A DNA stretch of 64,000 bases. Source: Sulfurimonas sp. Lineage in GTDB: Bacteria > Campylobacterota > Campylobacteria > Campylobacterales > Sulfurimonadaceae. The stretch spans positions 27,771-91,770 of the forward strand of contig JAKITC010000004.1 in the NCBI GenBank assembly GCA_021648285.1, given 5' to 3'. Positions 1-64,000 of this stretch are shown here, one piece after another (position 1 is the stretch's first letter; each line of letters begins with the position of its first letter). A program made the translations under genes and the position numbers. The notes under the pieces were generated by a model. That model saw nothing but the letters and a program-made list of their open reading frames with translations, did no database searches and was not told the DNA's origin.

Positions 1-1194
1 AGCTATTTTGTACCAGCAGTTATACTATCAGCAATACTATCTTTTTTTGGATGGTGGTTATTGGGTCCTGAGCCTCGTTTGGCTTATGCTGTGGTAGCAG
101 CAGTTGCAGTATTGATTATTGCCTGTCCATGTGCATTAGGACTTGCAACACCAATATCTATCATGGTTGGAACTGGTAGGGCTGCATTATCTGGAATATT
201 AATAAAAGATGCTAAAACTTTGGAGAGAATGGAAAAAGTAAATACTCTGGTTGTAGATAAAACTGGGACACTTACAGAGGGAAAACCAAAAGTGACCAGT
301 TTAATTGTAGAAGATGGTTTTGATAAAAAAGATGTTTTAAGATATGCCTCAAGCTTGGAGCGCTCAAGTGAACATCCCTTGGCAGAGGCAGTTGTCGAAT
401 ATGCAAAAGAAGAAGGTTTGACTTTATCCAATGTTGAAAACTTTAATGCTATTACTGGACAAGGTATTGTAGGGAAAATAGACAATAAAAAAATAGTATT
501 AGGAAGTGAAAAATTTTTAGAGAGTTTAAACATATCAACGAAAGATATAAGTGAAAAAGCCAATACTTTACGAAAAGAGGGAAAGGGCATTATCTTTATG
601 GCAATTGATTCGAAATTTAGTGCTATTATTGGGATCGAAGATCCAATTAAACTAACATCTGTGCAAGCCATTAAAGAACTTAGAGCTGAAGGTATTAAAG
701 TAGTTATGTTAAGTGGTGATAATGAGACTACAGCCAATGTTGTTGCGAAAAAACTAAATATTGATGAAGTTCATGCAAATATAATGCCAGATGAAAAAGC
801 GAAAATCATTAAGCAACTACAAGAGAACGGAGCAATCGTAGCTATGGCAGGGGATGGCATAAATGACGCACCTGCACTGGCTCAAGCAGATGTAGGTATT
901 GCTATGGGGACTGGTACCGATGTAGCAATAGAAAGTGCAGGAGTTACACTGATAAAAGGTGATTTAATAGGTATTGTAAAAGTATTAAAACTAAGTCGTG
1001 CCACTATGAAAAATATTAGACAAAACCTATTTTTTGCTTTTATATATAACAGCGCTGGGGTTCCAATAGCAGCAGGTGTCCTTTACCCATTTTTTGGTAT
1101 TTTGCTTTCACCGGTTATTGCAGCTGCAGCTATGAGTTTTAGTTCTGTGTCAGTTATAGTTAATGCTTTACGTTTAAAAAATATAAAAATATAA
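1..1194 (+). CDS. copA: Cu+-exporting P1B-type ATPase, C-terminal part (cut by left edge)
   Basis: The frame is open from base 1, so the listed TTG start at 61 is an artefact of the window edge and the true start lies upstream. Visible in order are the membrane ion-binding motif ACPCALG, the phosphorylation site DKTGTLTEG, the nucleotide-binding HP pair (SSEHPLAEA), the hinge GDGINDAP and two closing membrane helices. In the P1B family a CPC motif marks Cu+/Ag+ pumps of the inner membrane that move ions from cytoplasm to periplasm. The convergent CusABC genes downstream fit a second export step across the outer membrane. N-terminal metal-binding domains, if any, are outside the window. Confidence 0.93.
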
Positions 1195-1205
1195 TTAGAT
1201 ACTAA

Positions 1206-1328
1206 CTATCGATACCATAAGTAGTGCTCTATCATTACTTCTTCGCCTACCGCCGATGAACACTGCTCATACGCTGTCAGGGAAGTTTTTGCATCGATGA
1301 TAATATCTCCCCAAACACCCTGCCTCTT
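1206..1328 (-). pseudogene. Start-less 40-codon coding remnant in the copA-cusA gap
   Basis: The 282-base gap between copA and cusA holds no intact gene. On the minus strand 40 codons are open between two stops, with no ATG near the beginning, and the stretch is visibly richer in G+C than its surroundings. The translation ends VMIEHYLWYR, which resembles the end of the haem-motif lipoprotein at 7366 (VMIEHHYGVEG); the DNA shares an 11-base match (TGCTCTATCAT). It may be the tail of a lost paralogue or an unrelated decayed gene. The listed plus-strand 68-residue ORF over the same gap has no protein-like features. Confidence 0.3.
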
Positions 1329-1476
1329 TTATATAAACATTATCTATCTATTTTTTAAATTCGTTAAACTGCTCTTTCATTGGAGGTATCATTTTGCTGA
1401 GGTTTTCTTGATATATGTTTCGCGAAAAATATTTTATGATATTAAAATAATAAACTTTCTTAAGTGTTATCTATCA

Positions 1477-4400
1477 TTAAACATCTTTACTTTTAGACAG
1501 TAACTCTTTTTTTGCATAAATCTCAAAAAGAATTGGAATTATAACAAGACTTAAAATTGCTGAAGATATAATACCGCCAAGCATTGGAGCAGCAATACGC
1601 TGCATAACTTCACTTCCAACTCCGTGTGTGTACATAATAGGAGCTAAACCGGCAAGAATTGCAAACACAGTCATAAGTTTTGGTCTAACCCTTTGAACAG
1701 CTCCTTCATAAATAGCTTCACTTAGATGTTTTAGATTAAAAGCGGTACCATGTTTTTCTTGTGCCTCATCTACGCTCTCTTGCAAATATACTATCATCAC
1801 AATTGCTGTCTCGGCCGCAACACCTAAGAGGGCTAGAAATCCAACAATAACGGCGATACTCATAGCAAAATTTAGCATATCTATATATATTAAACCTCCA
1901 AGTAGCGCAAATGGAAGGGTTAAAAATACAATTAGTGTTGGAACCATCTGTTTAAGTGCAAAATATATGAGTACTAAAATACTTAATAAAACAGCGGGAA
2001 TAATCCATGTTATTTTTTGCATTGCTGATTCTAAATATTCAGATTGTCCAGCCCATTCAATATAGTATCCTGGCTCAAAATTAATCTCATCTATGAGTTT
2101 TTTAGCTCCATTTTTATAATCTGTTGCAGTGATACCCTCGTTGGGTGTAATATATACAAAGGTTACTGGATTAGCCATTTCAGATTTAATAACTGAAGCG
2201 CTTTGTCTATATTCAATTGTTGCAAAAGTAGAGAAAGGTACAAACCCAAGTTTTGTTTTAATTTGTATATTTTTTATACTCTCAATTGAACGCCTCTCAT
2301 CACCCTCTAAGCGAAGTGTGATTGGATAGCGTTCTAACCCTTTGTACATTGTTGAGACTTTCATTCCACCAATAGCTAATGACGTATAATGAAGCAGAGT
2401 GTTTTTAGCTAAACCATAGCGCTGCAATGATTCTTCATCTATATCAATATCTAAGTAATATCCGGCACTTGCTTGATCTGCAAAGACAGATAGGGTTTTA
2501 TCAAATGAACGAAGTTTATTTTCTATCTCTTTTCCATATTTTTGAAGACCCTCTGGAGTTTGGCCATAAAGTTTAATCCCCAATGGTGTTCTGATTCCAC
2601 TTAAAAGCATATCAATACGCCCACGAATTGGGTATGTCCAAGAGTTTGTAAGCCCTGGGACTTGAAGAGCATCTTCCATTTCTTGACGAAGCTTTTCATA
2701 TGTCATACCCTCTCGCCATTCACTTTCAGGTTTAAACGTGATAATAGTCTCTATCATACCTAAAGGCGCTGGGTCTGTTGCTGTATCTGCACGACCACCT
2801 TTACCAAAAACAGTTTCAACTTCAGGAAATGATTTAAGGATTTTATCTGTTTTTTGTGTCAAGGCTTTAGACTGATCAACAGAGATTCCATAAGGAGTTA
2901 CCGGCATATACATAAAAGTTTGTTCATTAAGCATCGGCATAAATTCCCATTTAAGAGAGTTAAAAAGTGGGTACATATAACCTAAAGAGGCAACAACACC
3001 AACTATTACAAGATACTTTAATTTTAATCCATAAACTATAATGGGATGATAAAGCCATATAAAAAATCTGTTAAGAGGATTTTTATTTTCAGGTAAGATT
3101 TTTCCTTTTACAAAAAATACCATAAGCACAGGGACTAAAGTTATACTAAGCAGTGCTCCGGCTGACATGGCAAAAGTTTTTGTAAAGGCTAGAGGCGTAA
3201 AGAGTAAACCTTCTTGTCCAGAGAGTGCAAAAATAGGTAAAAAAGAAACAACTATAAGAGCAAGAGCAAAAAATATTGGGCGACCAACAAGTTGTGATGA
3301 TTTTAAAATAATATCTATACGCTCCTTGTCTGTAGGTACGCGTTTCTCTTTAACTTCGAACTTATGTAACATTTTATGGGCATTTTCAATCATAACAATA
3401 CTGGCATCTACCATTGCACCAATTGCAATTGCGATTCCACCTAAACTCATTATATTTGAGCCTATATCAAATAAGTACATGAGCAAGAAAGTAATGCCAA
3501 CAGTTAATGGAAGTACAATTAAAACGATTAAAGATGAGCGAAAATGCATCAAAAATAGTCCAATTATAATAACAACGATAATAGACTCTTCAAGGAGTGT
3601 TGTTTTTAGTGTATCTACTGCTTTTTCTATCAAGGCAGAGCGGTCATAAACTGTAATAACATCAACTCCCTCAACTTTTAGCTCTTTCATCTTTTTATCA
3701 ATGCGCTTAATGGCAGAGTAAACATCTTCACCATATCGTAAAAGTACAATACCTCCGACAACTTCACCTTCCCCATTTAAATCTGCTATACCACGCCTAG
3801 AAGCAGGGGTAAGTTCAACTCTGGCAATATCTCCAAGAGTTACAGCAATACCATCTTTTCGCGTAACTACAAGTTTTCTAATGTCATCTAAATCTTTAAC
3901 ATAACCTTTGGCTTGAACCATCCACTCAAAACCATTTTCAATAATAATTCGTCCACCAGTATCATTATTGTTTTTTTGAAGAACCTTTGCTATGGTGTTA
4001 ATATTTAAATTGTAACGAATAAGGTTGTCATTATTTATAGTGACTTGATAGGTTGGTATAAAACCACCGATAGAAGCAACTTCACTTACACCATCTACGC
4101 CCATAAGAGCATATTTGTAATAATAATCTTGTAAAGTTCTAAGCTCGGCTAAATTTTTTGTCTTTGAAGTAAGTGCATACTCATAAGCCCAACCAACACC
4201 ACTAGCATCTGGCCCAAGTGAGACTTCCATAGAATCAGGAAGTTGGGATTGGATGGAAGAGAGTTGCTCTAAAACACGACTTCTAGCCCAGTAAAGGTCG
4301 GTTCCTTCTTTAAATATGATATATATTAAACCATTTTCATAAGTAGAATATCCACGAACCGTATCAATATTTGCGATAGCTAAAAATTGTGATACTAAAG

Positions 4401-4602
4401 GATATGTCCCTTGGTCTTCAATGATTTCAGGAGATTGCCCCGGCCATTTTATCTGTACAATTGCCTGAGGAGGAGATAAATCAGGAAGTGCATCAAGTGG
4501 TGTGTTTTTTAAAGAGTAGTATGAACCCATAGTAAAAAATAGAGCCATCATTAGTATAAGAAATTTATTCCTTATACTAAATTCAATTAATTTTTCAATC
4601 AT
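1477..4602 (-). CDS. cusA: CusA-type Cu(I)/Ag(I) RND efflux pump
   Basis: At 1041 residues this has the usual length of a heavy-metal RND transporter, with an N-terminal membrane helix, the CusA-typical GVGWAYEYAL stretch, and the charged helix-4 motif GAMVDASIVMIENAH used for proton relay. The three methionines that carry Cu(I)/Ag(I) through E. coli CusA appear to be conserved, in FMYMPVT, LGMIETI and RIDMLLSG, which argues for copper/silver rather than Zn/Co/Ni. It is the last gene of a minus-strand cluster, 2 bases after CusB. It should form the inner-membrane part of a tripartite pump that expels metal from periplasm or cytoplasm. Confidence 0.94.
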   Translation of the reverse strand: MIEKLIEFSIRNKFLILMMALFFTMGSYYSLKNTPLDALPDLSPPQAIVQIKWPGQSPEIIEDQGTYPLVSQFLAIANIDTVRGYSTYENGLIYIIFKEGTDLYWARSRVLEQLSSIQSQLPDSMEVSLGPDASGVGWAYEYALTSKTKNLAELRTLQDYYYKYALMGVDGVSEVASIGGFIPTYQVTINNDNLIRYNLNINTIAKVLQKNNNDTGGRIIIENGFEWMVQAKGYVKDLDDIRKLVVTRKDGIAVTLGDIARVELTPASRRGIADLNGEGEVVGGIVLLRYGEDVYSAIKRIDKKMKELKVEGVDVITVYDRSALIEKAVDTLKTTLLEESIIVVIIIGLFLMHFRSSLIVLIVLPLTVGITFLLMYLFDIGSNIMSLGGIAIAIGAMVDASIVMIENAHKMLHKFEVKEKRVPTDKERIDIILKSSQLVGRPIFFALALIVVSFLPIFALSGQEGLLFTPLAFTKTFAMSAGALLSITLVPVLMVFFVKGKILPENKNPLNRFFIWLYHPIIVYGLKLKYLVIVGVVASLGYMYPLFNSLKWEFMPMLNEQTFMYMPVTPYGISVDQSKALTQKTDKILKSFPEVETVFGKGGRADTATDPAPLGMIETIITFKPESEWREGMTYEKLRQEMEDALQVPGLTNSWTYPIRGRIDMLLSGIRTPLGIKLYGQTPEGLQKYGKEIENKLRSFDKTLSVFADQASAGYYLDIDIDEESLQRYGLAKNTLLHYTSLAIGGMKVSTMYKGLERYPITLRLEGDERRSIESIKNIQIKTKLGFVPFSTFATIEYRQSASVIKSEMANPVTFVYITPNEGITATDYKNGAKKLIDEINFEPGYYIEWAGQSEYLESAMQKITWIIPAVLLSILVLIYFALKQMVPTLIVFLTLPFALLGGLIYIDMLNFAMSIAVIVGFLALLGVAAETAIVMIVYLQESVDEAQEKHGTAFNLKHLSEAIYEGAVQRVRPKLMTVFAILAGLAPIMYTHGVGSEVMQRIAAPMLGGIISSAILSLVIIPILFEIYAKKELLSKSKDV

Positions 4603-4604
4603 AA

Positions 4605-5606
4605 TTAATACAACTCATTTATTTGAGCATCTGAATCCATCATAAATAGAGCGTTATTTACTACTTCATCGCCTTCGTCTAAACCAGCTACAACTTTGTA
4701 AGTATTTGCATCAATAATTTTAACACTTACTTCAAGAGGCTCATACTCACCCTCATACTCACCAACCATAAAGACATAGTATTTTGAATTTTTACGAATC
4801 ACTGCTGTTGTTGGTAGAGTTAGTTGAGTCTCTTTTCCTTTAACAGAGATAACTGTCGCATACATCCCTGGAAAAAGTTTATGATCTTTGTTGTTTACTT
4901 GTAAGCGTAGGGTTAGTGTAGCAATTTTAGGATCAAGTTGCGGATATAAGAGCTTTTTATTTGTAGTATATGTTTTCTCTAAGCCCTTAAAAGTCAGTTC
5001 ATACTTTTTAATACTTGTTATGTTTGTGCGTTGCTCTGAAAAAAGTTTTGCTTCCACCCAAACTTCATCAAGATTTACAATCTGAAAAAGCTTTTGTTTT
5101 GCATTAAAAGCGGAACCTTTATCAATGTTTTTAACAAAAATGTAACCATCTATTGGAGAGTAGATTGTAGTATTTGGTGAAACTTTTCTTTTTTTTGTGA
5201 TTTCTGCTATCTCTTTATTACTTATTCCTAAAAGTTTTAATTTTAATTTTGCACTCTCTAACATACTTTTATTTGGACGCTTTTTATTGTATTTTATTGT
5301 ATTTAAATACTCATCTTTTGCCTTAAGCACTTCAGGAGAATAAACTGTTAATAGTGGTTCACCTTTTTTTACATATTTATATATTTTATCTGCATATAGT
5401 TTTACAACATAACCGCCAAACCTTGGAGAGACACTGTTCATACGTGTTTGATCCATAGTGACATAGCCATAGTTTTTTATGCGCTGGGCTTTAGTTTCTT
5501 TTTTTACTTTTACAGTTTGTACGCTAAAAAGTTGTTCAACTGTTGCCTCTTTAGCGAGTAGTACCAAGGGTAAGACCAGTAACAACAGTTTAATTAATAT
5601 TTTCAT
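4605..5606 (-). CDS. cusB: CusB-like periplasmic adaptor (membrane fusion protein)
   Basis: A 333-residue protein with an N-terminal signal sequence (LLLLVLPLVLLAKEA). It has the HlyD/CusB arrangement: a barrel-sandwich half (SPRFGGYVVKLYADKIYKYVKKGE), a helical hairpin (about 90-135), the second lipoyl half (IYSPIDGYIFVKNIDKGS) and a beta-barrel/membrane-proximal part. It should link CusA to the outer-membrane channel. It is shorter than E. coli CusB (about 400) and lacks an extended Met-rich N-terminus, so metal binding may be supplied by the Met-rich neighbours. It overlaps the upstream TolC-like gene by 4 bases (ATGA), indicating translational coupling. Confidence 0.9.
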   Translation of the reverse strand: MKILIKLLLLVLPLVLLAKEATVEQLFSVQTVKVKKETKAQRIKNYGYVTMDQTRMNSVSPRFGGYVVKLYADKIYKYVKKGEPLLTVYSPEVLKAKDEYLNTIKYNKKRPNKSMLESAKLKLKLLGISNKEIAEITKKRKVSPNTTIYSPIDGYIFVKNIDKGSAFNAKQKLFQIVNLDEVWVEAKLFSEQRTNITSIKKYELTFKGLEKTYTTNKKLLYPQLDPKIATLTLRLQVNNKDHKLFPGMYATVISVKGKETQLTLPTTAVIRKNSKYYVFMVGEYEGEYEPLEVSVKIIDANTYKVVAGLDEGDEVVNNALFMMDSDAQINELY

Positions 5607-6781
5607 TTCATCTCTCCTGAAAGGGCTGATATTTTAGCAAGGGAGCGATTGTAATTTGCTATTGCTCTTATGCTTTTTTGTTCAAGTTTTAGCTTTTGTA
5701 CTAAAATATCTATATATTTAAACAAATCTCCACCGGTTGAGATAGAAGAAGAGGTTAAGTCAAACATATGTTCTATTTGAGGAAGAGCTTGTTTATGTAC
5801 AATATTATAAATATTATATGCTGATTTCATCTCTAAGTAAGCAGTTTTAAACTCTGAATCTAGTTTTATTTTTATATCTTCTTTTTTACTTTGTGCAACG
5901 AGTGTTAATTTTCTTGCTTTTTGTTCTTTGTAATCTTCTGACCCATAAATAGGAAGACTTACTCCAATACCAAATGTTGCAAAATTATCAAAATTATTTC
6001 TATAAGAATAACCAGCTAAAAGATTTATATCTGGATAATGATTTAACTCGGCTGTTTTTACCAAGGCTCTGCTTTTTTGAATCTCTTTGTTCTTTATGGC
6101 AAGAGAGTGGTTATTTACCAGATTCTCTTGCAAGCTATCTTTACTTGGCATATCTGAAATGCTAAGTTTTAACTCTAGTTTTTCAACTTTAAAAGATGCT
6201 AAGTAAGATAATTTTGCATAAGCAGTATAAATTTTAGCATCTAAATCACTTTTTTGAATACGCAGATCTGAAAGAGTTAACTCCGCAGACATAATTCCCA
6301 TATGCTGGTTATTAGAAGTAGTTGTATAAGATTCAAAAAGTTCTATATTTTGTTTTGTCAACTCCTCATAATCATCAATAATTTTATAAATATTTTTAAG
6401 TTCCCATACGGTAAAAGCTTGATTTTTTATTTTCTCAACTAAGCTTACTTTAGCCTGTTGTAAATTTTCATTTAATACACTCTCTTGTGCAAGGGCAACC
6501 TTTTTTAGACTATCCCTTTTGCCAAAATAGGGAAGTTTTTGTTGAAAAAGTAATGTTTTTTGACTCATAGCTTGAGCTTCATCTATGGTGTTTTGTGTGT
6601 AAGATATTATAGGATTAGAAAATAGATTAGCAAGTTTTATATCTGAACGATTTGCATGTATACGATGAGTTATAGACTCTAAAGATGGATTTTTTTCTAA
6701 TGCTTTTGTTATCACTTCATCAAGGCTTAAGCCATAAAGGCTTGAAGCAAAAAGAGATAGGGCTAAAAACAGATTTTTCAT
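5603..6781 (-). CDS. TolC/CusC-family outer-membrane efflux channel
   Basis: 392 residues beginning with a signal peptide (LFLALSLFASSLYG) and followed by long amphipathic helices with the two-fold repeat of outer membrane efflux proteins; each half carries an N/P-I motif region (NPIISYTQN, YPDINLLAGYSY). No lipobox cysteine is visible, unlike E. coli CusC. It overlaps cusB by 4 bases and follows the YtkA-like gene by 9 bases, so it is part of the same copper-efflux operon and is the likely outer-membrane exit duct. Confidence 0.88.
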   Translation of the reverse strand: MKNLFLALSLFASSLYGLSLDEVITKALEKNPSLESITHRIHANRSDIKLANLFSNPIISYTQNTIDEAQAMSQKTLLFQQKLPYFGKRDSLKKVALAQESVLNENLQQAKVSLVEKIKNQAFTVWELKNIYKIIDDYEELTKQNIELFESYTTTSNNQHMGIMSAELTLSDLRIQKSDLDAKIYTAYAKLSYLASFKVEKLELKLSISDMPSKDSLQENLVNNHSLAIKNKEIQKSRALVKTAELNHYPDINLLAGYSYRNNFDNFATFGIGVSLPIYGSEDYKEQKARKLTLVAQSKKEDIKIKLDSEFKTAYLEMKSAYNIYNIVHKQALPQIEHMFDLTSSSISTGGDLFKYIDILVQKLKLEQKSIRAIANYNRSLAKISALSGEMK

Positions 6782-6790
6782 TTTGTACCT

Positions 6791-7177
6791 TTAAAAATTA
6801 AATGAGGTCTTAACGCGTGATTTTTTTCCTTTGGCAGGAGCGATAAAAATATGAAACTGCCATGTTCCACTCATTGCAATATTTACAGTAACTTCATATT
6901 TTCCATTGCCTAAGTCTTTTGCTTTAGCTTTAGATGCCATAGCTGGCATACCTGGCATTGCTGGCATAAAAGCTTTTACACTTATCTTCGCATCTTTTAG
7001 AACTTTATCTTTTTGAGTTATATCAAGTATAAAAGTATTTGAACCTGTTGTGAGAGGTTTGTTTGAGCTAATATGAATTTTTGTGCTCCTACTCTTTGCA
7101 TCTTTGTCAAATGCTGCCCCTTGTAGTAGAGCAACGCTCAAAGCTAAAGCGAATAAAACTGTTAAAATCTTCTTCAT
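6791..7177 (-). CDS. Secreted Met-rich YtkA-like protein
   Basis: 128 residues with a signal peptide (VLFALALSVALLQGAA) and an immunoglobulin-like beta fold of the FixH/YtkA-like type. A methionine-rich loop (FMPAMPGMPAM) lies in the middle, a common way to bind Cu(I) in the periplasm. It is the first gene of the tight cus cluster, 9 bases before the TolC-like gene. By position it may be a periplasmic copper donor analogous in role, not in sequence, to CusF. The function is inferred; the fold assignment is by pattern only. Confidence 0.75.
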   Translation of the reverse strand: MKKILTVLFALALSVALLQGAAFDKDAKSRSTKIHISSNKPLTTGSNTFILDITQKDKVLKDAKISVKAFMPAMPGMPAMASKAKAKDLGNGKYEVTVNIAMSGTWQFHIFIAPAKGKKSRVKTSFNF

Positions 7178-7273
7178 AATCTGTCCTTTTTTGTTTTAAT
7201 ATTGTGTATTTTATCTAAGTTTTGTGTAGGGAGTGTGTAGATGTTTTGTAACATTTATTGAATGTGACCTAGT

Positions 7274-7360
7274 TCAATATAAAGTGTTAAAAATAGAAAC
7301 CATAATGGTGATAACTACTGAACTAAGAAGAAGTGTTTTACGATTTTTTGATGAATTTTC
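7274..7360 (-). pseudogene. Possible small single-helix membrane protein with frameshifted start
   Basis: In the 188-base gap between the lipoprotein gene and the YtkA-like gene, a 28-codon frame encodes a basic stretch followed by one hydrophobic helix (LLLSSVVITIMVSIFNTLY) and a stop. It has no start of its own: the ATG at 7362-7360, preceded by AGGGG, is one frame off and gives only 15 codons. Adding one A to the AAAA run after that ATG would give a clean 30-residue protein. Either a decayed gene, a sequencing indel, or chance. Confidence 0.3.
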
Positions 7361-7365
7361 ATAAC

Positions 7366-7746
7366 TTACCCCTCTACTCCATAATGATGCTCTATCATCA
7401 CTTTTTCATACTCATCTGGTTGTAATTTACCTTGATTTTGCATATAGCCAATCATTCGTCTAAGAGTTGGTTTCCATTCATTAGCAGAGTGTAAATTTTT
7501 ATCTTTCATGCCATGACACTGAGTACAGTATCTGTTTGCAATAATATAAGGTTTTGAATGTTCTCCTTCTTTTGTAGTCTTAAGTTTAGAACTATTGTTT
7601 GCAGAACCCATATTCATCATTCCCATCATGGGCATCATTGACATTATCCCCATACCAGAATGTCCATCCCCACTCTTTTGCATTGCCATACACCCTGTTA
7701 ATGTAAGACTTATAGTCATTACCAGTGAATATTTTAATATTTTCAT
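7366..7746 (-). CDS. Met-rich lipoprotein with one c-type haem motif
   Basis: 126 residues. A lipoprotein signal (LTLTGC, lipid-bearing Cys about position 19) is followed by a striking Met/Gly segment (MGIMSMMPMMGMMNMG) and then a small cytochrome-like domain with one CxxCH motif (CTQCHGMKD). Several downstream Met and His residues could supply the sixth haem ligand. Its place beside the cus genes suggests periplasmic copper binding or copper-linked redox sensing; this is inference. Its ATG overlaps the stop of the broken upstream ORF (ATGA). Confidence 0.8.
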   Translation of the reverse strand: MKILKYSLVMTISLTLTGCMAMQKSGDGHSGMGIMSMMPMMGMMNMGSANNSSKLKTTKEGEHSKPYIIANRYCTQCHGMKDKNLHSANEWKPTLRRMIGYMQNQGKLQPDEYEKVMIEHHYGVEG

Positions 7747-7939
7747 TTTTGTTGTTCCTTCTGATATTTGTTTAATATCCAGTCATCCAAAGTAACTTGA
7801 ACATCTTTAAACTCCAAATCTTCTGCCTTTACTTTTACCTTTGTGTAATTCCAACATACGAATAAGAACCTTGTTCGTACTTGTAGTTGTAATAAGTGCT
7901 GTTGTTAATAAAGATGACAATACCATATATATTCCTCAT
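7743..7939 (-). pseudogene. Frameshifted small gene upstream of the haem-motif lipoprotein
   Basis: Not in the ORF track. From ATG at 7939 a 34-codon frame reads protein-like sequence (YYNYKYEQGSYSYVG) and stops at 7835. The next frame continues with KVKVKAEDLEFKDVQVT and LDDWILNKYQKEQQK and ends in a TGA that overlaps the lipoprotein ATG (ATGA), typical of a coupled operon. One extra A in the AAA run near 7844 would fuse the two into a single protein of about 65 residues. The product is not recognised. It is either a real frameshift or a homopolymer error in the assembly. Confidence 0.5.
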
Positions 7940-8004
7940 GTAATCAAGTGATATTAACTAGAATTGTAATAATTTTGTGTGTAGAGTTTGTGTATAATGA
8001 AAAA

Positions 8005-8256
8005 ATGAATTTAATTAAAATAGACGACTCAAATGGAGAATCATTAAAGATATATCATAAGCTGAGAGATAATGCATTTTCTCCTAGTTGGTGGGAAAAA
8101 TTATCAAAAGATAATCAAGATGAAATATCAAAAAGTATCACAAATATGATGCAACTAACAATAGCAATTCGGGAATATTATTTAATGAATAGATTAACTG
8201 ATATTTCAAATTGGAATTTTAGAACCGTAAATGATAATATAAATGTGAGCGAGTAA
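8005..8256 (+). CDS. Unrecognised 83-residue protein whose N-terminus copies the SpoU methyltransferase start
   Basis: The ORF track starts at 7948, but ATG 8005 is preferred because its first 25 residues (MNLIKIDDSN..IYHKLRDNAF) match the start of the methyltransferase at 9020 (MNLIKINNSN..IYHKLRENAF), and the DNA is about 80% identical over the first 77 bases. After that the two diverge completely; the remainder (SPSWWEKLSKDNQDEISK...) is not recognised. It looks like a chimeric or truncated duplicate left by the event that placed the BRO-N gene here. Whether it is expressed is unknown. Confidence 0.5.
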   Translation: MNLIKIDDSNGESLKIYHKLRDNAFSPSWWEKLSKDNQDEISKSITNMMQLTIAIREYYLMNRLTDISNWNFRTVNDNINVSE

Positions 8257-8382
8257 AAAATGAACATACAAAACTCAAAACAAAAAGCCTTAACGCAATA
8301 TATTAGTATTACAAAATGACATATTTTTCTATAAGCCAAATTCTTTACACTATGATATGCAAAACTATCAAGGATTTATAAG

Positions 8383-8970
8383 ATGAATCAACAAGATGCT
8401 ATAAAAATATTTGAAGAAAAACAAGTGCGAACTCTTTGGGATGAAGACCAAGAGGAGTGGTATGTTTCTATTGTAGATGTAATTGAAATTTTGGCAGAAA
8501 GTAAAAATCCTCAAGCATATTGGAGAAAGCTTAAGCAACGGCTAAAAGAAGAAGGAAATGAAACCGTGACAAATTGTCACGGTTTGAAAATGAAAGCAGC
8601 AGATGGCAAAATGAGGCTTACAGATGAGTGGAAAGACAAGGGTGTGCAAGAGGGATTGGAATTTGCAACTCTTACAGATATTATTACAAAGACTTGGGCT
8701 GATAAAACAAGCAAAGAGTATAAAATATTAAAAGGACTAAAAAAAGAAAACTTACGGGACAATATGACAAATACAGAACTTATTTTAAACATGCTTGCAG
8801 AAGCTTCTACCAAAGATATATCACAAGCAACAAATCCTAAAAATTTAGATGAAAGTAAAAAAGTAGCTAAACAAGGTGGAGATGTGGCAAAAGAAGCACT
8901 TGAAGCAAAAACAGGTAAAAAAGTAGTGACTGATTTAAATGCTAAGACAATATTGGAAAATAAAAAATGA
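8383..8970 (+). CDS. BRO-N (phage antirepressor-type) domain protein
   Basis: 195 residues. The first roughly 110 have the BRO-N pattern: FEEKQVRTLWDEDQEEWYVS, then VDVIEILAESKNPQAYWRKL and LKMKAADGKMRLTD. The C-terminal half (TELILNMLAEASTKDIS, GGDVAKEALEAKTGKKV) is the tail common in chromosomal members of the family. BRO-N proteins bind DNA and are common in prophages and mobile accessory genes; the cellular role of stand-alone copies is not established. A 126-base non-coding leader precedes it, with a possible -10 (TATGAT). It sits between two copies of the methyltransferase 5' end, supporting acquisition by insertion. Confidence 0.8.
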   Translation: MNQQDAIKIFEEKQVRTLWDEDQEEWYVSIVDVIEILAESKNPQAYWRKLKQRLKEEGNETVTNCHGLKMKAADGKMRLTDEWKDKGVQEGLEFATLTDIITKTWADKTSKEYKILKGLKKENLRDNMTNTELILNMLAEASTKDISQATNPKNLDESKKVAKQGGDVAKEALEAKTGKKVVTDLNAKTILENKK

Positions 8971-9023
8971 AATTTCAGCACTTTTTGAAAGATTATTACC
9001 TCAACATGCAAAGAAAGAGATGA
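8967..9023 (+). CDS. Possible 18-codon coupling ORF between BRO-N and the methyltransferase
   Basis: Too short for the ORF track. ATG at 8967 overlaps the BRO-N stop (ATGA), and its own TGA at 9021 overlaps the methyltransferase ATG at 9020 (again ATGA), giving MKFQHFLKDYYLNMQRKR. The exact double overlap could couple translation through all three genes, or it may be the leftover tail of an older gene. No homology is recognised; a chance origin is quite possible at this length. Confidence 0.3.
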   Translation: MKFQHFLKDYYLNMQRKR

Positions 9024-9808
9024 ATTTAATTAAAATAAATAACTCAAACAGAGATGAATTAGAGATATATCATAAGCTTAGAGAAAATGCTTTTACAGAG
9101 GACAACAGCTTTATAGCAGATAGCCCAAAAGTTGTAAATATCCTTTTGCAGACTGATATACATGTAAAGAGTATATTGGCAACGCAGGAGTATTATAATG
9201 AGTTTGAAGAGTTGATATCTAAAAAGAGTATCCCTAAACTTTTTGTGATAGATAAAAAAGAGATGCAGGAGATTATCGGGCACAAGATTCATCACAATTG
9301 TATGATGCATGGAATTCGTCCAAAAGAAACACCCTTAGAAAAACTAGATGATAATATAATAATGCTCGATGAAATAACTTCAACTGAAAATGTCGGCTCG
9401 ATAGCAAGAAGTGCAGCAGCTCTTGGAGTTAATTCATACTTGCTCCCTGCTCAAGCGCCACATCCTTATTCTCGTAGAGCTTTACGAGTTTCTATGGGGC
9501 ACATCACAAAGTTACATGTACATGTTTATGATGATATATTTTCAACACTTACTATGCTAAAAGCCAATGATTATAAGATATTCGGGGCTGAGATTACTGA
9601 GGATTCAACTCCACTTATGGATGTAAAAATCCCGAAAAAATGGGTAATGTTAATGGGTCACGAAGCTAAAGGACTCTCACAAGAAGTTATTGACATGTGT
9701 GATGAGATTGTAGAGATTGAGATGATGGATGATATAAGAAGTTTTAATGTTGGAGTTGCTGCTTCAATATTAATGTATCAGTTTAAAAATAGTAAAAAAT
9801 CAATATAA
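9020..9808 (+). CDS. SpoU/TrmH-family RNA 2'-O-methyltransferase
   Basis: 262 residues when started at ATG 9020; the longer ORF-track start runs back through BRO-N coding sequence and is unlikely. The three SPOUT motifs are present: ENVGSIARSAAALG (motif 1), WVMLMGHEAKGLS (motif 2) and IRSFNVGVAASILMY (motif 3), forming the knotted SAM site. The preceding 100 residues resemble the substrate-binding N-terminus of larger family members. The enzyme methylates a ribose in rRNA or tRNA; the target base cannot be told from sequence. Its first 25 codons are duplicated at 8005. Confidence 0.87.
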   Translation: MNLIKINNSNRDELEIYHKLRENAFTEDNSFIADSPKVVNILLQTDIHVKSILATQEYYNEFEELISKKSIPKLFVIDKKEMQEIIGHKIHHNCMMHGIRPKETPLEKLDDNIIMLDEITSTENVGSIARSAAALGVNSYLLPAQAPHPYSRRALRVSMGHITKLHVHVYDDIFSTLTMLKANDYKIFGAEITEDSTPLMDVKIPKKWVMLMGHEAKGLSQEVIDMCDEIVEIEMMDDIRSFNVGVAASILMYQFKNSKKSI

Positions 9809-9841
9809 TATGTTGATAGATATTAAAAGAGAGAATTTGAT

Positions 9842-11101
9842 ATGGAAAATGTATACTTAGGGCGCCAACCGATTCTTGATTTAGACGGTAATCTTAACTC
9901 TTATGAAGTTTTATACAGAGAGGGGCATGACCCGAAAAAAGGCATTAGTAATCGTTTTGTCAGTGCGGCTGTAATTAACAGTGTTTTAAATAAGTTTGGA
10001 ACACATGCAGTACTTGGAAATCGTAAAGCATTTGTAAAAGTTGATGAAAAATTTTTAATGAATGACTTGATTTTCACGATTCCAAATAATTTTTTTATAT
10101 TTTCAATAGTATATATTGATGTAACTGATAAAGTAATAGAGAGATTTGAGCAATTAAAAGCCAAAGGGTATGAATTAGCCATAAATGATATAGCTATAAA
10201 TGAAGAAGATCTTCAAAAGTATGCAAATGTATTGGACTCACTCTCTTATGTTAAGATAGATTTTGACAAATACTTCAAAGAAGATTCTTCCGTTAAAAGT
10301 ATAATCCACTCTCTAAAAAACAATAATATTAAAGTTGTTGCTACAAAAATTGAAGATGCATATGAATATGATTTAGCCAAGAAGATGGGATGTGATCTTT
10401 TTCAAGGTTATTTCTTTGCAAAACCAAATATTATTGAACATGCAAAATATGATTCTACCCATGCAAATATACTTAAATTATATACGATACTGATGGAAGA
10501 CACAAACATAGATGAAATAGTTGCAGAATTTGAAAAAAATCATGCTATAACTGTTCAGTTATTACAGTATATAAATTCAGGTGCTTTTCATTTTAAAAAC
10601 AGAATCTCGTCAATGCATCATATTTTAACACTGGTTGGACGAGCTCCTCTTGCTCAATGGTTGATGCTGATGATTTACTCAAAATCTGTAGCTAAGAGCA
10701 GTGAACTACCCCCTTTAATGTTGATGGTGAAACATCGTACAGAGTTGATTGTGGAGATTTTGAAAAAAATAGAACCTGATGTCAGAAGTAACACATTGGG
10801 TAAAGCTTATTTTGTTGGGGTTTTATCTCTTATTGACACAGTGTTTGGTGTGGAGTTGAAAATAATATTAAAAGACATGCATGTTGGTGATGCTATAAAA
10901 AAAGCTCTTTTAGAGGATGAAGGTATTCTTGGAGAAATCTATGCATTAGTAAGAGATATTGAATCATTTCATACACAAGGTATAGAAGATTTTGTTCAAA
11001 AACATAATATAGAAAAAAGTATGATAGATGAGTTGTCACTAAAAAGTATGCAAGAAGCTACAGCTTTTGAAGATGCAGTTTGTTCAACGCCGAACTCTTA
11101 A
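9842..11101 (+). CDS. EAL-HDOD signalling protein (degenerate EAL)
   Basis: 419 residues. The first half is an EAL-like domain with the typical opening YLGRQPILDLDGNLNSYEVLYREG, where EVL replaces the catalytic EAL motif, and the closing DLFQGYFFAKP. Because the catalytic signature is altered it probably does not hydrolyse c-di-GMP but may bind it or act in protein contacts. The second half is a HDOD domain (HAITVQLLQYINSGAF). This YuxH/CdgJ-type architecture is linked to motility and surface attachment in other bacteria. It lies 33 bases after the methyltransferase gene and may share its transcript. Confidence 0.85.
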   Translation: MENVYLGRQPILDLDGNLNSYEVLYREGHDPKKGISNRFVSAAVINSVLNKFGTHAVLGNRKAFVKVDEKFLMNDLIFTIPNNFFIFSIVYIDVTDKVIERFEQLKAKGYELAINDIAINEEDLQKYANVLDSLSYVKIDFDKYFKEDSSVKSIIHSLKNNNIKVVATKIEDAYEYDLAKKMGCDLFQGYFFAKPNIIEHAKYDSTHANILKLYTILMEDTNIDEIVAEFEKNHAITVQLLQYINSGAFHFKNRISSMHHILTLVGRAPLAQWLMLMIYSKSVAKSSELPPLMLMVKHRTELIVEILKKIEPDVRSNTLGKAYFVGVLSLIDTVFGVELKIILKDMHVGDAIKKALLEDEGILGEIYALVRDIESFHTQGIEDFVQKHNIEKSMIDELSLKSMQEATAFEDAVCSTPNS

Positions 11102-11152
11102 TATACAAGCTAAAAAATAAAAATAATACTATAAATTAAAAGGGAATAAACT

Positions 11153-11509
11153 ATGAATTTTCAAAATGAAGAGCTACCAGAAGGTGCTGTTAAAGTTGGT
11201 GCAACTCCAAATATGACAGAAGTAACAGTTGTAAAAGGAATACTTAAAAATCATCTTGCTCCAAAAGGTAAATTTGGACTTGTAGTAGTCGAAGAGGGTT
11301 CGTTGCAGTATGTTTGGGAAGATGACAAAGATAATGTTTTAGATGCCGATAAAGATCATCCAATAGTTATTGAACCTGAGAGATATCACAATGTAGTTAT
11401 TACCGGTCCAGTTGTTTTTCGTGTAGAATTTTATAAAGTTTTACAAAAAGATGAAGAGCATAAAGAGGGTGATAGACCCGGTGAAGTATTTTGTGAGTGT
11501 ATGGGTTAA
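11153..11509 (+). CDS. DUF1971 (TehB-like) cupin-fold protein
   Basis: 118 residues with a compact beta-rich pattern typical of the DUF1971 family, also seen at the N-terminus of some TehB tellurite-resistance proteins: LPEGAVKVGATPNMTEVTVV, a central GLVVVEEGSLQYVWED and IVIEPERYHNVVITGPVVFRVEFY. The C-terminal FCECMG adds two cysteines that could bind metal. No catalytic function is assigned to the family. It is followed after 3 bases by the YwbE gene, so the two are co-transcribed. Confidence 0.75.
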   Translation: MNFQNEELPEGAVKVGATPNMTEVTVVKGILKNHLAPKGKFGLVVVEEGSLQYVWEDDKDNVLDADKDHPIVIEPERYHNVVITGPVVFRVEFYKVLQKDEEHKEGDRPGEVFCECMG

Positions 11510-11512
11510 CAT

Positions 11513-11707
11513 ATGGCAGATGGTACAAAACGAGCTAATATAAAAAGCGGGATGAGTGTAGCGATAGTTCTTAAACAAGACCAAGAGAGTGGACTGCTTA
11601 CGGACGGCATAGTGCGTGATATTTTAACAAAATCTGCCACTCATCCTCATGGAATTAAAGTTCGTCTTATGAGTCGTGAAGTTGGACGAGTCAAGGAAAT
11701 ATACTAA
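11513..11707 (+). CDS. ywbE: YwbE family (DUF2196) small protein
   Basis: 64 residues matching the YwbE pattern: RANIKSGMSVAIVLKQDQ, LTDGIVRDILTKSATHPHGI, KVRLMSREVGRVKEI. The family is short, widespread and of unknown function; its basic, beta-rich character suggests nucleic-acid contact. It starts 3 bases after the DUF1971 gene and ends 42 bases before the DEAD-box helicase. Confidence 0.85.
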   Translation: MADGTKRANIKSGMSVAIVLKQDQESGLLTDGIVRDILTKSATHPHGIKVRLMSREVGRVKEIY

Positions 11708-11749
11708 AACTCTAGCTAACTAATGTTATAATTCTAAAAAAGATTTTTA

Positions 11750-13117
11750 ATGACCACAAAATTTTCAAACCTCCTACTTTCAAAAGAGATGCTTCATAAC
11801 CTAAATGAAATTGGGTATAAAGAGATGACTCCCATCCAGGCTGAGAGCCTGCCTTATATTTTAGAAGGTCGTGATGTAATCGCACAAGCAAAAACCGGAA
11901 GCGGAAAAACAGCAGCATTTGGTATAGGACTGCTGACAAAACTACAAGTGAAAAAGTTTAGAGTTCAAACACTAATCCTCTGTCCAACTCGTGAGTTGGC
12001 AGACCAAGTGGCAAAAGAGCTTCGTATGCTGGCACGTGCTACTCACAATGTTAAAATTTTAACTCTTTGTGGTGGAACAGCTTTTGGACCACAACTAGGT
12101 TCTCTTCGTCATGGTGCTCACATAATTGTCGGAACTCCCGGGCGAATATTAAAACACCTCAAAAAAGAGACACTTTCACTTGAACATATGGATACATTAG
12201 TTCTTGATGAAGCTGATAGAATGTTAGATATGGGTTTTAGTGAGGAGATAAATGAAGTATTGGAATTTGCTCCAAAAGAGAGACAGACTCTTCTTTTTTC
12301 AGCAACTTACACTGATGAAATTTTGGATATAAGCACAACTCTGCAAAAAGATGCTGTAAATATTAAAACAACTTCTACTGAGACAACAAATAAAATCACT
12401 GAGTATTTTTATGAAGTAGATCATGGAGAAAAACTAAATACACTTGTAAATATTTTTAGTAATTTTGAACCTGAAAATGTCATAGTTTTTTGTAACACAA
12501 AGATAGAAGCAGATGAAATTGCTAACACTTTGCAGAAAAAAAACATAGATGCACTTGCAATACACGGGGACTTAGAGCAGTATGAAAGAAATGATGTGTT
12601 AGTACAGTTTGCTAACAAAAGTGCTACCGTATTAGTCGCAACAGATGTAGCAGCAAGGGGATTAGACATAAAAGAGCTTTCGATGGTTGTAAACTATGAT
12701 ATCCCTCATTCAGAAGAGACTTATACTCACAGAATCGGACGAACAGGACGCGCGGGGAAAGAAGGCTTGGCTTTTACTCTTTACGAAGCAAATGAAATAC
12801 GAAATGCAGATGAATATAAGAACGATACTCGTATTTTTGAAGATGCAAGTTCACTCAAAGTTGTAAATAATTTTGATATGAAACCTGTCAATGTTACTCT
12901 CGTAATCGAGGGCGGCAAAAAAGATAAAGTTCGTGCAGGCGACCTGCTTGGTGCTTTAACAGGTGATGCAGGTCTCTCAGGAAGCAGTATTGGAAAGATA
13001 GATATTTATGACAGACAGAGTTATGTAGCTATTGAGAATTCCAAGATTGACGAAGCACATGACAAACTCAAAAATGGGAAAATAAAAGGTAAAAAGTTTT
13101 CAGTTTGGATTCTCTAA
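11750..13117 (+). CDS. dbpA: DEAD-box RNA helicase, DbpA type
   Basis: 455 residues with the full DEAD-box set: Q motif (MTPIQAESLP), Walker A (AKTGSGKTAAF), PTRELADQV, TPGRI, DEAD (VLDEADRMLDMG), SAT (LFSATYT), VATDVAARGLD and HRIGRTGRAG. The last roughly 75 residues form a DbpA-type RNA-binding domain (KDKVRAGDLLGALTGDAGL.. ending KKFSVWIL), which in E. coli recognises hairpin 92 of 23S rRNA. The likely role is 50S ribosome assembly. The gene overlaps the next one by 13 bases. Confidence 0.92.
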   Translation: MTTKFSNLLLSKEMLHNLNEIGYKEMTPIQAESLPYILEGRDVIAQAKTGSGKTAAFGIGLLTKLQVKKFRVQTLILCPTRELADQVAKELRMLARATHNVKILTLCGGTAFGPQLGSLRHGAHIIVGTPGRILKHLKKETLSLEHMDTLVLDEADRMLDMGFSEEINEVLEFAPKERQTLLFSATYTDEILDISTTLQKDAVNIKTTSTETTNKITEYFYEVDHGEKLNTLVNIFSNFEPENVIVFCNTKIEADEIANTLQKKNIDALAIHGDLEQYERNDVLVQFANKSATVLVATDVAARGLDIKELSMVVNYDIPHSEETYTHRIGRTGRAGKEGLAFTLYEANEIRNADEYKNDTRIFEDASSLKVVNNFDMKPVNVTLVIEGGKKDKVRAGDLLGALTGDAGLSGSSIGKIDIYDRQSYVAIENSKIDEAHDKLKNGKIKGKKFSVWIL

Positions 13118-13617
13118 AATATCTGAATCACTATCCAGAAGCTACAAAGAATCAAGTTCTTGAGCTTATAACGAGAGATAAGCTGACAGATTATCTTTTA
13201 GACAAATATCCAAATCAACATGTCAAAAAGAGCGATAAGGAACTTTTTTCTTATGTAAATGAACTTAAAAACACTCATATGAAAAAAGTTGCTCCACTTA
13301 ATAAAGTTATTTATGATGGTAAAATAAACGTTATTCATAACGCTTTAGGAACCCACCAATTTATTTCACGAGTACAGGGCGGTAAACTAAAAACAAAAAA
13401 CGAGATTCGTATAGCTTCCATGTTCAAAAGTGTTCCCGAGGAATTCTTGAAGATGATTGCAGTACATGAGTTGGCTCATTTTAAAGAGAAAGAACATAAC
13501 AAAGCATTTTATAAATTATGTGTATATATGCAACCATTTTATATTCAAGTAGAGTTTGATTTGAGGCTTTATTTAACACATATGGATATTTTGGGTAAGA
13601 TAGATAAATGGAAATAA
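13105..13617 (+). CDS. YgjP-like (DUF45) zinc metallopeptidase domain protein
   Basis: 170 residues starting at TTG, inside the dbpA 3' end (13-base overlap). It carries the zinc-binding HELAH helix (MIAVHELAHFKEKEHNKAF), with the third ligand probably the His of KEHN, as in the WLM/YgjP-like metallopeptidases. The N-terminal half is a helical extension of unknown role. No signal peptide is visible, so it should act in the cytoplasm. Substrate unknown. Confidence 0.75.
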   Translation: MDSLKYLNHYPEATKNQVLELITRDKLTDYLLDKYPNQHVKKSDKELFSYVNELKNTHMKKVAPLNKVIYDGKINVIHNALGTHQFISRVQGGKLKTKNEIRIASMFKSVPEEFLKMIAVHELAHFKEKEHNKAFYKLCVYMQPFYIQVEFDLRLYLTHMDILGKIDKWK

Positions 13618-13662
13618 ATTGTTTGATATGATATTTTCTTACTTTAATAAACTAGGAACTGT

Positions 13663-15873
13663 ATGAAGTACTCTTTAATCTTAAAAATCTTTATTCCTAT
13701 TCTATTTCTTGTGATTGCAGAAATTATTGTTATTACAGAATTTTCTTCTAATCTTCATAAATCTAAGCTTTATGAAGAGAGTGTTAGTAGTGCAATTCAG
13801 GCGGCTAAGCAGTATAAAGAAATACGTTCATACTATAATGATTATGTAGTTAGTAAAATTTCTCAGAACTCCGGCATACTTATAGATTTAAACCATAAAA
13901 ATATTCCCAACACTATTCCACTGCCAGCTACGATGATACACGATCTAAGCGAGATAGTAAATAAAAAACTAAATGGTATGCAGATTAAAATTTATAGTGA
14001 CTATCCATTTCCAAATCGCATCAATAGAAAGTTGGATGATTTTGAAAAATCGTCAATGCAGTATTTTAGAAACAATAAATCGAGAGAACCTAGAATCTCT
14101 CAAGAGACTCAAAACGGGCTAGAAGTTATACGCGTAGCTATAGCTGATGAAATGACAAGTTTGACATGTGTTGATTGTCATAATTCTTACTTAGATACGC
14201 CGAAAAATGATTGGAAACTTGATGATATCAGGGGTGTACTAGAAGTAATAATTCCTCTGCAGACACAGATAAATAACAATAACACAGTTACAAAATATAT
14301 AAATATTACTGTTATTGCTTCGAGTTTAATAGTTTTGATAATGATATATCTAATAATTTTGCATTTTTCTAAAATTGAAAGAGAAGATAAAGATAAATTA
14401 CTACAAAAGCAGAAAAAACTAAACAAAGCCATTTTGTCTTTTGATAAAAATGTAATCTCATTAAGTGCGGATTTAAATGGAGTTATTACTTATGTTAGTC
14501 AGGCTCTATGTGATATTAGTGGATATGACAAAGAAGAATTATTAGGTAAATCACACAATATTTTACGACATCCTGACATGTCTAAAGAAACTTATAAAGA
14601 ACTATGGACAGAGATAAAAAAAGGAAACACTTGGGATGGTGAAATAAGAAATAAAAAGAAAAATGGAGGCTATTATTGGGTTAGAACTACAATAATACCA
14701 GAGTATGATAATGATAAATTAATTGGATACAGTTCAATTCGTCACGATATAACGGCACAAAAAGTAAAAGAAGAATTTTTCTCTAATATGAGTCATGAAC
14801 TTCGAACACCGCTAAATGCTATTCTCGGTTTTGTTGGTATCTTAGGCAAGCAAATAGATGATAAAAAACATAAAGATTATTTAAAATATATAGGTTCTAA
14901 TTCACAACAGTTATTAAGCTTGATAAACGACATATTAGATCTTTCAAAAATCAACAATGGAGATTTTACTATTGATAAATATAAATCTAATGCTTATGAT
15001 GAAATTACAAATAATATCAATCGTTTTAATGGAGTGCTTGCCAGTAGCTATATTTTATTCTCTTTCAATATAGATAAACACCTGCAAGGCGTATTTATAG
15101 CAGATTGGCTGAGAGTGAGTCAAATAATATTAAACCTTGTTTCTAATGCAATAAAATTTACGCCCAACAATGGAATGATTTCATTAGATGTAGATTATAT
15201 TGATAAATCTTTAGTTATTGTTGTAACGGATACCGGAATAGGTATGAGTCCTGAAGTGCAAGATAAAATATTTAAGCCTTTTGTCCAAGCTGACGGTTCT
15301 ACTACCAGAAAGTACGGAGGTACAGGTTTAGGTCTAAGTATTACGCAAAATCTTATTGAAATGATGCAAGGAAAACTGGAAGTTGAAAGTGTAGAGGGAG
15401 AAGGTTCATCATTTACAGTTGAAATTCCGGTTGAAAAGATCTCTTCAGATATTGTTACGCATGAAGAAATTAATTTTGATGAAATACAAAACATTCCTTT
15501 AAGCGGGAGAGTATTGGTTGCAGAGGACAATAAAACAAACCAGCTGTTAGTTAAACTTCTTTTAGAAGACATGGGTGTAGAGTGTGATATAGCCGAAGAT
15601 GGAGCGAAAGCTTTAAAAATGTATGATCCTTCTATTCATGAACTTATACTTATGGATGAAAATATGCCAAATATGAATGGTGTTGTTGCAATGCATAAAA
15701 TAAGAGAAAAATATAAAGATGATTGCGGACCGATAATAGCACTTACTGCCAATGTTATGAAGGGTGACAAGGAGCGCTTTATAAAAGAGGGTATGGATGA
15801 CTATATTCCAAAACCTATAGATGAAAATCACCTCAACAAAGTGCTTACAAAGTTTTTAAAAAAGAAAGATTAG
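13663..15873 (+). CDS. Hybrid sensor histidine kinase with a haem-binding-motif sensor domain
   Basis: 736 residues. Membrane helix (about 7-25), periplasmic DUF3365-like domain ending in a c-type haem motif (CVDCH, about 169-173) and the domain's GVLEVIIPL strand, second helix (about 214-234), PAS domain (about 262-370), HisKA with phospho-His in FFSNMSHELRTPLNAILGF (about 378), HATPase (GIGMSPEVQDKIF, GTGLGLSI) and a C-terminal receiver (VLVAEDNKTN, phospho-Asp in LILMDENMP). It probably senses redox state or a small gas through haem and passes phosphate to an unlinked output protein; ligand unknown. It overlaps the convergent ABC-F gene by 4 bases. Confidence 0.88.
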   Translation: MKYSLILKIFIPILFLVIAEIIVITEFSSNLHKSKLYEESVSSAIQAAKQYKEIRSYYNDYVVSKISQNSGILIDLNHKNIPNTIPLPATMIHDLSEIVNKKLNGMQIKIYSDYPFPNRINRKLDDFEKSSMQYFRNNKSREPRISQETQNGLEVIRVAIADEMTSLTCVDCHNSYLDTPKNDWKLDDIRGVLEVIIPLQTQINNNNTVTKYINITVIASSLIVLIMIYLIILHFSKIEREDKDKLLQKQKKLNKAILSFDKNVISLSADLNGVITYVSQALCDISGYDKEELLGKSHNILRHPDMSKETYKELWTEIKKGNTWDGEIRNKKKNGGYYWVRTTIIPEYDNDKLIGYSSIRHDITAQKVKEEFFSNMSHELRTPLNAILGFVGILGKQIDDKKHKDYLKYIGSNSQQLLSLINDILDLSKINNGDFTIDKYKSNAYDEITNNINRFNGVLASSYILFSFNIDKHLQGVFIADWLRVSQIILNLVSNAIKFTPNNGMISLDVDYIDKSLVIVVTDTGIGMSPEVQDKIFKPFVQADGSTTRKYGGTGLGLSITQNLIEMMQGKLEVESVEGEGSSFTVEIPVEKISSDIVTHEEINFDEIQNIPLSGRVLVAEDNKTNQLLVKLLLEDMGVECDIAEDGAKALKMYDPSIHELILMDENMPNMNGVVAMHKIREKYKDDCGPIIALTANVMKGDKERFIKEGMDDYIPKPIDENHLNKVLTKFLKKKD

Positions 15874-17753
15874 CTATTCTCGATTTCTAGTAATTTTTTC
15901 TCATAATTTTCTGTGATTTCATCCAGCTCGGTTTGTGCTATTTCTAAAAGCTCAAACATCTCTTCAACTTCATTCTCTTGCTTGGATACTACTTTTGAAA
16001 GCTCCATGAGTCTAGAACTGTCTCTAGAGTTTGAGACTTCTATCAGCTCTTGATGGTTTAGCTCCAAACTCTCTTCAATCTCCATAATAGAACTCTCAAA
16101 TTTTTCAACTCTCTTTTTTAGAGGTGCGGTTACCTTATTTCTCTCGCGGACTAATTCAGCCTTTAGCTTCTTGTTCTCTTTATTGTTAGATTTTGGAGCA
16201 GATTTTATCTTATCTTCCTGCTCTTCTCCACCCAGGTGGTCCCTCTCTCTAGCTTTGCTAGATTCACCTTGTTCTTCCCAGCCAATTTTTTCTAAGAACA
16301 GATCGTACCCGCCGTCAAAATACTCAGCACCATCTTTTGCAAAGATGACAAGTCTGTCACATACACGACGTAGCAACTCTTCAGAGTGAGTTACGATGAC
16401 AACTGCACCGTCAAAGTTTTGTATAGCACATGTGAGTGCCTCAATAGAATCCATATCGAGGTGATTGGTAGGCTCATCAAGAAAAAGCAGGTTTACTTCT
16501 CTGGCTAATATCTGCCCAAGCATAACACGGCTTTTTTCTCCTCCTGATAACAGCGAAACTTTTTTATCAGCAGAGTCTCCGCTAAACATCATAGCACCAC
16601 AGATACTTCTGATGACTTGAGTTGATAGTTTTGTATTTGCTGAGTGTATTTCATCCGTAACAGTCGCAGTCGGATGAAGACGGGCTATGTTTGTCTGACC
16701 AAAGTGAGCAAACTCAATAGATGGATGAGAACTTATGTCACCGCTAAGTTCTTTTAACTCTTTTGCAAGAACATTAAGCAGAGTTGACTTACCTTTACCG
16801 TTTTTACCGATAATCCCAAGGCATTCACCTTTTTTGATGTTAAAAAATATATCTTTAAAGAGTACATTCTCAGGTGTGTAACCAAAACTAAGATCATTTA
16901 CCTCAAGCATTATCTTTGCCGGCGTCTCTTTGAAGTTAAAATCAAAGGCAAGAGTGGAATCAAAAGACAAATTATCCATCAAGTCCATTTTTTCGAGCTG
17001 TTTTACTTTTGATTGAGCAAGTGCGGCAGTTGAAGCACGAGCCTTGTTTTTAGCTATAAATTCTTTAAGCTCTTTTACTTTTTTGTCTTGTGCGATTTTC
17101 TGTTTTCCATATAGCTCATCATTTGCACTTAGCTGCTCATAAAATTTGTGAGTATCTCCAGGAATAACGTTTAGCTGTTTACGCACAATACCCATAGTGT
17201 GTGTACAAACCCCGTCCATAAAATCTCTATTGTGAGTAATCAGAATAACTTCGCCCTCAAAGGCTCTTAAAAAACTTTTCAGCCATCTAAGTGAAATAAT
17301 ATCAAGATAGTTGGTAGGTTCATCTAAAAGCAGTAAGTTTGGTTCAGTAACTAGAAGTTTTGCAAGGTTTATACGGATTTGAAAACCACCTGAAAAAGAG
17401 AGCGGGTCTTTGTCTAAATCTTCTACTCCAAATCCTAGACCAAAAAGAATCTTCTCAACTCTGTAAACATCATATTTCATCTCATCGGTAAGTGCTAAAG
17501 CCGCCTCTTCTCTTAGAGTGCTCTCACTAAATTCCAAATGCTGTTTTAATGTACCGATTTTATAGTTTTTTGGGATGATTATATCACCGCTATCGGGAGA
17601 CTCTTCATCTAAAATAATTTTAAAAAGAGTAGATTTACCGCTTCCGTTTCGACCTACTAAACCAACCCTGTTTCCAGAGTTTAGTTTGAAATTTAAGTTG
17701 CTGAACAGCTCTTGTTTACCGAAGTTTTTACAGATATTTACTAGTTGAATCAT
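15870..17753 (-). CDS. ABC-F family ATPase (Uup/YbiT-like)
   Basis: 627 residues with two ATP-binding cassettes in one chain and no membrane segments: Walker A GRNGSGKST and GKNGKGKST, signature LSFSGG and LLSGGEK, and Walker B LLLLDEPTN and LLFLDEPTN. A charged linker separates them and the C-terminus (about 510-627) is a coiled coil, the usual ABC-F tail. These proteins act on ribosomes (translation factors or antibiotic protection) or, for Uup, in DNA transactions; sequence alone does not decide. The Tex gene lies 29 bases upstream on the same strand. Confidence 0.9.
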   Translation of the reverse strand: MIQLVNICKNFGKQELFSNLNFKLNSGNRVGLVGRNGSGKSTLFKIILDEESPDSGDIIIPKNYKIGTLKQHLEFSESTLREEAALALTDEMKYDVYRVEKILFGLGFGVEDLDKDPLSFSGGFQIRINLAKLLVTEPNLLLLDEPTNYLDIISLRWLKSFLRAFEGEVILITHNRDFMDGVCTHTMGIVRKQLNVIPGDTHKFYEQLSANDELYGKQKIAQDKKVKELKEFIAKNKARASTAALAQSKVKQLEKMDLMDNLSFDSTLAFDFNFKETPAKIMLEVNDLSFGYTPENVLFKDIFFNIKKGECLGIIGKNGKGKSTLLNVLAKELKELSGDISSHPSIEFAHFGQTNIARLHPTATVTDEIHSANTKLSTQVIRSICGAMMFSGDSADKKVSLLSGGEKSRVMLGQILAREVNLLFLDEPTNHLDMDSIEALTCAIQNFDGAVVIVTHSEELLRRVCDRLVIFAKDGAEYFDGGYDLFLEKIGWEEQGESSKARERDHLGGEEQEDKIKSAPKSNNKENKKLKAELVRERNKVTAPLKKRVEKFESSIMEIEESLELNHQELIEVSNSRDSSRLMELSKVVSKQENEVEEMFELLEIAQTELDEITENYEKKLLEIENS

Positions 17754-17782
17754 AAGGCTCTTTTATTTTTTTAATATGCGCA

Positions 17783-19894
17783 TTATACCAAGCTAAGAGA
17801 AACTTTACCTTTTTCATTGTCTATCGAGATAACTTCTATTTGAGGAAGATACTGGTTTAAAGATAAAACTTCTAAAGGATGAGAGATTCTTTTTTGGCTC
17901 ATCTTGGATATGTGAATCATCCCGTCATTTTTAAGCCCGATATCTACAAATGCGCCAAAGTCTGCAATATTTCTAACTACACCTGAGACAAAGCTACCCT
18001 CTTTGAGCATTTTAATGTCCGTTACACCCTCTTTAAAAGGAATTGGGGGCAAATCCTCTCTCGGGTCAAATCCCGGTTTTTTAAGCTCTTTAATGATGTC
18101 TTTTAGAGTCTCTTTTCCTACATGTAGTTCTGCGGATATAGAGTTTACATCTACTTTGTCTAAGTCTAAAGAGTTTAGTTTTTTTGCAACCTCGTAACTC
18201 TCAGGATGTACACCTGTATTGTCAAGAACATTTTTAGGGTTTTTTATGCGGATGAAACCTGCGGCTTGCTCGTAGGCTTTTTTGCCCAAGCCTTTTACTT
18301 TTAAGAGTTGGCTTTTAGTTGAAAAGTTTCCATTTTCTTTGCGGTAATCTATAATATTTTGCGCTATTTTTGCACCGATTCCCGCTACATGTGAAAGAAG
18401 AGAAGATGAAGCGGAGTTAATATCTACACCAACACGGTTTACCAAGTCACATGTCACATCATCAAGTTTTTTCTCTAAGAGCTTTTGATCAACATCGTGT
18501 TGATACTGTCCTATGCCTAAAGATTTAGGGTCTATTTTTACCAAAGTCGCCATTGGATCTCGAAGCCTCTGTGCAATAGATATAGCACCTCTTATAGTTA
18601 CATCAAGGTTTGGATATTCAGTCTGTGCTATTTTTGATGCACTATAAACTGAAGCACCGGCTTCTGAGACTACTGTGTAGTTCAGGTTTGCATTTTCATC
18701 TCTGTTCAGGCGGGCAAAAAACTCTTGTGTCTCACGAGACCCAGTACCGTTACCAATAGCAACTCCAGTGATGTTATACTTGTTAGCTAACGTTAGGATT
18801 TTGTTTTTTGAATTGTTATAGTCATTTTTTGGCTCAGTAGGATAGATGACTGCCGACTCCAAATAGTTTCCATTTTCATCAATCACTGCAAGTTTACATC
18901 CGCTTACAAATGCGGGATCAACTCCAAGTATAACTCTCTTTGTAACCGGAGGAGTCATAAGAAGCTGTTTTAGATTTTTGCCAAAAACACTTATGGCAGA
19001 GATGTCAGCTTTTTCTTTTAGTTCTGCTTGGACTTCACGCTCCAATGATGGAAGCAAAAGACGTTTTAGACCATCTTTGTAGGCGGCAAAAAGTAGCTCA
19101 CTAGAAGTCGAAGCATGACGAGGGATCTTGTACTGTTTTATGTTCTCTTGGATTCGTTCTACATCGGTAGTGATTTTTACAGATAGTTCTTTTTCATTCA
19201 CTCCACGCATGATTGCAAGATAGCGATGAGATGGAATGTATGCAACTTTTTCACTCTTACCTGCAAGATTTTTAAAAGTCCCGTTTTCATCAAACTTTTT
19301 TGTCTTTTTAGTCTCTAAAGAACCATAGCGTTGCATTGAGTTTCTGATAGCTTCACGTTCACGAGGCAGGTCGGCATAACGCTCAGCTAAAATATCCTGT
19401 GCACCTTTTATGGCTTCATCTACTAAAGTAACTTTGCCTTTTACAAACTTTTTAGCCTCTTGTTTAAACTCACTCGTAGTGAGTCTAGCACTTTGCAGAA
19501 TGTTTGCAAGCGGAGTCAGACCATTCGCCATGGCAGTTGTTGCACGAGAACTTTTCTTCTCTTTAAAAGGTCTGTAGATGTCCTCAAGAATTCTCAGAGT
19601 CTCAGCCTCATCTATGCTTTTTTTGATTGCCTCTGTTAAAATTGCACGCTCTGTTATAAGACGAGATACTTCTTCTTTACGCTCTAAAAGCTTTTTTGAA
19701 CTAAGGTAGATAGTCTCAAAATCACGCAAGACTTCATCACTCGCTCCTCCAGTCATCTCTTTACGATAACGGGCGATGAATGGGATGGTCGAGCCTTCAT
19801 CAAGAAGCTTCAAAATGTTAGTTATATACTCTTTTTCTAAGCCTGTTTTTTGTACTAAAAGATTTACTAGATTGCTAATATCTTTTTCCCTCAC
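17783..19894 (-). CDS. tex: Tex family transcription accessory protein
   Basis: 703 residues, the normal Tex length. N-terminal helical Tex region (STIPFIARYRKEMTGGASDE, the family hallmark), YqgF-like RNase H fold (ILGVDPAFVSGCKLAVID), helix-hairpin-helix pair (DINSASSSLLSHVAGIGAK) and a C-terminal S1 RNA-binding domain (FVSGVVRNIADFGAFVDIGL). Tex binds nucleic acid and influences transcription and toxin expression in other bacteria. Its start overlaps the end of the DUF234 gene by 20 bases, so the two are translated from one message. Confidence 0.94.
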   Translation of the reverse strand: MREKDISNLVNLLVQKTGLEKEYITNILKLLDEGSTIPFIARYRKEMTGGASDEVLRDFETIYLSSKKLLERKEEVSRLITERAILTEAIKKSIDEAETLRILEDIYRPFKEKKSSRATTAMANGLTPLANILQSARLTTSEFKQEAKKFVKGKVTLVDEAIKGAQDILAERYADLPREREAIRNSMQRYGSLETKKTKKFDENGTFKNLAGKSEKVAYIPSHRYLAIMRGVNEKELSVKITTDVERIQENIKQYKIPRHASTSSELLFAAYKDGLKRLLLPSLEREVQAELKEKADISAISVFGKNLKQLLMTPPVTKRVILGVDPAFVSGCKLAVIDENGNYLESAVIYPTEPKNDYNNSKNKILTLANKYNITGVAIGNGTGSRETQEFFARLNRDENANLNYTVVSEAGASVYSASKIAQTEYPNLDVTIRGAISIAQRLRDPMATLVKIDPKSLGIGQYQHDVDQKLLEKKLDDVTCDLVNRVGVDINSASSSLLSHVAGIGAKIAQNIIDYRKENGNFSTKSQLLKVKGLGKKAYEQAAGFIRIKNPKNVLDNTGVHPESYEVAKKLNSLDLDKVDVNSISAELHVGKETLKDIIKELKKPGFDPREDLPPIPFKEGVTDIKMLKEGSFVSGVVRNIADFGAFVDIGLKNDGMIHISKMSQKRISHPLEVLSLNQYLPQIEVISIDNEKGKVSLSLV

Positions 19895-20807
19895 ACTCCA
19901 TGAAGTCTCTCTCGCTCAAATCTTCAACAAGAGATTTAAAGTTTTTAAGAGCAAGTAGTTTAACTTCTGCACCTTTTAGAGTTTTAAGCTCATTTGTAAA
20001 ACCACTTTTTGAGATGACCACACAGATGTCTGGTCTTAACTCAGCCAATACACACTGCTCTTTTAGTTTTGTGAGTTCAGTTTTTTTCGCTTTTGAGTTA
20101 GAGTACTTAGTGATTCCAGCAACGACTTTACCTGACTTTGTTTTTGCCAAGATGTCTATCTCTGTATTTCTGTCCCAGTAGCTTCCTATTTCTATAATAG
20201 GGTCATCTTTGAAACTATTTTTTATAACTTCTTGTGCAAGTTTCATAAATACAAGCTCAGAAAACTCCTGTTCACGGTTGGCAAATCTATCTTCTGCTTC
20301 TTTGTAATCACCATCTCTGATGCTTTTGAAAAATGGCGAAATAAAAGAGAACCAAAAACGCATGAATGGTTTAGTGAAGTTTAGTTTTTCATCTACTCTA
20401 TCTTCTTCATTTGGAGGAGTCTCTAACGAGTACTCAGCTTCTAAGAAACCTCTGTCAAAAAGATTCTCCATCGCATACTCGCCATCATTTCTAGAGATGC
20501 GAGCTCTCTTTAATGCAGAGTGAGTACGACGGTCTCCCATAGCAATACCAGTCAGAAGTGCGTGGCTGTGTTTATCACTCTCAGTAATCTGCGTGATGTC
20601 CGCATGGATATAGCGATAGTTGTTTAAAACCTTACTCTCTATAAGCTTTGACAACGGCATCTGCATATCAATATCCCAACTCATCCCGCCAAATACAGCA
20701 AAATATTCTATAGCCTGCTCAAGGTCTTTAGGGTTATTTTGAAAGTAAAAAGAACGAAACTGCTCTAGAAGTGTTGGGTTCTTTTTGAACTTGTTATATT
20801 TTGACAT
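19875..20807 (-). CDS. DUF234 domain protein (C-terminal half of DExx-box ATPase family, no ATPase)
   Basis: 310 residues. The C-terminal half (FSELVFMKLAQEVIKN, IGSYWDRNTEIDILAKT, VVAGITKYSN, CVVISKSGF) has the DUF234 layout, which resembles a restriction-endonuclease fold with a D-x-D...K-type arrangement. In most proteins DUF234 follows an AAA ATPase; here the N-terminal half is only a helical, possibly winged-helix region and no Walker motif is present. It overlaps tex by 20 bases, which hints at a shared nucleic-acid role. Function unknown. Confidence 0.65.
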   Translation of the reverse strand: MSKYNKFKKNPTLLEQFRSFYFQNNPKDLEQAIEYFAVFGGMSWDIDMQMPLSKLIESKVLNNYRYIHADITQITESDKHSHALLTGIAMGDRRTHSALKRARISRNDGEYAMENLFDRGFLEAEYSLETPPNEEDRVDEKLNFTKPFMRFWFSFISPFFKSIRDGDYKEAEDRFANREQEFSELVFMKLAQEVIKNSFKDDPIIEIGSYWDRNTEIDILAKTKSGKVVAGITKYSNSKAKKTELTKLKEQCVLAELRPDICVVISKSGFTNELKTLKGAEVKLLALKNFKSLVEDLSERDFMECEGKRY

Positions 20808-20856
20808 GTAGGAAGCCTTGGAGTTTGTTTATGGAATTATACAATAATAGAATGAA

Positions 20857-20923
20857 AGTAGGGTTTGTGTAACTTGTATTTTGAGAAGGCTTACAACAGC
20901 AACTTTAAGTAGTTGCTTTTTTG
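20857..20923 (+). ncRNA. Candidate short non-coding RNA ending in an intrinsic terminator
   Basis: The 188-base gap upstream of the DUF234 gene has no ORF but carries an intrinsic terminator on the plus strand that no plus-strand gene explains (next entry). A possible -10 (TACAATAAT) lies near 20852. Together they would give a transcript of about 65 bases. The start is a guess from this -10 alone. Confidence 0.25.
20898..20923 (+). terminator. Intrinsic terminator (orphan)
   Basis: Perfect 7-bp stem AGCAACT / AGTTGCT with a 6-base loop, followed directly by a run of six T. No plus-strand coding gene ends nearby, so it either ends a small RNA or a transcript from further upstream. Confidence 0.6.
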
Positions 20924-20945
20924 TGTTAAACTCCTTCAGTTAATT

Positions 20946-20971
20946 GAGGATATTGCACATACACTATCCTC
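20946..20971 (+). other. 7-bp inverted repeat in the leader of the zinc-ribbon gene
   Basis: GAGGATA and TATCCTC are perfect inverted repeats with 12 bases between them, 36 bases before the zinc-ribbon ATG. It may be a leader hairpin or an operator; no T-run follows. Confidence 0.3.
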
Positions 20972-21007
20972 ATAGGTCATAAAATTTTTAGTAAAGTGAG
21001 ATTTGCA

Positions 21008-21208
21008 ATGGAAGCTCTTATTGGTGTAATCATTATAGTTATAGTTATTGTTATGGCGAGCAGAGCAAGTAGCAACTCTAATAGTCATGCTGAGGAAGAT
21101 TTGGAACCGATAATTTGTCCACAGTGTGGCTCAGAAGATACAGAAATGTTAACAGGTAGTGCGAAAGAAAACTGGCGCTGCTATATATGTAATCATACTT
21201 GGGTATAA
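21008..21208 (+). CDS. Small membrane-anchored zinc-ribbon protein
   Basis: 66 residues from ATG 21008, preferred over the listed GTG because the hydrophobic helix begins right after it (MEALIGVIIIVIVIVMA). After one membrane segment and a polar linker comes a four-cysteine zinc ribbon (CPQCGSED ... WRCYICNHTW). Not assigned to a named family. The ribbon probably faces the cytoplasm or periplasm depending on topology, which I cannot fix. It is monocistronic, bounded by the repeat at 21218. Confidence 0.6.
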   Translation: MEALIGVIIIVIVIVMASRASSNSNSHAEEDLEPIICPQCGSEDTEMLTGSAKENWRCYICNHTWV

Positions 21209-21217
21209 ACCACTTTC

Positions 21218-21267
21218 CTCGTTCCCAAGTTTTACTTGGTTGCTCGTTCCCAAGTTTTACTTGGTAA
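21218..21267. repeat. Tandem REP-like palindromic repeat
   Basis: The 23-mer CTCGTTCCCAAGTTTTACTTGGT occurs twice (21218-21240 and 21243-21265), 2 bases apart. Each copy is an imperfect palindrome (CCAAG..TTTTA..CTTGG); the second extends to CGTTCCCAAG / CTTGGTAACG with one mismatch. This resembles dispersed bacterial REP or small MITE-like elements. Confidence 0.7.
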
Positions 21268-21295
21268 CGCATATTTAACTTTAGTTCTTTAAACT

Positions 21296-21309
21296 TTACC
21301 TCACAATTA
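21296..21309 (+). promoter_or_regulatory. Candidate response-regulator operator, copy 1
   Basis: TTACCTCACAATTA, identical over 14 bases to a site before the cytochrome c gene (23779-23792). It lies about 50 bases upstream of the TGTATAAT promoter of the two-component operon, a position suited to activation by its OmpR-type regulator. Inferred from the repeat only. Confidence 0.45.
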
Positions 21310-21356
21310 TTACACTTTTTTTTCATACCATACATAATCACTAAAAATATTTAGTG

Positions 21357-21362
21357 TATAAT
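21357..21362 (+). promoter_or_regulatory. Promoter -10 of the DUF1104/two-component operon
   Basis: A consensus TATAAT preceded by TG (extended -10), 31 bases before the DUF1104 ATG, in an AT-rich, T-periodic upstream region typical of Campylobacterota sigma70 promoters. Confidence 0.6.
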
Positions 21363-21393
21363 CGTCTAATAAAAACTAATAAAAAGTTGTGTA

Positions 21394-21618
21394 ATGTTAA
21401 AATTTTTCGCCATGCTGTTATCATCGCTATTGCTAATCTCTCTTTTGTATGCAGAGGAGAACTTTAGTGAGATGAGCACGCAAGAGCTTATATCTATAAT
21501 GGGTTATATAAAAAAAGAAAATCTTGAAAAATTTAAAAAAGAGCTTGAATCAAGAGTTTTAACTATGAGCGAAGCAGAGAAAAAAGCCTATGGGAAAAAT
21601 CTGGAAAAAGTAAAATAA
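21394..21618 (+). CDS. DUF1104 family small periplasmic protein
   Basis: 74 residues with a signal peptide (MLLSSLLLISLLYAEE) and a short helical domain (FSEMSTQELISIMGY, FKKELESRVLTMSEAEKKAYG) matching the DUF1104 family found mainly in Campylobacterota. The helical, charged mature part suggests a periplasmic sensor or chaperone. It lies 5 bases before the response-regulator gene; DUF1104 genes commonly accompany two-component systems, so it may be a target or accessory sensor. Confidence 0.75.
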   Translation: MLKFFAMLLSSLLLISLLYAEENFSEMSTQELISIMGYIKKENLEKFKKELESRVLTMSEAEKKAYGKNLEKVK

Positions 21619-21623
21619 TCAAT

Positions 21624-22295
21624 ATGAAAGCAAAAATACTTTTACTCGAAGATGACCTGACTCTTAGTGAAACTGTAGTTGAGTTTTTAGAGGAGCAGGG
21701 TTTTGAAGTTATAACTGCTTATGATGGGGAAGAAGCATCAGAGCTTATTTACGAGCAACAGTTTGATTTGTTTTTACTTGATGTAAATGTTCCTCTTCTT
21801 AATGGATTTGAGCTTTTAAAACAAAAGCGGGATGACGGTGTTAAAACTCCTGCCATCTACATAACTTCACTAAACTCCATAGACTCTCTTGAAGATGGAT
21901 ATAAAAGCGGTTGTGATGACTACATCAGAAAACCTTTTGTTTTAAAAGAGCTTCTCTTTAGAGTGGAGACTATATTAAAAAGGGGCTTCTTTCATGAGAG
22001 TAGTCCAAGAGTTAAAATAGATATACATGTAGAGTACGATACAGAGTCCAATCTACTTTTTATAGACTCTAAGCAGATTCAACTAAATACAAAAACATCT
22101 CAGCTTTTAAAACTTTTTTTACAAAATCAAGAGGAAGTTATCTCACATGAGAGAATTTACGATACTCTTTGGAGTTATGAAGAAACACCTAGTGAAAGTG
22201 CTCTCAGAACCTACATAAAAGATCTTAGAAAAATTATAGGAAAGGATAAAATTGTTAGCATCAAAAAGCTTGGGTACAGATTTTCGTCAAAGTGA
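21624..22295 (+). CDS. OmpR/PhoB-type response regulator
   Basis: 223 residues: a receiver domain with acidic pocket (LLLEDDLTL), phospho-acceptor Asp in LFLLDVNVPLLNGF and conserved Lys in IRKPF, then a winged-helix DNA-binding domain (LLKLFLQNQEEVISHERIYD, SALRTYIKDLRKIIG). It overlaps the kinase gene by more than 20 bases. Candidate binding sites are the CACAATTA repeats at 21296 and 23774. Confidence 0.92.
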   Translation: MKAKILLLEDDLTLSETVVEFLEEQGFEVITAYDGEEASELIYEQQFDLFLLDVNVPLLNGFELLKQKRDDGVKTPAIYITSLNSIDSLEDGYKSGCDDYIRKPFVLKELLFRVETILKRGFFHESSPRVKIDIHVEYDTESNLLFIDSKQIQLNTKTSQLLKLFLQNQEEVISHERIYDTLWSYEETPSESALRTYIKDLRKIIGKDKIVSIKKLGYRFSSK

Positions 22296-23436
22296 AAAAC
22301 AAACACTTTTTAGATTTTCTGCTCTGTATATTTTACTAACAGTTATCATCATATCCGTATTTTCTTTTATCTATTTTGAGCTTCAAGAAGATTTGATGCT
22401 TCAACAAAAAAAACCGACCCTGCAAACGTATTCTAAAGAACTAATAGAAGATTTAAAACAACTACATGTAAACTTTGATAAAACGCAAATTTATCCGAGA
22501 AGTGATAAGTTTGACTCTGCAATTTTTGATAATGAGAAAAAGCTGATTTTCTCTAGCGTGGCTACTAAACTAAGACTAGATAAAATCTTATATCTCGAAA
22601 ACGGAGTAATTCACTTAGTCAATATACCAGAGTCTTACTATCTTGGTGCCAAATATATTATAGTAAAAGTAAAAGATGATGAAGCGTGGTTAGCCCGTAC
22701 CAAAAAAGAGATTGTCATTTTTGGAGCTATAACGTTTTTGTTTATGTTAGTTATAGGTTATATCCTGCTTAGATTGTTTTTGAAGCCTATGCGTGATGCT
22801 ATCACTCTGCTTGATGAATTTATAAAAGACACTACTCATGAGTTAAACACACCCGTTAGTACTATAGTCGCAAATATAGAGATGATAGACAAATCCTCTC
22901 TCGATGAAAAGTTATTAAAAAAGATAGAGAGGATAGACATAGGTGCAAAAACAATATCAAATATCTATCAGGATTTAACTTATCTGACACTTGGCAGTGA
23001 GATAGTCTCCAATAATGAAGATATAGATATAGAGCAGTTGGCTTTAGAGAGAGTGGAGTATTTTACTTCTCTCGCCCTTGCCAAAAAAGTAAAAATCAGC
23101 TCAAACATAATAGAGAAAACATCTTTGACAGCAGATAAGTTTAAAATCTCAAAACTTTTGGATAACTTGCTCTCAAATGCTATCAAGTACAACAAAGTCG
23201 GTGGAGAGATTGTTGTCAGCGTAGAGAGTAAAGGGTTTAGTGTAGAAGATTCCGGTATAGGCATAGCACAAGATGATATCTCCAAAATAAAAGAGAGATA
23301 TAAAAGATTTAACAAGAGCAGCGGTGGTTTTGGTATAGGACTAAGCATAGTCTCCTCAATTGCTCAAGAGTATAATCTAAAAATTGATATAACTTCCCAA
23401 GAGAGAGTTGGAACGAAAGTGAGTATCTCATGGTAA
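22252..23436 (+). CDS. Sensor histidine kinase
   Basis: About 390 residues. Two membrane helices (about 26-46 and 153-173) flank a small periplasmic sensor domain; no HAMP domain is evident. HisKA carries the phospho-His in IKDTTHELNTPVS, and the HATPase domain has N-, G1- and G2-boxes (LLSNAIKYN, DSGIGIAQ, GFGIGLSIV). TTG 22252 or TTG 22270 could be the start; both overlap the regulator. It is the cognate kinase of the adjacent regulator and overlaps the next cytochrome gene by 7 bases. Signal unknown. Confidence 0.88.
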   Translation: MLASKSLGTDFRQSEKQTLFRFSALYILLTVIIISVFSFIYFELQEDLMLQQKKPTLQTYSKELIEDLKQLHVNFDKTQIYPRSDKFDSAIFDNEKKLIFSSVATKLRLDKILYLENGVIHLVNIPESYYLGAKYIIVKVKDDEAWLARTKKEIVIFGAITFLFMLVIGYILLRLFLKPMRDAITLLDEFIKDTTHELNTPVSTIVANIEMIDKSSLDEKLLKKIERIDIGAKTISNIYQDLTYLTLGSEIVSNNEDIDIEQLALERVEYFTSLALAKKVKISSNIIEKTSLTADKFKISKLLDNLLSNAIKYNKVGGEIVVSVESKGFSVEDSGIGIAQDDISKIKERYKRFNKSSGGFGIGLSIVSSIAQEYNLKIDITSQERVGTKVSISW

Positions 23437-23762
23437 AAAAAGCAGTTTTAATTCTTAGTCTTATGTTTTGTTTTGCAAATGCAGATGTGTATGAGAAAAA
23501 CTGTGTTACATGTCATAAACAACTACCTGTAAGCATAGATAAATATTTTTATAAGTACCTGCTTATATATAGCAGTGAGCGTGATATGAAAAATGCGATT
23601 ATCAGTTATCTAAAATATCCCGCACAAGAGACTAGCGTTATGTCAGATGCATTCATAAGCAGGTTTGGTATAAAGAAAAAAAGCAAACTTAGCGAATATG
23701 AATTAAAAGAAGCTGTTGATGTTTACTGGCAAAAGTATAAAGTTTTTGGAAAGCTAAAATAA
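23430..23762 (+). CDS. Secreted small protein with one c-type haem motif
   Basis: 110 residues with a signal peptide (LILSLMFCFANA) and one haem motif (NCVTCHKQLP) at the start of the mature protein. The remainder is helical and charged, with Met in SVMSD as a possible sixth ligand. It is the last gene of the DUF1104-regulator-kinase operon, which suggests the two-component system manages a periplasmic redox function. Partner unknown. Confidence 0.75.
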   Translation: MVKKAVLILSLMFCFANADVYEKNCVTCHKQLPVSIDKYFYKYLLIYSSERDMKNAIISYLKYPAQETSVMSDAFISRFGIKKKSKLSEYELKEAVDVYWQKYKVFGKLK

Positions 23763-23773
23763 AAAAAATCATT

Positions 23774-23792
23774 ACACAATTACCTCACAATT
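23774..23792 (+). promoter_or_regulatory. Candidate response-regulator operator, copy 2 (direct repeats)
   Basis: CACAATTA occurs at 23774-23781 and 23785-23792, an 11-base period that matches the head-to-tail half-sites of OmpR/PhoB dimers. The second repeat is part of the 14-base sequence shared with 21296-21309. It lies about 40 bases before the cytochrome c ATG. Confidence 0.5.
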
Positions 23793-23830
23793 AATTGTTA
23801 AACTTACTCCATCAAAAAAAGGAGTTTCAA

Positions 23831-24157
23831 ATGAAAACTACAACGATAACAAAAACATTAAAGTCTTTAGTTATAGCAGGTGCTATTATTGGTTCATCAA
23901 CTTTACTTGCTGCTGATGGTGCTGCACTTTACGCTAAGTGTGCCGGTTGTCACGGCGCAACAGGTGAAAAAAGTGCTCTTGGTAAATCAAAAATTATTGC
24001 AAATATGAGTGCAGAAGAGATAAGCAGTGCAATTAATGGTTATGTATCCGGCAGTTATGGCGGAGCTATGAAAGGTCTTATGAAAGGTCAAGTTTCAAGT
24101 CTTTCAAAAGATGGTATCAAAGCATTGTCTGCCCATATAGCAACGTTTAAAAAATAG
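23831..24157 (+). CDS. Periplasmic cytochrome c, class I-like
   Basis: 108 residues from ATG 23831, which has GGAG 6 bases upstream; the listed TTG start at 23795 lies in the operator region. Signal peptide ending SSTLLAAD, haem motif KCAGCHG at the start of the mature protein, and a Met-containing segment (GGAMKGLMKGQVSSLS) supplying the likely sixth ligand, as in cytochrome c553. It should carry electrons in the periplasm. It is followed by an intrinsic terminator and probably regulated by the adjacent two-component system. Confidence 0.88.
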   Translation: MKTTTITKTLKSLVIAGAIIGSSTLLAADGAALYAKCAGCHGATGEKSALGKSKIIANMSAEEISSAINGYVSGSYGGAMKGLMKGQVSSLSKDGIKALSAHIATFKK

Positions 24158-24198
24158 TCTACATACCATATAAAACACCCTCTCTAATCTCTCTTTCT

Positions 24199-24228
24199 CC
24201 CAAAGTTTTTGCTTTGGGGTATTTTTAT
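24199..24228 (+). terminator. Intrinsic terminator after the cytochrome c gene
   Basis: Stem CCCAAAG / CTTTGGG with a 6-base loop, followed by GTATTTTTATT. Confidence 0.75.
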
Positions 24229-24327
24229 TGTTTGATTTTTAAACTTTAACACTAATACACAAACCTCTTAAATAATAAAACTCTTTTTACTACAATAATG
24301 ATTACCAATAAAACAATAAGGCTATTT

Positions 24328-24597
24328 ATGAAAACTATAAGATTATCAACACTTTTCCTAGGTGCGGTTATGTTCCTAGGTTTTGGATTTACAACGGCAA
24401 GTGCTGAGGGCATGAAGTGTGGTGCGGGGAAATGCGGCAGTTCTATGAAGACTCCAAGAGTTCAGGCTGAAGCCATGAAAGATGATTCAAAAAAACTTGA
24501 TACTCACAAGAAAAGTTCAAAATTTGAAAGTTATCAAAAATGGAGCAAAGAGTATTCTAAAGATAAGAATCAAAGAGGTGTAATAAGCACTCATTAA
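24328..24597 (+). CDS. Small secreted Cys/Met protein with a KCGAGKCG motif
   Basis: 89 residues from ATG 24328 (the track start 24298 is upstream of the signal peptide). A signal peptide (LFLGAVMFLGFGFTTASA) is followed by MKCGAGKCGSSM and a charged, low-complexity tail. The paired-Cys/Met motif resembles that of small periplasmic copper-handling proteins and of bufferin-like RiPP precursors, but no DUF692/DUF2063 modification genes lie nearby. Copper binding is inferred from residues only. Monocistronic. Confidence 0.6.
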   Translation: MKTIRLSTLFLGAVMFLGFGFTTASAEGMKCGAGKCGSSMKTPRVQAEAMKDDSKKLDTHKKSSKFESYQKWSKEYSKDKNQRGVISTH

Positions 24598-24712
24598 AAT
24601 ATCTTTTAATTATTCAATTGACTTATACTCTTAAAGAATAATATATCTTAATATATGTTATAGTTATCACAAAATACTACTTAAGTTAACATTTTCATTA
24701 TGGAGATACAAC

Positions 24713-26002
24713 ATGAGAGAGAGAATAGCGGTAATTGATGGTCTAAGAACCCCCATGGCCAAAGCATCAGGCAAATTAAAGAATATGCAAGCAGAATCAC
24801 TTTGTGCACATGTAGTCTCAGAAGTGGCTCTTAGGGTTGGGTTGGATTTTGATAGTTATGATGAAGTTATAATAGGTAATGTGGCACAACCTGCTCATGC
24901 TGCAAACATTGCTAGAGTTATAGCACTCAAGGCAGGGTTTGGTGAACATGTGCCAGCTTATACTGTGCATAGAAATTGTGCTTCTGGGATGGAGTCTATC
25001 ACTACTGCCACTGATAAGATCTTATCTGGCAGGGGTGAGATTTATATGGCTGGTGGAGTAGAGTCCATGAGTAATATACCTATATTTTTTAACAAAAAGA
25101 TGTCCGCTCTTTTTGAGGGGCTTTTTCGTTCAAAATCATTTATAGAAAAAATAAAGACTCTTTCACACTTTACCCCATCTCATTTAATACCGGTAGTTGG
25201 TCTGATGCAGGGTTTGACTGACCCTCTAACAGGCCTAAACATGGGTAATACAGCCGAAATACTGGCTCAAGATTTTGGAATCAGCAGAAGAGAACAGGAT
25301 GAGTTTGCTCTTGCTTCGCACAGCAAAGCAGAGCGTGCCCAAAAAGATGGGATATTCGCTCACGAGATAGCACCTATTATCAGGAACGCTCAAAGAGGGG
25401 AGATAATGGTAGATGATGATGGCATACGACATGGACAAAATATGGAATCTCTCACAAAGCTTAGACCATTTTTTGATAAAAGAAACGGAACTGTTACAGC
25501 CGGTAATTCCTCTCAGATTTCAGATGCCGCTGCTGCAGTGGTCTTGATGAGTGAATCAAAAGCAAAAGAGATGGGCTTGACTCCGCTCGGATACGTAAAA
25601 GAATACGCATATGCAGGACTTGATCCTTCCAGAATGGGTCTTGGACCGGCATACTCTACAGCTAAAATTTTAGAGATGACAGGAATGAAGATGAGTGACA
25701 TTGAACTCATCGAACTTAACGAAGCTTTTGCGGCACAAGTCATAGCAAACTTAGCAGCTTTTGAATCTAAAAAATATGCACAGACTCATCTAAACAGAAC
25801 AGAAGCTTTGGGTTCTATTGATACTAATATACTCAATGTAAACGGTGGAGGAATCGCACTTGGACATCCGGTAGGAATGACAGGGACACGATTGGTTATT
25901 CACACTTTAAAAGAGTTGCGCCGTCGAAATAAAAATGTAGGTCTAGCCACACTCTGTATCGGTGGCGGACAAGGTGCATCTTTGATACTGGAGGTAGAGT
26001 AA
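24713..26002 (+). CDS. fadI: 3-ketoacyl-CoA thiolase (FadI type)
   Basis: 429 residues, the length of the FadI branch. Active-site Cys in VHRNCASGMES, the conserved GGVESMSN, His in ELNEAFAAQ, GGGIALGHPVGMTGTR and the second Cys in LCIGGGQGAS. It cleaves 3-ketoacyl-CoA with CoA to acetyl-CoA and a shortened acyl-CoA, the last step of beta-oxidation. First gene of a plus-strand operon after a 115-base leader; its TAA overlaps the next ATG by one base. Confidence 0.93.
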   Translation: MRERIAVIDGLRTPMAKASGKLKNMQAESLCAHVVSEVALRVGLDFDSYDEVIIGNVAQPAHAANIARVIALKAGFGEHVPAYTVHRNCASGMESITTATDKILSGRGEIYMAGGVESMSNIPIFFNKKMSALFEGLFRSKSFIEKIKTLSHFTPSHLIPVVGLMQGLTDPLTGLNMGNTAEILAQDFGISRREQDEFALASHSKAERAQKDGIFAHEIAPIIRNAQRGEIMVDDDGIRHGQNMESLTKLRPFFDKRNGTVTAGNSSQISDAAAAVVLMSESKAKEMGLTPLGYVKEYAYAGLDPSRMGLGPAYSTAKILEMTGMKMSDIELIELNEAFAAQVIANLAAFESKKYAQTHLNRTEALGSIDTNILNVNGGGIALGHPVGMTGTRLVIHTLKELRRRNKNVGLATLCIGGGQGASLILEVE

Positions 26003-28110
26003 TGAGCGCTTTTAATTTACATGTAGATAATGAAATAGCTACTTTAATGTTTGATATGCCTGATTCTAACGTCAATTTACTTTCAATTTCTGTTATGCAA
26101 GAGCTTGAGAGCCACCTTGATAAACTCAAAAGTCAAAAAGATATAGATGTCCTGCTGTTTAGAAGTGCCAAAGAGGGTATATTCATTGCCGGGGCTGATA
26201 TCTCAGAAATCCAGTCACTAAACAATGAGCAGGAAGCACACGATATAGTAAAACAAGGGCAGATGATTTTATCTAAAATAAGAGCACTTCCTTTTTATAC
26301 GATTGCTGTTATTGATGGTGCATGCTTAGGTGGAGGCTTTGAACTGGCACTTAGTTGTAACTACCGTATTTCGACCCAAAATCCTAAAACAAAAATCGGA
26401 CTTCCAGAGGTAAACCTTGGAGTTCTCCCAGGTTTTGGCGGAACACAAAATCTAAAACATCTTATTGGTAAACAAAAAGCACTTGAGCTTATTTTGGGTG
26501 CCAAGATGATTAACGGATTAAAGGCTGAGAAACTTAAAATGGTCGATGCCTGTGTGCCTGTAGGTTATCTTGATTTTAAACTGGATAGTTTTATTCAAGC
26601 CGTTCTTGATGACAAAGAGAGAGCTAAAATAGACGCTAGACGTTATAAAAAAAACCTGCTGGAACGTTTTGCTCCGGATCTTATTTATCATTTTGCTCTA
26701 AAAGAAGTTATGAAAAAAACAAAAGGCAATTATCCCGCACCGCTAGAAGTGATTGAACTTTTTAAAAAAACAGATAAATTACCGATGAATGAAGCCCTGT
26801 CATTAGAAGTTTATGCTTTCGCAAGACTCTCTGTTACCGAAGTCTCAAAAAATTTAATCTCTCTGTTTTATGCTTCTGAAAAGCTAAAACACGATAAATT
26901 TGTGAAAGATGGTATTGCGCCTCAGTATATAGAGAATGTAGGGGTAATCGGCGGAGGAGTGATGGGTGGCGGTATTGTATGGCTCTTTAGTAAAATTGAT
27001 AAATTTGTAAGATTAAAAGATCTGAATTATGATGCAATTGCAGCCTCGTTTAAACCAATTAGTAAAGCATATAGTGAGGTAGTAAAAAGAAAACGACTAA
27101 CAAAGCGCGAAGTTGAGTTGAAAATGGGTCACATAAGTTATACGACAGACTATAAAGGATTTCATAATGCTGATATAGTGGTTGAAGCAGTGATTGAAAA
27201 CACAGAGATTAAACAGAGTGTCTATAAAGATTTAGAGGATGTTGTAAAAGAAGATTGTGTTATTGCATCAAATACTTCATCACTCTCTATCTCCATGTTA
27301 TCTGAGGGAATGGAAAAACCTGAACGTTTTATAGGAATGCACTTTTTTAACCCTGTGGCACGTATGCCTCTTGTAGAAGTAATTGCCGGAGATAAAACTT
27401 CCGATGAGACAATAGCAACTGTAATCAAATTAGCAAGAGATTCCGGTAAAACAGTTATCTTAGTAGGAGACTGTGCAGGGTTTTTGGTAAATCGTATTTT
27501 GCTTACTTACATTAACGAGTGTGTTAGGATGTTTAGAGAGGGTGCAAGTATTGTGTACATAGACGAGACTATAGAAGAGTTTGGTATGCCGATGGGTCCA
27601 TTTACACTGGCAGACGAGGTGGGACTTGATGTTGGTTATAAAGTATCACAAGTTCTCGAAGAAGCTTATGGTAAGAGAATGACAGTCTCCCCGATACTCA
27701 AAGAGATAATAGAGATGAAACTCCTTGGTAAAAAAGGTAAAAAAGGTTTTTATGTTTACAATGGCAAAGAGAAGCATATAAATAAAGAAATTGTCTCAAT
27801 CCAACCTCGTTCAAGACCTTACTCTAAACCTGAGATTATAGACAGAGCAATGCTTATCATGATAAATGAGGCAGCAAGAGTCTTGGATGAGAAGATTATA
27901 AAAGATGCCTCACAACTTGACATGGCAATGATTATGGGGACAGGATTTCCTCCATTTAGAGGTGGTTTACTTAAATATGCCGATTCACTTGGGATTGAAA
28001 AAGTTCACATGTTATTAGTCCAATTAGAAGAGAAATATGGAGAGAGATTTGAACCGGCAAGGCTTATTGTAGAGATGGCGGACAATAAAGAAACTTTTTA
28101 TAAAGGATAA
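26002..28110 (+). CDS. fadJ: Beta-oxidation multifunctional enzyme (enoyl-CoA hydratase / 3-hydroxyacyl-CoA dehydrogenase, FadJ type)
   Basis: 702 residues, two enzymes in one chain. The crotonase half (about 1-190) has the oxyanion-hole and glutamate regions FIAGADISEIQ, GACLGGGFELALSC and GLPEVNLGVLPGFGGTQ. The dehydrogenase half has a Rossmann motif (VIGGGVMGGGI), the catalytic EAVIEN and SNTSSLS, and GMHFFNPVARMPLVEVI, followed by the C-terminal HAD domains (GFLVNRIL). It hydrates enoyl-CoA and oxidises the product with NAD+. It should form a complex with the FadI encoded just upstream. Confidence 0.94.
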   Translation: MSAFNLHVDNEIATLMFDMPDSNVNLLSISVMQELESHLDKLKSQKDIDVLLFRSAKEGIFIAGADISEIQSLNNEQEAHDIVKQGQMILSKIRALPFYTIAVIDGACLGGGFELALSCNYRISTQNPKTKIGLPEVNLGVLPGFGGTQNLKHLIGKQKALELILGAKMINGLKAEKLKMVDACVPVGYLDFKLDSFIQAVLDDKERAKIDARRYKKNLLERFAPDLIYHFALKEVMKKTKGNYPAPLEVIELFKKTDKLPMNEALSLEVYAFARLSVTEVSKNLISLFYASEKLKHDKFVKDGIAPQYIENVGVIGGGVMGGGIVWLFSKIDKFVRLKDLNYDAIAASFKPISKAYSEVVKRKRLTKREVELKMGHISYTTDYKGFHNADIVVEAVIENTEIKQSVYKDLEDVVKEDCVIASNTSSLSISMLSEGMEKPERFIGMHFFNPVARMPLVEVIAGDKTSDETIATVIKLARDSGKTVILVGDCAGFLVNRILLTYINECVRMFREGASIVYIDETIEEFGMPMGPFTLADEVGLDVGYKVSQVLEEAYGKRMTVSPILKEIIEMKLLGKKGKKGFYVYNGKEKHINKEIVSIQPRSRPYSKPEIIDRAMLIMINEAARVLDEKIIKDASQLDMAMIMGTGFPPFRGGLLKYADSLGIEKVHMLLVQLEEKYGERFEPARLIVEMADNKETFYKG

Positions 28111-28113
28111 ATT

Positions 28114-30498
28114 ATGGAGATATATATAACACTTGGGCTTACAATAGCTTTGATTGTGAGTTGGTATAAAGGTTTGTCATTTTGGATTATCTCAGCTCTC
28201 TTGGCGGCTGTTATATGTGCAAGTTTTGATCCCGGTATTCTTTTTTGGATAATTTATATTCTGATAAATCTTGTTTTACTTCTTCCTCAAATAAGAACAG
28301 TGCTGATATCAGCTCCTTTGGTCTCACTTGTAAAAAAACTTCATCTTATGCCAAGTATCTCAGAGACAGAAAAAATTGCTTTAAGAGCAGGAGATGTATG
28401 GGTAGATGGGGATTTTTTTTCGGGTTCACCGAATTTTGACAAGATTTTAAGTGAGCCATATCCTCATTTGACGGATGAAGAGGAAGCATTTTTAAATAAT
28501 GAAGTTGAAAAAGTCTGTGAGATGACTAATGATTTCAAAGTGTTTGCCGAGAGAGATTTGAGTGAAAATACATGGCAGTATCTAAAAGATAACAAATTCT
28601 TTGGGATGATAATTCCAAAAGAGTATGGAGGACTTGGATTTTCTGCTTTGGGACACTCTGCAGTTATTCAAAAACAAGCAGGTCATTCACAGGTATTGGC
28701 CATTACTACAATGGTGCCAAACTCACTTGGGCCTGCTGAGTTAATTCTTCATTACGGTACTGGGGAACAAAAAGATTATTACCTGCCGCGTCTGGCTGAC
28801 GGACGGGAACTTCCATGTTTTGCGTTGACAGAACCTCTAGCCGGAAGTGATGCTACTTCTATCAGTTCACGAGGAGAGGTATTTGAGAAAGACGGCGAAA
28901 TATATATAAGACTAAACTTTAATAAACGCTATATTACCTTGGGCGCTGTAGCAACAGTTATAGGGTTAGCTTTCCAACTTAGTGATCCAAAAGAACTTCT
29001 TAAAAAAGGTAAAGACCTTGGAATTACATGTGCACTTGTTGATGCAAAACTAGATGGTGTTGTTCAAGGAAAACGCCATGATCCGCTTAATGTACCATTT
29101 ATAAACTCGCCGATTAGCGGTGAAGATGTTGTCATCAAATTGGAAAACGTAATCGGTGGCTTGGATGGAGTATCAAAAGGGTGGTTGATGTTGATGGAGT
29201 CACTCTCTGTAGGACGTGGGATATCACTCCCTTCTGTAAGTACAGGCGGTGTTAAACTCTCGTGCGCTGTTGCTGGCTCATACTCAACTGTCAGAGAACA
29301 ATTTGGTCTTTCTATTTCAAAATTTGAGGGTATTGAAGATGTACTGGCAAGACTTGCTGCAAATGCATACATGTTAGATGCTGCGAGACTCTTTACGCTC
29401 GGTGCCATAGATTCCGGTAAAAAACCGGCAGTAATAAATGCAGTTATGAAATATCACTCAACTGAGATGTTTAGACGCAGCATTAATGATGCGATGGATA
29501 TAGTCGGAGGTGCCGGAATATCACTTGGAGAGAAAAATCTACTTGGTCATGCATATGTAGGTGCTCCGATTGCAATTACGGTTGAGGGTGCAAATATTAT
29601 GACCCGTACACTTATACTGTATGGTCAAGGTGTCATCCGCTGTCATCCACATGTATATAATGAGATAACAGCTATTGAGGCGAATGATGCAACAGCATTT
29701 GACAAAGCTTTCTTTTCACATGTCGGTTTGACTTTTCAAAATATGTTGAAAATGACACTGCTAAGTCTGAGTAGAGGATATTTATATTCTCCATCTTCAA
29801 AAGGTGCTGGAGCTTATTATGAGAGAAAACTTGCATGGAGCAGTGCTACTTTTGCTTTCTTGTCTGACTTTATCATGGCATATTTTGGCGGCTCTTTAAA
29901 ACAAAAAGAGAAAATAACAGGACGTTTTGGAGATATACTTTCTGCTATGTATCTGCTGAGTGCAACACTCCGTCGTTATAAAGAAGAGGGCAATAAAGAT
30001 GATGCTTTTGTTAAATACATTGGTGATCAACAGCTAAGAATTATTCAAAATGCTTACAATGAAATAGCGGCTAATCTTTTTGAAAACCGAATTGTTAATT
30101 TCTTCTTTAAACCTTTTAAATGGTACATGTCAGCAAATTCTATGGGACGAGATGTCAGTGATAAACTCTCAAGAGAGTTAGCTCACTCTATTACTGCTCA
30201 AGGAGAGATGAGAGATAGACTTGTAGATGGGATTTACCATTCAAAAACTTACAAAAATATTGAAGAAGCGTTAAGACTTCATGAAGAGTCAGCAGATGTA
30301 GCACAAAAAATAAAAGGTGCTATAAGAAGCTGTAAACTTCCTAAAGCTAGCGTTTATTCTCTTGTGGATGAAGCATTGAAAATCGGTGTGATTACTCAAG
30401 AAGATAAAGCTTTAATACAAAAAGCACAAGAAGCTAAAGAGTCTGTGGTGCAAGTAGATGGTTTTGCGGTAGAAGATTATTTAAAAAGAGGCTTATAG
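28114..30498 (+). CDS. fadE: Membrane-anchored acyl-CoA dehydrogenase (FadE type)
   Basis: 794 residues, close to the roughly 815 of E. coli FadE and far longer than soluble acyl-CoA dehydrogenases. Two or three N-terminal hydrophobic helices (FWIISALLAAVICA, LFWIIYILINLVLLL), then the flavin domain (FGMIIPKEYGG, CFALTEPLAGSDATS, GRGISLPSVS, DAMDIVGGAG) and a C-terminal extension of about 250 residues as in FadE (DUF1974 region). It performs the first, FAD-dependent step. Starts 3 bases after fadJ. The electron acceptor is not encoded nearby. Confidence 0.92.
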   Translation: MEIYITLGLTIALIVSWYKGLSFWIISALLAAVICASFDPGILFWIIYILINLVLLLPQIRTVLISAPLVSLVKKLHLMPSISETEKIALRAGDVWVDGDFFSGSPNFDKILSEPYPHLTDEEEAFLNNEVEKVCEMTNDFKVFAERDLSENTWQYLKDNKFFGMIIPKEYGGLGFSALGHSAVIQKQAGHSQVLAITTMVPNSLGPAELILHYGTGEQKDYYLPRLADGRELPCFALTEPLAGSDATSISSRGEVFEKDGEIYIRLNFNKRYITLGAVATVIGLAFQLSDPKELLKKGKDLGITCALVDAKLDGVVQGKRHDPLNVPFINSPISGEDVVIKLENVIGGLDGVSKGWLMLMESLSVGRGISLPSVSTGGVKLSCAVAGSYSTVREQFGLSISKFEGIEDVLARLAANAYMLDAARLFTLGAIDSGKKPAVINAVMKYHSTEMFRRSINDAMDIVGGAGISLGEKNLLGHAYVGAPIAITVEGANIMTRTLILYGQGVIRCHPHVYNEITAIEANDATAFDKAFFSHVGLTFQNMLKMTLLSLSRGYLYSPSSKGAGAYYERKLAWSSATFAFLSDFIMAYFGGSLKQKEKITGRFGDILSAMYLLSATLRRYKEEGNKDDAFVKYIGDQQLRIIQNAYNEIAANLFENRIVNFFFKPFKWYMSANSMGRDVSDKLSRELAHSITAQGEMRDRLVDGIYHSKTYKNIEEALRLHEESADVAQKIKGAIRSCKLPKASVYSLVDEALKIGVITQEDKALIQKAQEAKESVVQVDGFAVEDYLKRGL

Positions 30499-30507
30499 GG
30501 GTTTATT

Positions 30508-32655
30508 ATGGGTGATAAAATGTATCAAGCCTCTCAATTTGTCATAAGTATGATTGAGAGAACTATGGCGAACAACATAACATATAGCGGTGAAAAGAAT
30601 CTTGATAAAAATTTTCCAATCCTGTTTGTTGCTAACCATTTTACAAGAATAGAGACCTTTTTAGTTCCATATGTTCTTTACAATAAATTTGGATTTAAAG
30701 TGCGTTCGTTGGCAGATCACTATATTTTTGCAGGCATACTGGGTGATTATTTGTCAGCTGTTGGAACGGTATCTACAAAAGATGAACTGAGAAACGAAAA
30801 AATATTAGGAGACTTACTTACTGCCCGTGAAAACTGGTTAATTTATCCAGAGGGCTCAATGATAAAGAGTAAAAAAATACTTCTTAGTGAAGATACTTTT
30901 GAGATAGAGGACAAAAAAGGACTTCGCAATATCTTTACAGGTTCAGCAGTTTTAGCACTACAAAGTGAGCTAGAAAAAAGTAAATATTTTGAAGCTCTTA
31001 ACCGTTGTGATGTTGAAGCAATCAAAGAGTTCAAAGAGAAATATTTTATTAAAGAAGATGAAGAACTTTCATACTCCAACACGCACATAATTCCCGTAAA
31101 TATATCATATACCCCTATAAGAACAGGTGAGAACTCCATCTCTGATCTTGCAAAAAAATATATAAAGAGTGAATCTGTCTCTCTAAATGAAGAGATTGAT
31201 ATTGAGAGTAATTTACTGCTAAATTCTCAAATACATATTCATTTTTCAAAACCTATAGATGTAAAAACTTTTTTATTTAAGACTAAGAGAACTCTGAAGC
31301 AAGAAAATTTAGAGCTTGATGATGATACAGTCATTAAAAGAGCAAGAGTACCATTGACTAATATGATGATGAATGAGGTTTACAAAAATATTTTAATTAC
31401 TTTCGATCATGTTTTTGCTCTTTGTTTGGAGTATTCAATGGAGAATGAGTTTGATGCACAGGAGTTAAAAGCACGAATATATCTTGTATGCAGAGAGTTG
31501 AAAAAATTGGATATTTACCATTTGGACAAAATATTAGATGCTAATTTATATAGACTTTTAAATGGTGAACCTTATGCACTCTTTGATGATGTCCTTTCAG
31601 TAGCGGTTAATCAAAGGATTATAAAAGAAAATAAAAATAAAATATATGTCATTGATAGAAAAAAATTTAAAGACGAGCATACATTTCATACTATCAGAAT
31701 TAAAAACACTCTTAGAGTTTTACTAAATGAAACAATGATACTTCATGAACTTAATGATTGTGTAAAATATCAAGCGCATAAAGATATAAAAAAGGTTTAT
31801 AGAGAGGTCTTTTATATCATATATAATCGTGACACTAAGCAGTTTACAAAAGATTATAATAAATATTATTCAGTTTTTGACAGCAAAGCTAAAGAAATTG
31901 GAAAGCCGTTTGTGCTATATAATGAAAATAACACTGTCGGCTGTGTATTGTCACATGGTTTCAAATCAGCCCCACGTGAGATAGAACTTTTGGCCAATTA
32001 TCTTTTTGATAATGGTATAAATGTGTACGCCATTAGACTTAAAGGACATGGGACAATGCCTGAAGATTTAAGAGATGCGACATATAAAGATTGGTACGAT
32101 TCATTTGACATAGGTTATTCTGCTCTGTCTTGTGTAAGTGAAAAAATATTTGTATGTGGTTTTTCTACAGGCGGTCTGATAGCGCTGCTAAAAGCATCTA
32201 ACACCAGCTATAAGATTGATGGTGTTGTCTGTATAAACAGTGCTGTATCTTTGGGAAGCATTCATATAGAATATGTAGCATCAACGCTTGATTTTATTAA
32301 CAGTTTTATATCACAATTCAGGAGTGAAGATGATACATATGAGAGTGAACCGGAACATCCTGAGATTAGTTACAAAAAACACTATATGGTATCTGTAGCC
32401 GAGTGGAAAAAGTTATTTGATATAGTTGAAGAGAGACTAAAGCATATATCAGTACCTACGCTGATTATTCAAGGAGACAAAGACCCTGTCGTAGATCCAA
32501 AAAGTGCTGATATTATTTATGACACCATTAAATCTACTATTAAAGAGAAGTATATTGTGAAGAGTGACAAACATGTACTTCCGCTAGATGCGAGTGTAAA
32601 TCAAGATATATTTAAAAAAATTACAAAGTTTATAAAATCTACTAAAGGTTACTAA
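30508..32655 (+). CDS. Fusion of PlsC-like acyltransferase and alpha/beta hydrolase
   Basis: 715 residues in three parts. Residues about 25-235 resemble PlsC glycerophosphate acyltransferases: FVANHFTRIE stands for NHx4D with Glu in place of Asp, and WLIYPEGSMI for motif III. Residues about 250-450 are a helical region without recognised family. Residues about 465-715 are an alpha/beta hydrolase of the monoacylglycerol-lipase type (GCVLSHGF, nucleophile Ser in CGFSTGGL, Asp in GDKDPVVD, His in KSDKHVLP). It closes the fad operon, 9 bases after fadE, so it probably releases or re-esterifies acyl chains. The exact reaction is unknown. Confidence 0.75.
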   Translation: MGDKMYQASQFVISMIERTMANNITYSGEKNLDKNFPILFVANHFTRIETFLVPYVLYNKFGFKVRSLADHYIFAGILGDYLSAVGTVSTKDELRNEKILGDLLTARENWLIYPEGSMIKSKKILLSEDTFEIEDKKGLRNIFTGSAVLALQSELEKSKYFEALNRCDVEAIKEFKEKYFIKEDEELSYSNTHIIPVNISYTPIRTGENSISDLAKKYIKSESVSLNEEIDIESNLLLNSQIHIHFSKPIDVKTFLFKTKRTLKQENLELDDDTVIKRARVPLTNMMMNEVYKNILITFDHVFALCLEYSMENEFDAQELKARIYLVCRELKKLDIYHLDKILDANLYRLLNGEPYALFDDVLSVAVNQRIIKENKNKIYVIDRKKFKDEHTFHTIRIKNTLRVLLNETMILHELNDCVKYQAHKDIKKVYREVFYIIYNRDTKQFTKDYNKYYSVFDSKAKEIGKPFVLYNENNTVGCVLSHGFKSAPREIELLANYLFDNGINVYAIRLKGHGTMPEDLRDATYKDWYDSFDIGYSALSCVSEKIFVCGFSTGGLIALLKASNTSYKIDGVVCINSAVSLGSIHIEYVASTLDFINSFISQFRSEDDTYESEPEHPEISYKKHYMVSVAEWKKLFDIVEERLKHISVPTLIIQGDKDPVVDPKSADIIYDTIKSTIKEKYIVKSDKHVLPLDASVNQDIFKKITKFIKSTKGY

Positions 32656-33178
32656 GTTCTTCTAGCATCCATGGCCACTCTCCAAAATCGCTATCTGCAT
32701 TTATATGTCCTCCGCCATTTAAAACTTTCATAGGTACATGTAGAGCTTTTTGAAGAATCCTCGCTTCATCTTGAGTCATATATGGATCATCCGTTGAGGT
32801 AATAAGCAGAGTCTCTTTGGCGAATAGGTTTTCAGGCACCTTACATGGGTAGAAACTTGCTAATTCCGGTATATCACATGTCAGACTTGGCGGAACTACA
32901 AGATAGAGCTTTTGAACTTCTGTTGGTTTTATATCATTACATATATGAAACCATAAAATATTTGCAAGAGAGTGGCAGACAACCATATCTGGTTTGAACT
33001 CTTCGAGCTCTGTTTGAAGCTCCCTCTGCCAATCATCTTTGTTTGGAAAATCAAAGTTGCTGAATCTTAAAAAACTTACTTTTCCATACTCTTTAGCAAT
33101 CTCACTAGCTAACCAACTCTGCCAGTGGGGAAAGTCACTTCCACCCCAGCCATGAAGGATTAAAACTTTTTTACTCAT
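32642..33178 (-). CDS. RBBP9/YdeN-type alpha/beta hydrolase
   Basis: 178 residues with the compact RBBP9 fold: ILHGWGGSDFPHWQSWL near the start, nucleophile Ser in VVCHSLAN (GxSxG reduced to CHSLA), Asp in LITSTDDPYM and His in LNGGGHINADSDFGEWPW, the family's closing motif. A small cytosolic serine hydrolase of unknown substrate. It is convergent with the acyltransferase-hydrolase gene and their 3' ends overlap by 14 bases. Confidence 0.85.
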   Translation of the reverse strand: MSKKVLILHGWGGSDFPHWQSWLASEIAKEYGKVSFLRFSNFDFPNKDDWQRELQTELEEFKPDMVVCHSLANILWFHICNDIKPTEVQKLYLVVPPSLTCDIPELASFYPCKVPENLFAKETLLITSTDDPYMTQDEARILQKALHVPMKVLNGGGHINADSDFGEWPWMLEELSNL

Positions 33179-33333
33179 AAATTTCCTATATCTTGTTTTA
33201 TACCATTCTATATAAATATTAATTAAGAGATAATTATGGGATGATTAGGAGATGATTTGATTAGAAAAAGTATTTATATGACAAGAAATAAACAAAGAAG
33301 AAAAGGTATAATTAGTAAAATAGGTTTAGAGGT

Positions 33334-34749
33334 GTGGCGTTGCAAAAGCAGAGTATTAAAAAAATTACAGTAACTCGTCTTTTACAAGTATTTGTTATTG
33401 CAATGTTAGTTATAGTTGCTGTTATTGCTATTAGTTATAGAAATTTTTTCCAGTTTGTTGTTGAAAACAGAGTTCACTCAGTTTCTCAAATCATAAAAGC
33501 CGGTCTTACCTCACATATGAAAGCCGGTATTATGGATAAGCGAGAGTATTTTTTAAATGAAATATCTTCCGTACACGATATACGCTCTATAGAAATTATT
33601 CGTGGGGATGCTGTTGTAAAAGATTATGGTGAATCTAATTTATCTGAAAAAAAATTAACTGATAATCTTAGAGCTATTTTAGAAAAAAAAAAGACACATA
33701 TAGTATGGAAAGATACAGAAAACTTAGTCGAGGCTGTTGTTCCTTACATCGCAAGTTCAAGCGGAAATTTTAACTGCATACAGTGTCATCATGTTGAAGA
33801 CGGTACAGTGTTAGGTGCTGTAAGTATTAGCATGGAGATTGGCGCATATCAAAACTTTGTACTTAAAAACGGTTATTTGATTGTTGCTGTATTGCTTTTA
33901 TTTGCTTTTTTAATAACATTTAATATGTTCCATGTAATAGAACGCTATATTAGTAAACCGCTCTTAAATCTTATTCATGATGGTGAAACAGCTTATGTTT
34001 TACATAAAGATATAAACAGTGAAAAATATGAAAGTAGAGAGCTTGAAGAGGTTGTAAAGAATGTTAATAAGTTTAATGGAACTGTTATGCAACACGAGAA
34101 AGAGCTTGAAGAAAAAAATAAGCAACTTCAACTCCTAAACGAAGAGATAGAATCAACACTCAAAGATACCATGATTGTAATTGGACAAATAGAGGAGATT
34201 CGCGCAGGTGATACTAATATGCATACACGACGTGTAACAGCTATAAGTACGATGATTGCCAAAGATTATGGTTTAGATGATGGACAAATAAAGCTTATAG
34301 AGATTGCATCACCGCTCCACGATATAGGAAAAATCGGGATTACTGATGCTGTTTTAAATAAACCGGCAAAATTGACAGAGGAGGAGTATGTATATATGAA
34401 GACACATGCTTTTCTTGGATATAGAATTTTAAATAATTCAAAACGTCAGATTTTAAATATTGCTGCTACTATTGCTTATGAACATCATGAAAAATATGAT
34501 GGAACAGGTTATCCACAAGGTCTAAGAGGGGAGGAGATATCTATCTATGCCCGGATTGTAGCTATTGTTGATGTTTTGGATGCCCTTCTATCTAAACGCG
34601 TTTATAAAGAGAAATGGGAAGTAAAAGATGTAATTGCTTTTTTTAAAGAAGAGAGAGGCAAACATTTTGATCCTGAGTTAGTGGATATACTGCTAAACAA
34701 TATAGATGCTTATGTGCAACTGATTGAAAAATTATCAAAAAAAGATTAA
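33334..34749 (+). CDS. HD-GYP c-di-GMP phosphodiesterase with a haem-motif sensor domain
   Basis: 471 residues from GTG 33334; TTG 33340 is equally possible because AGAGG lies 7 bases before it. Membrane helix (about 15-35), periplasmic sensor domain with a c-type haem motif near its end (CIQCHH, about 148-153) and the GAVSISMEI strand, second helix (about 180-200), coiled coil, then an HD-GYP domain with LHDIGKIGI and an intact HHEKYDGTGYPQGL. It should degrade c-di-GMP in response to haem redox state or a ligand. Its sensor part resembles that of the hybrid kinase at 13663. Confidence 0.87.
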   Translation: MALQKQSIKKITVTRLLQVFVIAMLVIVAVIAISYRNFFQFVVENRVHSVSQIIKAGLTSHMKAGIMDKREYFLNEISSVHDIRSIEIIRGDAVVKDYGESNLSEKKLTDNLRAILEKKKTHIVWKDTENLVEAVVPYIASSSGNFNCIQCHHVEDGTVLGAVSISMEIGAYQNFVLKNGYLIVAVLLLFAFLITFNMFHVIERYISKPLLNLIHDGETAYVLHKDINSEKYESRELEEVVKNVNKFNGTVMQHEKELEEKNKQLQLLNEEIESTLKDTMIVIGQIEEIRAGDTNMHTRRVTAISTMIAKDYGLDDGQIKLIEIASPLHDIGKIGITDAVLNKPAKLTEEEYVYMKTHAFLGYRILNNSKRQILNIAATIAYEHHEKYDGTGYPQGLRGEEISIYARIVAIVDVLDALLSKRVYKEKWEVKDVIAFFKEERGKHFDPELVDILLNNIDAYVQLIEKLSKKD

Positions 34750-34752
34750 AGC

Positions 34753-35790
34753 CTAAGCTTCTTTTTTAAAGTAGGACTTTGTTATAAAAAATAGCATCAA
34801 GCCCCACAAAACTATGCTACTTGCTATCGCTATTACACCAACTTCTTCATGCATGTGGATTAAAGACTTTGGATCAATGGAGTTAATATCAAATATAAGA
34901 TCTAGCCCAAGTCCAAAAATAATACTTCCAAGAATAATACTTCCAAGGTAGATATACAAAGACTTGGTTCCTAACATCTTTTTCACCACACCTATAGTAA
35001 CAGTGTTAGTTGCAGGTCCCGCGCTTAAAAATACAAAAGCAGCACCGGCACTGACTCCACTTAGCATAAGAGCTGCGGCAATAGGAAGTGAAGCAGTTGC
35101 ACAAACATACATGGGAACTGCAATTGCGATTGCAATTAGGTATGAAAGCCAATCATACTCGACTAAAATATCGCTAAGATTTTGAGGGATGGCTATAGTA
35201 ATCAGAGCACCCAAAAGAAGACCCCAAAGAAGAGGTTTTGCTATATCTCCAAGTAGCGTTACAAAAGCATACTTTATCGCTCCAGTTAAAGAAAACTTCT
35301 TCTTTTTTTCATCTATTTCACAAGATGATTTACTTGAACAGCAACTTTTTGGTTCTTCTTGAACTTCTTGGACATACTCTTTATCTAAAATATTTGTTAA
35401 AATTCCAGCAAACATAGCAATTAACATAGAAGTCAAAACTCTGTAAATCGTAAAAACCCAGCCAAACATTCCGTAAGTAGCAAGTATAGAGTCAACACCT
35501 GTTATGGGAGTAGAGATTAGAAAAGAGAGAGTAGCACCTTTGCTCGCACCACTTTTTTTAATACTGGTTGCAAGAGGAATAACACCGCAAGAACAGACAG
35601 GGAGAGGGATGCCAAAAAGCGTTGCTTTAACAACGGAGCCGATATTTTCATTTCCCAGATGCTTTGTAACTATGGAATCAGGGACTAACTCATGCAAAAT
35701 CCCTGCAAAGAAAAGACCAAAGAGAATATATGGTGCCATTGCATTGCTAAGGTCTATCAGTGCTGTAAAAAAAAGAGTTATCAGTTCCAT
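34753..35790 (-). CDS. SO_0444-like permease (putative Cu/Zn or organoarsenical exporter family)
   Basis: 345 residues with 8-10 membrane helices in two halves, each holding the family motif (GIPLPVCSCGVIPLA; VPMYVCATASLPIAAALM), and a central loop with clustered cysteines (SCCSSKSSCE) that may bind metal. The PF03773 permease family includes the Cu/Zn-efflux protein SO_0444 and ArsP. The substrate is inferred to be a soft metal or metalloid. It is convergent with the HD-GYP gene and has no partner gene. Confidence 0.78.
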   Translation of the reverse strand: MELITLFFTALIDLSNAMAPYILFGLFFAGILHELVPDSIVTKHLGNENIGSVVKATLFGIPLPVCSCGVIPLATSIKKSGASKGATLSFLISTPITGVDSILATYGMFGWVFTIYRVLTSMLIAMFAGILTNILDKEYVQEVQEEPKSCCSSKSSCEIDEKKKKFSLTGAIKYAFVTLLGDIAKPLLWGLLLGALITIAIPQNLSDILVEYDWLSYLIAIAIAVPMYVCATASLPIAAALMLSGVSAGAAFVFLSAGPATNTVTIGVVKKMLGTKSLYIYLGSIILGSIIFGLGLDLIFDINSIDPKSLIHMHEEVGVIAIASSIVLWGLMLFFITKSYFKKEA

Positions 35791-35839
35791 TATTTCTCCT
35801 TACATATTCTAATTTTGTAAGAAATTAAGCTTTTACGCA

Positions 35840-37231
35840 CTAATTAGAGTTAAGAGTTATTGCGTTTGCAATTCTAAGCATAGTTTCATCTTTACCGATA
35901 ATCGACATAACGCTATCTAGTCCAGGACCTGTCATTTTTCCAAGAAGTGCAACACGAAGAGGCTGACCGATTTTACCAAAACCTATCTCCATCTCATTCA
36001 CTACTTCTTCCATCAGATGATGGTAGTCAACAGGCAGATGAAGTTCTCCGGCAGAAGTAATTTTTGCTCCAAAAGCATTAAGTATTTCTACTGAACCTTC
36101 TTTGAAAGCTTTTTTAACAGCTTTTTCATCATACGAAGTCGGAGTCTCTATAATCTCTTTTACAAGGGTCGCCATCTCTTTTAGAGTCTTTGCACGATCT
36201 TTAAGCTCATCAAGTAAAATCTCTTTTTTATCATGAGAGGTTAGTATAAGTTCATACTGCTCTAATTGTTTTGCCAATTCAGAATTTGGAGTATTTTTAA
36301 TGTAGTGTGCGCTTAACCAGTCAAGTTTTTCTGTATTGTAGATTGAAGCTGACTTATTAATATCTTTCGGATTGAAAAGATTTTGCATCTCATCCATAGA
36401 AAATATCTCCTGATCTCCATGACTCCAGCCAAGACGAACCAAGAAGTTTAAAAGTGATGCAGGGGTATAACCCATCTCTTTATATGCCATAACATCTGTA
36501 GCACCATCACGTTTGCTTAGTTTTTTGCCAGCTGAGTTATGAATCATAGGTACATGATAAAATTTAGGGGGTTCAAAACCAAGAGCCTCATAGACTACCA
36601 TCTGTTTTGGTGTATTTGAGAGGTGGTCGTCTCCACGGATAACTTCATTGATTCCCATAAGTGCATCATCAATAGCAACGACAAAGTTGTAAGTCGGTGC
36701 GCCGTCGGCTCTTGCAATTACAAAGTCATCTAAAATATCTTCAGCTTGAAAGCTGATATCGCCTTTTACACCGTCTTTAACTATAATTTCACCAGTTAAC
36801 GGAGCTTTAATACGAATTACTGCCTCTACACCTTCTGGCGGTGTGCCGTCAAAGTCACGGTATTTACCGTTGTACTTGGTACGCTCTTTGTTTGCCATCT
36901 GAGTCTCACGAAGCTCTGTCAGTTCCTCTTTTGACATGTAACATTTGTAAGCTTTTCCCTCATCTAATAGCTGATCTATGTATTTTTTATAGATATCATC
37001 TCTTTGTGATTGATATATTATATCACCATCATGCTCAAGACCTAACCACTCAAAAGCTTCTAAAATAGCGTCTGTAGCCTCTTGAGAGTTTCTAGCTTTA
37101 TCGGTATCTTCAATACGAAGAACAAATTTTCCACCATTTTTTTTAGCCCAAAGATATGAAAAAAGAGCAGTTCTTAAACCGCCAATATGTAGGTAGCCAG
37201 TAGGGCTTGGAGCAAAACGAGTAACAATCAT
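35840..37231 (-). CDS. gltX: Glutamyl-tRNA synthetase
   Basis: 463 residues, class I synthetase with HIGH motif (PSPTGYLHIGGLRTALF), the KMSKS equivalent KLSKRDGA and the EIIKDGVKGDISF insertion. It charges tRNA with Glu. Campylobacterota usually carry two GltX paralogues, one of which charges tRNA-Gln for later amidation by GatCAB; which one this is cannot be decided from sequence by eye. It is divergent from the SurA-like gene with a short shared promoter region. Confidence 0.94.
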   Translation of the reverse strand: MIVTRFAPSPTGYLHIGGLRTALFSYLWAKKNGGKFVLRIEDTDKARNSQEATDAILEAFEWLGLEHDGDIIYQSQRDDIYKKYIDQLLDEGKAYKCYMSKEELTELRETQMANKERTKYNGKYRDFDGTPPEGVEAVIRIKAPLTGEIIVKDGVKGDISFQAEDILDDFVIARADGAPTYNFVVAIDDALMGINEVIRGDDHLSNTPKQMVVYEALGFEPPKFYHVPMIHNSAGKKLSKRDGATDVMAYKEMGYTPASLLNFLVRLGWSHGDQEIFSMDEMQNLFNPKDINKSASIYNTEKLDWLSAHYIKNTPNSELAKQLEQYELILTSHDKKEILLDELKDRAKTLKEMATLVKEIIETPTSYDEKAVKKAFKEGSVEILNAFGAKITSAGELHLPVDYHHLMEEVVNEMEIGFGKIGQPLRVALLGKMTGPGLDSVMSIIGKDETMLRIANAITLNSN

Positions 37232-37318
37232 AAGAAACCTTTATTAAATAGTTATCGAATTTTAGGCAAATATTTGTTAAAGGTGGGTAAAATACCCTTT
37301 TTAATTATAGGAAAATCA

Positions 37319-38152
37319 ATGTATAAAATATTTTTAACTCTTATCTTGCTATCATCACTGAATGCTGAGCTTATTAATGGTGTTGCTGTTGTTGTCAAAG
37401 GAAACCCAATTACTCTTTATGATGTAAAAGAGGAAATGCGAATGTCAGGCGTTAATAATAAGGTCGCCACTGATATTTTAATAAGAAAAAAACTAGAAGA
37501 ATTAGAGGTAAAAGAGAGAAAAATCTCTGTTACAACTGCTGAAGTTTATGACAATATTAAAAAAACGGCATCTACAAATAAGATGAGCGTAAGTGATTTT
37601 TATGAAGCTGTTAGAGTTTCAAATGGGCTCAGTTCTGCCGAGTTTAAGCTAAAAACCAAAGAAAAACTTTTATCCCAAAAACTTTATTCTACAATAGCCT
37701 ACTCATCTGTTTCACAACCTAGTGAGGATGAGATTAAAGAGTATTATAAACTTCATAAAAAAGAGTTTTCACATCCAACAGCTTTTAATGTCATTAGTTA
37801 CACAACAAAAGATAAAGTAAAGCTTCTAAAAAAAATAAATTCTCCAATGTCTTTGTTGCCAGATATCCAAACACAGGAGAGAAGACTTGTGTATGACGCA
37901 ATTTCTCCAGAGTTGGGAAAATTTCTAGAAAAATCAAAACTAAATAGCTTTACTTCAATAATTCCTGATGGAAAAGGTGCTTTTGTAAGCTTTTATTTAA
38001 AAGAGATAGAGAGCGTCAAAATAGGTTACGAAGATGTTAAAAATAGAGTAGCAAATTTGATTATGAGTAGCAAAAGGGAACAAGTCCTTAGCGATTATTT
38101 TGCAAGATTAAAAGACAATGCAGATATACAAATGATAAGAGAAGTAAAATAA
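37319..38152 (+). CDS. Periplasmic SurA/PpiD-like chaperone
   Basis: 277 residues from ATG 37319, preceded by AGGAAAA; the listed start 45 bases earlier would spoil the signal peptide (IFLTLILLSSLNAE). The mature part begins NGVAVVVKGNPITLYDVKEE, the SurA_N hallmark, followed by a helical chaperone region and a short, degenerate parvulin-like segment (FNVISYTT). It probably assists outer-membrane protein folding. The dCMP deaminase gene starts 1 base after it. Confidence 0.82.
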   Translation: MYKIFLTLILLSSLNAELINGVAVVVKGNPITLYDVKEEMRMSGVNNKVATDILIRKKLEELEVKERKISVTTAEVYDNIKKTASTNKMSVSDFYEAVRVSNGLSSAEFKLKTKEKLLSQKLYSTIAYSSVSQPSEDEIKEYYKLHKKEFSHPTAFNVISYTTKDKVKLLKKINSPMSLLPDIQTQERRLVYDAISPELGKFLEKSKLNSFTSIIPDGKGAFVSFYLKEIESVKIGYEDVKNRVANLIMSSKREQVLSDYFARLKDNADIQMIREVK

Positions 38153-38153
38153 A

Positions 38154-38597
38154 ATGTTAAGTGATGCAAATTTTATTAACATTGCGTCAGAATTAGCCAC
38201 TGCGTCAAAATGTGTTTCTAAGCAGGTTGGAGCCGTTATTGTAAAAGATGGAAGAATCTTAAGTACAGGTTACAATGGAACACCTGCAGGTTTTACGAAC
38301 TGTTGTGATCATTGGAATGGCGAATATACAGCAGAACATCATGAGTGGTCAAAGACTTATGAGATACATGCTGAGATGAATGCAATAATCTGGGCAGCAA
38401 GACAGGGTATTTGTGTGGCAAATGCCACGATCTATGTAACATTAGAGCCTTGCAGTGAGTGTAGCAAAAATATAATTGCAAGTGGTATTAAACGAATAGT
38501 ATTCTCAAAACCGTATGAGCATACACACTCTGAGACAATCTCAAAATTTATAAAAGATAACGGCGTTATTATCGAACAACTTAAAGAACAAGAGTAA
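38154..38597 (+). CDS. dCMP deaminase
   Basis: 147 residues of the cytidine/deoxycytidylate deaminase fold with zinc ligands in HAEMNAI (catalytic His-Ala-Glu) and PCSEC, plus the extra GYNGTPAGFTNCCDHW loop typical of ComEB/dCMP deaminases. It converts dCMP to dUMP for dTMP synthesis. Located 1 base after the chaperone gene and 3 bases before the IscU/NifU-like gene. Confidence 0.9.
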   Translation: MLSDANFINIASELATASKCVSKQVGAVIVKDGRILSTGYNGTPAGFTNCCDHWNGEYTAEHHEWSKTYEIHAEMNAIIWAARQGICVANATIYVTLEPCSECSKNIIASGIKRIVFSKPYEHTHSETISKFIKDNGVIIEQLKEQE

Positions 38598-38600
38598 ACC

Positions 38601-39140
38601 ATGACTGAGCAAGAAAAATTAAATGCAGAGATAGGAAAGCATCTTATGCAACCTGAAAATTATGGAAAACTAGAAGATGCTGATTGTACAGGGGTAGGAA
38701 TAGATAATACTACTTCATCATATGTAATTATGTATTTAAAGTTAGATGAAACTCATATCTTAGATGTGAAATTTGGCTCAAACTCAACTCAAGATGCAAA
38801 TACACTCGGTTCACTTTTTACTGAAATGATAAAGGGTGATGAGATTGTCAACGCCCTTAAAACTACTTTGCAGCTTGAGCAAGATCTACAAAAATCATAT
38901 GCAGATATTCCCCCGCCAAAAATAGATACCAGTAAACCTGAAGGGGAACAGGTTGAACATGTGTCAACTGAATACCAAGATAGTGCAAATATGGTGTTAA
39001 CTGCTTTTCGTGCCACTATGAGACACCTTGAGAGAAAAAAAGGTGGAGTAGTCGAAGATCAGTTTGAGATGAACATAGTTAAGTCATGTCCATACTCTGG
39101 TACTGAGTGCCACTTTGGAGATGTGAAAAAAGAAGATTAG
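38601..39140 (+). CDS. Degenerate IscU/NifU-like Fe-S scaffold protein
   Basis: 179 residues. The start (GKHLMQPENYGKLEDADCTGVG) and the following strands match the IscU/NifU_N fold, but of the three canonical scaffold cysteines only the first (ADCTG) is clear. The second position is replaced by FGSNSTQDANT, and the extra C-terminal cysteines (KSCPYSGTEC) are in a new place. It may bind a cluster differently or regulate assembly. Last gene of a plus-strand group before the accessory island. Confidence 0.65.
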   Translation: MTEQEKLNAEIGKHLMQPENYGKLEDADCTGVGIDNTTSSYVIMYLKLDETHILDVKFGSNSTQDANTLGSLFTEMIKGDEIVNALKTTLQLEQDLQKSYADIPPPKIDTSKPEGEQVEHVSTEYQDSANMVLTAFRATMRHLERKKGGVVEDQFEMNIVKSCPYSGTECHFGDVKKED

Positions 39141-39174
39141 ATTTCATTCAGTGGTAAAGTACAACGTTTGACTA

Positions 39175-39202
39175 CAACGACACTTTAGTGTTTGTTGCTA
39201 GG
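39175..39202 (+). terminator. Possible weak terminator hairpin
   Basis: CAACGACAC and GTGTTTGTTG can pair imperfectly across a TTTA loop, followed by GCTAGGTTTT. It lies between the convergent NifU-like and AIPR genes. Confidence 0.3.
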
Positions 39203-39220
39203 TTTTACTAGAAGACTTAC

Positions 39221-40909
39221 TTATTGGGCTTCATTTTTTTCAATAAAATCCATTTTTTTATTTAGATCATATCTTGACTTTGCAGATTTGAAATATCCAT
39301 TATGCGAGTATGTTAAATTTTTCCCTTCTAAAAATTTCTTTTCTTCATCTATTATATCTTTTATAGAATTACAAATTTCAGGGTATGCTTCTTCAAAATC
39401 TTTTTGTAATTTATATATTCCATATGATATAAGTTCATCGGCATAGTTTATAAAGTCATTATAAATGTTTTCATTACGCTTTCGTACAATAAATCTATAT
39501 ATTTCGTATGATTTTAAAAGCTGATTATAAATGGGAGAATCTTTTGAACCATTGAATAAACTGTATAATCTATGAGATTTGTCACTACTAGCTTCAAATA
39601 TTTCTTCGAGTAGTTTTGATTTTGAATTTTTTGCAAATTCTGGCAATTCTTGATAGCTTGCATACCAAAACTTAAAAACAATATCACTTTGTATTGATTC
39701 ATTTAATTGTTTGCTTAAAGTGTTTTCAAAAGTATCTCCTCGCTTTGCAAGGTAACCTATATTGTTTGATTCAAAAAGTGATTTTGTATATTTATTAAAA
39801 TTTCTATTACTTATTTTATCTCTATAACTTATAGGAGACTGAGTGTTTGTAGCATCAGTTATTTTATCTACAATATCTGGATCACTTGTTTCGTATAGTC
39901 TAATTAATACATAAACTCCATCTAGCTTAGTGCGATCATCTTTGTAAATATCATATATAACACTAGTGGTTTGCAAACCATTAACAATAACAGGATTAGT
40001 AGTTTCAATTGGATAGTAGCCTGCCTGCATATCATTAGGGATTTTTATTTTTTCAGATATGATAGTTATTCCATTATTTAAAAAAGGAAAATATTCAGAA
40101 TAGTTACTTTCTAGTGTTTCTTTAATATTTTTATTTGTTTTATTATATTTTAAAAAACCTCTAATGTTATCACTAAAAACAGTATCTATCCTTTTATTAA
40201 TTTCTTTTTCTTTATCCAATAGTTGACACAGATCAAGTGCTTTCAATCTAAAGTTTATTGCTTTTACATTTTGTATTTGAAATGAGATTAATGCCTGAGG
40301 ATCTCTTTTTAGAGATATATTGGATTTTTCTGCCATGAAGCTAAAATCGATGTTTTTTCGTTTTTTATTTTCTGAGATCAAATTATCAATTCTGTCATAT
40401 AAATCATTTATATCATAGATTGCTAGTTCATTATTTTCTTCTTGATGTCTTTCTATTATTGCTTGATCGTTTTTTTCTTTTTCTCCAGAAAAAATGAAAT
40501 ATAATTTAACATCTACAATTTTTCCTGAAGATACAATATTAGTGTATCGTTCTAAAAATGATTTTACCTTTGAATTTAAAGGAATATTTGTACTGTTACC
40601 ATAGACAAAAATATTCCTATAATCATTAACAAATTTTGAAAGTACATTATCGCCTAGCCCTTTTCCATTTTTCATTTGAAAAACATGCATAGTGCATTCA
40701 TTATCATCTTCATCAATATATATCCCATCTATACCGCCATCATGCTCTCCATTCCCGTTAACGATAGTGCTAATATTGTGAAATACTTCATCAAAACTTT
40801 GGTCTAAAAGTGCAGTAATAGCTAAAATTTCAAAAGCAAAATTTCTTGAAAGTGAAAATTTTTTTTCTATTCGTTCTAGATAACCGTTAATAAATAATTC
40901 TTTGTTCAT
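39221..40909 (-). CDS. AIPR-family abortive-infection (phage resistance) protein with putative nuclease N-terminus
   Basis: 562 residues. The central and C-terminal region (about 230-480) has the AIPR pattern: NIRGFLKYNKTNKNI, FPFLNNGITIISE, NPVIVNGLQTTSVIY, LIRLYETSDPDIVDKITDATNTQ. The N-terminus holds a PD-(D/E)xK-like signature, DGGIDGIYID followed 16 residues after the Asp by FQMK, suggesting DNA cleavage. AIPR was named from abortive phage-infection genes of lactic acid bacteria. The gene stands alone, AT-richer than its neighbours, between housekeeping genes and next to an IS remnant, consistent with a transferred defence gene. Trigger and target unknown. Confidence 0.8.
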   Translation of the reverse strand: MNKELFINGYLERIEKKFSLSRNFAFEILAITALLDQSFDEVFHNISTIVNGNGEHDGGIDGIYIDEDDNECTMHVFQMKNGKGLGDNVLSKFVNDYRNIFVYGNSTNIPLNSKVKSFLERYTNIVSSGKIVDVKLYFIFSGEKEKNDQAIIERHQEENNELAIYDINDLYDRIDNLISENKKRKNIDFSFMAEKSNISLKRDPQALISFQIQNVKAINFRLKALDLCQLLDKEKEINKRIDTVFSDNIRGFLKYNKTNKNIKETLESNYSEYFPFLNNGITIISEKIKIPNDMQAGYYPIETTNPVIVNGLQTTSVIYDIYKDDRTKLDGVYVLIRLYETSDPDIVDKITDATNTQSPISYRDKISNRNFNKYTKSLFESNNIGYLAKRGDTFENTLSKQLNESIQSDIVFKFWYASYQELPEFAKNSKSKLLEEIFEASSDKSHRLYSLFNGSKDSPIYNQLLKSYEIYRFIVRKRNENIYNDFINYADELISYGIYKLQKDFEEAYPEICNSIKDIIDEEKKFLEGKNLTYSHNGYFKSAKSRYDLNKKMDFIEKNEAQ

Positions 40910-40984
40910 AAAATATTCCTAATTTAGTGATAATAATTTTCAAATTGTACCATATAATATATTTGTTTAAAGTGATTGATTTTT

Positions 40985-41238
40985 TTATCTTCTAACGTCT
41001 ATCTTAGGAAATAAGTCGTCGCGAGGCTACTTATTTCTCTCTGATTGTGAGTTTTTATTATCGGTTCATATTTAAATATTTGCTTCTTGATCCATAGAAT
41101 ACTTCTATGATAATCTTCTGCTAAATCTTTTAGAATATCTATAATCTGTTTCTCACTAAACTTACTTTTTCGCATGAATACTCCTGATTTATTTTATCAG
41201 AATTATTCCGTTTTAGGTGGTACAGTTTTTAGGGGGGG
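40985..41238 (-). mobile_element. Truncated IS3-family element (left end)
   Basis: Read on the minus strand, a C-rich terminus (CCCCCCCCTAAAAACTGTACC) followed by CTAAAACGGAATAATTC leads into the OrfA ribosome site and start. This is the layout of an IS3-type left end. The opposite end was not identified; it was probably lost between OrfA and the AIPR gene. The boundary at 41238 is set where the repeat-protein coding sequence begins. Confidence 0.55.
40999..41175 (-). pseudogene. IS3-family transposase OrfA remnant
   Basis: A 58-codon frame just under the track cut-off. The beginning, MRKSKFSEKQIIDILKD, is the typical helix-turn-helix start of IS3-family OrfA and is preceded by CAGGAG. The rest (LAEDYHRSILWIKK...) no longer follows OrfA and ends early at TAG, so the gene is rearranged or internally deleted. 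No OrfB/integrase-core sequence remains nearby. Confidence 0.65.
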
Positions 41239-41585
41239 GCTTACAGAAGGATTCTAAAATAATTGAAATTATAAAAAATCAAACTGAAAAAGTTCAACTA
41301 CTCGCTGTCAAAAAAGATTCTTGTATTATTAAATTCATACAGCATCCAACTGAAAAAGTTCAACTACTCGCTGTCAAAAAAGATTCTTGTATTATTAAAT
41401 TCATACAGCATCCAACTGAAAAAGTTCAGATAGCTGCAGTCAAAAAAGATCCTAAAAGTATTATACATATACAAAATCCGAATAATGCAGTTCAAATGAC
41501 GGCAATAACAAAAGATCCTAAAAGTATAAATTTCATAAAATATCTAAGCGATGAAGTTCAGTTGATTGCAGACAAGAAAGATTAG
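41217..41585 (+). pseudogene. Repeat protein truncated and fused to an IS end
   Basis: 122 codons. The first eight (GTG start, VVQFLGGGL-like) are IS-end sequence; then about 22-24-residue helical repeats begin (KVQLLAVKKDSCIIKFIQHPTE, later KVQIAAVKKDPKSIIHIQNP and QMTAITKDPKSINFI). Such VQL-AV-K repeats occur in phage and Campylobacterota/Firmicutes proteins of unknown function. The true N-terminus was removed when the IS inserted, so this is probably a 3' fragment. A possible start exists but no good ribosome site. Confidence 0.6.
41283..41414 (+). repeat. Two identical 66-bp tandem coding repeats
   Basis: ACTGAAAAAGTTCAACTACT... through ...CAGCATCCA is present twice without a mismatch (41283-41348 and 41349-41414) and a diverged third copy follows. 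The unit is 22 codons, so the number can change without a frameshift. Perfect identity implies a recent duplication. Confidence 0.9.
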
Positions 41586-41614
41586 AATCTTGTTATATAC
41601 GTCAATACTCTCTG

Positions 41615-44422
41615 CTAAGGACTTTTTCTAAATCCTCTGCCTCCCGGCTTAGTAGCTCTGGTTGTATAGTTTTTTTTGAAACACGACTGACAAATACTGT
41701 ATTTTGAGTTAAGTGGCAGAGGTACATGACACAGTCTACATGTAGAAGCTAGTTGACCCCGATGCAGGGACTCCTCTATATATTTATTTAAAAGCCCTCT
41801 TGCGATACGAGCTTTTTGGGCATCCGGAAAGTACTCTTTAAACCTGTAACTGAGCCAAAGGTATAGTGATATCTCTTTAACCATATCTTCAGCACGCAGA
41901 AGCTCAACAGATGTCTGTGCATAAGCTTCTGTAAGTATAGGTGTTACATATGGAATAGGCATCTTTTTCTCTAGTGCGACTAAATAGCTCTCGTATGCTG
42001 CGACAATATATGGGGACTTCAGGGTCAACGGAGCACATGAGAGATGGTACTTTGTTGCTATGTCTAAGTCATAAGTATCCACCATCAACGCGGCTTCTAA
42101 CATGTCATCCAGGTTTGATGCGATAAACGGACCGTTAAATTCCATATTTTTCCCAAAAAACTTTAAAATCTCACTCAGAGAACGCTCTTCTAGAATATTA
42201 CCGACCAGTTTTATGTGGTCCAGGTTTGCCATAACTTTAAAAGGGATAGCTATAGTCTTCGCATCTTTGTAAAAGTTTTTTTTCACAATGCTTAAAATAT
42301 CAGAACTTAAAGCTCCAACATAACCCTCTTCATGCAGACCAAATCTTCCGGCACGTCCTGAAATCTGATGGACTTCACTTGGAAACAGGTTTCTTTGGCT
42401 TACGCCATCAAACTTTTCTGCACTTGAAAAGAGTATGGTTTGTATAGGGAGGTTCATTCCCATTGCGATTGCATCTGTCGCAACAAGTATCTGAGTCTCA
42501 CCCATTCTAAATTTTCTTGCCTCTTCACGCCTGACTTCAGGAGAGAGATTTCCGTATACAACACTTACTTTAAAATCATGTGAAAATTTTTGCTTTAGCT
42601 TGAGTACATCTTTTCTGCTAAAAGCAATTATGGCAGTACCTTCTTTTATATCTTTCATATCTGTAGGAGAGTCTAAAAGAGTTAGCGGATTCTTTCTCTG
42701 GAACTCTACAATCTCCAGCTCTTCACCAAGATACTCAGCCAATGCTACAATGGACTCTTTTGAGTTTGGAGAGCCTGTCATTATGACTTCACTAGCCGGT
42801 GCTCCTATAATTGCATTTGCCCACGCCCAACCACGGTCACGGTCATCTATCATCTGAACCTCATCAATGACACAAACATCTACATCAACTTCAAAGTTCA
42901 ACATCTCTATTGTTGAACTTATATGTGTCGCATCATCATCCAAAATCTGCTCTTCGCCTGTTATAAGAGAAGCGTCAATACCATTTTCTTTTAACTCTTC
43001 ATAACCCTCAAGCGCTAGAAGTCTAAGTGGAGCCAAATAGTAACCGGTATCTGCATTTTTAAGTTTTTGCATTGCCTGATATGTTTTACCGCTGTTTGTG
43101 GGACCTATATGAAGAATTAGCTTTCTTCTCATGCTTCTTGCTTGTGGAAATAGATTTTTAAAATCTCTTATCGTTCTGGCCAATAGTGCATGTCTTTGCT
43201 TTTTGATTATCTCATCACGCGTTTCATGTATAAATCTTTTTACTGTTTTACGTGTGACCTTTGGTGTTATCGCCAATGAAAATGGAAGTAAATCAAGTAA
43301 GACATCATAAACTTTTTGATGTAACTCCTCATCACTTAGATGAAGCAGAGTTGTGTATGCCCTGCACTCTTCAACTACACCGTCCAAATCATGATAAAAC
43401 TGCTCTTCATGCTCTTTTTTTGACTCACTTATGACTTCAGAAAAATCAAGCTCTTTTGAATCCCAAATATCTTTTAACAGTGAGTTTAACTCTACATGTA
43501 GCTCTAAAGTATAATCTTGTGTTTTATCTACATGTGGAAGTTTACACTTCTGCTCCAATCGAATCAGAAGCTCTTCATCATGAAGCTCTAACTCAACTAA
43601 ACCAAGCTCTTTTTGAACAATTTCGCAAAGGATACTCTCTTTGATAAGAGGATAAGAGACTTTTGTCTTTGGAGGTGATGCACGAAGTGAACTTGCTATC
43701 TCTTTTTGAGTTAAATGGATATGCTTTTGTGGCAGGCTTTTTATAAAACTATTAATTTCATCCTGTTTTACCTGTACTACTCTATCTTTCTCTTTTAAAA
43801 TCTCAGCTATCAAAATATCTTCATCTGTCTTTTGAAGATATTCATAACTGTATGTTTTAGTATTTAACGTCAATATCTTATGAAAACTCTGTCCGTAAAG
43901 CACGTAGTGAAGTGATGCGTTAAACTCCAAAGTATCATCTATATCAAAAATACCATCCAGTGCTTTTTGAAGTCTCTCTTTTTTCAGTTCAAAACGAATA
44001 TGTTGAAGTTTTGACTCCATCTTCTCAATGGTTATCTTTTTGCTTCTAATGTCGTGAAATGCTTCGTGAAGCGAAACAGCCTCTTCTTGATTTACATCTA
44101 ACTCTTGCAATAGAATATCTATCTTATCTTCTCTATCTAGGTTTGGTTCTTTAGGAGTGTTTGATCTGTAAATCTCACTGTTTGAAGCAAAAAAGTTTAA
44201 AATATCTTGGCGGAAGTAACTATCTGCTTCGCTCCACAGCATTCTTGCTGTTTTAACAAGCACATCTTTTGTATGTTCAATATCGTAAAATCCAAGAGTA
44301 GCAAACAGCTCACTCAGAGTCTCTGAGCTTACTCTGTCAATTCCGACATCGAAAGGATCATCATCAAAATATTTTCTTATTTTTTGATTTATTTTAGAAT
44401 TTTTTTTATTTTTTTTTGACAT
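41615..44422 (-). CDS. SUV3-like superfamily 2 RNA helicase with C-terminal zinc finger
   Basis: 935 residues. The long N-terminal half (about 1-425) is helical and charged, not recognised. The helicase core follows: Walker A HIGPTNSGKTYQA, APLRLLALEGYEEL, DEVQ box (CVIDEVQMIDD), motif III MTGSPN, motif V VATDAIAMGMNLP and motif VI QISGRAGR, the SUV3 order. The C-terminus has a four-Cys zinc finger (CRLC ... CQSC). Mitochondrial Suv3 works with a degradosome nuclease; the bacterial relatives in Campylobacterota are longer and uncharacterised. A role in RNA decay is inferred. Confidence 0.8.
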   Translation of the reverse strand: MSKKNKKNSKINQKIRKYFDDDPFDVGIDRVSSETLSELFATLGFYDIEHTKDVLVKTARMLWSEADSYFRQDILNFFASNSEIYRSNTPKEPNLDREDKIDILLQELDVNQEEAVSLHEAFHDIRSKKITIEKMESKLQHIRFELKKERLQKALDGIFDIDDTLEFNASLHYVLYGQSFHKILTLNTKTYSYEYLQKTDEDILIAEILKEKDRVVQVKQDEINSFIKSLPQKHIHLTQKEIASSLRASPPKTKVSYPLIKESILCEIVQKELGLVELELHDEELLIRLEQKCKLPHVDKTQDYTLELHVELNSLLKDIWDSKELDFSEVISESKKEHEEQFYHDLDGVVEECRAYTTLLHLSDEELHQKVYDVLLDLLPFSLAITPKVTRKTVKRFIHETRDEIIKKQRHALLARTIRDFKNLFPQARSMRRKLILHIGPTNSGKTYQAMQKLKNADTGYYLAPLRLLALEGYEELKENGIDASLITGEEQILDDDATHISSTIEMLNFEVDVDVCVIDEVQMIDDRDRGWAWANAIIGAPASEVIMTGSPNSKESIVALAEYLGEELEIVEFQRKNPLTLLDSPTDMKDIKEGTAIIAFSRKDVLKLKQKFSHDFKVSVVYGNLSPEVRREEARKFRMGETQILVATDAIAMGMNLPIQTILFSSAEKFDGVSQRNLFPSEVHQISGRAGRFGLHEEGYVGALSSDILSIVKKNFYKDAKTIAIPFKVMANLDHIKLVGNILEERSLSEILKFFGKNMEFNGPFIASNLDDMLEAALMVDTYDLDIATKYHLSCAPLTLKSPYIVAAYESYLVALEKKMPIPYVTPILTEAYAQTSVELLRAEDMVKEISLYLWLSYRFKEYFPDAQKARIARGLLNKYIEESLHRGQLASTCRLCHVPLPLNSKYSICQSCFKKNYTTRATKPGGRGFRKSP

Positions 44423-44468
44423 ATGTTATTGTAACTAAAAGGATTTAATTATTACCTTGAAATTCCAT

Positions 44469-44496
44469 AGCCTAATAGTTTAAATTAGGCTTTTTA
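44469..44496 (+). terminator. Strong hairpin with T-run, reading on the plus strand
   Basis: Perfect 8-bp stem AGCCTAAT / ATTAGGCT with 7-base loop, followed by TTTTT. As a terminator it works only on the plus strand, yet both flanking genes are on the minus strand; it also contains the stop codon of the permease gene. It may block antisense transcription or protect the permease mRNA 3' end. Confidence 0.55.
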
Positions 44497-45233
44497 AAAT
44501 TACTTATAAACTCAAAAACCAAAGAAGAAAGGACAACACTGAAAATCATCGTATATCCAGTTGGCAAATCAAATAAATAAGAGACGACAAGCGCCACCAC
44601 GATACTGAGAGTTCCAAAAATCCATGCAAATATCAGCGGCTTTGTAAAGTTTTGCGAACTTGCCGCATAAGCAGGAGCGACTAACAAAGCAAACACAACT
44701 AACACACCTGCTAACTGTACAGAGGATGTGACAGTAAGACCTAGTGATATAAAAAAGACTAGCTCTTTAACAAATCCCGATGTTCTCGGATATACAAAAA
44801 ACATCACCATTGCAATCATGGAATAAACTATAAATGAGCCTAAAAGGTCATGCGGCATAGTGAAGAGGATATCTGCCGCACTCAGCTTGTTGAAAAGCTC
44901 CATCCCCTCACTGCTTTTAGCTAGTATCAGCATCATAGATGAAATTCCAAGAGCATACAAAAGCCCTATAAAAGCTTCGATTTTTTGAACTTTTTTTGAT
45001 GCATAGGCAATTATCACAGCGGCTAAAAGAGCAAAAAGCAAAGTTAAGAGTGTTTGATGTTCCCCTTCAAAAAATGCCACGCTTATAGCCATACCGATAG
45101 CCGCAATCTGCCCGATGGCAAGGTCGGTAAATATCACGCCTCTCTTAATAATCTCGAGTCCAAATATAGCATGAATAAAAACAAGCATTATGGCAAGCGC
45201 AAAGGCCGGCCATAATATTTCCACTAGTGACAT
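44472..45233 (-). CDS. znuB: Zinc/manganese ABC transporter permease (ABC-3 family)
   Basis: 253 residues with about 7-8 membrane helices and the ABC-3 pattern, including GLEIIKRGVIFTDLAIGQIAAIG near the start (the ATPase-contact region) and LAGVLVVFALLVAPAYAA. It overlaps the upstream binding-protein gene by 10 bases. Together they import Zn(II), or possibly Mn(II)/Fe(II). The usual ATPase subunit gene is absent from this cluster. Confidence 0.85.
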   Translation of the reverse strand: MSLVEILWPAFALAIMLVFIHAIFGLEIIKRGVIFTDLAIGQIAAIGMAISVAFFEGEHQTLLTLLFALLAAVIIAYASKKVQKIEAFIGLLYALGISSMMLILAKSSEGMELFNKLSAADILFTMPHDLLGSFIVYSMIAMVMFFVYPRTSGFVKELVFFISLGLTVTSSVQLAGVLVVFALLVAPAYAASSQNFTKPLIFAWIFGTLSIVVALVVSYLFDLPTGYTMIFSVVLSSLVFEFISNFKKPNLNY

Positions 45234-46105
45234 AACCTGTCTTTTATGGTGTTGTATAAGTTCTCTAAAGAGTCTGTACCCTCTACACTGCCAATATCAT
45301 GAGGAATGACTCTCACGGTTGCATTACTTTTAGATGCTATAAATTTTGCGGTTTTTTGTTCATGATAAACATCTTGCAAAATTATATTTACATCGTTTTC
45401 TCTCATCTTGTCTATTAACTCAATCGTATGCTTAGAACTCGGGGAAACACCTGGCAATGGCTCGATAGTTCCCACCGACTCTATGTTATATCTGCCTAGG
45501 ATATATCTGTAAAGTTTATGATACTGCACAACTTTTTTAGTTTTGCACTCTTGCATATCTGCATCAAACTGCGCTAGATAACTATTCCATTTAGATATAA
45601 AACTCTCAAGATTACTCTGATATTTGGCACTGTTTTTTGAATCAATTGCTTGAAGTTTTTTTGCTATAAGCATCGCAATCGGAATAATATTGTGCGGGTC
45701 TGAGCTAAAGTGAGGATTTCCCTGAGGATGGACATCCCCGAAAGCACGAGAAACGCTTAGCGGTTTATCCAGCAAATCCACTGTCCGGCTTACGTCTACA
45801 AAACCGACTGCACCTGAGATTACATGTGAGTTGTTTGCACTTCTTAAAAGAGGAGGAAGCCAACCTATTTCAAGTCCTGCCCCATTTATAACAAGCATGT
45901 CCGCGTTATGAACCTTGGGAAGGAGAGAAGGCTTGGGAACAATAAAATGCGGGTCGAATTTCGGTGAGGCCAAGACAACGACTTTTACGTTATCGGCTCC
46001 TACCTCTTTGGTAATCTCACCCAAATAATTATATGTTACTGCAACATTCACTTTGGCAAAAAGCGCAGCCGATAAAAACATAGTTATAAGTACTATTTTT
46101 TTCAT
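45224..46105 (-). CDS. znuA: Periplasmic metal-binding protein (ZnuA/TroA family)
   Basis: 293 residues with a signal peptide (ITMFLSAALFAKV). Cluster A-I features: FDPHFIVPKPS (first His ligand), NPHFSSDPHNI, VVQYHKLYRYIL and DVYHEQKTA supply further His/Glu/Asp. The His-rich mobile loop of many ZnuA proteins is absent. It delivers zinc (or another divalent metal) to the permease whose gene overlaps its 3' end. Confidence 0.85.
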   Translation of the reverse strand: MKKIVLITMFLSAALFAKVNVAVTYNYLGEITKEVGADNVKVVVLASPKFDPHFIVPKPSLLPKVHNADMLVINGAGLEIGWLPPLLRSANNSHVISGAVGFVDVSRTVDLLDKPLSVSRAFGDVHPQGNPHFSSDPHNIIPIAMLIAKKLQAIDSKNSAKYQSNLESFISKWNSYLAQFDADMQECKTKKVVQYHKLYRYILGRYNIESVGTIEPLPGVSPSSKHTIELIDKMRENDVNIILQDVYHEQKTAKFIASKSNATVRVIPHDIGSVEGTDSLENLYNTIKDRLCH

Positions 46106-46116
46106 CTAAAACTCTC

Positions 46117-47355
46117 CTAAAATGCGTGTGCGCCGTGTGCGCCGGCTTCAATCGTAATACCTAAAAGTACCTCATTTATATCTTTTTGCTCGCCGCTAAA
46201 CTCTTTTGATTTATCGTGTGTAAATTGTAAGCGGATTTTTGAAAATTCAAAGGGTTTGTACTCTACCATCGCCGTATATCTCTCTAAATCATCAGGCTGA
46301 TTATCCAAGTTCTTATTGAGCCAGTCGTAGCGGACACCTGTTGAGTAATTAGAGTTTATTTTATATACAAGTTCGCTGTGCATACCTGCCTGTGTTGTGC
46401 TCCCGCCAGCTGTTTTTTGGGTTCTTGAGAGCAGTTCGCTTTGCAGTGTTAAAGAGCTGTAGCTATCAAAGATGCTCTTAATAGTCAGCTCTGCACCATA
46501 AATATCCGAATCGTTTACCAATCCTATTGCTTCGTCTTCAAAATATTTACTGTGCGCCAAACTTACACCACCTAGAATTGATGTATCGCCGATATCGATA
46601 CTGCTTTTAACATATCCTATATATAGATTGTTCTCTTCATTTGGGCTCTCTGGGGTTAATTTCTGCATAGCTTCAGCACCAACCATCAGGTATGTATCTG
46701 TCGGAGCTATCCACTGCAGTTGCACACCCGAAGAGTTTATACCCTCACCGCCTATCAACGCCTCATAAACCAAAGGTTGCGATGTAAAGTTCCACGCATG
46801 TTGATGCATAGCATTTATGCGACCGAAATTACTTCTAAATTTACCTACTTTAGCGCGAAGTCCATAAGGCAATCCTCTTGTAGTGACAAAAGCTTCTTCA
46901 ACTTCTAAGCCATCCTCCCTGATGTGAAGAATAACATTCGCGTCAAAATACGGATCTACCACGGAATGAAGTGCCACTTCCGCATAGTTAAAGTTAAAAC
47001 CTCTATCTTTGTTAAAAGGTATCTCGGTCTCTGCACCGACTGGGGGAGTCTCCGTAAACCCTGGCATATTGTAAGCTTTATACTCACTGTTTTTTATATT
47101 TCTGCTAACTGCCGAAGCATCCAGAATAAATGACATGTCAGGTAAAAATGCACTTTGGTTAAAACTTGAACTGCTTTTTGTAGCAGTTGCGATTCTATCA
47201 TTCAGCTCTTTTTGAGCATTTACTTTTTGTGTTTGTTCAATCGTATTTAAATGTTGTTGTAATTGCGCAATCTGTTTTTTAAGTTCATCAATGTCATCAT
47301 TGGCAAAAAGTGCTGCCGATGATAGCATCGATAAAATCAGGGCATTCCTTATCAT
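46117..47355 (-). CDS. Outer-membrane beta-barrel protein of the zinc cluster
   Basis: 412 residues: a signal peptide (LILSMLSSAALFAND), an N-terminal coiled coil (about 22-50), then alternating beta-strand sequence to a C-terminal aromatic residue (GAHGAHAF). No TonB box or plug domain is visible, so it is a porin-like barrel rather than a TonB receptor. His residues cluster in GRINAMHQHAWNF and at the C-terminus. Its place 11 bases before znuA argues for zinc entry across the outer membrane. Confidence 0.7.
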   Translation of the reverse strand: MIRNALILSMLSSAALFANDDIDELKKQIAQLQQHLNTIEQTQKVNAQKELNDRIATATKSSSSFNQSAFLPDMSFILDASAVSRNIKNSEYKAYNMPGFTETPPVGAETEIPFNKDRGFNFNYAEVALHSVVDPYFDANVILHIREDGLEVEEAFVTTRGLPYGLRAKVGKFRSNFGRINAMHQHAWNFTSQPLVYEALIGGEGINSSGVQLQWIAPTDTYLMVGAEAMQKLTPESPNEENNLYIGYVKSSIDIGDTSILGGVSLAHSKYFEDEAIGLVNDSDIYGAELTIKSIFDSYSSLTLQSELLSRTQKTAGGSTTQAGMHSELVYKINSNYSTGVRYDWLNKNLDNQPDDLERYTAMVEYKPFEFSKIRLQFTHDKSKEFSGEQKDINEVLLGITIEAGAHGAHAF

Positions 47356-47394
47356 TATAGTCCTCCTAAAATTTTTATATTTGTTTGATTTATT

Positions 47395-47667
47395 TTAGGA
47401 TAGTCTAGGAGGTGCACGTGACGAATAGGTTGAATTTACGCTAAAGTCGTAAACAGTCTCTTGAGGTTTACAGATTTGAATAAATGTATTTTCTATCTCA
47501 GCAAGTGTGAATGTTTGCGGAACATCAGTATTTAGTAGATTAGACTGTATTGTACAAATGGAACAATCGACATGTGTTTTTAAATCATTATGATGGTGAA
47601 GCACACCTACAAATGCTGCTAATACAAGCCAAACAACAGTAAGTTTATTCACAATAACTGATTTCAT
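47395..47667 (-). CDS. Small membrane-anchored His/Cys protein (DUF2946-like)
   Basis: 90 residues: one N-terminal hydrophobic helix (VVWLVLAAFVGVL) followed by HHHNDLKTHVDCSICT, a His/Cys cluster suited to binding zinc, and the tail SRAPPRLS common to DUF2946-type small proteins. First gene of the zinc cluster, 39 bases before the barrel gene. Possibly a periplasmic metal relay or sensor; inferred from residues and position. Confidence 0.6.
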   Translation of the reverse strand: MKSVIVNKLTVVWLVLAAFVGVLHHHNDLKTHVDCSICTIQSNLLNTDVPQTFTLAEIENTFIQICKPQETVYDFSVNSTYSSRAPPRLS

Positions 47668-47720
47668 GTCGAAATTATAACAGAAACTTAGCTTTATTCT
47701 TTAATAAACACATAATTGAA

Positions 47721-47733
47721 TATAATCATTATA
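47721..47733. promoter_or_regulatory. Symmetric divergent -10 / possible metalloregulator site
   Basis: TATAATCATTATA is a perfect 6-1-6 palindrome that gives a TATAAT -10 on each strand, between the minus-strand zinc cluster and the plus-strand rhodanese gene. The sequence also resembles the core of a Fur/Zur box, which would let one regulator shut both directions. Confidence 0.4.
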
Positions 47734-47751
47734 AAAATTACTAGGTTAAAA

Positions 47752-48066
47752 ATGATATTTCCAAATGAATGGACTCAAAAAGAGTTTTTGCAAAACAAGA
47801 AGAAGCTTGAAATTGATGGCATAAAAGTCATTCTTGTTGATACAATTTTATCCCCTATCCAAAAAGCTGATACTGTAGTCTATAATCCTTATGAGTTAAA
47901 AAATGAGCCCGAAGGAACCGTCTTTGTCTTCTATTGCGATACGGGCAAAGCAACGCTAAACAGATTAAATGAATATAGAGAGAAATTTCCAAACCATATC
48001 TGCATCTCACTAAAAGGTGGTAGAGGTTACTGGAGAAAAAACATGATGGTTATTAATGACGACTAA
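47752..48066 (+). CDS. Rhodanese-like domain protein
   Basis: 104 residues from ATG 47752; the track start 47716 falls in the promoter palindrome. Single rhodanese fold with DGIKVILVDTI, YNPYELKN and the active-site loop FYCDTGKATLN, whose Cys could carry a persulfide, then SLKGGRGYW. No signal peptide, so cytoplasmic sulfur transfer. It overlaps the DUF309 gene by 11 bases. Confidence 0.75.
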   Translation: MIFPNEWTQKEFLQNKKKLEIDGIKVILVDTILSPIQKADTVVYNPYELKNEPEGTVFVFYCDTGKATLNRLNEYREKFPNHICISLKGGRGYWRKNMMVINDD

Positions 48067-48400
48067 CGAACACAAACAACATCTAAAAGATTTTATACAA
48101 GAACTCGATGAAGAGAGGTTTTATGATGCACATGAGAGCTTAGAGGTCATCTGGTTTCCAAGACGTTTTGAAGATAGCAACGAGATGAAGCTTCTAAAGG
48201 GTTTTATCAATGCCTCTGTCTGTTTTGAACTTGTAAAAAAAGGTCGCAAAGAACCTGCTAAAAAAGTATGGAAAAATTATTTAAAATATAAACCTCTTTT
48301 GCACAAAGTAGAGTCTGAACATCTAACAGAGTATCATTCCATTTCCCTACATGTAGATGAAGCAAAAAATAAGTTAGATATCAATCTTCCTGTAGTATAA
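48056..48400 (+). CDS. DUF309 family protein
   Basis: 114 residues, all helical, with the DUF309 hallmark FYDAHESLEVIWFPRR and LLKGFINASVCFELVKKGR. The family is widespread, of unknown function, and probably metal-binding through the His/Glu of AHESLE. It overlaps the rhodanese gene by 11 bases and precedes mscS by 29 bases. Confidence 0.8.
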   Translation: MTTNEHKQHLKDFIQELDEERFYDAHESLEVIWFPRRFEDSNEMKLLKGFINASVCFELVKKGRKEPAKKVWKNYLKYKPLLHKVESEHLTEYHSISLHVDEAKNKLDINLPVV

Positions 48401-48429
48401 TTTCAAAAATACTTTAAAGGCAGGAAATA

Positions 48430-49248
48430 ATGGATTTTTCTAAATATACAGATATGGCTTTGACTTATGCCAGCGAATACGGTTTTAAAATTATAGTTGC
48501 GATATTCATCTTTGCTATTGGTAAGATGATTATTAAAAGGCTTACCGCCCTTTCTAAAAAACTGATGATTAAAGCCAAAGTAGATTTAACTTTGGTAGAG
48601 TTCTTAGAGAGCATTATCTACTTTATTCTACTGATTGTAGTTATTCTTGCCTCACTCAACACCTTAGGCATAAACACAACATCTTTTCTGGCAATTTTCG
48701 GTGCAGCAGGTTTAGCTGTTGGTCTGGCACTCAAAGATTCACTCTCCAACATAGGCGCAGCAGTTCTAATAATAATCTTTCGTCCTTTTAAAGTCGGAGA
48801 TACGATAGAAGCAGCTGGAACAACTGGTACTGTAAAAGACATAAATCTTTTCTCCACAATCATAGAGCCTGTTGATAAACGTATTATTATCGTTCCAAAC
48901 TCATCGATTATAGGTGGCAATATCACAAACTTTTCACGGAGAACAGAGCGTCGTGTCGAGCATGTATTTGGCATAGGCTATGATGATGATCTGAAACTTG
49001 CAAAAGAGACTCTGATGCAAATCATCAAAGATGATGAGAGGGTTTTAGATGAACCTACGCCACTTGTAGCTGTCGGGGAACTTGGTGATAACAGTGTCAA
49101 CTTTACATTTCGTGCATGGACGACAACTGAAGATTACTGGGATGTACACTTTGACATGTTAGAGAAAGTAAAGCTTGCATTTGATGAAAAAGGTATCTCT
49201 ATCCCTTATCCTCAGATGGATATTCATACAAATAAAATAGAATCTTAA
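48430..49248 (+). CDS. Small-conductance mechanosensitive channel (MscS)
   Basis: 272 residues, the size of E. coli MscS. Three membrane helices (about 15-35, 55-80, 85-110), the pore helix GAAGLAVGLALKDSLSNI, the MscS beta domain (RPFKVGDTIEAAGTTGTVKDI, IIVPNSSIIGGNITNFSR) and a C-terminal cage ending SIPYPQMDIH. It releases solutes on hypo-osmotic shock. Confidence 0.93.
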   Translation: MDFSKYTDMALTYASEYGFKIIVAIFIFAIGKMIIKRLTALSKKLMIKAKVDLTLVEFLESIIYFILLIVVILASLNTLGINTTSFLAIFGAAGLAVGLALKDSLSNIGAAVLIIIFRPFKVGDTIEAAGTTGTVKDINLFSTIIEPVDKRIIIVPNSSIIGGNITNFSRRTERRVEHVFGIGYDDDLKLAKETLMQIIKDDERVLDEPTPLVAVGELGDNSVNFTFRAWTTTEDYWDVHFDMLEKVKLAFDEKGISIPYPQMDIHTNKIES

Positions 49249-49257
49249 AGGGAAAGA

Positions 49258-50097
49258 TTGAAAAGAATAATACTTAGTACTCTAGTTGCGAGTTCACTAC
49301 TGATGGCAGCTAATGAAGCAGAGATAAAACAAGAAATATCAGATGTTGAAGCTCAGATTAAAGCACTAAACGCAAATCTAAAAAAACTAAAATCTACACT
49401 TCCTAAAAAAGTTGCTAAAAAAGATAGTGCCCAGAGCGAGTTTGTTACGCATACCGAATTAGGATATATCTCAACTTCTGGAAATACAAATACAGATACT
49501 TTTAACTTAGACACAAAGGTTAAAAAGAACTGGGGTCCACATGTATTTACATTTTCACTGCTTAAACAGTATGGTACAGAAAATGAAATAGAGACAAAGA
49601 ACAAGCTTTTAACTGAACTAGAGTATGACTATGATTTTACTGATAGACTATCATTTGGTTATTTGGTTGGCTACAAGGACGATAAGTTCTCAGGTTATGA
49701 TTACCAGTTCTACACTGGTCCCGGTGTAAAATACAAAGCAGTAAAAACTGATAAACATCTACTTAGCTTAGAGGGTAATATTCTTTATGCTATTGATGCC
49801 ATTGAAGATACAGCTCTCAAAAATGGAAACACCAAATCATATGCATCATATAGAACTAAAGTTGTATATGATTGGCAAATACTGGATAATCTAAAGTTCA
49901 ATCAAGAACTTAGCTACAGATCTGAATTTTCTAATACAAAGAATTACTTTATTTACTCAAAAACTCTACTCTCTAGTAAAATATCTGATATTTTTTCGGC
50001 TGGCATAAGTCAACAGATTGATTACATGAATCAACCAGCAGATGGAAAAACCGGTACAGATAGAACATTTACATTTAATCTTATTGCAGATTATTAA
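49258..50097 (+). CDS. DUF481 outer-membrane beta-barrel protein
   Basis: 279 residues from TTG, with AAGGGAAAG just upstream. Signal peptide (LVASSLLMAANEA), a short coiled coil (about 20-50), then the DUF481 barrel pattern (ELGYISTSGNTNTDTFN, YLVGYKDDKFSGYDYQ, GPGVKYKAVK). These salt- or stress-related outer-membrane proteins have no fixed function. Nine bases after mscS, so co-transcribed; its 3' end overlaps the convergent MFS gene. Confidence 0.82.
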   Translation: MKRIILSTLVASSLLMAANEAEIKQEISDVEAQIKALNANLKKLKSTLPKKVAKKDSAQSEFVTHTELGYISTSGNTNTDTFNLDTKVKKNWGPHVFTFSLLKQYGTENEIETKNKLLTELEYDYDFTDRLSFGYLVGYKDDKFSGYDYQFYTGPGVKYKAVKTDKHLLSLEGNILYAIDAIEDTALKNGNTKSYASYRTKVVYDWQILDNLKFNQELSYRSEFSNTKNYFIYSKTLLSSKISDIFSAGISQQIDYMNQPADGKTGTDRTFTFNLIADY

Positions 50098-51202
50098 TAG
50101 GCTCACTTTTTAACTTTTTACCCCAAAGATAAAGAGAGTAAAATGCCATAAGTGCGAGAAAAGCCGCACTTAAAAACAAGTATTTTGGATACAGCTCATA
50201 GACATATCCGGCAATCAATGCTCCCATAAATGCTCCAAACCCATAAGTAATTCCAGAGAAAAACTGCTGTGCTAAAGATTTATGTTTATAAAGATAAAAC
50301 AGGTAACTAATGGCAGCTGAGTGAAAGAGTGCAAAACTAAGCGCATGAATAGTCTGAGTAAAAAACAGAACTCCTAGATTGTCCGGAAACAAAAATAGTA
50401 AATACCATCTTATAGCTGTTACAAAAGTAGTGAACTGTAGTATAAGAAGCAGATTCTTTCGAAGTAGTCTTCCTTGAAAAAAGAGCATAAATATCTCAAC
50501 TACAACCCCAAAAGTCCAAAGATATATTGTCATATCCAGACTGACACCATGATCTGTTTCATAGATGGTAAAGAAGTTATAAAATGAGCCAAAACTAACC
50601 TGCATAAGCGTTAGCCCTGCCCATAGTTTCCAATCAGCTAATATATTTATATCATTTGCAACATTTTCGCTCCTATCCAAAAGAGCATCTGCTTTTCTAG
50701 CAATAACAAAAGCTGTCATGGAGGTTGTAAAAGTCAAAACAATTAGATAGTTCAGAGCAATATCAGGTGAACTTAAAAACTTCACTAAGACAAGCGCTAC
50801 CAAGATAAAACCAACTGAACCAAAAAGTCTAATCTTTCCATATCTCTCTTTACCAAGATGCTTCAAAGAGATTAACTCAATGTATGGAAGCACCAGACTA
50901 AGTCCAATTCCTAGTCCTATGTTTGAGAAAAGCAACTTATAAAAATTATCCAAAGAGAAGTAAAAGGCTATTGCGCTGACACACATTATCAGGAGTGATA
51001 CATTAAAGGTGAGTATATTTATTTTTAGCCCTCTGATAAAAGCAAAAGGAACTAAAAAACGCACTAGCGGTGCTGCGGCAAAGATAATACCAATCTCACT
51101 GGCAGAGTAACCGACCATCGCCAAAACTTTTGGCATAAAAATAATGTAAACACCGATAATTGAAAAATAAAAAAAGTAAAATGTGGCTAGCAATATTGAC
51201 AA
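50081..51202 (-). CDS. MFS transporter (LacY/PPP-type)
   Basis: 373 residues with about 12 membrane helices in two halves and no large loops; the GYSASEIGIIFAAAPLVRFLV segment and helix spacing resemble the MFS_1-like/PPP transporter group. Substrate unknown. The 3' end overlaps that of the DUF481 gene by 17 bases. Confidence 0.78.
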   Translation of the reverse strand: MSILLATFYFFYFSIIGVYIIFMPKVLAMVGYSASEIGIIFAAAPLVRFLVPFAFIRGLKINILTFNVSLLIMCVSAIAFYFSLDNFYKLLFSNIGLGIGLSLVLPYIELISLKHLGKERYGKIRLFGSVGFILVALVLVKFLSSPDIALNYLIVLTFTTSMTAFVIARKADALLDRSENVANDINILADWKLWAGLTLMQVSFGSFYNFFTIYETDHGVSLDMTIYLWTFGVVVEIFMLFFQGRLLRKNLLLILQFTTFVTAIRWYLLFLFPDNLGVLFFTQTIHALSFALFHSAAISYLFYLYKHKSLAQQFFSGITYGFGAFMGALIAGYVYELYPKYLFLSAAFLALMAFYSLYLWGKKLKSEPINNLQ

Positions 51203-51283
51203 TTTATATACCCTTATTTATTTTTAATGATGCAATTATAACGAATATTACATTTTAAGACTTTTTTAAGATCATAGACATGA

Positions 51284-51289
51284 TATAAT
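51284..51289 (+). promoter_or_regulatory. -10 of the PAS/MCP operon
   Basis: Consensus TATAAT 37 bases before the PAS ATG, inside an imperfect palindrome GACAT..ATGTC. Confidence 0.5.
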
Positions 51290-51326
51290 GTCCTCATATA
51301 ATACAAATTAACTCAAAAGGTTATTT

Positions 51327-51812
51327 ATGAATAAAGAGATGCATGAAGATGATTTTATTGTTTCAAAGACAAATCTAAAAGGTCAGATAATATACTGCAA
51401 TAAAATATTTATGGATATGGCAGAATACAGTGAAGAGGAGCTTCTTGGTAAACCTCATAATATAATAAGGCACCCTGATATGCCAAAGGCTGTATTTAAA
51501 TATCTATGGGATACCATTAAAGCAGGAGCAGAGGTTTTTGCTTATGTTATCAACCAAACAAAAAATGGTAATTCATATTGGGTATTTGCTAATGTAACTG
51601 CTTCACTTGATATAGATGGCTCAATAATAGGTTACTACTCGGTTAGACGAAGACCAAATCCAAAAGCACTTGAGATTGTCACCCCTCTTTATAAAAAAAT
51701 GATAGAGGTAGAAAAAAATAGCGGGGTTGAGGCTTCATTTAAAGTTTTAACAGATATCTTAGAAGAAAAAGGAGTAGGATATGATGAGCTTATCACCTCT
51801 ATACAAGAATAA
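51327..51812 (+). CDS. Stand-alone PAS-domain protein (Aer-like sensor)
   Basis: 161 residues, a single PAS domain ([54 protein letters not shown]-like core) of the kind that binds FAD in Aer. No membrane segment. It overlaps the chemoreceptor gene by 32 bases, and together the two proteins recreate an Aer receptor split in two, as in the CetA/CetB energy-taxis pair of Campylobacter jejuni. Confidence 0.85.
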
Positions 51813-53220
51813 ACAAACTTTTATACTTACTATTACTCTTTTAGCAGTAGTGACATATGGACTAATTTCTGCAGAGTATACTTTAAGTTTAGCTGTGTTT
51901 ATTGTACTAATCATCTCACTATTTCTGCCATCTAATAGTGCCAATAATAGTAATTCTGATACATATGAATCAATTATTAACGTTTTAAAAGACGTAGCAG
52001 ATGGAAAGCTTGAAGGTCGTATTACAAATATACCAAACAATGACTCAAGCGAATCTGCATTTGCTTGGACGGTAAATGATGCACTTGACCAGCTAGAGGC
52101 CTTTATGAGAGATGCTCAGATATCAATAGAGTGTGCTTCTATTGGTAAGACATACAGAAGAACTCAACCAGCAGGACTTCATGGTATATTTCGTGTTACA
52201 TCAGAAAAACTAGGTTTAGCTGTTGATTCTGTCGCTGCCGGATACAAGACTAAACTAAAGGGTGATCTGTCTACAAAATTAAGTGAGCTTGGTGGCGGGA
52301 TAAGTGCAGGGCTACAAGTTATTCAAGATGATCTTGATGAATCACAAAATGAATCAATGAAAATAGCTGATGTTTCTAAAAAAACAGCTGACTCCTCAGC
52401 AAAAAGTTTAACTAGCGTTATAGACATCGGTGAAAAACTAAACAAACTTCTTAGTTCAATATCATCATCTCATGAAGGGATTATAAACCTGGAGCAAAGG
52501 TCTAAAGATATTGCTGATGTTGTTAATCTTATTAAAGATATTGCTGATCAAACTAATCTACTCGCTCTAAATGCAGCAATCGAAGCGGCACGTGCCGGTG
52601 AACATGGGCGCGGATTTGCTGTTGTTGCAGATGAAGTTAGAAAACTGGCAGAGAGGACTTCCAAAGCTACGAATGAGATAGATATAAATATCTCAACTCT
52701 TCAACAAGAGACAAATGATATGAGAGCTAACTCTGATGAAATTTTTGATATTGCTAAGAGTTCAAATGAGGTTATTCATGATTTTGAAGATACATTTAAA
52801 GAGCTTAACCTTTTAGCTAAAGAGTCATCTCAATCATCAGTTAAAATTCAAAATCGCATGTTTACAACACTGCTGAAAGTTGACCATGTTCTGTTTAAAT
52901 CAACTGCTTATTCAGCTGTACTGGATGAAGATGCAAATAAAAAATTTGTAGATCACAAAAGCTGTAGAATGGGTAAATGGTACCTTGGAATTGGTCAAGA
53001 ACATTTTGGGCAAACAAAAGCTTTTAAAGAGATGGATATCCCACATGAAAGAGTTCATGCTGCTGTTTTCAAAAACCAAGAATATATCCATGCACACAGT
53101 GTCTTGAAACTTGATAACCCTGATAAGATATTAAAGAATTTTGAAGATATGGAAGATGCATCTGATGAACTCTTTAATAAATTAGACGAAATGATTAATG
53201 AATATGTCCAAAATTTATAA
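51781..53220 (+). CDS. Methyl-accepting chemotaxis protein with C-terminal CZB domain
   Basis: 479 residues. Two close N-terminal hydrophobic segments ([31 protein letters not shown]) anchor it without a periplasmic sensor domain; a HAMP-like linker follows, then the signalling hairpin tip ([20 protein letters not shown]). The last roughly 120 residues form a CZB zinc-binding domain ([26 protein letters not shown]). It probably receives redox input from the PAS protein encoded just before, and zinc or hypochlorite input through CZB. Good GGAG site at 51771. Confidence 0.9.
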
Positions 53221-53327
53221 GCGTGATGTTTACTTGTTATTAACTTATAATTAATATAATTAGGAATCTCAATTATGGATATACCCCCTTTTCATTTTTA
53301 GAGATATATATTTCCTATAAATTATTT

Positions 53328-53365
53328 AATTATCCGGTCTTTCTCCCTTTTTGGACTGGATAATT
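53328..53365 (+). other. Long inverted repeat in the leader of the radical-SAM gene
   Basis: AATTATCCGGTC pairs with GGACTGGATAATT over 12 bases with one G-T wobble, loop of 13 bases, ending 16 bases before the radical-SAM ATG. No T-run follows, so it is more likely a leader structure or operator than a terminator. The rest of the 161-base gap shows nothing else. Confidence 0.4.
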
Positions 53366-53381
53366 ATGCTAAACTTCAGCT

Positions 53382-54890
53382 ATGCAAAAAATCATCTTAA
53401 CTACTTTAAATTCAAGATTTACCCACACCTCTATTGCTTTGAGATATTTATATGCCAATCTAAAAGAGCTACAGGGTACTGCAAAGATCTTAGAGTTCAG
53501 TATAAACGATGCTATACAAACCATCGCGGAAAAGTTACTCATTAATACCCCGGATATCATAGGCATTGGTGTTTATATCTGGAATGTCACAGAAGTTAGT
53601 GAACTTATTCACATAATAAAAAAAGTCTCTCCTGAGACAACAATAGTTTTAGGTGGTCCTGAAGTTTCTCATGAACCTTTCCGCGTAAATCTTGATAGTG
53701 CTGATTTTATTATACAAGGTGAAGGGGATTTGGCTTTTTATGAACTTTGCCGCAACATCTTAAATGACAACACTCCTCAAGACAAAGTTATTAAAATGAG
53801 TATGCCCTCACTCAAAAATTTAGAATTTCCATACAAATACTATACAGATGATGATATAAAGAACCGTTATATCTATGTAGAAGCTTCCAGAGGCTGCCCT
53901 TTTGAGTGTGAATTTTGTCTATCTTCAATGGATGAAAAAGTTAGAGCATTTAATCTTAATAAGCTTTTAAAAGAGTTTGAAATACTTTGGGATAGAGGAG
54001 CTAGGAACTTCAAATTTATAGACAGAACATTTAATCTAAATATAAAAACTGCCAATATACTTTTAGATTTCTTTTTAACCAAAGAGGATAAACCACCTTA
54101 CTTTGCTCATTTTGAAGTTATACCTGATCATTTTCCAGACTCTATAAAGTCAAAAATTGCTTCATTCCCACATGGTGCACTACAGCTTGAGATAGGTATA
54201 CAGACACTGAACCCTGAAATAGCAAAAAATATCTCAAGACAGCTCAAACTCGATAAAATCAAAGAGAATATAAAATTTCTAGAAAATGATACTGAAGCTC
54301 ACATACATCTTGATTTGATTGTTGGTCTTCCCGGGGAGTCTCTGGAAAGTTTTGGATCCAACCTTGATGAATTAGTAAGTCTCAGCAGTTGCGAGATACA
54401 GATTGGTATACTAAAAAAACTATCAGGTACATTTATAAACCGTCACGATATAGAGTTTGGGATGCTTTACAGTGATATTCCTCCATATGATATTTTAAAA
54501 AACTCAGAACTTAGTTTTAATGATATTCAGATAATGAAAAGATTTTCAAGGTTTTGGGATTTAACTTACAATAGCGGAAACTTCAGGCGTAGTGTAGAAC
54601 TAATTTGGCGGGACAAAAGTGTATTTGAAAACTTTTATGCATTTAGTTTGTGGGCTTACACCAAAACTGATTCCACATACAAAATCTCGCTAGAGAGATT
54701 AGGAGAACTTCTTTTCACATATCTCAGTGAAATTAAGAATTTATCTGCCAAGGAAGTAGCAAAAGAGATGCTTAAAGATATGATGAAACTAAAAGGTCGA
54801 GCAATACCAAGCTATCTAAAACCTTATGCTAACGACTTCAAACTTCAGAACAAACAAGGAACATCAGGTTTCAACAAAAGACAGCAATAA
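53382..54890 (+). CDS. B12-binding radical SAM protein (DUF4080 type)
   Basis: 502 residues. N-terminal cobalamin-binding fold (about 1-130; LNSRFTHTSIALRYLYANL, IIGIGVYIWNV, TTIVLGGPEVS), then the radical-SAM domain with cluster motif in EASRGCPFECEFCLSS, followed by GGxNP-like and SAM-binding strands (LQLEIGIQTLNPEIAKNIS, HLDLIVGLPGES), and a DUF4080-type C-terminus. The substrate is unknown; relatives methylate or rearrange unactivated carbons. The DNA preceding it carries a hairpin. Confidence 0.85.
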   Translation: MQKIILTTLNSRFTHTSIALRYLYANLKELQGTAKILEFSINDAIQTIAEKLLINTPDIIGIGVYIWNVTEVSELIHIIKKVSPETTIVLGGPEVSHEPFRVNLDSADFIIQGEGDLAFYELCRNILNDNTPQDKVIKMSMPSLKNLEFPYKYYTDDDIKNRYIYVEASRGCPFECEFCLSSMDEKVRAFNLNKLLKEFEILWDRGARNFKFIDRTFNLNIKTANILLDFFLTKEDKPPYFAHFEVIPDHFPDSIKSKIASFPHGALQLEIGIQTLNPEIAKNISRQLKLDKIKENIKFLENDTEAHIHLDLIVGLPGESLESFGSNLDELVSLSSCEIQIGILKKLSGTFINRHDIEFGMLYSDIPPYDILKNSELSFNDIQIMKRFSRFWDLTYNSGNFRRSVELIWRDKSVFENFYAFSLWAYTKTDSTYKISLERLGELLFTYLSEIKNLSAKEVAKEMLKDMMKLKGRAIPSYLKPYANDFKLQNKQGTSGFNKRQQ

Positions 54891-54919
54891 TATCAGAAAT
54901 TTTTAGATATAATTATTTT

Positions 54920-55540
54920 ATGTTTAAACAAAGAGTACTTGTCCTGTTATCACTATTTTTTATAAGTATCGCTTTAGCAAATGAGCCTTATGTAGAGGGT
55001 CCGCTATTAGATAGAATTACTGAAAAATATAAGGTATTTGCAAAAAAAAGATTTTTTTATCTTCAAAAAACACTTGATTCCGTAAAAGATAAAAGTGATT
55101 TAGAAAAACTTGAAACTGTTAATACTTTTTATAATAGTGTTAGATACTCTTCAGACAAGAAAGTTTATAATAAAAGTGATTACTGGGCAACACCTTGGGA
55201 GTTCTTGGGTAAAGATAGAGGGGATTGTGAAGATTATGTAATAAGCAAATACTTCGCTCTTAAGTATTTGGGTGTTGCGCCTGAAAAACTTTTTTTTACA
55301 TATGCCCGCTCTTCCAAGTTCAAAGCAGCACATATGGTTTTAACATACTTTAAAACACCAAAAAGTGAACCACTTATTTTGGACAACAACAACCATAAGA
55401 TATTCCCAGCATCAAAAAGAAAAGATTTAACTCCAATCTATAACTTTAATGGTGATGTGCTCAACAAGATAGGTAAAGAAAAAAAATCTCATAAAAAATG
55501 GGATCAACTAAAACTCAACATGAAAAGGAAAAAAATATGA
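54920..55540 (+). CDS. lapG: LapG-type periplasmic cysteine protease
   Basis: 206 residues with signal peptide (LLSLFFISIALANE) and a bacterial transglutaminase-like peptidase fold: catalytic Cys in DRGDCEDYVISKYFAL, His in AAHMVLTYF and Asp in LILDNNNH. In Pseudomonas LapG cuts the large adhesin LapA off the surface to disperse biofilm, using Ca2+. It overlaps the LapD gene by 4 bases (ATGA). No LapA-like adhesin gene is in this window. Confidence 0.9.
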   Translation: MFKQRVLVLLSLFFISIALANEPYVEGPLLDRITEKYKVFAKKRFFYLQKTLDSVKDKSDLEKLETVNTFYNSVRYSSDKKVYNKSDYWATPWEFLGKDRGDCEDYVISKYFALKYLGVAPEKLFFTYARSSKFKAAHMVLTYFKTPKSEPLILDNNNHKIFPASKRKDLTPIYNFNGDVLNKIGKEKKSHKKWDQLKLNMKRKKI

Positions 55541-57459
55541 CACTCTTTAAGCAAATAGCTCTAATGCTATCCATATTTTTACTAATAATATTAGCGACTG
55601 TTTTAACATTAAACTTTCAAAGTGCGAACAAATCTGTTCAAGAGGGACTCTATGAGGACGCTAAAAATACGGCAACTTCACTAAGTCTGTCATTGGGAGG
55701 CGCCAATGGTGATATCTCTATGATGTCAACCATGATAAACGCAAACTTTGACAGTGGGCACTATATTAGTATTACTCTTGTTGATATTGACAATAATACT
55801 CTATATAAGAGAGAGATTGAAAGCGAAATCACAGATATTCCTAAATGGTTTTTAAACTTTGTAAGTATAGAAGCACCTACCGCTCTTGCTAATGTATCAG
55901 CGGGCTGGAGTCAAGTCGGGATACTAAGTGTTCAAAGCGATACAGCTTATTCATACCAACAGCTATACTCAATTTTTAAAGGTCTTCTTATCTCTTTTGC
56001 TGTAATCGCTACTATCGGTTTAATTATTTTAAACCTTCTTTTACATACAATTTTACTTCCGCTAAAAGAGGTACAAAAACAAGCAGCGGCAGTTATTAAA
56101 AATGAATTTATTATCCAGGAGAACATCCCATACACTAAAGAGTTTAAAGACGTTGTTCTTGGGATGAACAATATGGTCTCTAAAGTTAAAGCTATGTTTG
56201 ACAAAGGAAACAGAGAGCTAAAAGTATACAAAGAGCTAGAGTATACAGACCAAGACACTGGACTTAGAAACCGTAAATATCTTATAGACAAGCTTCCTTC
56301 ATATCTCAAAGTGGATGCATCGTCAGGAGGCGGTGTAAATATAATAGTTGCACTCAGCGGAATGATTGAAGCAAACGAAAAAATAGGTCGTCAAAATGTA
56401 AATAGGCTTTTTGTAGCTATTGCAAACATATTTAAAACTAACACAAAAAATATTGACGATAGTATTATCGCAAGAATGAATGGTACAGAATTTTCTTTAC
56501 TGTTGCCTGATAACTCAAGTAGTGATGCATTGGAATTAGCTGAAAAAATATATCTCTCTTGTATGGAGACTATTAAATCTTCTGGGCTAAACGAAGATGA
56601 AACATTTGTCTCTATTGGTCTTTATAAGTATTCGTACCTTGATACCATATCTCAACTACTTTCACATTCCGACAATGCACTTGCTCAAGCAAAATTTTCT
56701 AATAAGAGCATACATCTGGGGGAAATTGAAGATGCAGTTGAGGTAATGGGTAAAGAAGCTTGGAAATCAATTATCAATAAAGCTATTGATAAAGATAGAT
56801 TTCATTTTGTATCTTGGTCCGTTATTGATACTAAAGCTAAAATACTTGCCCATAACGTGCTCAGTATTAATCTTACAGCAGATGAAAACACATCTTACAG
56901 TTATGCTCAATTTATGGCGCCGGCTATTCAATCTGGTCTTAGTCATGATATCTATAAAAATGTTGTAAATATGCTCTTTAAGATTCCAGATATACTTTTG
57001 AGAGCTTCTACATACTCTTTGAGATTACCTCATGAATATTTAATAGCTCAAGACAGCTACAATAACTTAAGTGAACTATTGCGTATTCATACCCCGACGC
57101 TTCCATTTAAATTGATAATAGAGATGCCGGACAAACTTGTTCGTGAAGATTCTATGCAGATTAAACAATATATAAAATTATTTAGAAAATATAACATTGA
57201 TATCGGTATATTTGAATTTATTGGAGATAGTGAGGATTATCAATATCTTCAAGATTTAAGACCTGTATATATAAAAGGAGAAGGTAGCTATTTCTTAACT
57301 CAAAGCACTCAGTCACTATCAGCTCTTAGACTAATTACAGACACTGTTGACATATCTCTTATTGCGGTAGGCGTTATGGAAATGGAAACGTTAAAAATGC
57401 TGGAAGAAAAAGAAATACACATCTTCCAAGGACGAGTAACAGAAATGTTAGAGGTGTAA
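55537..57459 (+). CDS. lapD: LapD-like inner-membrane c-di-GMP receptor
   Basis: 640 residues from ATG 55537 (track start 55498 is inside lapG). Membrane helix (about 5-25), LapD/MoxY periplasmic domain with the GWSQVG segment that in Pseudomonas holds LapG, second helix (about 145-165), HAMP-like region, then a GGDEF domain with the motif reduced to NGTEF and an EAL domain without an EAL signature (SWSVID). Both enzyme sites are degenerate, as in LapD, so it should bind c-di-GMP and sequester LapG when the messenger is high. Confidence 0.9.
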   Translation: MTLFKQIALMLSIFLLIILATVLTLNFQSANKSVQEGLYEDAKNTATSLSLSLGGANGDISMMSTMINANFDSGHYISITLVDIDNNTLYKREIESEITDIPKWFLNFVSIEAPTALANVSAGWSQVGILSVQSDTAYSYQQLYSIFKGLLISFAVIATIGLIILNLLLHTILLPLKEVQKQAAAVIKNEFIIQENIPYTKEFKDVVLGMNNMVSKVKAMFDKGNRELKVYKELEYTDQDTGLRNRKYLIDKLPSYLKVDASSGGGVNIIVALSGMIEANEKIGRQNVNRLFVAIANIFKTNTKNIDDSIIARMNGTEFSLLLPDNSSSDALELAEKIYLSCMETIKSSGLNEDETFVSIGLYKYSYLDTISQLLSHSDNALAQAKFSNKSIHLGEIEDAVEVMGKEAWKSIINKAIDKDRFHFVSWSVIDTKAKILAHNVLSINLTADENTSYSYAQFMAPAIQSGLSHDIYKNVVNMLFKIPDILLRASTYSLRLPHEYLIAQDSYNNLSELLRIHTPTLPFKLIIEMPDKLVREDSMQIKQYIKLFRKYNIDIGIFEFIGDSEDYQYLQDLRPVYIKGEGSYFLTQSTQSLSALRLITDTVDISLIAVGVMEMETLKMLEEKEIHIFQGRVTEMLEV

Positions 57460-57951
57460 CTAAACTCTTCGTGAGTTTAGTCCTTTTGTAATCGCTTCAT
57501 TTATCTCTTTTTTGTATTCCTCATTAAGTTCTTCAAGTTCTCTATCAAACTTAATTATTAACTCTTTGTTTGCATTTGGATGTCTGCATATAGTAAAGAG
57601 TATATCCATATAAACATCAAAATCAGGATGGGCTCTAAGACCTAACTTTTTATGCACTGTACCATGATGTTTTATTATTAAATCAAGGGCTTCGCCTATT
57701 TTATCCGCATCTGCTTTCTTATTTTTTATAATCCTTACCAAAGACTCTAAATCAGTTTTTTGTGCATTATCTTGCTCTTTAACTATTTTTTCACTCTTTG
57801 ATACAGGTTTTTTATCTGTTGATTTTTTACTTGAAGATATGGTTTTTTTACTTTTAGGCTTCTCGTCAGATTCCAAAAATAGTAAAAAGATTAGTATTGC
57901 CAAGATTGCAACTAATCCCATAATAGCTTTTACAATTAAGTCTGCATCCAT
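57460..57951 (-). CDS. Membrane-anchored hypothetical protein
   Basis: 163 residues: one N-terminal hydrophobic helix (GLVAILAILIFLLFL), a low-complexity Lys/Ser linker (about 30-65), and a helical C-terminal domain (about 70-163) with LIIKHHGTVHKKLG and FTICRHPNANKELIIKFD. Not recognised. It is convergent with lapD, abutting its stop by one base. Confidence 0.6.
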   Translation of the reverse strand: MDADLIVKAIMGLVAILAILIFLLFLESDEKPKSKKTISSSKKSTDKKPVSKSEKIVKEQDNAQKTDLESLVRIIKNKKADADKIGEALDLIIKHHGTVHKKLGLRAHPDFDVYMDILFTICRHPNANKELIIKFDRELEELNEEYKKEINEAITKGLNSRRV

Positions 57952-58029
57952 ATATAAACTACTTTTTTAGATATTATATCTCATTATAAGTAAGAAAAAC
58001 TGCTAGTAAGTGGTTTTTTATTAAAAGAA

Positions 58030-58117
58030 TGGTGGACAATGTGGGATTTGAACCCACGGTAGATTGCTCTACACTACCTTTCCAAGGTAGCGGATTCGAC
58101 CACTCTCCCAATTGTCC
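58030..58117 (-). tRNA. tRNA-Ser (GGA)
   Basis: 88 bases on the minus strand with encoded CCA. The acceptor stem GGACAAT / ATTGTCC is perfect; the anticodon arm is CTACC-TTGGAAA-GGTAG, reading GGA; a serine-type long variable arm and GGTTCAAATCC T-loop follow. A possible -10 (TAGAAT) lies about 20 bases upstream. Confidence 0.97.
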
Positions 58118-58229
58118 AGTTATAAAAAGAAGTGCCATTCTACCCTTAAAAGTCTTAATTGTTTATATTTCACTTTAAATTTAATCAACAAATGATAAAA
58201 TCAATAATAACTTTCATACTAGGTAAAGA

Positions 58230-60170
58230 ATGCTAAATTTTGTTTCATTTTTAAAACTGCTAAAAGAGTCTTTTAGAGACTTATTACCCATTATCTTGGT
58301 AATCATATTTTTTCAGTTGGCCATCATCCAAAGTGTTCCGCATAATTGGTTGAGTACTGCCATAGGTTTAGCTATTGTTGGTGTTGGTTTAGCTGTTTTT
58401 CTTCTAGGTTTAGAGGTTGGAGTATTTCCTGTTGGAGAGGGATTAGCACGTGATTTTGCAAAAAAAGGATCCACTTTTTGGATTATTATTTTTGCATTTA
58501 TGGTTGGTTTTGGTACAACAATCGCAGAACCTGCTCTGCTTGTAATCGCCCATAAAGCAGCAGATATTAGTGGCGGTAGGATTGATGCAACAATTCTTAG
58601 ACTTGTTGTTGCCTTTTCTGTTGGATTTGCTATAGTTTTAGGTGTTTGGAGGATTATAAAAGGTCATCCTATCCACTACTATATCATTGCCGGCTACATA
58701 TTAGTTGTCACGGCAACTGCTTTTTCGCCAAAAGAGATAGTGGGTCTTGCCTTTGACCTCGGTGGAGTAACAACATCTACGGTAACAGTCCCTTTAGTAG
58801 CAGCTTTAGGAATTGGTCTCGCTTCAACCATTAAAGGAAGAAATCCTATTTTAGATGGGTTTGGTCTTATTGCTTTTGCCTCACTAACTCCTATGATTTT
58901 TGTACAGTTTTATGGGATTTTTGTATATGAATTTGTAGACGTAAGTCAAACTATCACATCTGTAGTAACTCAAGTATCGCCAATAGCAACACCAACAGCA
59001 ACAACAAGTTATGACTTTAAAATATTAGACCTGCTAAAAGGTCTAATTAGCATCATAATGGATGTTATTCCTATTCTTGCTGTAATCCTTGTTTTTCAAT
59101 ATGTTGTACTTAAAAAACATATAGACAACCTAAAAGAAGTAATGATAGGTTTTGGACTAGTTATAATTGGTCTTGATATGTTTATTGTTGGTCTTGAGAT
59201 GGGTCTTTTCTCACTCGGCGAGACAATGGCTTATGAGCTTACTCAGTATGACAACAACATTATTATCTACTCTTTTGCCTTTGCCATAGGATTTTCAACA
59301 ACTATGGCAGAGCCATCTCTTACAGCCATTGCTAAAAAAGCCAAAGAGATTAGTGATGGAAAGATAAATGACTTTGTTCTTCGCCTTTTTGTTGCCCTTG
59401 GTGTTGCTATCGGTATATCTCTGGGAGCTTACCGTATTGTTGTCGGTGGAGAGATTGTTTACTACATTATGGTTGGGTATATATTTGTAATCGTTCTTAC
59501 TTTTATGGCTCCAAAGTATATCATCCCAATCGCTTATGACAGTGGGGGTGTTACAACTTCTACCGTAACTGTTCCTCTTGTAGCAGCTCTTGGTCTTGGT
59601 CTTGCTACAAATATATCAGGAAGAGACCCGCTTATAGATGGTTTTGGGCTTATTGCCTTTGCCTCACTTTTCCCAATGCTTACAGTAATGTTTTACGGTA
59701 TAGCCACAGAGAGTATGGGTATTAAGGGTGAACATGAACTTCAAGAGATTAAACTTGATCAGCTTCGTCATGCTCTTGAAGATGCAGATGATATGGATCT
59801 CTCTACCGTTCACATACACGGAACGGATAAAAGACACTCATATAAAATGCCGTTTTCTGCGGTACATGTCATAGTACCTAGAAAGAATCAGGACAGGGCA
59901 CTGCTTGCCGCCAAAGAGGCAGGGGCAAGTGGAGTTACAATAACGGATGCTCACGGCATGGGACTAGCGGAGATGGATAACTTTTACAATAGACTCAACG
60001 GTGAGGCCACCGACGTAAACTTGATGTTTATAGTTCCCAGTAAAAAGGTTGATGATATCATTTACGCTGTAATGCATAAACTTGACATTGTTGGACGGGG
60101 AGATGGCTTATCTTATTCTTATCCAGTCTCTCACCTTAAAGGCTTGACGATGAAGAGTAAAGATTTATAG
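58230..60170 (+). CDS. DUF1538 tandem membrane protein with C-terminal PII-like domain
   Basis: 646 residues. Two DUF1538 membrane units (about 1-235 and 275-495), each with GxxFxxGxExGxFPxGE-like and AEPALxxIAxKA motifs plus [19 protein letters not shown]. The last roughly 110 residues ([32 protein letters not shown]) have the fold pattern of a PII signal protein, including [12 protein letters not shown]. The fusion suggests a transporter gated by a nucleotide or 2-oxoglutarate. No transported substrate is known for DUF1538. Confidence 0.8.
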
Positions 60171-60815
60171 CGAAAGATCGCTATAGTCATACTTGTCTAA
60201 ATCTATATAATACTTTTTTCCAATAGTAATAATCCTGGCATCTGTTTTTGCTCTTTTTTTAAACTTCTCTTTTATCTTGGAAGTCTTCTTCTTTGAAATT
60301 TCTTGAGTTTTTAAATATTTATTTAATGATATTAGTCTATTGTCCTTGTCAAATTGACTCTCCTCAATCTCCGCTTCTACTGGCTCTTCATGGAGTACTA
60401 AATCATCCACAGGGGCATTCAACATAAACTTTGAAGATATGGCATTTAGTATATTTTTTAACTGTTCATCTTTATCTTTATAAATCTGTTCGATTTTTTT
60501 TCTCTCATCAATTAACATCTGCTCTTTTTGGTCTCTAAGTGTTCTTGTTTCACCTTCAAGAGTTTCTATTTTTTGTTGAAGTTTAGCATTTTGCTCTTCT
60601 AAAAGTTTATAGTATCTATCATCAACTTGAGGTGCCGACTTTTTATTAATTGCTCTTCTTGGTGCTGATTTGGCACTTATGCCAGGCTCTAATATCACCA
60701 ACTTCACTCCATTTTCAACTACACTTTGCAAAGAGCCTCTTCTTATACGATTATGAATAGCTTCTTTTGATACACCAAATCTTTGAGCAGCATCTCCAAC
60801 AGTTAATTTTGACAT
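60165..60815 (-). CDS. MerR-like helix-turn-helix and coiled-coil protein
   Basis: 216 residues. The start ([25 protein letters not shown]) is a helix-turn-helix like the DNA-reading part of MerR/excisionase folds. Residues about 65-125 are a charged coiled coil ([21 protein letters not shown]), and the C-terminus is basic. It may organise DNA or regulate a local gene. It ends 6 bases into the DUF1538 3' end and follows yajQ by 12 bases. Confidence 0.6.
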
Positions 60816-60827
60816 GTCAGTACCTCT

Positions 60828-61325
60828 CTATCTCATATTTTCAAAAACAAGTGGAGCGTCCCACTCTGCTTCTTTAACCATCTTCATCACTTTTTGTAAG
60901 TCATCAAGCTTTGTCCCTTTAACGCGTATAGCATCACCCTCTATTTGAGCATTTACTTTTAACTTCATCTTTTTTATCTCAGCAGTTATCTTTTTAGCTT
61001 CTTTTGACTCTATATAATCAACAACCTTGAATGTGACTTTTCTATTATTGCCACTAGAGTCCTCTACTTTTAACTCTTCTAAAACCTTAGAACTTAGTCC
61101 CTGTTTTAAAAATTTTGCTACTGTTATATCTTTTAGAGCGTCAAGCTTATTATCACTGGACGCTATTAAAACTAAAGTCTTAGCTTTCTCATTATAGTTG
61201 ACCTCATAAGCTGTTCCCTTGAAGTCATAACGATTGGCCACTTCTTTATCTACCATATTTATAGCATTTTTGAAGTTTTGCATATCTATTTTTGCACTTA
61301 TATCAAACGAGTGTTCTTTTGCCAT
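60828..61325 (-). CDS. yajQ: YajQ-family nucleotide-binding protein
   Basis: 165 residues, the family length: HSFDISAKIDMQNFKNAINMVDKEVANRYDF at the start, then KTLVLIASSDNKLDAL and GDAIRVKGTKLDDLQKVM. Some members (Xanthomonas) bind c-di-GMP and regulate genes. Alone here beside lapD and HD-GYP genes it is one more possible c-di-GMP reader. The 273-base gap upstream is described separately. Confidence 0.9.
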   Translation of the reverse strand: MAKEHSFDISAKIDMQNFKNAINMVDKEVANRYDFKGTAYEVNYNEKAKTLVLIASSDNKLDALKDITVAKFLKQGLSSKVLEELKVEDSSGNNRKVTFKVVDYIESKEAKKITAEIKKMKLKVNAQIEGDAIRVKGTKLDDLQKVMKMVKEAEWDAPLVFENMR

Positions 61326-61350
61326 CTTTATTCCTTAATTTTATTTCATA

Positions 61351-61480
61351 CCCTCAAGGGGCACCTAGTAAAATGAAGCAACCCTTCATCTATTTATCAC
61401 GGCATCGGAAGTATACCCACTATGGGGCACGCTGATTCCTCTACCTTCGCTTCTATGCTAAAGCATGACTTAGAAAAAAA
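61351..61480 (-). other. G+C-richer coding remnant with repeated hairpins
   Basis: The 273-base gap between yajQ and the sdhB-like gene has no intact gene. On the minus strand 27 codons (61480-61397) read a protein tail (AKVEESACPIVGILPMP) and then a stop. Beyond it lie a perfect hairpin (ATGAAG / CTTCAT, 61373-61389) and two GTGCCCC-n-GGGTAT hairpins (around 61351 and 61414). This is how a worn right end of an IS200/IS605-like element could look, but the identification is weak. Confidence 0.3.
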
Positions 61481-61598
61481 CTAAATTTTTTTTTGAATGC
61501 TTAGTTTTACTCAGCGTAAAGCTCAAAGAACTAGTTCTTTTTATTTATTTTTATAACACTTTTATAGATTATAACATATTTGAAATATGTTAATTGTT

Positions 61599-62294
61599 TT
61601 AAAAGGCAGGACTGCCATCAAAGCCACCGCCAAAATTGGTAAAGTTAGGATCCACATATCCTGCCATAGAACTTCTTGCGCGAAGTTTTTCTATATCTGC
61701 CTTACTCGAAATATCTTGCGGACATACAAGTGTGCATTCATTACAAAGAGTGCAGTCCCACACACCGTTTGTTTGTATAGTATCTATCTTCTCTTTTGGG
61801 TCTTGCTCTCTTTTGTCACTAACATATCTCCAAACTCTTGTTAGTGAAAATGGTCCCAGAAACTCACTATTTACTGCGTATATGGGACAAGCACTGTAGC
61901 ATAAACCACACAAGATACAGTCACTTTGAACTTCATTTATTTTTTCATCTTCCTGACTTAGCAAAACATTTTGTGATAGTGAACTTTGCCAAGCTTTGGC
62001 CCTTGCGTTAAACTCTAAAGCTTTATCCATGTTTACAACTAAATCACGAATAACTTCACTATTTTTTAGAGGTTCAATTAAATCACCATCTTTGGCATGA
62101 TAGCTGCAAGCTAAAACTTCTCTGCCGTTAACTCTCACAGAACAACTTCCGCAAATACTGCTTCTGCACCCACTTGCAAAAGTAAGTGAACTGTCTTGTG
62201 TAGTTTTTATCTCGTTTAGTGTCTCTAAAAGGGTTACATTTTTTGAAGTTATTTCGTACTCCCTCAGTTCTTCTCTTTGAATTTTAATCTTCAT
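61599..62294 (-). CDS. sdhB: Succinate dehydrogenase/fumarate reductase iron-sulfur subunit
   Basis: 231 residues. N-terminal [2Fe-2S] ferredoxin domain (ASGCRSSICGSCSVRVNG...LAC) and C-terminal domain with two Cys groups, CILCGLCYSACP and CTLCNECTLVCP. The second group has four Cys, so it may hold 4Fe-4S where classical SdhB has 3Fe-4S. It overlaps the flavoprotein gene by 11 bases. No anchor subunit follows; one may lie upstream, beyond the right edge. Confidence 0.85.
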   Translation of the reverse strand: MKIKIQREELREYEITSKNVTLLETLNEIKTTQDSSLTFASGCRSSICGSCSVRVNGREVLACSYHAKDGDLIEPLKNSEVIRDLVVNMDKALEFNARAKAWQSSLSQNVLLSQEDEKINEVQSDCILCGLCYSACPIYAVNSEFLGPFSLTRVWRYVSDKREQDPKEKIDTIQTNGVWDCTLCNECTLVCPQDISSKADIEKLRARSSMAGYVDPNFTNFGGGFDGSPAF

Positions 62295-63888
62295 ATTTAA
62301 CTACCCCTTCACGGCTCATAACAGTATGTCTTGCAAATGATTCGTCTTCATTTATGTAATCTGTTCTAAAGTGAGCACCCCTGCTCTCATCACGAGAAAT
62401 TGCACTTAATAAAACCATCTCACTTAGTTCTAACATATTTTTAAATTCTAGAAATTCTATTAGATTTGTATTGTATTTTTTTGATTTATCCCCGACACCC
62501 ATTTTTGGCAGTTCTTGAAGCAGTTTTTCAAGTTCATTTAAAACTTTTTGCAAAGATTTTTTATCTCTTTTTATTCCTACATGTAGATAAAAAAGATCTC
62601 CTAAAAACTCCTGCTTTTCATAAAAGTTTATTTCATTTGTAAACTCTTTTATATCATCCAATACACTACATGTAGAATCTACATGTAGTGTATTTACATG
62701 AGTGTTTTTACTAAATTCTGCCGCACTCTCTCCAACCTGCTTTCCAAAAACAACCAGTTCTAAAAGTGAGTTTCCGCCAAGACGATTTGCCCCATGAACT
62801 CTATGGTTGGCACACTCTCCGACTGCAAACAGTCCCGCTATATTTGTTTGTGAGTTTTCATCAACTTCAATACCTCCCATAGTGTAATGAGCAACCGGCT
62901 TTATTGGTATTAAATCATATACCGGATCAACATTTTCATATAGTTTTGCTAGCTTTCTCTCTTGTGGAAGTTCCTCATCAATAAACTCTGCTCCAAGATG
63001 TCTTATATCTAAAAATATATCCTCACCCTTGTCCATCTCAATATCAATTGCACGAGCCACTTCATCACGAGGTGCTAACTCATTTGTAAATCGCTCTCCT
63101 TTTGAATTGAGTAGATATCCACCTGCACCACGAGCTGACTCACTTATAAGTATTGCAGAATTTTTCATAGCCGTTGGATGAAACTGAATAAATTCCATAT
63201 CGCTAACTCTAGCCCCTGCTCTAAATGCGGCAGCAATTCCATCACCAGTTGTTGAGACCGAATTGGTAGAGTGTATATGAAAGATTCTGCTATATCCACC
63301 GGTCGCTATAATTACACTTGGAGCTTCATAAACTTCGATTTCACCGCTTCTCTTATTTAAAACACTAACACCACAAATAATAATCTTGTTATCAGCTTTA
63401 TTTGTTAGACACTCCAGCAAATATCTTTCACTTAAAATCTCTATTCCCAAAGCGAGACATCTGTCATAAAGAGTATGAAGTATTTTTAGACCTGTGTAAT
63501 CCTGAGCATAGCAAGCACGAGGAGCCGATGCTCCACCAAGTGTTCTTTGAGCAATTTTGGACTCTGTAGTTCTACTGAATGGTACTCCGATGCTATCCAG
63601 CCATTCAACTGCATTTGGAGCTTCTTCACACAAAAGTTTAATCGCCTCTTTGCTTGCAATCCCATGAGCAGACTTTAGAGTATTTTTTATATGTGCTTCA
63701 ACACTATCTTCACCAACATTACCAAGAGCTGCATTTATACCGCCCTGAGCCATACAAGTTTGACTTCCTGTCGGGTACTCTTTCGTTATAACTCTTACTT
63801 TGGCTCCATTCTCATGAGCATTTATTGCTGCAACAAGACCTGCTCCTCCGGCACCAATAATTAAAACATCACTTTGTAGAGTAGACAT
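62284..63888 (-). CDS. sdhA: Succinate dehydrogenase/fumarate reductase flavoprotein subunit
   Basis: 534 residues, shorter than the 580-660 of most SdhA/FrdA. FAD-binding N-terminus (VLIIGAGGAGLVAAINAHENG), the covalent-flavin region (TGSQTCMAQGGINAALG, where the usual His is not in its place), substrate loop (FIQFHPTAM) with catalytic ESARGAGG, and the end (HRVHGANRLGGNSLLELVVFG). L-aspartate oxidase was considered, but the overlapping sdhB-like gene makes an Sdh/Frd complex more likely. Direction of the reaction unknown. A good AAAGGAGG site precedes the ATG. Confidence 0.85.
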   Translation of the reverse strand: MSTLQSDVLIIGAGGAGLVAAINAHENGAKVRVITKEYPTGSQTCMAQGGINAALGNVGEDSVEAHIKNTLKSAHGIASKEAIKLLCEEAPNAVEWLDSIGVPFSRTTESKIAQRTLGGASAPRACYAQDYTGLKILHTLYDRCLALGIEILSERYLLECLTNKADNKIIICGVSVLNKRSGEIEVYEAPSVIIATGGYSRIFHIHSTNSVSTTGDGIAAAFRAGARVSDMEFIQFHPTAMKNSAILISESARGAGGYLLNSKGERFTNELAPRDEVARAIDIEMDKGEDIFLDIRHLGAEFIDEELPQERKLAKLYENVDPVYDLIPIKPVAHYTMGGIEVDENSQTNIAGLFAVGECANHRVHGANRLGGNSLLELVVFGKQVGESAAEFSKNTHVNTLHVDSTCSVLDDIKEFTNEINFYEKQEFLGDLFYLHVGIKRDKKSLQKVLNELEKLLQELPKMGVGDKSKKYNTNLIEFLEFKNMLELSEMVLLSAISRDESRGAHFRTDYINEDESFARHTVMSREGVVKYED

Positions 63889-63919
63889 CGCTACCCCTCC
63901 TTTAAATTTAATTTATTTC

Positions 63920-63975
63920 GGAGATGCAGAATGCCCCTCACAGAACCGTACTTGAAGATTTCCCTCATACGGCTC
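63920..63975 (-). ncRNA. Group II intron 3' end (domains V and VI)
   Basis: On the minus strand GAGCCGTAT-GAGG-GAAA-TCTTCAA-GTACGGTTC (63975-63943) has the domain V layout: AGC triad, lower stem pairing with GTACGGTTC, and a GAAA loop. It is 33 bases where 34 is usual. TGTGAGGGGCATTCTGCATCTCC (63942-63920) can form a small domain VI hairpin. The intron, including any reverse transcriptase, would lie beyond the right edge. It ends about 30 bases before the sdhA-like ATG. Confidence 0.7.
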
Positions 63976-64000
63976 TTCAATTTAACTCACAATCTTATGA

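Follow-up and report, generated by a model that had tools for sequence, protein, structure and literature searches.

A Sulfurimonas AIPR/AbiU-like gene carried as an integron cassette and predicted to encode an Mrr-like nuclease

The AIPR-family gene found between two housekeeping genes of Sulfurimonas sp. is best explained, at a probability of roughly three in four, as an integron cassette whose product couples an Mrr-like nuclease domain to a GmrSD-N/DndB/ParB-like domain, and for which sensing and DNA cutting are proposed. Within the window, that is, the whole stretch of 64,000 nucleotides analyzed here, the gene lies in the interval 39141-41614, which corresponds exactly to the gap between a nifU-like gene and an SUV3-type helicase gene (Table 1). 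The AIPR gene, IS3 remnant and decapitated repeat protein listed for this interval in an earlier note were all located there. The same note had described the AIPR gene as having a lone setting, which holds insofar as it is a single gene, but it had missed the two attC sites flanking it; the gene stands alone because it is an integron cassette. Its GC content is about 26%, versus 34-39% in the surrounding DNA.

Table 1. Features of the AIPR cassette and its surroundings (positions in the 64-kb window).
Feature	Coordinates	Strand	Basis or remark
nifU-like gene	38601..39140	+	Pfam NifU_N 3.8e-10; adjoins cassette end
attC of AIPR cassette	39159..39213	-	starts 8 nt past the stop codon; R'' box degenerate; nhmmer 8.5 bits, covariance 23.2 bits
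Inferred 1831-bp cassette between the two G^TT crossover points	39165..40995	-	R' box positions; identity with L071 ends here
AIPR/AbiU-like gene, intact, 562 aa, ATG start	39221..40909	-	Pfam AIPR, PADLOC AbiU, dN/dS 0.05-0.11 (six relatives)
AIPR domain proper, residues 245-525	39335..40177	-	Pfam; conserved NNG..(I/V)NGxQT..TNxQ motifs
N-terminal Mrr-like PD-(D/E)xK domain, about residues 1-166	40412..40909	-	invariant residues, hhalign Mrr_cat, AlphaFold2 topology
Predicted active-site codon D57	40739-40741	-	
Predicted active-site codon D61	40727-40729	-	
Predicted active-site codon Q78	40676-40678	-	
Predicted active-site codon K80	40670-40672	-	
Promoter-like TTTAAA-16-TACAAT, extended -10, inside cassette	40944..40971	-	TATGGTAnAAT kept in 4 of 5 aligned copies
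attC of preceding cassette	40990..41053	-	nhmmer 13.3 bits; covariance 23.3 bits
IS3 fragments (repeated DNA)	41032..41245	-	matched at 97% and 84-89% by other DNA of this genome
Truncated DUF4116-like repeat gene, about 122 aa	41217..41585	+	weak repeats at Pfam cut-off
SUV3-type helicase gene, other flank	41615..44422	-	Pfam DEXQc_Suv3 7.9e-57

The attC sites were identified with a sequence profile and a covariance model, both built from 31 attC sites located beside integron integrases of the genus; the structure of the covariance model was set by hand, RNAalifold having found none, as MAFFT shifts the arms. The two best covariance matches in the 64-kb window are the sites flanking the AIPR gene, both on the minus strand and at 23 bits, with the third at 14.8 bits, and these two are the only attC sites in the window. 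In 100 dinucleotide shuffles of the window searched with the sequence profile, no match reached 13.3 bits and two matches at 8.5 bits never occurred together. Both sites are degenerate, with covariance E-values of approximately 0.06 each, and the folding of their DNA alone was not clearly better than that of shuffles. The stretch at 40990-41053, assigned to a preceding cassette, has 84-90% matches among other attC sites of the genus. The arrangement is that of an integron cassette, with the AIPR gene followed by one attC site and preceded by another on a single strand. The gene of the preceding cassette has been lost to IS3 scraps, of which 41126-41245 and 41032-41136 match other places of the same genome at 97% and 84-89%, respectively. 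The earlier designation of this DNA as an IS3 remnant is therefore borne out as regards repeated DNA, but the 57-aa peptide encoded in it has no Pfam match, and the IS3 label is one of resemblance to the start of an IS3 OrfA.

Clusters of at least two attC sites without an integrase are designated CALIN (PMC9024848). No integron integrase (TIGR02249) scored over the cut-off in the genome harboring the window (assembly approximately 90% complete), and none was detected in the window by tblastn; across the genus, integron integrases over the curated cut-off are present in 52 of 135 genomes. The element in the window, with two sites 1.8 kb apart, is therefore a CALIN and not a complete integron and, because no integrase was found over the cut-off in its own genome, the present mobility of the cassette is unproven. 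Arrays of about ten attC sites were observed in several genomes of the genus. The genome under study also has a second integrase-less cluster, on contig C51 (positions 1-5245), with three attC matches, two C5 methyltransferases and a PLD-type restriction enzyme that make up a restriction-modification set.

The nifU-like gene was used as the anchor for comparing this site across relatives; its adjacency to the SUV3-type helicase gene was not found in the relatives checked. The survey of the locus proposed in the earlier note revealed a variable site. A full-length copy of the AIPR gene is present in this genome only among the 135 of the genus, a few of which encode more distant AIPRs. In the nearest relative (G017, NifU 94% identical; locus L071), identity extends from nifU to the cassette boundary and then gives way to a different gene followed by its own attC site (68.7 bits), so that one cassette is replaced by another at the same site, and in the next relative (G109, NifU 92% identical) there is no insertion beside nifU. 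The replacing gene in L071 (positions 1-703) encodes at least 209 amino acids and has no credible Pfam or PADLOC match.

Copies of the protein with 82-83% identity were identified on four other Campylobacterales contigs, and copies with 74-75% identity in two more genomes; the neighboring genes differ at every locus, and the GC content of all copies falls between 25 and 29%. The DNA that the copies have in common spans from a short upstream stretch with the promoter-like sequence TATGGTAnAAT, which is kept in 4 of 5 aligned copies, to just beyond the stop codon. The copy of Sulfurovum FS08-3 lies within an array of five attC sites (L128, 6679-12796) that also holds an ATPase (PADLOC candidate family PDC-S46), a nucleotidyltransferase (PDC-S09) with a small partner, an acetyltransferase and a MazEF-like pair, with no integrase on the stretches searched. 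At loci L004 and L006 an attC site lies directly past the AIPR stop codon, and in the closed genome G012 the copy is reduced to its leader and last codons between two attC-like sites (L012, 1433-1722), nearly 1 Mb from the integrase gene of that genome. Because three copies (L007, L015 and L016) have no attC site and a fourth (L005) has a weak one upstream only, some transfers may have followed a route other than cassette movement. No attC sites were present at the more distant AIPR loci checked across the phylum, which served as a negative control.

These data bear on the possibility that the AIPR gene arrived with an IS3 element, a prophage or an ordinary defence island and that the likeness to attC is coincidental. 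The IS3 fragments do lie upstream of the gene, and AIPR genes are found in P2-like prophages and on plasmids. The IS fragments, however, fall outside the cassette; attC sites occur on both sides in the correct orientation, unlike anything in the 100 shuffles; the nearest relative has a replacement cassette with its attC at the same site; and attC sites accompany the copies in L004 and L006 and the remnant in G012. We hence consider such an origin very unlikely. It could also be argued that a genuine cassette is nevertheless silent, its gene being kept unexpressed in an integrase-less array, as might be expected from the lack of an integrase over the cut-off in its own genome, the destruction of the preceding cassette and the decay of the copy in G012. 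Against this, the promoter-like site with an extended -10 element inside the cassette could drive expression, and comparison with six copies yields dN/dS values of 0.05-0.12, with both halves of the protein under strong purifying selection, although this reflects the lineage and not this copy alone. A silent cassette is thus judged quite unlikely.

The cassette protein belongs to the AIPR family, as it matches Pfam AIPR (PF10592) over residues 245-525 at 1e-44, with 153.9 bits against a gathering score of 25. It also matches the PADLOC AbiU profile nearly over its full length (4.4e-41, residues 2-523 on profile positions 1-498 of 537), a listing overlooked by the earlier note when it referred to AIPR proteins as loosely known phage-resistance factors. 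With AIPR/AbiU proteins it shares this full-length profile match, the AIPR motifs and the single-gene organization, but it is only about 20% identical to the AIPR protein of a Lactococcus plasmid and belongs to a separate Campylobacterales subfamily. MzaE, of the MZA system, was considered and rejected (28.3 bits versus an NCBIfam cut-off of 1050, with no mza-like genes adjoining). Sequence searches of the PDB with the protein, both as a single sequence and as a profile, returned no match, an Rfam search yielded nothing relevant, and viral contigs contained no relative of the protein and no member of the A4 subfamily.

No Pfam model matches the N-terminus of the 562-aa protein. Makarova et al. 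(2012) predicted the N-terminus of AIPR proteins to be a HEPN domain (PMC3506569), according to which the protein would be an RNase toxin acting through RNA cleavage and dormancy, whereas the earlier note had pointed to a PD-(D/E)xK-like signature (GID..FQMK). The residues of this signature, D57/D61 and Q78/K80, are the only N-terminal positions invariant across 38 diverse AIPRs, a set that deliberately left out a longer class. In a wider, unselected set (n = 68), 50 of the shorter proteins could be aligned at the motif; 47 of these have the pattern D, D, Q/N, K, and the other three present D and the canonical E-x-K. Among the longer proteins of this set (at least 660 aa), the lysine is missing in 11 of 14; this class of 660-720 aa (e.g. 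L024, L026, L184, L193) may comprise inactive or differently working relatives. Comparison of the N-terminal profile with Mrr_cat using hhalign gave a probability of 94.9% (4.6e-8) with the signatures aligned, versus 0.1-0.2% for HEPN, GmrSD_N and DndB (0.2% for HEPN). The N-terminus is thus homologous to Mrr_cat, and the signature noticed earlier is confirmed in both conservation and profile.

The fold was predicted with AlphaFold2 from the 38 sequences (pLDDT 80.7, pTM 0.66), an earlier model from five close sequences (pLDDT 32) being discarded. The predicted elements comprise helices at 2-18 and 22-35, strands at 62-67 and 72-81, a helix at 87-102 and strands at 132-141 and 162-166, the order of which fits that of a PD-(D/E)xK nuclease core (alpha-beta-beta-beta-alpha-beta), with all structural matches in the PDB above E 0.1: the PD-(D/E)xK enzymes N.BspD6I, EcoT38I, HamA and Bse634I appear at E-values of 0.47-2.9. 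The model therefore points to a mixed alpha/beta domain at residues 22-166, not to the all-helical one expected of HEPN. Together with the profile scores and the identity of the invariant residues (D, D, Q and K), this leaves the published HEPN reading largely refuted, and we regard an RNase toxin as extremely improbable. Relative to Mrr_cat (PF04471) and related PD-(D/E)xK restriction nucleases, with which it shares the D-G-G-I-D ... Q-x-K signature and profile homology, the Mrr-like domain of the cassette protein falls below Pfam detection and is fused to an AIPR domain, not to a winged-helix or other reader. Metal-dependent DNA cleavage by this domain would be the corresponding activity.

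For the C-terminal half, a Foldseek search against the BFVD collection of viral models returned an AIPR protein as the best match (6.3e-15), followed by weaker matches (E 1e-3 to 1e-1) to GmrSD-N proteins, DNA-sulfur modification proteins and ParB-like proteins, and the C-terminal (I/V)NGxQT motif aligns with DGQQR. Profile comparison of the C-terminal domain with GmrSD-N, DndB and ParB-like models gave no significant match. These predictions weakly suggest, as a lead, a GmrSD-N/DndB/ParB-like fold followed by helices. The protein would resemble GmrSD (DUF262) and DndB in its predicted fold and has an (I/V)(D/N)GxQ motif like theirs, but there is no significant sequence profile match; it differs further from GmrSD in that its putative nuclease is a PD-(D/E)xK domain at the N-terminus and not an HNH domain at the C-terminus.

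Taken together, the following mode of action may be proposed. The single-gene cassette, consisting of its own promoter, one ORF and one attC site, would have been placed beside the nifU-like gene by an integron integrase in the past, at a site that is now a CALIN. Its two-part AIPR/AbiU-like product would combine the N-terminal Mrr-like PD-(D/E)xK nuclease with a C-terminal GmrSD-N (DUF262)/DndB/ParB-like domain whose role would be to sense phage DNA, a DNA modification or a state brought on by the phage, a nucleotide perhaps taking part. Sensing would release the metal-dependent nuclease (D57, D61, Q78, K80) to cut DNA, and the outcome could be either type IV-like restriction or abortive infection. 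A homologue in phage RE-2010 is annotated as 'prevents superinfection' (by annotation only), and further pointers to defence are the PADLOC assignment to AbiU, the candidate defence families neighboring the FS08-3 copy and the restriction-modification set in the second attC cluster of the same genome. Of the one-gene, nuclease-based defence suggested in the earlier note, the nuclease reading is supported by conservation and profile comparison, whereas nuclease activity, the ligand and phage defence are inferred. The protein might alternatively be a regulator with a nuclease fold or a housekeeping DNA-repair factor, given that published work connects DndB, a regulator, with the AIPR family. This is unlikely in view of the patchy distribution, low GC content and cassette mobility of the gene, the intact and conserved predicted active site, the match to AbiU, and the occurrence of candidate defence, restriction and toxin-antitoxin genes in accompanying cassettes.

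Integrons of Vibrio and Xanthomonas, as well as mobile integrons, store anti-phage genes (PMC12444791), and anti-phage cassettes of chromosomal or mobile integrons are the subject of Darracq 2025, Getz 2025 and Kieffer 2025, as cited therein. The cassette described here shares with them a defence-type gene carried as a gene-attC unit, but differs in its Campylobacterales host, in the lack of an integrase in its cluster and in carrying an AIPR gene. Similar integrase-less attC clusters occur in the related bacteria Sulfurovum NBC37-1 and Sulfurimonas autotrophica (PMC10295459), where the study of cassette content concerned carbonic anhydrases and not defence. Neither an AIPR cassette nor an Mrr-like assignment turned up in the open-access literature, which leaves out key subscription papers. 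For a widespread phage-resistance family, the published prediction of a HEPN RNase is replaced by a testable DNA-nuclease active site with named residues, and the storage of anti-phage genes by integrons is extended to the Campylobacterales, where integron integrases are common, as the 52 carriers among 135 genomes of this genus show. More tentatively, AIPR proteins at large may be one-protein, ligand-gated nucleases in which an Mrr-like domain is driven by a GmrSD-N/DndB-type sensor, with one Campylobacterales subfamily borne by integrons, which would serve as libraries for the exchange of defence genes.
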